Positions 1 to 21,305 of a stretch of DNA of 21,305 nucleotides are shown here, piece by piece (within the stretch, counting starts at the first letter, position 1; each line of letters opens with the position of its first letter). The stretch is from a virus, in IMG/VR virus record IMGVR_UViG_3300042478_001796, positions 1 through 21,305 of that record, one strand, 5' to 3'. The notes under the pieces were generated by a model. That model searched no databases. It was not told the DNA's origin and worked only from the letters and a program-made list of their open reading frames with translations. Made by a program: the position numbers and the translations under genes.

Positions 1-1
1 G

Positions 2-271
2 GAGCTTGCCGAGTATCGGGCGTGGGAGGCCAAGCAACCGAAGATCCGCTTCCAGCCGGGGACCGACATGCTTGGAATCGCCCCTTCGACTGTTGTGTTT
101 CAGGGGTCGGCGCCCGTTCCGCAGCAGGCGCCACAACCGATCATTGTCGCTCCGTCTGGAAGTGGAGTTACAACGGCAGGACAAGTGGGAGGGACAACAG
201 TTGTCTCAACCTTTGGAGGCAACGCGGCCCCCATTTACACGCCGCCGGCCTACGGCTACTATGGCTACTGA
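2..271 (+). CDS. C-terminal end of an unknown plus-strand protein (partial)
   Basis: This frame is open from the window edge to a TGA stop and gives 89 residues, so it is the tail of a longer gene starting outside the window. An ATG at base 68 could be an internal start, but the frame upstream of it stays open with sensible codons, so a partial gene is preferred. The first part is charged (ELAEYRAWEAKQPKIRF). The rest is low complexity, rich in Pro, Gln, Gly, Val and Thr, and ends in an aromatic tail (YGYYGY). No domain is recognised. It runs opposite to every other gene here and converges on the late operon, with a terminator just after it. It may belong to a different phage module. Function unknown. 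Confidence 0.6.
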   Translation, partial: ELAEYRAWEAKQPKIRFQPGTDMLGIAPSTVVFQGSAPVPQQAPQPIIVAPSGSGVTTAGQVGGTTVVSTFGGNAAPIYTPPAYGYYGY

Positions 272-326
272 CTTTGTCCGAAGTGTGTCTCCTAACCACT
301 AGGACGAGTCCCGCGAGTGCGGGGCT

Positions 327-361
327 GGGCCGCTCTGGGAAACCGGGGCGGCCCTAATTTT
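327..361 (+). terminator. Intrinsic terminator of the plus-strand gene
   Basis: Bases 327-338 and 343-354 form a 12-bp stem closed by a GAAA tetraloop, then TAATTTT. All 12 positions pair in the plus-strand RNA if two G-U wobbles are allowed. In the minus-strand RNA those two become C-A mismatches and no U-run follows, so the element should act mainly on rightward transcripts. A smaller 5-bp hairpin (310-314 with 319-323) precedes it. The 3' arm and tail overlap the stop codon (354-356) of the convergent giant gene. Confidence 0.85.
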
Positions 362-3300
362 GTGGCGCGGGGACGGTCTCAGGGAGGAACGACTGCGGCT
401 GCATGCCGGTCGGCATCTGCTGGCCGATGCCCATGATGAACTGACCATAAAGCGAGCGCTGTGCGGGCGTGAGATTGCCAACGCTATGGCCAAACAGTCC
501 GGCCTTCACGGCGGCGTTCACGTCCTTCACGTCTTTGACAAAGAGATCCACCTTCGTTTGGTCGGGAACCGAAGCGTATTGCGGCAGGGCCAGCCTATTG
601 TAATAGATCCCCATGGTCATGTTGCCGAGGTAGTAGCGGTAGGCCGCCATCTGCTCGTTGGTCAGCTCGATCTGCTGCCCATTGATCGCCACCTTATTGC
701 TCTTGATCTTGGTCGGCAGCATCTTCGTCTCGCCGGTCACGGACATGATGCGCTCCAGCTCTTGGAAGGCGGGGTCGCCCTTGTATTTCGTGAAGCGGGC
801 GGGGTTGATGAAGACATTGAAGAACGAGTTGCCACCGTATCCGTAGCGCTCGACCGCTTGCCCGAGGATGTCGTAGCGCGGGGGAAAGCTGGTTGAGACA
901 CCGGGGAGTTGTGACCCGATGTTCATAAACATCCGCTTCATGTCTGCCGTTAGCGTCGGGCCGGTGGCGCTGCGAAATTCTCGCTCATAGTTGTCTCTGT
1001 ATTGGGCATACTGCCTGACAATCTGCGGGACAAACATGGATGGCATGCCGAGTCCCGTATCGTAGATGGCCGAAATCGGCTCGCCGCTGTTTGCCCACTC
1101 GCGGTTAAAGGCCGCGAAACCTTGAAGAAGCGGCTCCTCCTTGAGCGACTTGGCCCCCGCCAGCATGCTTATGGCCAACCATCCGGCACGCTCTCCAACT
1201 CTGCCGCCCTTAGTTGCCTCGCGCTGCGAGGCGTCTTGCTGCTTTCCGTATTCGGCTCCGGCCGCCACCACAATGGACATCGGCTGCGCCCAGCTATAGT
1301 CCATAAGCGTGTCGCCATCGACGGGAGGATACGGATTGCTCCAGTCTCCAGTGAGAAGGCGCCTGCGGAGTTGTGTCAGGTTTACTTGATACGACCCGAG
1401 GCCCGACGCCTTGCGCATCTGCTCCAACTTCTCATCCTCTTCGCGGCTCGCCGTTATGATGCCCATCTTGTAGAGGTAGAGGCCAGTCATCCACGCTCCG
1501 CTGCCAATTAGGGCTTGGGAAAATTCACGGTTAAATGCTTGCCGGTCGAACTTGCCAGTCTGAGCCATGCCGTTGGCGTAAAGGACCCCCCTCATTCCGC
1601 GATAGCTGGCCTGAATAAATCCAAGCGGCGACCAGTCAACAAATCCGCGCTGCACGATGGCCCCCGGCACTTGGGCGAACGGCACAATAGCCGTGCCAAG
1701 TCCGAACTCTTTGTTGCGGTTCAGCGTTCGCCGAAGATCAGCAATAAGTTTGCTGGTGAAATTCGGGTTCTGGTAGATGGCATACATGGCGTCCGCCTGC
1801 GCCGTCTCGACCATCTCGGGAGTGGGTTGGCCGGTCCATTCGCCGTTCTTCTTGGCGGCGGCCTCCATCTGTGCCAAGCGAACCTTGTATTCTGCCATCC
1901 AAAAGGCGCGATCAGCAGCCCCGAGGGCGACAGACAGCGTGGACTCCAACATCTGCATGGCACGACCACTGAACAGTTGACGATTTACATCCTTCACATC
2001 GCCAAACTCATACTTGTTTTGCGTGGTTAGCTTGGACATGACGCGCAAGTGGCTAAGTCCGGCCATGAACTCATTCTTCCGCTCGCTCGGGGACTTGGCC
2101 TCGTTTTGTTTTGCCGCCCACTTCCATCCTTTGACGAAATCCTTGGCTGGCGTAATCATGGCCGAGATGCGCTTGCCGCCCGATGCGGCATAGACCAATC
2201 CGGCGCCAGCGCCAATGACGGCTCCCGCTGTCGTGCCGATAACCGGAACGATGGAGCCAATGGCGGCGCCTGTTGCTGCGCCGGCCGCCGTCCGTCCAGC
2301 CGCACCCATTAGGCCAACGCCCGATGCACTGGTGCGCTTGCCGCCGCTGAACAATCCAAAGGCAGGGTCAGCAACCATGTTTATGACGGCGTCCCGCCCG
2401 ATGTTGGCGACAAGCTGGATCGTGTTGCCGCCAATGTTTCTGATCCACGTCTTGGGGGCGAACAGCATGGAGAGGTAAGCTACGGCGCGCGTCTGCGCCC
2501 AGATGTCTTGCGGCACAATGCTCATGGCCCGCTCATACATCTTGGCGGTTAGCACTGTCTTCACGTCTTCGTCCGTGGTCGCTTGGATCTGTTCGCGGTA
2601 GCTGTTTAATTCCGCCGCCAACTCCGGGGTCATGGCGGGGACGCCATAGATTGCCGCCACGCGGGACAGGTATTGCGAGTCGGTTAGGTTGCCCGCTTTC
2701 AGGTCGGCTTGCAGTTGGTTGAATGTCTTTAGGGCCTCGCCCGTGGCCGGTTTTCGGGGGGCAATAAGCTGCGCGCGGACTTGGTCGAGGGCCTTGTAAA
2801 ATTGGTTGGCTACGGAGGAAGCAATGGATTCCGCCTCTCCCTTGGAAAGTCCGGCTTCTTGCAGGATCTTGGCGATCTGTGGCTTGGCCGCTTCTTTCAC
2901 GCTTGGGCCGGTCAACACGTCGCGGATGGCCACCATGACCTGTTCGCCCTGCTGCACGGATTCAACGCGCCGACTAATCCTTAGACCGATGCGCTCGCCG
3001 CCGAACTGCCCTTCTTTTAAGACAGAGTTGGCAATGTCGGTCTTGGCTTGAGCCACCGTTGCACCAATTTGATCCACCACGGACTGTGCTTTCTTCAATG
3101 CCTCTTGCCGCTCGGGCGGCAGGGTGTTGATGTAGTCCTCGATCATGCGGTTGGCATACATGACGATGCCTTCCGGCGTCATCATGCCGATGATCTTGAG
3201 GTGGGCGATGGCGGCGCCCATGGTCTGGCCCTTGCGGCTTACCACCTTTAGCACCGTAGCCTGACCGTTGTAGTCCTGCATGGCGCCGAGGCGGCCGGCC

Positions 3301-5168
3301 AATTCCACGGCGATGGAAATTTCCACCGGCGTCATGGCGCGGCGGTCATCGGTCAACGCAATTTCCGCCATGAGCTGACGAGCGGCATCCAGCCCGTAGT
3401 CATTGATCCAAGCCTTGGCGGCATCAATGGAGTCCTTAAACCTCTGCACATCATAGACGCTGCCCATGAGGCTTTGCGTCTGCTCGGGGACGTTGGGCAT
3501 CTCGCTCGCCCTCTCCTCAAATTGGCGGGGACGTTGCTCGGGATTCGTGTTGGCTGGGGCAGGGGATGGCGGCGGCGGGACTGATCCTTGTGCTGGCTGC
3601 GACTGCACGGGCTGCGCTGCTGGCGCCGGCTGCGGCACCGCCGTCGCGGGGGCGGGTCCGCCAGCGGCGGCATTGGCGGCAATGTTTTGCTGCGTGGCCC
3701 GAGCCATGTTCGGCGCGCGACCCATCGGCCGTGCGGGAATAGAAATTGTTTGGCCGCCCAGCTCTACGTTGACATCGCCGGCCCGAAGCTGCTCCTCGGG
3801 GATGATAGCGGCGTTGCCCAGCGGGAGTTCTCGGGCGCGCTCAAGCCTTGTGCCCACCGCAATGTCAACGCCGCCCATGACGGAGTCGGCCGCCGTCTCG
3901 GCAATGATGCTTCGACCGCTGGTGATCTGTCCGTCTTGCGCGATCTGTTTGCTGGCCTCTCCCGCTCCACCCATGAACGACTGAACCGCCGTCTCTACGG
4001 CGCCAGCGGTCAACCGCCCGAGCATCTTGGTGCCTTGCCGGCCAAGCAATTTGCCGGCGATCAAAGCGCTGCCCACATCAAAGGTGGCGACGGGCACGGC
4101 TCCCTTCTCGGCAAACTCCCGAGCCAAGGCCATGCGCTCGGGGTTTTGTAGTCCTTCGGTCAGTGCCTGCGGGTCACTGATGTCGATGCCCGCGCGCTGA
4201 AAAGAATCCAAGATGCCGCTGCTCATTTCCATCGAGTAGCTGGCCAACCCCACGGCATTGGCGTATCCCGCCCTTGCGCCAAGCAGCGCCCCCTTAGGGC
4301 CACCGACAAGGGCGCCCGCACCCGTCCACAAGACCGCCGGGGCCACGCCTTTGTTAAGCATCTGGCGAGTAAAGCCAGCCATGGTCTCGCCGATCAGCTC
4401 GCCAAAAACTCCGACCGGATTGTAGCTGAACGCCTTCCAGCTTTCCAACGGCGGGCGGTTGTCGTCCATCGTAATGGAGTAAGCCTGCGACGGTGGCAGC
4501 TTTTGGATTTCTTGCTGGTAAGCAATGACGGCCTCGGGGTTGGGTTGCTCTGCATCCATCTCCATAGCCATGCCAGCGCTGGCCCACCCACGTTGAAAGG
4601 CGTTCCATGTGCTGGCGATGTTGTTGCCACGGATGAGGTTGAGGGCGGGGGCGCCTTCGGGATCTGTGCCCTCATCTGGAGCAAGGAGAAAACTGTCCGC
4701 GCTCATTTGCTGCGGAGAGAACGTGGGGTCGCTTCCTGACGTTCCGCCGCCACCGCCGCCGCCGCCGCTGCTTCCCCCCGATCCAACCCCTGATGGGGGA
4801 AGAGTGCTTTCGGAAAGGAAATCGTCAGCAGAAGGAACGGGATCGCTGCCGGGAAGGGGCTGTTGCTGGGCGTTAAGAAAGTCTTCGGCCGCGCTTGCAC
4901 TTGTCGCCTCGTCTTCTTCTGTCCATGGGGGCAGATCGCTTGGCGCGGCATTCCCGGCCACCGGATCAACCGATGTTGCCGCTGGCCGATTGCTGGCTAT
5001 CGGAGGAAGCGGGGCATCCTCTCGCTCTGGCGCAATATCGAGTTGTGTCTCTGGCAGCGACTTGTCCCACTGGGATCTGTCGTTGAGAATTGCCCGCTGT
5101 TCCCGCTCGTAGGCGGCTGCGTCTTGGTCTGATAGGCCAAGAAACCGATCTGCCTCCGATACGGCCAT
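354..5168 (-). CDS. Giant virion/ejection-type protein, 1604 aa
   Basis: This is the largest gene in the window and the last of the leftward operon; its ATG overlaps the upstream stop (TAATG). The N-terminal ~250 residues are low complexity and acidic, with a Gly-rich tract near residues 129-143. Gly/Ala-rich, membrane-prone segments lie near 273-306, 366-400 and most clearly 950-1000. A Pro/Gln/Ala linker spans about 497-560, followed by a long helical region (about 565-850). Near residue 900 is FAPKTWIRNIGGN, a motif I associate with very large polyvalent phage and mobile-element proteins. The C-terminus (KYKGDPAFQELERIM, then INGQQIELTNEQMAAYRYY) resembles the ends of large podovirus internal proteins. 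I see no lytic transglycosylase motif of the T7 gp16 type. Inferred role: packaged with the DNA and ejected to form part of the entry channel. Confidence 0.7.
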   Translation of the reverse strand: MAVSEADRFLGLSDQDAAAYEREQRAILNDRSQWDKSLPETQLDIAPEREDAPLPPIASNRPAATSVDPVAGNAAPSDLPPWTEEDEATSASAAEDFLNAQQQPLPGSDPVPSADDFLSESTLPPSGVGSGGSSGGGGGGGGTSGSDPTFSPQQMSADSFLLAPDEGTDPEGAPALNLIRGNNIASTWNAFQRGWASAGMAMEMDAEQPNPEAVIAYQQEIQKLPPSQAYSITMDDNRPPLESWKAFSYNPVGVFGELIGETMAGFTRQMLNKGVAPAVLWTGAGALVGGPKGALLGARAGYANAVGLASYSMEMSSGILDSFQRAGIDISDPQALTEGLQNPERMALAREFAEKGAVPVATFDVGSALIAGKLLGRQGTKMLGRLTAGAVETAVQSFMGGAGEASKQIAQDGQITSGRSIIAETAADSVMGGVDIAVGTRLERARELPLGNAAIIPEEQLRAGDVNVELGGQTISIPARPMGRAPNMARATQQNIAANAAAGGPAPATAVPQPAPAAQPVQSQPAQGSVPPPPSPAPANTNPEQRPRQFEERASEMPNVPEQTQSLMGSVYDVQRFKDSIDAAKAWINDYGLDAARQLMAEIALTDDRRAMTPVEISIAVELAGRLGAMQDYNGQATVLKVVSRKGQTMGAAIAHLKIIGMMTPEGIVMYANRMIEDYINTLPPERQEALKKAQSVVDQIGATVAQAKTDIANSVLKEGQFGGERIGLRISRRVESVQQGEQVMVAIRDVLTGPSVKEAAKPQIAKILQEAGLSKGEAESIASSVANQFYKALDQVRAQLIAPRKPATGEALKTFNQLQADLKAGNLTDSQYLSRVAAIYGVPAMTPELAAELNSYREQIQATTDEDVKTVLTAKMYERAMSIVPQDIWAQTRAVAYLSMLFAPKTWIRNIGGNTIQLVANIGRDAVINMVADPAFGLFSGGKRTSASGVGLMGAAGRTAAGAATGAAIGSIVPVIGTTAGAVIGAGAGLVYAASGGKRISAMITPAKDFVKGWKWAAKQNEAKSPSERKNEFMAGLSHLRVMSKLTTQNKYEFGDVKDVNRQLFSGRAMQMLESTLSVALGAADRAFWMAEYKVRLAQMEAAAKKNGEWTGQPTPEMVETAQADAMYAIYQNPNFTSKLIADLRRTLNRNKEFGLGTAIVPFAQVPGAIVQRGFVDWSPLGFIQASYRGMRGVLYANGMAQTGKFDRQAFNREFSQALIGSGAWMTGLYLYKMGIITASREEDEKLEQMRKASGLGSYQVNLTQLRRRLLTGDWSNPYPPVDGDTLMDYSWAQPMSIVVAAGAEYGKQQDASQREATKGGRVGERAGWLAISMLAGAKSLKEEPLLQGFAAFNREWANSGEPISAIYDTGLGMPSMFVPQIVRQYAQYRDNYEREFRSATGPTLTADMKRMFMNIGSQLPGVSTSFPPRYDILGQAVERYGYGGNSFFNVFINPARFTKYKGDPAFQELERIMSVTGETKMLPTKIKSNKVAINGQQIELTNEQMAAYRYYLGNMTMGIYYNRLALPQYASVPDQTKVDLFVKDVKDVNAAVKAGLFGHSVGNLTPAQRSLYGQFIMGIGQQMPTGMQPQSFLPETVPAPQN

Positions 5169-5806
5169 TACTTCATGCCCCAGTGCAGAAGCGCACTCTT
5201 GGCTTCGTCGTGATTGATTTGATTTTTCATAAACGCTTCACGCACTTGATACGGGCTGGAGAATGTCATGGCCGCGCCGGCGCTGTTGGTCATGGTGAGC
5301 GGTTGCTGCACCTGTGGTGCGGGCGCCGCTGGCGCTGCTTGTCCCTGCTGCGCCGCTGCGGCGGCGCGTGCGGCATCGTTGTTCATGCCAACCGTGGGCT
5401 GCACACCCATACCCCATCCTCCACCGGACGCAACGTAGCCCTTGTAGGGTTCAAGGCTCTGCGGGTTGACAACAGGAACAGCGTTGGTTGGATTTACCAT
5501 ACTGACAATGCCCTGTGTGGTGTTTTGGATTTTGGGTTCAATGACCTGCGGTTCGCCGTTGGGCTTGATAAGAACGTCAATCGAGCGCCCCTCTTGATTT
5601 GTGAGGGATAAGTATTGCGGTGGCGCCTTGGGTCCAGAGGCAATGGCTTGCATCCGAAGCTCGTTAAATTTATTGGCCTGTTTTTCAACGAACTTATACT
5701 GAGGGGAATCAAGCTCCATGCGCGTTCCTGCTGGAATTTGCATTACCTCGCGGCCAAAACGGATCACGTCATAGACCATCGGGTTGTTGGTTTGTTGTGG
5801 TGGCAT
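5168..5806 (-). CDS. Unknown protein of the ejection block, 212 aa
   Basis: The gene lies between two putative internal virion genes, and its stop overlaps the start of the giant gene, so the two are probably translated together. The first ~100 residues look folded and mixed (VYDVIRFGREVMQIPAG; SLTNQEGRSIDVLIKPNGEP). A Gly/Ala/Pro/Gln-rich linker follows (about 125-170), then a short C-terminal helical segment (SSPYQVREAFMKNQINHDEA). There is no clear Shine-Dalgarno; the start follows an AT-rich stretch directly after the upstream stop. No family is recognised. The linker separating two small domains suits a structural or chaperone-like partner of the 1604-residue protein, but this rests on position only. 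Confidence 0.75.
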   Translation of the reverse strand: MPPQQTNNPMVYDVIRFGREVMQIPAGTRMELDSPQYKFVEKQANKFNELRMQAIASGPKAPPQYLSLTNQEGRSIDVLIKPNGEPQVIEPKIQNTTQGIVSMVNPTNAVPVVNPQSLEPYKGYVASGGGWGMGVQPTVGMNNDAARAAAAAQQGQAAPAAPAPQVQQPLTMTNSAGAAMTFSSPYQVREAFMKNQINHDEAKSALLHWGMK

Positions 5807-5810
5807 ATTA

Positions 5811-6242
5811 TTAAAATTCTACAAACGGTTTCGCGGCGGTTGCCGGCATCGCCATCTGCCAGTTGCCCGCCCCATCAAAGAACCCGCTGCGACCGGCGAG
5901 CATCGACTTGCGGCCAAAGTCTAGCTCTGCCAGATACGGGGCGATGTAAGCGTTGGCCGAGGCAAAGTCCTTTTTCTGAACAAAGTCCTGAACGGTAGCG
6001 TTAAGCTCCGGCGACAGCATGTTCTTGCTGGTGAGAAAGTTATACATTCCCTCAAAGGTGCGCTTCTGGTTTTTGTTTTCCTTGGAAGACTCTCCGTAGA
6101 TTCCGCCGATAGTAGCCAAGGCCCCGCCGATATTGTTGCCAAGCTGGTTATACATATTGGCCTGCGTGTTGGCTGATGCGATCTGGCCGGCTGCGGTGAT
6201 CTCGCCGCTGCGGTCAGCGACTTGCGGTGAATAGCTAAACAT
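5811..6242 (-). CDS. Small putative internal virion protein, 143 aa
   Basis: The start is well supported by a GAAGGAGA Shine-Dalgarno eight bases upstream. The N-terminal ~50 residues are rich in Ala, Gly, Asn and Gln with a glycine-spaced hydrophobic stretch (NIGGALATIGGIYG), which could pack as a helix or touch membrane. A charged Lys/Asn/Glu linker follows (ESSKENKNQKRT), then a helical C-terminal half containing NFLTSKNMLSPELNATVQDF. No known domain is recognised. Composition, size and position among probable ejection proteins suggest a small internal head protein, comparable in place (not in proven homology) to the small core protein of T7-like phages. Confidence 0.75.
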   Translation of the reverse strand: MFSYSPQVADRSGEITAAGQIASANTQANMYNQLGNNIGGALATIGGIYGESSKENKNQKRTFEGMYNFLTSKNMLSPELNATVQDFVQKKDFASANAYIAPYLAELDFGRKSMLAGRSGFFDGAGNWQMAMPATAAKPFVEF

Positions 6243-6250
6243 AGTTTTGT

Positions 6251-6258
6251 TCTCCTTC
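6251..6258 (-). promoter_or_regulatory. Strong Shine-Dalgarno (GAAGGAGA) for the 143-aa gene
   Basis: On the minus strand GAAGGAGA ends eight bases before the ATG at 6242. It is the longest anti-16S match noticed in the window and stands out because most genes here start with little or no such signal. It suggests independent, efficient initiation just after the PP-loop enzyme gene. Confidence 0.75.
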
Positions 6259-6269
6259 TCTTTTGGTGG

Positions 6270-7148
6270 TTAAGCCGCCACGCGGCCGTCGATGATTCGT
6301 GTTATTGGCCGGCCGGACACGTCCTGCGAACGATGCTCAAAGCCCTGCGCTGAGTTGGCGTGATCCTCGTAGGGAAGATGCGCCGAGATGTTGTTGACTT
6401 GCGCGTTCAGCTTGGGGCACCAGACCGTGTCGGTCTCGGCGCGACTGATGCAGCGCGTGCAGACATGCGGGTAGTCGGCGTTGCGCGACTTGTCGGCGAG
6501 ATGGCTCCAAGATCCGGTGTCGTCCCGGCCGTAGCGTGTCTCATCATTCGGGATGCCCTCTGCCTCCAGGTATCGCCAGACATCCTCATCGCTCCAGTCC
6601 CGCATGAGGTAGAGCTGCGTTGGTGCGTCAGGGATGCGTTGAGCGTCAACAGACAAGGGGAGCAGCCCCTTGATCGGGTCAACGTCTGCTGACTTCTGGC
6701 CATGAAAGCAGGCGTCCCAAGGCCAAGCAAAGGCGCCCAAGGGACGTTGCAAGGCGTCCAGCCCGCAGCGCCATGGCTTGCCATCGACTGGGGGCTGCGA
6801 GCCTATTGAGATGATGAGCGCCGTCTGCTGCCCCCATTGCTGATACTTTAGAAAGTCAATCTGATGCTTGCCGTCCGGCGATGTCCCGTCAGTCAGGGCG
6901 ACTCGGCTGGGCGGGTAGTCATGCACGTCGAGATCCCATGCACGGGTCAGTGCGTCCGCCAGTTCATAGCGGTCACGGAACCAAGGGTCGCGGTATTGCA
7001 CGCATGGCAGCTTCACGCCGACCTTGTGCAGCAGAATATGCAGCATGGCGTTGCTGTCCTTGCCGCCGCTCCATAGCACGCACGGGGCGCTGAACTCATT
7101 GAGCCAGCGTTCCGCCTTGCGGCAAGTGTCTGCGACAAGTTTGTCCAT
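6270..7148 (-). CDS. PAPS-reductase-family PP-loop enzyme, 292 aa
   Basis: The nucleotide-binding PP-loop SGGKDS lies at residues 27-32, in LWSGGKDSNAMLHILLHKVG, the signature of the PAPS-reductase/ATP-pyrophosphatase superfamily. Other family-like features are WRCGLDALQRPLG (Cys128), a CFHGQKSAD segment near 147-154, MRDWSDEDVWRYLEAEGIP around 182-200, and a CxxC pair (Cys230, Cys233) followed by Cys244 that could bind zinc or an iron-sulfur cluster. The C-terminal ECGxH motif of true CysH is absent, so sulfate assimilation is doubtful; nucleic-acid sulfur modification (DndC-like) or another adenylation-dependent reaction is possible. An upstream ATG at 7199 would overlap the previous gene by 50 bases; the start at 7148, just after that gene's stop, is preferred. 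An enzyme gene inside a structural block is odd. Confidence 0.88.
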   Translation of the reverse strand: MDKLVADTCRKAERWLNEFSAPCVLWSGGKDSNAMLHILLHKVGVKLPCVQYRDPWFRDRYELADALTRAWDLDVHDYPPSRVALTDGTSPDGKHQIDFLKYQQWGQQTALIISIGSQPPVDGKPWRCGLDALQRPLGAFAWPWDACFHGQKSADVDPIKGLLPLSVDAQRIPDAPTQLYLMRDWSDEDVWRYLEAEGIPNDETRYGRDDTGSWSHLADKSRNADYPHVCTRCISRAETDTVWCPKLNAQVNNISAHLPYEDHANSAQGFEHRSQDVSGRPITRIIDGRVAA

Positions 7149-7149
7149 A

Positions 7150-8574
7150 TTAGAGTGCCAACCCGACTCCGGTGAGGGCACCGCCGCCGATCCCGCCAAA
7201 CATCCCCATCATGCCCGACTGCCCCATGGCCCCTGCCTGCATATTCGCCGCCTGCACCGCCGCATTGTTGTTCTGCCAAGAATTGTAGAGCGATCCCTGT
7301 AGGTTTTGGTTAAAGCTCGCCACATTCCCGCTCGCCGTGAGCGCATTGCCAAACGTCTGACCGATGGACTGCATCCCTTGGCCAGTGTTCGCCATTCCAA
7401 CTTGGAACGCCGGACCAGTCGCCCGCGCATACGGATCGAGGTCGGCGAATCCGCCGGCCAGTCCGAGGCGCCGCTGACGGCGGGCGAGGTCGAGCTGGTT
7501 GGCGCCGAGCGCCAGATTCATCCGGCGGTCTTCGGCCGCGTTGAAGGCATCGCGTCCAGCCATCATAAATCCGCGATTCTGCGCGAGTTGCTGCTGGTTC
7601 GCCGCTTGGTTGGCCATCTGCGCCCGCATGAGCATGTCGCCGAGGGATTGATCGCGCTGCTGGTTGGACATTTGCGCCTGCATGCTGGTTGCTTGGTTGA
7701 GGCGCTGCGCGTCCATCGCCGCCGCTTGGTCTGCGATTGATAGCTGCCCAGCCATTCTTTGATTGGCCTGCTGCGCCACAAGACGGTTTCCGACGTTTTG
7801 AAATTGCCGCTCCACATCTTGTCCCTGCACAGCACTGGCGAAGGCATTGTCCTCGTCGCGTCGAGCGCGGGCAAAGCGGTCGCGGTTAAGCATCTCCGCA
7901 GCCAGTCCGGCGCTGCCTGTAGCCATGCCGCGTGCGGCCATACCGGCGCGGGCAGCTTGCGTTGCATCGCGGGACGCCTCGGCTGAAAGCCTGCCGCCGC
8001 TCTGCGCACGCTCCATGGCTTGCGACATGAGAGCGCCGCCAAGAGATCCGGCAGCAACGTCCTGCGAGCCAACATCTGCCACACGGTCGGCCCTAACTCC
8101 AGAAACACTCGGCGCCCCGATCTCACGGATACCGCTCGGTCCACCGACCTGATCGGCTCGTTGGCCCATCGCCATCATGCTTTGTCCAAGGATCTGCCGG
8201 TCGGCCAGCGTGGGGCCGGAGGCAAACTGGTTGGCCGACCGCCGCTGAATCGCATCCTCCAGCGCAGAGGATCGTGACGCAGCGTTCAGCTCGTCGCTGA
8301 TGACGTTGCGGGCGGTGCCGAGGTATTGGTTGTCCATGCCCCGCGCCAGCTCGTTGACCGTTCCAAACTGCAACCCAACCATCGTCGGGTAAAGCCGCTG
8401 AAGCTGCGCCTCCTGTTCGCGCATCGTGGCGATGGCGCTGCGCGTGGCAGCGTTATACATCGCGTCGTAGTCAATCGGTTGTGGCGCTGCCGGTTGCGGC
8501 ACGTTGTAGGTGATGCTGCTTCCGCCACCACCGCCACCGAAAATGCTTGAAACTGCTCTTCCTACGCCTCCCAT
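7150..8574 (-). CDS. Ala/Gln/Arg-rich internal virion (ejection) protein, 474 aa
   Basis: The start has AAGGAG eight bases upstream. The protein begins with a Gly-rich segment (residues 13-18 are all Gly) and continues as a long, mostly helical protein with few aromatics, very rich in Ala, Gln, Met, Asn and Arg; residues about 190-370 look like extended amphipathic or coiled-coil helix. The segment AAEMLNRDRFARARRDEDN is of a type I recall from podovirus internal virion proteins. The C-terminal ~30 residues are Gly/Met/Ala-rich and hydrophobic, suggesting membrane contact. Likely packaged in the head and ejected with the DNA; inferred from composition and position. It comes right after fibre genes and before the PP-loop gene. 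Confidence 0.72.
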   Translation of the reverse strand: MGGVGRAVSSIFGGGGGGSSITYNVPQPAAPQPIDYDAMYNAATRSAIATMREQEAQLQRLYPTMVGLQFGTVNELARGMDNQYLGTARNVISDELNAASRSSALEDAIQRRSANQFASGPTLADRQILGQSMMAMGQRADQVGGPSGIREIGAPSVSGVRADRVADVGSQDVAAGSLGGALMSQAMERAQSGGRLSAEASRDATQAARAGMAARGMATGSAGLAAEMLNRDRFARARRDEDNAFASAVQGQDVERQFQNVGNRLVAQQANQRMAGQLSIADQAAAMDAQRLNQATSMQAQMSNQQRDQSLGDMLMRAQMANQAANQQQLAQNRGFMMAGRDAFNAAEDRRMNLALGANQLDLARRQRRLGLAGGFADLDPYARATGPAFQVGMANTGQGMQSIGQTFGNALTASGNVASFNQNLQGSLYNSWQNNNAAVQAANMQAGAMGQSGMMGMFGGIGGGALTGVGLAL

Positions 8575-8578
8575 AATT

Positions 8579-8929
8579 TTATCTCCTTGTTGTTGCTTTT
8601 AGTAATTTAGACCACTCGTAAACTCTCGGCTCAAAGCCGCTGCGCCGGAACCATGCTGCGTATTGGTGCGGGTGACTGGCCGCACGCATATACTCCCGCA
8701 CCGGATTGGCGTGACCGACTGCCGCTGCCAACCGCACGAACCAACAGTTAGGCTCGCCGTCCTCAAAGCGTTGCTCCTCCGCATTCCAGCGCACCTCTGA
8801 CATCAAGACAAAGACCTGCGCGGTAGCGTGAACAAGACCATTGGACAAATGCCAACCCAGAAGCTCCTCGAAAGTCGCCGTGGCGTCGTTTTCCTCTTGC
8901 CATTGTCTTGCCTTTTGCCATGGCAGCAT
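8579..8929 (-). CDS. Small unknown phage protein, 116 aa
   Basis: The gene begins two bases after the tail-fibre stop and ends just before the 474-aa gene, whose Shine-Dalgarno lies in its last codons. Its own start has a weak GAGGG about eight bases upstream. It is a compact, Trp-rich soluble protein (WQKARQWQEEN; FEELLGWHLSNGLVHATAQVFVLM; NCWFVRLAAAVG). The layout resembles a group of small phage proteins I recall near tail genes that share a pattern of xxHGxVxSTPxxFxM followed by a C-terminal W/R-rich segment, but this match is weak. No function is assigned; a fibre-associated accessory role is possible from position. Confidence 0.72.
   Translation of the reverse strand: MLPWQKARQWQEENDATATFEELLGWHLSNGLVHATAQVFVLMSEVRWNAEEQRFEDGEPNCWFVRLAAAVGHANPVREYMRAASHPHQYAAWFRRSGFEPRVYEWSKLLKATTRR
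8583..8588 (-). promoter_or_regulatory. Shine-Dalgarno AAGGAG for the 474-aa gene
   Basis: On the minus strand AAGGAG sits eight bases before the ATG at 8574, within the last codons of the upstream 116-aa gene. It fixes the start of the 474-aa protein. Confidence 0.75.
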
Positions 8930-8931
8930 TT

Positions 8932-10260
8932 TTAGCCCTCATACATAATGTTCACCGATCCGGCGTCGAACGTGTCGGTGCCGTTGACGGTGGTTAGGCG
9001 GATGCGGTCGAGGGTGTCGGAGAGGGTTTTTGTTCCGGCGCTTAACGCAACCGCCACGGCGGCATCGGCGCGATTAAAGACGCCCGTTGCTATCCAAGTA
9101 TTTCCAGAGTCAAACCGTGTTAGCGTAATAACGCCTGCTTGAATAACGGTGCTGGCCCCCGCTGAACCGATAATGAATCCCGATGTCCCAGCAGTTCCAG
9201 CGGGGCCAGTGTTGTCAACCAACATCCCCTTGGACGCATAGCCCGTGTTCTCAATGCCTCCAGAATCACCCAGTTGGATAATGTAAGCACTCGTCCCGCT
9301 TGTGCTAACCTCATTAAACATCACCGTAATCCGCTTCACCCAAGACGGAATGCCTGTAAAGTCGATGCTGGTGCCGCTGGTGGTGTTTTGCGCGGTGGCA
9401 AGCGTGAGCGGCTGCGAGAGCTTGGCAGGCGTGACGGCGGCATCGGAAATGCGCGCAATCGGCAGCGTTCCAGTGGTGAGCTTGCTGGCGTCGATGCCAG
9501 TGGCGAGCTTGGCATCGGTGACGTTGCTGTCGGCAATCTTTGCTGTGGTCACGTTGCTGTCGGCAATCTTCGCCGTGGTGACAGCGTTGTTGGCAATCGT
9601 GGTTGCCGCGCTGACGTTAGCCGCGCCATTGAAAGATCCAGTAGTTCCGGTCACATCTCCGGTTAGTGCTATGGTTCGACCTGTTGCGAGTGTTGCCGCG
9701 CTTCCAGAAGCATTGCCTGTAACATTGCCTGTCACATTGCCTGTAACATTGCCGGTTAATGGCCCGCTAAATGCCGTGGCTTTCACGGCGCCATTAACAT
9801 CAAGCTTTTCGGTAGGTGCGGTCCCGATCCCCACATTCCCGCTGGAGTCGATCCGCATGCGTTCGCTCAAAGTTCCACTATTGCGGGTGTGAAAACTTAA
9901 AGATCCCGTAGTTGCTGGGTTCTCTAAAGCGCCTACAATTTGCGCTGCGGCAGTTGGCGTTGATCCCGATAAAGCTCCGATTTCAATGCTTTGCGATGCT
10001 GGGCCAAACAATGTAACGTCCAATGATCGGAATGCGCTTACGGCAACGGCAGCAGCGGAAGACACAGTTGTCGCACCGACACTCAAGGTGCCGGTGGTAA
10101 CGACGTTCTGACCCCCAAAGTTGGGTGCGACTTTGGTTCCGGCGATGGCGGCGGTGGCGCTGACATCGGCGTTGACGATCTCGCTGACGGTGCGGGCGGA
10201 ATTTAACTTAGTCGGGGTCACGGTATCCCCAGAGGTGAAGGTGTAATTATAGGAGGCCAT
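8932..10260 (-). CDS. Tail fibre / receptor-binding protein, 442 aa
   Basis: The N-terminal region (1-60) likely attaches to the tail. Residues 130-157 contain ERMRIDSSGNVGIG and EKLDVNG, a segment common in phage tail fibres. A TGNV repeat follows (169-183), then three ten-residue repeats of the NVTTAKIADS type (226-255), typical of a trimeric fibre shaft. The C-terminal ~155 residues form a probable beta-rich tip: FTGIPSWVKRITVMF near 301 and GTDTFDAGSVNIMYEG at the end, an ending I recall from other phage fibre tips. It would bind the host receptor. The ATG at 10260 has no Shine-Dalgarno; AATTCCT precedes it directly. It follows the nozzle gene after a 113-base gap, the largest gap in the leftward operon. 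Confidence 0.87.
   Translation of the reverse strand: MASYNYTFTSGDTVTPTKLNSARTVSEIVNADVSATAAIAGTKVAPNFGGQNVVTTGTLSVGATTVSSAAAVAVSAFRSLDVTLFGPASQSIEIGALSGSTPTAAAQIVGALENPATTGSLSFHTRNSGTLSERMRIDSSGNVGIGTAPTEKLDVNGAVKATAFSGPLTGNVTGNVTGNVTGNASGSAATLATGRTIALTGDVTGTTGSFNGAANVSAATTIANNAVTTAKIADSNVTTAKIADSNVTDAKLATGIDASKLTTGTLPIARISDAAVTPAKLSQPLTLATAQNTTSGTSIDFTGIPSWVKRITVMFNEVSTSGTSAYIIQLGDSGGIENTGYASKGMLVDNTGPAGTAGTSGFIIGSAGASTVIQAGVITLTRFDSGNTWIATGVFNRADAAVAVALSAGTKTLSDTLDRIRLTTVNGTDTFDAGSVNIMYEG
9491..9610 (-). repeat. 30-bp tandem repeats in the tail-fibre shaft
   Basis: Two units at 9521-9550 and 9551-9580 are nearly identical (both start acgttgctgtcggcaatctt on the plus strand and differ in only a few bases), with degenerate copies on each side. 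Each encodes ten residues of the fibre shaft. Such repeats can expand or contract by slippage and change fibre length. Confidence 0.75.
9711..9758 (-). repeat. 12-bp tandem repeats (four copies) in the tail-fibre gene
   Basis: Four consecutive 12-base units, cattgcctgtaa and close variants on the plus strand, start at 9711, 9723, 9735 and 9747. They encode a TGNV-type four-residue repeat and keep the reading frame, so copy-number change would lengthen or shorten the fibre without a frameshift. Confidence 0.85.
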
Positions 10261-10373
10261 AGGAATTATGCTGCTGATCGGGTTTGGCTTTGCTTCGCGG
10301 CAGCCTGTCTCGCTGCGCTCGGCTCGGTCGTTATTGTTTGGAAGTTCATTTCGTCTTTTAGTCTCTTGGTCTT
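10261..10373 (-). other. Intergenic leader between nozzle and tail fibre
   Basis: This 113-base gap is the largest in the leftward operon. It holds a 9-bp direct repeat, CTAAAAGAC on the minus strand, at 10353-10361 and 10369-10377 (16-bp spacing; the second copy overlaps the nozzle stop). It also holds a possible 27-codon reading frame (ATG at 10349, stop 10266-10268) whose predicted peptide ends in TRSAA, like the nozzle protein. No convincing promoter or terminator is visible. The micro-frame has no good ribosome binding site and is not called as a gene. Confidence 0.4.
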
Positions 10374-12509
10374 TTAGGCCGCACTCCTCGTCTCAGTAGG
10401 CGGTAGAGATTTCGGCGATGCCTCAATGCTGGCCGATCTGATTTCCGGTCGGCCTCCGGATGTTTGGTAAATGACTTCGGCGCTGTGAGCCTTATAGCGC
10501 ACCGGAGACTTCATGTTGTAGTCCTCGGTCGTTACGTTGCTGTTGGTCAGCGTTCCGATGGTTGTTTCGGTGTCAGGGTTGATTGTGCTGATCTTGGTCG
10601 AGACACTGGCGCTGGCGGGAATGACTACATCGGCAATGGTGCGGAGGAACCGCTTGCTGTGCATGTCGCCAAAGTCGTAGCGGCGCGTCTTGATGCTGCC
10701 GACCACCGGACTGGTGCCTGAGTTGACTGCCGTGTCATCAATCGCCGTGTCGTTCTCTTCCAGCAAATACAGGTTGCCGGAGCGAGGAATTGAAAAGACG
10801 CGGCGTTGGTTGTTGTAGGTTCCGACAAGGATCTGGTTGACCGATGCGCTGCTTGGGTATGTGTCGCGGTATTCCCAAGTGTCGGTGAGTGCGTTCCATG
10901 CAATGACCAGCTTGTTGCCATCAAGCGGCTCGGCGCTGGTAGGAAGCGCGACCAAATAGCGGTTGTTGTGCCAGATCCCAAAAGCCGACTTCTCCACGCG
11001 GGCCTGCACTACTTGGCTGAAGAGGTCGGCGATAGGCTCTGACAGCGGCTTGGTGTCGCCGCGAACCTTGAGGTCGAGGGCGCGGTCTAAGCGGTAGATG
11101 CCTGCGTCCGAGAGGAAGAACACAAAGTTACCGGCGGTGACGATGGTGTTCCTTGCGCTGCATCCGATCTCGTTGGTCAGGAGCGTGAGCTGTGACACCG
11201 GAGTGTCGACCGAGAAGTCGCTGCCATCGGTGGAGGCGAATTGATTGAGCGTGGCGAGCCAGATGGACTTGCGGCAGAAAACGAGGGCTTGGCCTTCGAC
11301 CCATGGGTGAATTGCCACAATGCGGTCATCGCCGCCTGCGCCTGCGCGGAAGCTGTTCCAGAATGGATCGTAGAGGTCGGGGTCGAGAACATCGCTAATG
11401 CCGACCGTGTCGCGGTTTTTGGCGATCCAGAGGCGGTTGTTGTGGTAGCTGGCCCAGCCGACCGATGGCATGCGGGTGTAGGTGACGCCTTCTGATGGAA
11501 TGCCTGCGGTGGCGCGGACGAATTGACCGCTGCCGCCGTCCCAATAGATCGGCGGTTTTGTCCGGCGCACCTTGATGCCTGCGGCGGCATGCGTGGCGGT
11601 GCCGCTTGGGACGGTAATAGTGAAGTGCGTGTTGTCACCTGCCGGTGCCGCGTCCACGATGTCAAACTCATGGCCGTCGAACGCAGGCGTTGTAGATCCT
11701 TCAATACGGACGCGGGCGCCAACCGGATAGCCATGGGCCGAGGCGAAGCTCACGGTGGCTGTCGTTGAACTGACGCTGATACCTCCGGCGTCAGTCAGCT
11801 TTTCCTCGTAGCCGGTTGCAGTGCGGGATGCTTCGCGGAGTATGTAGAGGCGGTCGAACGCCTGCACTACTGAGACAGTGTCGGTGCCTTCGATCTTCTC
11901 GGCGGGGCTGGTCGGATAGGTCTTCACGACCGGCGATTGTCCCTGCCGGTAAAGCGTGGCGCTGTCAGATCCGGCGAGCACGATAAATTCGTTGGCGTTG
12001 TCGTAGTTCTGGCTGGCGAAGACTCCGGCCGCGTAGAGTCCGCCCTCGTAGCTGTCGCGGACTTCGGGGCCGTTGTTGGCGATGATGGTGCCGGTGGCCG
12101 GTGTCGCGGGAGATCCGCTGACGGTGTAGGTAAAAGTATTGGCGTCCGTCACGGTGACGATGAAGTCGCCGTTGTAGTCGGTCTGCACGGCGCCACGAAT
12201 GTTCACTTGGTCGCCGGTCGTGAATCCGTGGGCGGTCGCAGTGACGGTCGCGGTGGTCGAGGCGCGTGTGATCGAGGTGACTGCCTTGTCGGTGCCGAGG
12301 GTAAAATCAAGAGTCAGCGGGGCGCCGGTCGTGCCGATGGTGTCGGTCAGGCGCTTGCTGCCCTTGCGGGTTTGGGCGACGCCACGGTCCAACCTCATGT
12401 TCACGCTGTCTTGCAGCATGCCCGCCGGAAGGGTCAGCGGGTTAAGGCGAGAGGCGAAGCCGATGAAGCCGTTGTCGCCGTCGCGTTGGACTGGAGATTC
12501 TAATGCCAT
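10374..12509 (-). CDS. Tail nozzle-like protein with two inserted beta domains, 711 aa
   Basis: The N-terminus (FASRLNPLTLPAGMLQDSVNMRLDRG then TRKGSKRL) matches the pattern of podovirus tail nozzle or stabilisation proteins (T7 gp12 / P22 gp10 type): a line listing the residues of a phage-wide start followed by a beta-propeller-like body. WASYHNNRLWIAKNRDTVGISD near 352-373 and later WHNNRYLVALP fit propeller blades. Two related beta modules are inserted, at about 77-145 and 243-315; both carry STTATV, AHG and a (Y/F)(N/D)G segment. The product would form the lower tail tube below the adaptor. Its start overlaps the amidase stop (TAATG). The family call is from motifs; the inserted domains are directly visible. 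Confidence 0.8.
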   Translation of the reverse strand: MALESPVQRDGDNGFIGFASRLNPLTLPAGMLQDSVNMRLDRGVAQTRKGSKRLTDTIGTTGAPLTLDFTLGTDKAVTSITRASTTATVTATAHGFTTGDQVNIRGAVQTDYNGDFIVTVTDANTFTYTVSGSPATPATGTIIANNGPEVRDSYEGGLYAAGVFASQNYDNANEFIVLAGSDSATLYRQGQSPVVKTYPTSPAEKIEGTDTVSVVQAFDRLYILREASRTATGYEEKLTDAGGISVSSTTATVSFASAHGYPVGARVRIEGSTTPAFDGHEFDIVDAAPAGDNTHFTITVPSGTATHAAAGIKVRRTKPPIYWDGGSGQFVRATAGIPSEGVTYTRMPSVGWASYHNNRLWIAKNRDTVGISDVLDPDLYDPFWNSFRAGAGGDDRIVAIHPWVEGQALVFCRKSIWLATLNQFASTDGSDFSVDTPVSQLTLLTNEIGCSARNTIVTAGNFVFFLSDAGIYRLDRALDLKVRGDTKPLSEPIADLFSQVVQARVEKSAFGIWHNNRYLVALPTSAEPLDGNKLVIAWNALTDTWEYRDTYPSSASVNQILVGTYNNQRRVFSIPRSGNLYLLEENDTAIDDTAVNSGTSPVVGSIKTRRYDFGDMHSKRFLRTIADVVIPASASVSTKISTINPDTETTIGTLTNSNVTTEDYNMKSPVRYKAHSAEVIYQTSGGRPEIRSASIEASPKSLPPTETRSAA

Positions 12510-13093
12510 TAGTTGAGCGCTGCCTTCAGTCTGCTTTTGAACCGCGCTGCGTCTGCGGGAGAGATGTCGTTCTTTCGATTGGGGGCGATTTGCTGGTGAG
12601 TCACGATGCGGGACATGGGGATGTGCCAGCGCTTCATGCGGGGCACGATGTATTGGATGGCGCTGTCCATCGCCGCGTCATCGAGCGGGTCGCTGTAGGT
12701 GTCGCCGTCCCATGCCACGCCGAGGCTGTAGCTGTTGCAGTCCGGCACGCCTTGCCAGCTCGACAGACCGGCATGCCAGCAGCGGGCCGTATCGTCGGCG
12801 AGGACGGTGCGGTTGCCGTTTCTGGCGATGATGACGTGGTAACTCACTTTGCTGGCAGGGTTCATGCACCAAGAGACGGAGCCGTTGTAGCTACCGGATG
12901 TGTGATGCAACACGATCATGGTCGGGGTTATTGGGCGTCCGCTTTTGTTCGGGGTGTTGAGACGGCGTTCGTCGTAGGCTTTGCTCGCGGCGGGTGTGGA
13001 GACGGTTGTGGATACGGATGGCAAGCTCGGCGAGGCTGGCGCTGGGCCAGTCGCGGACGGCTTTCCAAATAGTCTCTTGATCCACTTCCACAT
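12509..13093 (-). CDS. N-acetylmuramoyl-L-alanine amidase (endolysin), 194 aa
   Basis: The protein belongs to the Amidase_2 / T7-lysozyme-like family, which cleaves the bond between muramic acid and the peptide stem of peptidoglycan. Visible motifs: VLHHTSG with His63/His64, SYHVIIARNG (84-93), CWHAG (105-109), SLGVAWDGD (123-131) and THQQIAP with His166, followed by Arg173, Lys174, Asp176. By family comparison a His of the HH pair, His166 and Asp176 bind zinc and Lys174 helps catalysis. The N-terminus has no standard signal peptide; it is a basic Trp-rich stretch (MWKWIKRLFGK) followed by a Ser/Pro/Thr linker to about residue 37. It is the last gene of the lysis cassette and starts four bases after the lipoprotein stop. 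Confidence 0.93.
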   Translation of the reverse strand: MWKWIKRLFGKPSATGPAPASPSLPSVSTTVSTPAASKAYDERRLNTPNKSGRPITPTMIVLHHTSGSYNGSVSWCMNPASKVSYHVIIARNGNRTVLADDTARCWHAGLSSWQGVPDCNSYSLGVAWDGDTYSDPLDDAAMDSAIQYIVPRMKRWHIPMSRIVTHQQIAPNRKNDISPADAARFKSRLKAALN

Positions 13094-13097
13094 TGTT

Positions 13098-13250
13098 TTA
13101 CTTCGCGTAGCCTTTGGTGCTCGGCGTGACGGTCACGGTTGCTTGCTGCTTCACGAAGTCATAGCCCACCGTCACGCAGCCAGCCGCAGCGACAGCCCAG
13201 CTCACGGCGAGGATCGCAACTGCAATGAGTTTTGTGGCGCGGGCGCTCAT
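13098..13250 (-). CDS. Small lipoprotein, candidate outer-membrane spanin-like protein, 50 aa
   Basis: This short gene has a bacterial lipoprotein signal: basic start (MSARATK), a hydrophobic stretch (residues 8-21) and the lipobox AAGC with Cys25 as the lipidation site. The mature part is only 26 residues (CVTVGYDFVKQQATVTVTPSTKGYAK). It lies four bases after the 57-aa membrane protein and four bases before the amidase, where small outer-membrane lysis lipoproteins (Rz1-like o-spanins) may occur. A partner inner-membrane spanin with a long periplasmic coiled coil was not found. The Pro-rich mature region usual in Rz1 is not evident, so the spanin role is tentative, but the lipoprotein call is strong. 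It implies a host with an outer membrane. Confidence 0.75.
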   Translation of the reverse strand: MSARATKLIAVAILAVSWAVAAAGCVTVGYDFVKQQATVTVTPSTKGYAK

Positions 13251-13254
13251 GGAT

Positions 13255-13428
13255 TCAGAGGCGGGCGGTGCCGTCTTTCGCTACCACTAATCCCCATGCA
13301 GCCATGAGGCTGGCGGCGATGAGGCCGATGTCGGGGATGGTGCCGGTGGCGAGGAACTCTTTCGCGCCGGTCGCCAAGGCGATGAGGGCGGTCAAGATTC
13401 CGATGGTCGTTGTTTTCCAGTTTCTCAT
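13255..13428 (-). CDS. Small two-helix membrane protein, holin-like, 57 aa
   Basis: The start ATGAGAAAC overlaps the TGA of the 71-aa gene (ATGA junction), so the two are probably translationally coupled. The product begins MRNWKTTTIGILTALIALAT, a start I recall from small phage membrane proteins near lysis genes. It has hydrophobic segments at about 8-21 and 33-50, separated by KEFLATGTIPD, and a short tail (KDGTARL). Two short transmembrane helices fit a class II-type holin or antiholin. Position between the 71-aa membrane protein and the lipoprotein supports a lysis role. At 57 residues it is easily missed by length cut-offs. Confidence 0.78.
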   Translation of the reverse strand: MRNWKTTTIGILTALIALATGAKEFLATGTIPDIGLIAASLMAAWGLVVAKDGTARL

Positions 13429-13640
13429 TTGTTTAGTTCTTTCTGTTTCTTTCTGATGTCGTGAAGGACGCTGATGAGCGTGGCCAGTCCGACCAAAATT
13501 CCGATGATGAGTCCTCCTATACGGAGGGTTGCTTCCAAGTGGGGCAGCATGCTGAACACTGAGGAACCGATGGACGTAGCCGTGCCGATGACGCCTTTTT
13601 CAGTCGTGCTGAAGTTGTGATGAAAATAGGACAGGCTCAT
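13425..13640 (-). CDS. Small membrane protein, candidate holin, 71 aa
   Basis: An AGGAG Shine-Dalgarno seven bases upstream supports the start at 13640. There is one clear transmembrane segment (about 41-59, IGGLIIGILVGLATLISVL) followed by a basic C-terminal tail (HDIRKKQKELNK), as in several small phage holins. The N-terminal half contains a weaker Gly/Ser/Thr-rich hydrophobic stretch (16-34) that might add a second membrane contact. It is the first gene of the lysis cassette and overlaps the 57-aa gene by four bases. Which of the two membrane proteins is the actual holin and which an antiholin cannot be told from sequence. Confidence 0.72.
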   Translation of the reverse strand: MSLSYFHHNFSTTEKGVIGTATSIGSSVFSMLPHLEATLRIGGLIIGILVGLATLISVLHDIRKKQKELNK

Positions 13641-13647
13641 CGCGCGG

Positions 13648-13652
13648 CTCCT
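13648..13652 (-). promoter_or_regulatory. Shine-Dalgarno AGGAG for the first lysis gene
   Basis: AGGAG on the minus strand lies seven bases before the ATG at 13640. It marks the cassette start as an independently initiated unit, while the next genes (57 aa, 50 aa, amidase) depend on very short gaps or overlaps. Confidence 0.7.
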
Positions 13653-13660
13653 TAGATGCG

Positions 13661-13918
13661 TTACTTCAAGTAGGCAAGCACAGCACCTGCGTGCAGTTTG
13701 ATCTCGGTGAAGTTGCCTTCGATGGCGGTGCCGACCGGAAACGCATAGGCGCTGCCGCTGGTCGTGTTCGCCACGTTGGTCTGGTTGCCTGCGAGCGTGT
13801 GGAACTTGGTCGCGGCGTCGAGGCTTTCGACAACGCTGAATGTTCCGGTGACAGCCGTGGTGTCGGAGATGAGGCGGACGCCGTTGGCTTTGTTCGTTGT
13901 TCTGACGTTAGGGTTCAT
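13661..13918 (-). CDS. Small unknown structural-type protein, 85 aa
   Basis: This compact, probably beta-rich protein (TAVTGTFSVVESLDAATKFHTLAG; AFPVGTAIEGNFTEIKLHAGAVLAY) has no signal peptide or transmembrane helix. It lies between the head-tail adaptor and the lysis cassette. The sequence resembles small minor structural proteins seen in tailed phages, but no family is named. Its start (MNPNV) resembles that of the 69-aa protein at 16380-16589 (MHPNV), though the rest does not clearly align. The ATG is preceded by AATCCT and lacks a Shine-Dalgarno. Confidence 0.7.
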   Translation of the reverse strand: MNPNVRTTNKANGVRLISDTTAVTGTFSVVESLDAATKFHTLAGNQTNVANTTSGSAYAFPVGTAIEGNFTEIKLHAGAVLAYLK

Positions 13919-13922
13919 AGGA

Positions 13923-14540
13923 TTAGTATTGGTTGACGCGGGCGGTCCATGTGGATGGCTGGCCCTGTTGGAAATAATATTTGTCGCGCTGGGAGATCAG
14001 CTCGGACTCGGCCATCTGTTCCATGGCGAGTGCTTTGTCGGTCTGTCCGTCCTCTTGGAGCAAATCTGCACTCAGCATCAGACCGACTGCCTTTGCGATG
14101 ACGGCGGGCACGGTCGCGGTGAGGTTGCTGGCGCTGTATTCGGTCGGGCGGATGCGGAAGTTGACCCAGACGCTAGTCGGCAGGTCGGTGTCTTCGGGGA
14201 AACGAATGGCATCTCCAAGGAGCGTAAAGCCAATGGCGCGGGGCGCGGCGTGGGTTGCAGGGTTGTCTCTTAGGACGCCAAAGACCTCTCCCATGGCGGT
14301 CTGGCCGCTCTGCTCGTAGTCAATGTAATATCCGTTCGTAGCGTCACCCTGCACAGTGCGGCTTTCGACGCGCATAAGCTCTGGCCAATCCGCCCACTCC
14401 CAGCAGTCGCTGATGCGCTCGTTGGCGGCGGCGGTCATCATGGTTCTGGCGCCGGATGGGATGTTAGAAATATCCGAGCCGTCGTTGCCTGCGCGTTGCC
14501 ATGCGCGGAGGAGGATAGATTGTAGAGTTACTGTGCGCAT
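13923..14540 (-). CDS. Head-tail adaptor (T7 gp11-like), 205 aa
   Basis: The start overlaps the stop of the 145-aa gene (TAATG). The N-terminus is helical (LQSILLRAWQRAG), followed by ARTMMTAAANERISDCWEWADWPEL, a Trp-rich segment typical of the adaptor that joins portal to tail in podoviruses. A middle part of beta character contains IRFPEDTDLPTSVWVNFRIRP. The C-terminal part is helical again (MLSADLLQEDGQTDKALAMEQMAE; ISQRDKYYFQQGQ). This helix-beta-helix plan fits the tail tubular protein A / head-tail connector group. It should sit as a ring between portal and nozzle. Unusually, lysis genes separate it from the nozzle gene. The family assignment is by motif pattern, not by a search. Confidence 0.72.
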   Translation of the reverse strand: MRTVTLQSILLRAWQRAGNDGSDISNIPSGARTMMTAAANERISDCWEWADWPELMRVESRTVQGDATNGYYIDYEQSGQTAMGEVFGVLRDNPATHAAPRAIGFTLLGDAIRFPEDTDLPTSVWVNFRIRPTEYSASNLTATVPAVIAKAVGLMLSADLLQEDGQTDKALAMEQMAESELISQRDKYYFQQGQPSTWTARVNQY

Positions 14541-14977
14541 TAGCTGTTGAGTGCGTTCATGGCCGACTGGACGGCGGCTTCAAAGGTTAGCGGGGGATTC
14601 GGCCAATCGTTACGCGGCGCCGGATCGGCGGCGAACATGGTGAGGATCTGCTGCAAGTAGGCTTCGAGCTGGTCGAGTTCTGCGCAGGTCTTGCCTGCGG
14701 CGGCGAGGGACTGGCGCAGATACAAAAGTGTGGGCTGGCGGTCGCCTGCGAGGCCGACACTGCGGAGGTGTTCTTCGGCGGTGACGCTGGGCGGCGGCGT
14801 TGCGATCAAGCTGCGGCTGGCGGCGTCCCAGATGAGGCTGCCGTTTTGCAGTCCCTCGCCTTCGGCGTCGGTGAGCGGGAGCGCGGTGATGCCTTCCGGT
14901 AGCGGGTCAGCAATGACCGTGCCGATGCTGACGCTTTGGCCTGTCGTGGTGTTATAAAGGAGGTGCCAGTTTTGCAT
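14540..14977 (-). CDS. Unknown protein, possibly fibre-associated or fibre chaperone, 145 aa
   Basis: The N-terminal ~65 residues look like a small beta domain (WHLLYNTTTGQSVSIGTVIADPLPEGI). The C-terminal half is helical (LLYLRQSLAAAGKTCAELDQ; AYLQQILTMFA), ending in EAAVQSAMNALNS. A beta domain with PLPEG followed by a helical tail recalls phage tail-fibre assembly and small baseplate proteins, and it follows a fibre-like gene directly (start two bases after that stop). No confident family is assigned. Its last base is shared with the adaptor start. Confidence 0.75.
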   Translation of the reverse strand: MQNWHLLYNTTTGQSVSIGTVIADPLPEGITALPLTDAEGEGLQNGSLIWDAASRSLIATPPPSVTAEEHLRSVGLAGDRQPTLLYLRQSLAAAGKTCAELDQLEAYLQQILTMFAADPAPRNDWPNPPLTFEAAVQSAMNALNS

Positions 14978-14978
14978 G

Positions 14979-15824
14979 TTAGGGGATGCCGATGAGGGTG
15001 AAGCCGTAGCGGTCGGGGTTGGCGGCGATGCTGTGCTTCACGGCGAGGCGTGAACCGCTGGGGATGTTGCGGCCAAAAAGCGACAGATACGGAGGCGAGG
15101 ACTGCACGGCCTCGTTGTTGTTATAAGAGGCAACAGTTAAGCCAAACACCTGTTCGCTTCCTGACGCGCCGACGCCAAGCTCCAGTTGTGGGCCAATGGT
15201 TGCAGTGTTGCTGTTGTGCGTGGACGGCATGATGGCCACGGCGCGATAGGCGCGGGAAGTGGAGGCAATGGCTTGAACCCATGTGCCGCTGGCGCCGCTG
15301 AAGCTGATGCCTTGGCTGGTGGCGGTGTCTCCGGTGATGACATCAACGCTGGTGGGTGCCGTGGCGTAATCGCCGCCCACATCAAAGAGGAAGACTTGTG
15401 CGGTTGCTGTTTTGCCGCCCGTGACAACAGACTGAATGCGAGCCGAGATGCGCGTGCCGCTGGGGATTTGGAGCGGAATAGAAACAGCAACGCCTGTTGG
15501 GCCAGCCGTGGCTACTGCTCCACCAACGGCGAGGTTTGAAATAATGACCGTCTCAGAACCGCTGGCCCCTGTGGCGATGTCAATGAGTGTGGCGGTATTG
15601 GTGGCGACTGTGGACACATCTTGCACCATAAGCACCAACAGACCCGCATTGGCGGAAGTGGAGGCGATGAGTTCGGAATACGAACCCTTGGTGTGCGCGG
15701 AAGTGTTGGCCGTGATGGACACTTCGGCGCTGGCGTTGACGAGAGTGTATGACGATTGCTCAAACCAGTCTTCATTGCGGAAGAGAGGCGTCGATCCGAG
15801 ATAGGCTTTTTGCAGGAGGGCCAT
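14979..15824 (-). CDS. Beta-rich fibre or decoration protein with internal duplication, 281 aa
   Basis: The product is almost entirely Ser/Thr/Ala/Gly/Val-rich with no helix-forming stretches, consistent with a beta-sandwich virion surface protein. It contains two related segments: IATGASGSETVIISNL with IPSGTRISARIQSV in the first half, and LGVGASGSEQVFGLTV with IPSGSRLAVKHSI in the second. This points to two copies of one domain of roughly 130 residues. The shared GASGSE and IPSG motifs recall domains in other phage fibre-like proteins. It likely binds a surface or decorates the tail. The start lies just after the previous stop, without a Shine-Dalgarno. It belongs to a fibre-like cluster placed before the adaptor gene. 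Confidence 0.78.
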   Translation of the reverse strand: MALLQKAYLGSTPLFRNEDWFEQSSYTLVNASAEVSITANTSAHTKGSYSELIASTSANAGLLVLMVQDVSTVATNTATLIDIATGASGSETVIISNLAVGGAVATAGPTGVAVSIPLQIPSGTRISARIQSVVTGGKTATAQVFLFDVGGDYATAPTSVDVITGDTATSQGISFSGASGTWVQAIASTSRAYRAVAIMPSTHNSNTATIGPQLELGVGASGSEQVFGLTVASYNNNEAVQSSPPYLSLFGRNIPSGSRLAVKHSIAANPDRYGFTLIGIP

Positions 15825-15827
15825 GGC

Positions 15828-16358
15828 TTACGGATCGGTGATGAGGAAGAGCGTGGCCGCGTCGGGACTTCCGATGGCGTTGTATTCGGCTTGGGTGAGC
15901 GAAACGATGTTGTTGACCACGTCGCTGCCGCTGCCTGCGGAGGTGTCGCTGACTACGTTGGTGCCGGAGCGGTTGGTGATGGTCAGCGTGCGGGTCGTGC
16001 TGGCGCTGATGCCGGAGAGTTGGAACTTTAGGTTCTTCGTTGCATCTCCGTCGTCGTAGAGGAGGAATGCGCTGTCGCTCATCACGTCGAAGAAGGACGT
16101 GTCGGTGAGCTGGTAGTCGTTGTCGCGGGAGGCGCCGACGATGGCCTTACGCACATACACGCCGGCTTGTTTGTAGGACGAGAAGGGCCACGTTCCGGAA
16201 TTCGACCGGACGAGCCAGCGGCTATCCAATGCGGCGGTGCCGTCGAGCGGGAGGTCGGCATAGGTCGCCACTTCGCCAGCGAAGAAGGCAGAGCCGCCGC
16301 CGCCTCCAGACCCCTTGAGGTCGAAGTTGCCGGTAAACGGATTGAAGGCGAAGCCCAT
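15828..16358 (-). CDS. Minor tail / fibre protein, 176 aa
   Basis: The N-terminal MGFAFNPFTGNFDLKG is a short motif (NPFTG) that I recall at the start of many phage minor tail and fibre proteins, followed by five consecutive glycines near residue 20. The middle is beta-rich (SRWLVRSNSGTW; GVYVRKAIVG). The C-terminus contains SLTQAEYNAIGSPDAATLFLITDP, a segment very common at the ends of phage tail-fibre or attachment proteins. It is probably a small fibre base or attachment subunit. The ATG follows an AT-rich leader with a small inverted repeat (aaatt/aattt at 16362-16374) and has no Shine-Dalgarno. Confidence 0.8.
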   Translation of the reverse strand: MGFAFNPFTGNFDLKGSGGGGGSAFFAGEVATYADLPLDGTAALDSRWLVRSNSGTWPFSSYKQAGVYVRKAIVGASRDNDYQLTDTSFFDVMSDSAFLLYDDGDATKNLKFQLSGISASTTRTLTITNRSGTNVVSDTSAGSGSDVVNNIVSLTQAEYNAIGSPDAATLFLITDP

Positions 16359-16379
16359 TGGAAATTAGAAATTTGAGAT

Positions 16380-16589
16380 TTAAGAGCGGGTGACGGTGGC
16401 GATGCGGGCGTCGTCCGAGGACGGCGTGCCGCCGACGTAGGTGAAGGTGAGCGTGGCGACTGTCTGGCTGCCTTCTTTGTAGACCACCGTCGAAAGATTG
16501 TTTGTCGTGGAGACGTAATTCAGCTCAACCGCGTTGTGCTGCGGGATGTTTAGTCCGGCGATGTTTCTGACTGAGACGTTCGGGTGCAT
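16380..16589 (-). CDS. Small beta-strand protein, 69 aa
   Basis: The gene starts three bases after the portal stop. It encodes a small, probably all-beta protein (LSTVVYKEGSQTVATLTFTYVGG, then ARIATVTRS). I recall similar short proteins with a 'VVYK.G...VATLTFTY' core next to phage tail genes, but they have no known function. No membrane segment or signal. It may be a small virion or tail-attachment subunit. The call rests on operon position and plausible coding composition. Confidence 0.7.
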   Translation of the reverse strand: MHPNVSVRNIAGLNIPQHNAVELNYVSTTNNLSTVVYKEGSQTVATLTFTYVGGTPSSDDARIATVTRS

Positions 16590-16592
16590 GGG

Positions 16593-18701
16593 TTAGGCGG
16601 CGGGTTGGGCGGTCATGCCGAGTTGCTGCTCCTGCTGGAGCTTTTGCAGCGCGGGCTGGGCGCCGGTGCGGCCGATGACGGCGTTTTGCTGCTGCTGCAA
16701 CTGGAATTGGAAGGCTTGTGCCCTCGCGTCGATCATGCTGCGGAAGATTTCGTCTTGCTGGTAGCGCTGTTGGACGGCGGGGTTGGACTGAATGATTTGC
16801 TGGAGCGTTTGCAGGCGGACTTGCGCGTTTTGTCCGCCCTCTCTCAGCGGGGGTTCGGTGCCTGCGGCGATTTTTGCGAAGGCTCCTTGCTCGTCCTCTT
16901 GCTCGGCGGCTGTGGCGGCGCCGATGTCTTGCACCAAGAGGCCGGCGAGATTCGGGTCAACGGCTTGGAACATGTATTTGACCAAACCAGCGCGGTCGAT
17001 GACGCCGAAGCTGTCGAGCGGGACGAGCACTTTGGCGAGGTAGTCGAGCTTGGCGCCAAGCGCTTCGTTGTCGAGGAGGCGCGCGTCAAACTCAGCGGTA
17101 ATGTCGAAGCGCCCACGGATGTCTTGCGGGCTTGCGTTGAATGCCAACTGGGCATTGCCGGTGATGCGCGCGACCTCCTCGGGAGTCATATACTGTTGCG
17201 CCAGCGCCATGGTCTGCGCGATGCAGAGCTTCATATCTATGAGCCAAGAGTCGATTAGCTCCTGCGTGTGGAGCATGTAGCGCTGCTGCGGGACGGCGTC
17301 GCTGATGCGGCCAAAGTAATTGTCCACGTCCGCACGGGTGGCGGCTTCCACTTCGATGCTGCCCATGTCGGGGCGAGGGGGATTCATCCACTCAATCTCG
17401 CCGGGGCGGCGCTCGGGGATTTGCATGCCGGGGCCGAGGACTAGGTCAAACTTGCCCCGGTTGGCCGGCACCTTGACGGGCGGGAGGATGCTGATGCTGG
17501 CGCGGTCGGAGCGGAAGTCGCGCTGGATTTTGATTTCTTCCTGCGCGGTCTGCACCAGCTCGGGGATGCCACGGCTCTCTAGCAGAGGGCGGGTGGCGCG
17601 CTCGCGGGGGAGTTCGATGAAGGGATATTGTCCGTGGGCGTAGGGCAGCAGCTCATGCACGGCGACCTTGTCGGTGACATGGTAGCTAACCACGGAGCGG
17701 GTTACGCGGATGGCGTTGGTCTTTGGGTCGTTCTCCTTGCGGTAAACATGCCAGATTTCGCACATGTCGCGCAGTTGCTCGTAGAGGAACTGATCGGTGC
17801 GGTGGATGTTGAGCGAGATGCGTTTGAGCTGGCCCTTGTGCTGCGAGGCGGCCTCGATCCATTCCTCGTCCCAGCCCTCGACTGCGCCGCGCTCGCGCAA
17901 CTCCACTTCTGTGAGCAATTCTCTGCGGGCAACGAACGCGGCGCGCTGAAGGCTGAAGGTCTGAATGGGGAAGATGACATCCTCCCATGCTTCAAGCGCG
18001 GTCCACACCGGCTTGCTCTCAAAGACATAAGGCTCCTCCCACTGGACAAGGCCCTTGTCGCGGAACTCGCGGACCTTGGAAACCTTGCCCAACTCAGGGA
18101 TGATCTGCCCCAAGAGTTCGGCGGCGGTCTCCTCTTGCAGCGGGTCCATGACCACTTCCAGAAGGGCGGCGAGGTTGGGGTCTTGCGACTGCTCCAACAT
18201 CATCTGCGCATCTTCGATGCTGAAAGACTTGATCTCGGTGCGGGTGTTCTGCACCCAGTCCACGGCCATAACCGCCAGCCCGTAGGTCTCGCGGAATTGG
18301 GCGGCGAGTTTTACTTCGCGGCGAAGGTCATCCAGACAGTGCTGGAACATAAGCCACTTCATCACGGCTTCGGCGGCGGCTCGTTTGTCCGCATCCATGG
18401 ACTCCACTGGCTGGACTTGCACTCGGCTTTTGAAGAAGGCGTTGCAAAGGAGGGCTGTGTTGTCCGAAATGATATTGTCGGCCAAACGCACCCTTACATC
18501 CGATGCTCCGCTCCACGGCCACGGCTGCTTGCCTTGGGCACCAGACCATTTGCGGCCATCCTCACTTTGCCCCGGCCAGATGCAGAATCGTGTGTTCCAG
18601 TTGCGCAGCTTGCGCTGAACATATTGGCTGCCATCGGCGTCCGCTTGGTCGATCTCGTAGAGCATCGCCGTGATGTCCTCTGGCTTGGGTGCTTTAATCA
18701 T
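16593..18701 (-). CDS. Portal protein, 702 aa
   Basis: The portal is the dodecameric ring at the capsid vertex through which DNA is packaged and ejected. Motifs: an N-terminal region with PWPWSGASDVRVRLADNII (about 60-80) and then MKWLMFQHC; a mid-region with YAHGQYPFIELPRERATRPL and ESRGIPELVQTAQEEIKIQRDF (about 360-400), which is the usual portal 'SRG(I/V)xE' segment; PPVKVPANRG just after. The last ~110 residues are Gln-rich and helical, like a portal barrel or wing tail. Its length fits large podovirus portals. The start forms an ATGA junction with the 140-aa gene, so it is translationally coupled. It is downstream of the capsid gene, which is not the common order. Confidence 0.85.
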   Translation of the reverse strand: MIKAPKPEDITAMLYEIDQADADGSQYVQRKLRNWNTRFCIWPGQSEDGRKWSGAQGKQPWPWSGASDVRVRLADNIISDNTALLCNAFFKSRVQVQPVESMDADKRAAAEAVMKWLMFQHCLDDLRREVKLAAQFRETYGLAVMAVDWVQNTRTEIKSFSIEDAQMMLEQSQDPNLAALLEVVMDPLQEETAAELLGQIIPELGKVSKVREFRDKGLVQWEEPYVFESKPVWTALEAWEDVIFPIQTFSLQRAAFVARRELLTEVELRERGAVEGWDEEWIEAASQHKGQLKRISLNIHRTDQFLYEQLRDMCEIWHVYRKENDPKTNAIRVTRSVVSYHVTDKVAVHELLPYAHGQYPFIELPRERATRPLLESRGIPELVQTAQEEIKIQRDFRSDRASISILPPVKVPANRGKFDLVLGPGMQIPERRPGEIEWMNPPRPDMGSIEVEAATRADVDNYFGRISDAVPQQRYMLHTQELIDSWLIDMKLCIAQTMALAQQYMTPEEVARITGNAQLAFNASPQDIRGRFDITAEFDARLLDNEALGAKLDYLAKVLVPLDSFGVIDRAGLVKYMFQAVDPNLAGLLVQDIGAATAAEQEDEQGAFAKIAAGTEPPLREGGQNAQVRLQTLQQIIQSNPAVQQRYQQDEIFRSMIDARAQAFQFQLQQQQNAVIGRTGAQPALQKLQQEQQLGMTAQPAA

Positions 18702-19120
18702 TTCTTGGACATCTTTGCGTTGAGTCGCTGCATGACGGACTGTGCGGCCTTGCGCTGTTCTTCGGTAACGTCTTCTGCTGACGGGTCGTTTGTAAGGATG
18801 CGGGCAACTAGAGTCTGGCGAAGGGCAGGCTCGTTGGTTCCGTATGCGCCACCTTGAAACGCTTTCATTTGCTTCGGCGTGACCTTGAACTGCGGGTCGA
18901 TCTGGTTTTCCCGCATGAAAAGGCGGATGGCTTCGTTTTTGGCGACTGTAAGCTGCTGCTCATATTTCAGCCCACTGTAGGGGTTGAGGACGATTCGACC
19001 GTCTTCAGAGGCCATGCCGGTTGTGCTTGGGTTGAGCAGAAAGAAAGCGTCCTCGCTTTGGTATGGCTGTCGGACGGAGTAACCGAAAACCGACTGCGGG
19101 ATTGCTTGCTGCTGCGGCAT
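18698..19120 (-). CDS. Small unknown head-region protein, 140 aa
   Basis: An in-frame upstream ATG at 19249 would add 43 residues, Cys/His-rich and unlike the rest, and would overlap the previous gene by more than 120 bases; the ATG at 19120, just after that gene's stop, is preferred. The product starts MPQQQAIPQSVFGYSVRQ and has a helical core (KYEQQLTVAKNEAIRLFMREN; PALRQTLVARILTND) and a charged helical end (TEEQRKAAQSVMQRLNAKMSKK). It overlaps the portal start (ATGA). It may be a portal- or head-associated protein; no family is recognised. Confidence 0.72.
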   Translation of the reverse strand: MPQQQAIPQSVFGYSVRQPYQSEDAFFLLNPSTTGMASEDGRIVLNPYSGLKYEQQLTVAKNEAIRLFMRENQIDPQFKVTPKQMKAFQGGAYGTNEPALRQTLVARILTNDPSAEDVTEEQRKAAQSVMQRLNAKMSKK

Positions 19121-19125
19121 GTCAT

Positions 19126-19458
19126 TTAGATGAGGACAGTGGTTTTGCGGGGCGTGTAGGGCACAACAGTCTCGGGGTTCTTTTTCTTGAACCAGTCGCG
19201 GAAGGCTTTGTCCTTCCAGCATCCCGGCTCCGCTGCTTCCCAAGACCAATAAGCGTCAGCGTCTATGCTCATGTCCTTCTGGCCGATGCCTTCGATGGCG
19301 CATTGCTCTATGCGCGCACTGGCTTCGGCGATCTGGCGTTGGCGAGTGGCGGCAAGAACGGCATCGGCGTTCCAACCGGCAATCAGCTCTTGCTTGACCG
19401 CGTCGGCCATCTCATCCCCGAGATCGAGGACAAGTTCTGACCATAGATTGTCTGACAT
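19126..19458 (-). CDS. Small unknown head-region protein, 110 aa
   Basis: A hairpin lies just upstream (19470-19489) and AGG sits directly before the start, too close for a classical Shine-Dalgarno. The N-terminal 60 residues are helical and acidic (LWSELVLDLGDEMADAVKQE; AATRQRQIAEASARIEQCA). The C-terminus is Trp-rich and basic (YWSWEAAEPGCWKDKAFRDWFKKK). No known domain is recognised. It lies between the decoration protein and the 140-aa gene; a head-completion or assembly role is only a positional guess. Confidence 0.72.
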   Translation of the reverse strand: MSDNLWSELVLDLGDEMADAVKQELIAGWNADAVLAATRQRQIAEASARIEQCAIEGIGQKDMSIDADAYWSWEAAEPGCWKDKAFRDWFKKKNPETVVPYTPRKTTVLI

Positions 19459-19469
19459 CCTAACTGCTA

Positions 19470-19489
19470 CGGCCCCATTGCTGGGGCCG
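19470..19489 (-). promoter_or_regulatory. GC-rich hairpin with GCAA tetraloop between head genes
   Basis: On the minus strand CGGCCCCA and TGGGGCCG form a perfect 8-bp stem closed by GCAA, a stable GNRA tetraloop. It lies in the 47-base gap after the decoration protein stop and before the 110-aa gene. No U-run follows, so it is not a standard terminator. It could protect the 3' end of the capsid/decoration message, act as a partial attenuator, or be a processing site. Confidence 0.55.
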
Positions 19490-19505
19490 CAGTGTGTTAA
19501 GACGT

Positions 19506-19967
19506 TTAGAGCGCGTTCACGTCAACGATCTCAAGGAAGACCTCAAGTTCGCCGGTGTTGTGGTCCGCAAGGCTGTCGCCGGTAGTGCAAGCGAAGGCCG
19601 CTTGGATATACTTGGGCGAGGCCACCGTGCCTTCCAAGAAGGCGTGGGGCGTGGTGGACGGGTTGACCTTGTAGAACACTTCGGTGCCGCTCGGGTTCAG
19701 CTCTTGCGAGGTGATGAACGCGTTCGGGTCAGCCGTGGTGTCGTTGTGACCAATCTCCACCGTGGTGGTGATAGTCGCGGCGTCCGAGCTGTCGAACACG
19801 CTGACGAGGCGGGTGGCGGCGGATTTGACGGCCGTGCCAGCAACCACAGGGATGAGGTTGATGGTCTGAGCGTCATCGGTGTCGGTCAGGTCGTTGTGGT
19901 CGAGGATGACCTTGTGGGTGTAGCCGAAGGCGGCTTTGGTTTCTGCGGGCAGTTCGTAGACTTTCAT
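19506..19967 (-). CDS. Probable head decoration / capsid stabilisation protein, 153 aa
   Basis: The gene directly follows the major capsid gene and has AAGGAA about ten bases before its start, one of the stronger start signals in the window. The product is a Thr/Ser/Val/Asp-rich, probably all-beta protein without membrane segments (TKAAFGYTHKVILDHNDL; AATITTTVEIGHNDT). Small beta-rich proteins next to DUF5309-type capsid genes often cement the capsid surface, and its composition and high expected expression fit that. The role is inferred; I cannot name a family. Confidence 0.7.
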   Translation of the reverse strand: MKVYELPAETKAAFGYTHKVILDHNDLTDTDDAQTINLIPVVAGTAVKSAATRLVSVFDSSDAATITTTVEIGHNDTTADPNAFITSQELNPSGTEVFYKVNPSTTPHAFLEGTVASPKYIQAAFACTTGDSLADHNTGELEVFLEIVDVNAL

Positions 19968-19977
19968 AGTTTTGTTA

Positions 19978-19983
19978 TTCCTT
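19978..19983 (-). promoter_or_regulatory. Shine-Dalgarno AAGGAA for the decoration gene
   Basis: AAGGAA on the minus strand lies about ten bases before the ATG at 19967. It supports the chosen start of the 153-aa protein. Confidence 0.6.
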
Positions 19984-19997
19984 AATTGAGGTTGCTA

Positions 19998-21002
19998 CTA
20001 GGAAGTCGCGGCGAACTCGCCGAGGCCTTTCGGGTTCCAGCACACCAACGCGGCAATCGCATCAACGAGGCCACGCGGTCCACCACCTTGGTCTTCCAGC
20101 TCTTGGAAGCGGGGGCGACGGCCGTAACGGGACTCCAACATGTCCATGTTGAGAAGGTAGCCACGGGCCGACTGAACGGCAGCGGCTGCGTCCTTCGCAT
20201 TGAACAAGGTCGGCACCAAATTAATTGTGCCGAAGTCGCCGATGTAGGTGTCCACCGTGCTGATGACCGTGCGGTCATTGAGCGAAGCGGTGTATTGACG
20301 GGTGCTCAGAGCGGTGTTGCTGCCGCTGGAGTAGCGGGTGAACTCGCTGAAGCGCTTCTTGAGGTTCGGGCCAGTGACGAGATCCATCGTGTCGATGGTG
20401 CCGGTCTGCTCGTAGACGCTCTGAAGAACGGCGGCCACATCGCTCTCGGTGAGAGAGGAGGTAGCAGTCGTGTTGATCGAAGCGGACGGCGTGCGGAACG
20501 ACGCGGGAACAGGCAGGTCGGTCTGAGCCGAGTTGGAGATCCACGAACCGAGGCCGCGAGTTTTATATGGGTTAACGCCGCTCTGCTCTTGCGAATCGTT
20601 GCTGGAGCAGAAGGCGCTTTCCATGTCGCGCTTCAGTTCGATGAGGGCGCGGGAAACGCCGCGAGCCATTTCCTTCTTCTTGCCAACGCCAGCGACGTTA
20701 TCGACGTTCTGGGCAAAGTCATCGACTTTGATGGAACGGCGGAACTTCTGGGCGCGGCCGGAAAGGAGGACGCGGTTTTTGGCGGGATCGTCAAACGTGG
20801 TGACATCCGCATTGGTGAGGACGCCGTCGAACGACGGGTCGTTATAGCTGTCGGCCTGCCAAGAGAAGACAGAGCCATTGGTGAGATCCGAGCCGGCTTT
20901 GATGCGGGAAGTGACGGGCGTGTTTTTCTGGTCGATGACCGAGATCACGTCAGCCAAGTCTTCGCGCAGTCCGGTGGCCGGATGAACAAGTCCTTGTGAC
21001 AT
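19998..21002 (-). CDS. Major capsid protein (DUF5309 / SU10-type HK97 fold), 334 aa
   Basis: The protein forms the icosahedral shell. Family features in order: N-terminal LREDLADVISVIDQKNTPVTSRI (about 12-34), SVFSWQADSYN (44-54), AKNRVLLSGRAQKFRRSIKV (74-93), GVSRALIELKRDMESAF (115-131, the conserved helix of this family) and KTRGLGSWISN (147-157), all matching the DUF5309 pattern as I recall it. Length (334) is normal. The ATG has no clear Shine-Dalgarno (a run ending CACACAAT precedes it), which is surprising for the most abundant virion protein. The stop is TAG. It is followed by the decoration gene and preceded by the end of a Lys/Ala-rich gene that might be a scaffold. Confidence 0.88.
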   Translation of the reverse strand: MSQGLVHPATGLREDLADVISVIDQKNTPVTSRIKAGSDLTNGSVFSWQADSYNDPSFDGVLTNADVTTFDDPAKNRVLLSGRAQKFRRSIKVDDFAQNVDNVAGVGKKKEMARGVSRALIELKRDMESAFCSSNDSQEQSGVNPYKTRGLGSWISNSAQTDLPVPASFRTPSASINTTATSSLTESDVAAVLQSVYEQTGTIDTMDLVTGPNLKKRFSEFTRYSSGSNTALSTRQYTASLNDRTVISTVDTYIGDFGTINLVPTLFNAKDAAAAVQSARGYLLNMDMLESRYGRRPRFQELEDQGGGPRGLVDAIAALVCWNPKGLGEFAATS

Positions 21003-21030
21003 ATTGTGTGAGTTTTCTAATTGATTGGGT

Positions 21031-21303
21031 TTATCCGATCAGTTCCCCCACCAAGTCCTCGATGTCCGACATGGACCCGCTTGATTTGAAGAACCGATTT
21101 TTCGCAGCCGTAGAGCTGCCTTTTGTGGCAGAGCGGGGCGCGCTAACGGGCTGGACGGGTGTGACGGTTTTCTCTTTCTTCGCGGACACAGTTTTCTTGG
21201 CCTTGTCTTTGGCAGCTTCGGTCTGCTGCTTGGCCATGAGGGCTTGCTCGCCGTAGAGGGCGAGGCCGATCCAGTATTCATGCTGGGGGATCTTGAGGAG
21301 ATC
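21031..21303 (-). CDS. C-terminal end of a Lys/Ala-rich protein upstream of the capsid (partial)
   Basis: The frame is open to the right window edge, so only the last 90 residues are visible. An ATG at 21237 exists, but the residues before it (DLLKIPQHEYWIGLALYGEQ, then AL) look coding, so a partial gene is preferred. After that comes a highly charged region rich in Lys, Ala, Thr and Ser (EAAKDKAKKTVSAKKEKTV), then a short end (SSGSMSDIEDLVGELIG). A charged helical, Lys-rich protein directly before a capsid gene fits a scaffold or head-assembly protein, but this is not established. Confidence 0.65.
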   Translation of the reverse strand, partial: DLLKIPQHEYWIGLALYGEQALMAKQQTEAAKDKAKKTVSAKKEKTVTPVQPVSAPRSATKGSSTAAKNRFFKSSGSMSDIEDLVGELIG

Positions 21304-21305
21304 GG

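Follow-up and report, generated by a model that had tools for sequence, protein, structure and literature searches.

A phage PP-loop protein of the PAPS reductase superfamily, without the CysH catalytic end, encoded in the virion module

Why does a gene that resembles PAPS reductase lie among the virion genes of a phage, and what might its product do there? The gene (P0001) occupies positions 6270 to 7148 on the minus strand of the window, by which we mean the whole 21,305-nucleotide stretch of viral DNA that was analyzed, and it is a real gene. From an ATG at 7148, the frame is open for 292 codons, and the 292-residue product matched phrog_424 (E 2e-8 in the PHROG search) as well as PF01507, for which the profile search proposed in a preliminary description of this locus gave a score above the Pfam gathering cut-off (24.8 versus 22.5 bits). 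Comparison between alleles yielded a dN/dS of about 0.05 to 0.15, and the PP-loop protein is therefore maintained by selection. At least 61 environmental phage proteins make up the family to which it belongs, and we aligned 61 of them (alignment A3); all 61 matched phrog_424, and 59 matched PF01507 at E 0.01 or better.

The preliminary description had noticed an SGGKDS PP-loop, a CxxC motif with one more cysteine, and the lack of a CysH-type ECGxH end. The loop was confirmed at residues 27 to 32 (7053 to 7070; like all motifs of this gene, on the minus strand) and is present in 61 of 61 members. The CxxC and the additional cysteine are C230/C233 and C244, within a C230-x2-C233-x10-C244-P-K motif (residues 230 to 246, 6411 to 6461; C..C.{9,12}CPK in 61/61), while the description had overlooked a further invariant cysteine, C128 (6765 to 6767), which lies in the same hhalign block as the CC..RK cysteines of CysH and adjoins the CC. 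At the site of the GxRxx(E/Q)S motif of CysH and DndC, the phage protein has GxKxxDxDxxxG (residues 150 to 161, 6666 to 6701); GxKxxDxD was found in 60 of the 61 members and G.R..[EQ]S in none. Across A3, whose main set is 24 to 76% identical to the window protein, WSGGKDS, C128, C230xxC233 and C244PK are constant, D202..RY is constant as well, and W185xD187 is kept in 90% or more of the sequences. ECGxH was indeed absent, both from the window protein and from all 61 aligned members.

The phage protein thus belongs to the PAPS reductase superfamily, and it is not a CysH, because ECGxH occurred in 19 of 19 CysH proteins (a comparison set chosen by that motif) and SGGKDS in none of them, whereas the phage family showed the reverse (0/61 and 61/61, respectively). 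The PF01507 score and the ECGxH count together support the earlier view that this PP-loop protein falls in the PAPS-reductase clade but is missing the CysH catalytic end, and what the description had named as grounds against itself, a true CysH with its catalytic cysteine, was not encountered, as no member has ECGxH. Likeness to CysH (2goy, 6vpu, PF01507) extends to the fold, the DWxxxDVWxYL helix, and a first cysteine and CxxC in matching places, but not to the degenerate loop, the usual CC pair, GxRxx(E/Q)S, or the ECGxH catalytic end. That the gene encodes a true assimilatory sulfate reductase, and hence is a sulfur auxiliary metabolic gene, is hardly credible to us. PF01507 is passed, C128 and the CxxC align with CysH positions, and some members have weak matches to NCBIfam CysH models; however, the catalytic end is missing throughout, the ATP-form SGGKDS is foreign to the CysH set, the window protein scored 13.5 bits against the cut-off of 154 for PRK02090 (CysH), and no other sulfate pathway genes were recognized in the window.

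An AlphaFold2 model computed from a deep alignment (pLDDT 90, pTM 0.88) was compared with known structures, as had been suggested. The comparison recovered the PP-loop domain, closest to FAD synthase (VIA Z 15.5), CysD (15.2), the [4Fe-4S] sulfurtransferase TtuA (14.6) and the PAPS/APS reductases (14.2), with exclusions limited to the families present in the structure lists, and it barely covered the residues after 229, which hold three of the four invariant cysteines. With Z up to 15.5 and SGGKDS in 61/61 members, the modeled fold is that of a PP-loop ATP pyrophosphatase. CysD was the top Foldseek match of the model and also the best profile match when hhalign was run against sets built here (CysD 1.9e-16, CysH 1.5e-13, QueC 2.4e-7, DndC 1.6e-7).

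CysD, the small subunit of ATP sulfurylase (1zun_A), is an adenylyltransferase that holds no cluster and works with CysN. It shares the ATP PP-loop and the core of the fold with the phage protein, so a CysD-like adenylyltransferase that joins AMP to a small molecule or an oxyanion, with the cysteines holding a structural zinc, deserves consideration on the strength of the best profile and near-best fold match. We nevertheless find it improbable: CysD lacks such a four-cysteine set, its partner CysN was not seen here, and the NCBIfam CysD models, whose cut-offs range from 195 to 413 bits, gave the window protein only 23 to 29 (TIGR02039, 23.1 versus 396.6; a second CysD model, 28.6 versus 195).

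The cysteines bring DndC to mind, whose own are C146, C273, C280 and C283 (PMC12193691). DndC-type phosphorothioation, marking phage DNA before packaging, would agree with membership in the same superfamily, with the SGGKDS loop and four-cysteine logic, with a layout of first cysteine and CxxC common to both (PMC12193691), and with weak matches to DndC models (PADLOC, best 9e-6, 46 members; TIGR03183, 20 members). The hhalign match to DndC, however, comprised 48 columns and was restricted to the PP-loop, and GxRxxES occurred in 10 of 10 DndC proteins compared but in 0 of 61 phage proteins. DndC is also longer, has its fourth cysteine upstream of the CxxC, and operates with a desulfurase and DndD/E partners, while no PF00266 desulfurase was found in six incomplete phage records and neither DndD nor DndE among the genes examined; we therefore give this explanation little weight. 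C128 and the CxxC occupy the cluster-ligand places of APS reductase and DndC, and C244 is placed differently from both. The [4Fe-4S] sulfurtransferases TtuA, TtcA and LarE likewise combine a PP-loop with cluster cysteines, but they differ in cysteine spacing, possess extra domains, and show no membership at the sequence level.

How widely is this gene distributed? Protein searches of viral contigs yielded 28 and then 36 loci, and in these 36 viral contigs the gene occupied the same place. A DNA scan for sequence coding for V-L-W-S-G-G-K-D-S/T brought at least 78 further loci, some on already known contigs, and same-family proteins were encoded at 76 of 78 loci among the scan matches listed (52 bits or more). 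Three divergent members had no relative among 50,697 cultured phage records; raising the limit to E 10 added nothing beyond cysD genes and a single unrelated tail region, a plasmid search returned cysD only, and a genome scan with the first family alignment detected no relatives. A UniProt entry from an uncultured Caudovirales phage, A0A6J7XPH8, is likely a member, judging from its model (TM 0.83 to 0.91) and 34% identity. This entry and phrog_424, named "phosphoadenosine phosphosulfate reductase", were the only annotation found; both are annotated at the level of a name and are silent on the missing catalytic end, the slot and the partners. Within its known superfamily, the PP-loop family is a subfamily both new and widespread. 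Epsilon15, a candidate for a PAPS reductase in its ejection block, was checked and has none there. A CysH-domain gene lies downstream of the tail fibers in Burkholderia phage CSP3 (PMC10269572). One locus (L014:9023-9892) holds an intragenic recombinant whose N-terminal half comes from the window allele and whose C-terminal half comes from a 73% PP-loop allele.

The placement of the gene between virion-module genes, as first described, was borne out. Upstream of it are a portal-sized protein and, on the minus strand, the major capsid protein (19998 to 21002; phrog_1328 major head protein, 2.5e-39), a 711-residue tail-tube-sized protein that is ttB-like by position and size (10374 to 12509; phrog_3287 virion structural protein, 7e-6; 80 relatives), the small gp116, which by position only is like T7 gp13 (8579 to 8929; synteny), and gp474, with a glycine-rich N terminus (MGG...) and a T7 gp14-like position (7150 to 8574), which is adjacent in nearly all c1-type loci. 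Downstream, on the same strand, follow gp143 (5811 to 6242), which in several relatives that lack the PP-loop gene comes immediately after the gp474-like gene, gp212 (5168 to 5806; placed by synteny), and the very large, 1604-residue gp1604 (354 to 5168), T7 gp16-like by position and size, with synteny and weak PHROG hits among the tape measure and tail lysin families. The term "ejection-protein block" is apt as to the site in the virion module, but the name itself rests on T7-like gene order, and gp474, gp143 and gp212 had no useful family match in PHROG or Pfam. Nor is the location among structural genes the oddity it had been taken for, as it is the norm for the entire family. Misassembly from host DNA, the other objection raised at the outset, can be dismissed, since identical junctions recur in dozens of contigs. 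Just upstream of the block, a fiber-like 442-residue gene with GN(V/A)TGN repeats (8932 to 10260) is among the most variable between relatives.

Coupling to the virion-module genes is close. In the window, the gp474 stop lies one base before the PP-loop ATG (TAATATG, 7146 to 7152, minus strand), and an exact TAATG stop/start overlap with the upstream gene was found at 47 of 78 loci. Within the window clade, the gene always lies between gp474 and gp143 homologues where the contig covers both sides; in far relatives, the PP-loop gene is as a rule preceded by a ttB-like gene, at least one small gene and a mostly MGG-starting protein, in that order. The TAATG overlap was kept although no homology was detected between the upstream proteins of cluster c1 and those of cluster c4 (hhalign probability 5%). 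The family tree, whose deepest part is made unsafe by two long branches (L142 and L149), tracks the type of upstream partner, with 7 changes compared with a mean of 20 when labels were shuffled. Between contigs of the window clade, the PP-loop protein may be 98 to 100% identical while neighbors are often only 30 to 60% identical (40 to 60% around L002, L003, L004 and L006), which we read as a sign of block exchange between phage backbones at this slot. MGG starts are common among c4-clade late genes (58 of 173 within 7 kb, versus 36 of 431 in c1), including unrelated ones (L100:496-978, L107:2281-3337, L103:4315-5915 and others).

Although the slot is fixed, the gene is optional. Of 80 sequences closely related to the ttB protein, 35 extend past the slot; 17 of these carry the PP-loop gene and 18 do not, which makes it an accessory cassette in one slot and not a structural necessity. 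In most noncarriers, the next small gene begins within about 30 bases of the gp474-like gene, and as a rule no replacement gene fills the slot. A tie between gene presence and gp474 type was considered and found unsupported, as noncarriers have gp474 up to 78% identical to that of the window. One old insertion followed by vertical descent with later losses can explain the fixed slot, and the position is therefore no proof of a link to virion function.

These observations bear on two further explanations. A packaged enzyme, made with the ejection proteins, injected, and active at the start of the next infection, e.g., against host defense, would suit a slot between gp14-like and gp15/16-like genes, the TAATG coupling, and the retention of the gene in very divergent phages; but about half of the close relatives form particles without the protein, and the slot may be merely inherited, so that we hold packaging to be unlikely. 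The second is that the enzyme modifies one of the virion proteins, possibly the upstream partner with its MGG start, which is nearly always adjacent and whose kind of start abounds in the c4 module (58/173). Against this, gp474-like proteins, several of them MGG-starting, are found in noncarriers too, and no link was seen between gp474 type and gene presence; this explanation seems to us a poor prospect.

In the c4 clade, a PF03692 protein of 92 to 101 residues with a CxxCxxCC motif comes next after the PP-loop gene, usually overlapping or abutting it (15 loci; 5e-9), while the window lineage has no such partner. The family bears the name "putative zinc- or iron-chelating", and a [4Fe-4S] cluster has been demonstrated in FliB, whose cysteine motif is related (PMC8598068); by analogy, the partner points to metal chemistry. 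For one PF03692 protein in the virion module (L100:1014-1310), cultured phages offered a single, distant match, named "putative ferredoxin" in a record of an Acinetobacter phage.

The protein, then, has an intact ATP-type loop and four invariant cysteines and is devoid of the CysH end, and its gene combines a fixed slot and start/stop coupling with optional presence. We hypothesize that the phage thereby encodes an enzyme of the PAPS reductase/CysD clade, accessory in nature and expressed late, that uses ATP, holds a cluster by its cysteines and transfers sulfur, a reading to which we assign a probability of roughly 0.45. By comparison with enzymes that have an intact SGGKDS, it would bind ATP and adenylate its substrate. 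The four cysteines would hold a metal cluster, most likely [4Fe-4S], at the site used by APS reductase and DndC, with the fourth ligand shifted downstream to C244. The most likely chemistry would be ATP-dependent sulfur transfer of the TtcA/TtuA/DndC type with host sulfur; PF00266, as a sulfur donor gene, was absent from the six phage records, which are incomplete, and host IscS could serve as the donor. The enzyme would act late in infection or be carried in the particle. As for the substrate, nucleic acid may be somewhat more likely than a virion protein, by precedent within the enzyme class only. It counts against the proposal that the cysteines could hold zinc and that CysD, which has no cluster, is the nearest profile; the pI, with a median of 6.0 for the family and 5.7 for the window protein, ranges from nearly neutral to acidic and gives no sign of a nucleic-acid binder. 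In a fuller version, the [4Fe-4S] PP-loop enzyme of the virion module thiolates or otherwise alters its target, be it phage DNA, host tRNA or a virion protein, during particle making, is perhaps injected, and in one lineage is joined by the CxxCxxCC partner; this version we consider doubtful.

Were that version true, the family would represent a class of modification enzymes new for phages, frequent among environmental ones and now named sulfur metabolism, and modification of nucleic acid or virion protein would in itself be a new phage modification route. Virome surveys read PF01507/cysH genes as phage support of host sulfate assimilation (e.g., PMC7785012, PMC8066274). The family described here clears the PF01507 cut-off without the catalytic end and from within the virion module, so part of the virome sulfur signal may be misread; automatic annotation would likely read the family as sulfate assimilation, and counting the gene as a sulfur-metabolism gene is probably wrong. 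A filter that requires SGGKDS, the absence of ECGxH and the CPK-type cysteine set would separate the family. Relatives with and without the gene form natural pairs, which make the question of function testable.

With regard to the host, one member (53% identical) comes from a genome bin of Chthoniobacter (Verrucomicrobiota), where it lies on a contig of 76 kb. This copy probably sits in a prophage, because the first approximately 45 kb of the contig read as bacterial chromosome and the remainder as phage; at 1e-20, it was the one genome with matches among 388 in Verrucomicrobiota. The window lineage integrates: record G003 of this lineage ends beside tRNA-Arg and has a tyrosine recombinase. 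The transporter that flanks it reaches no more than 48% identity with proteins of Verrucomicrobiota, too little to assign G003 a host. At the edge of an integrated relative, tRNA-Arg(TCT) lies beside the tyrosine recombinase (L054:13121-13196, G003:28818-30032), and this tRNA gene is likely the attachment site of the temperate lineage.
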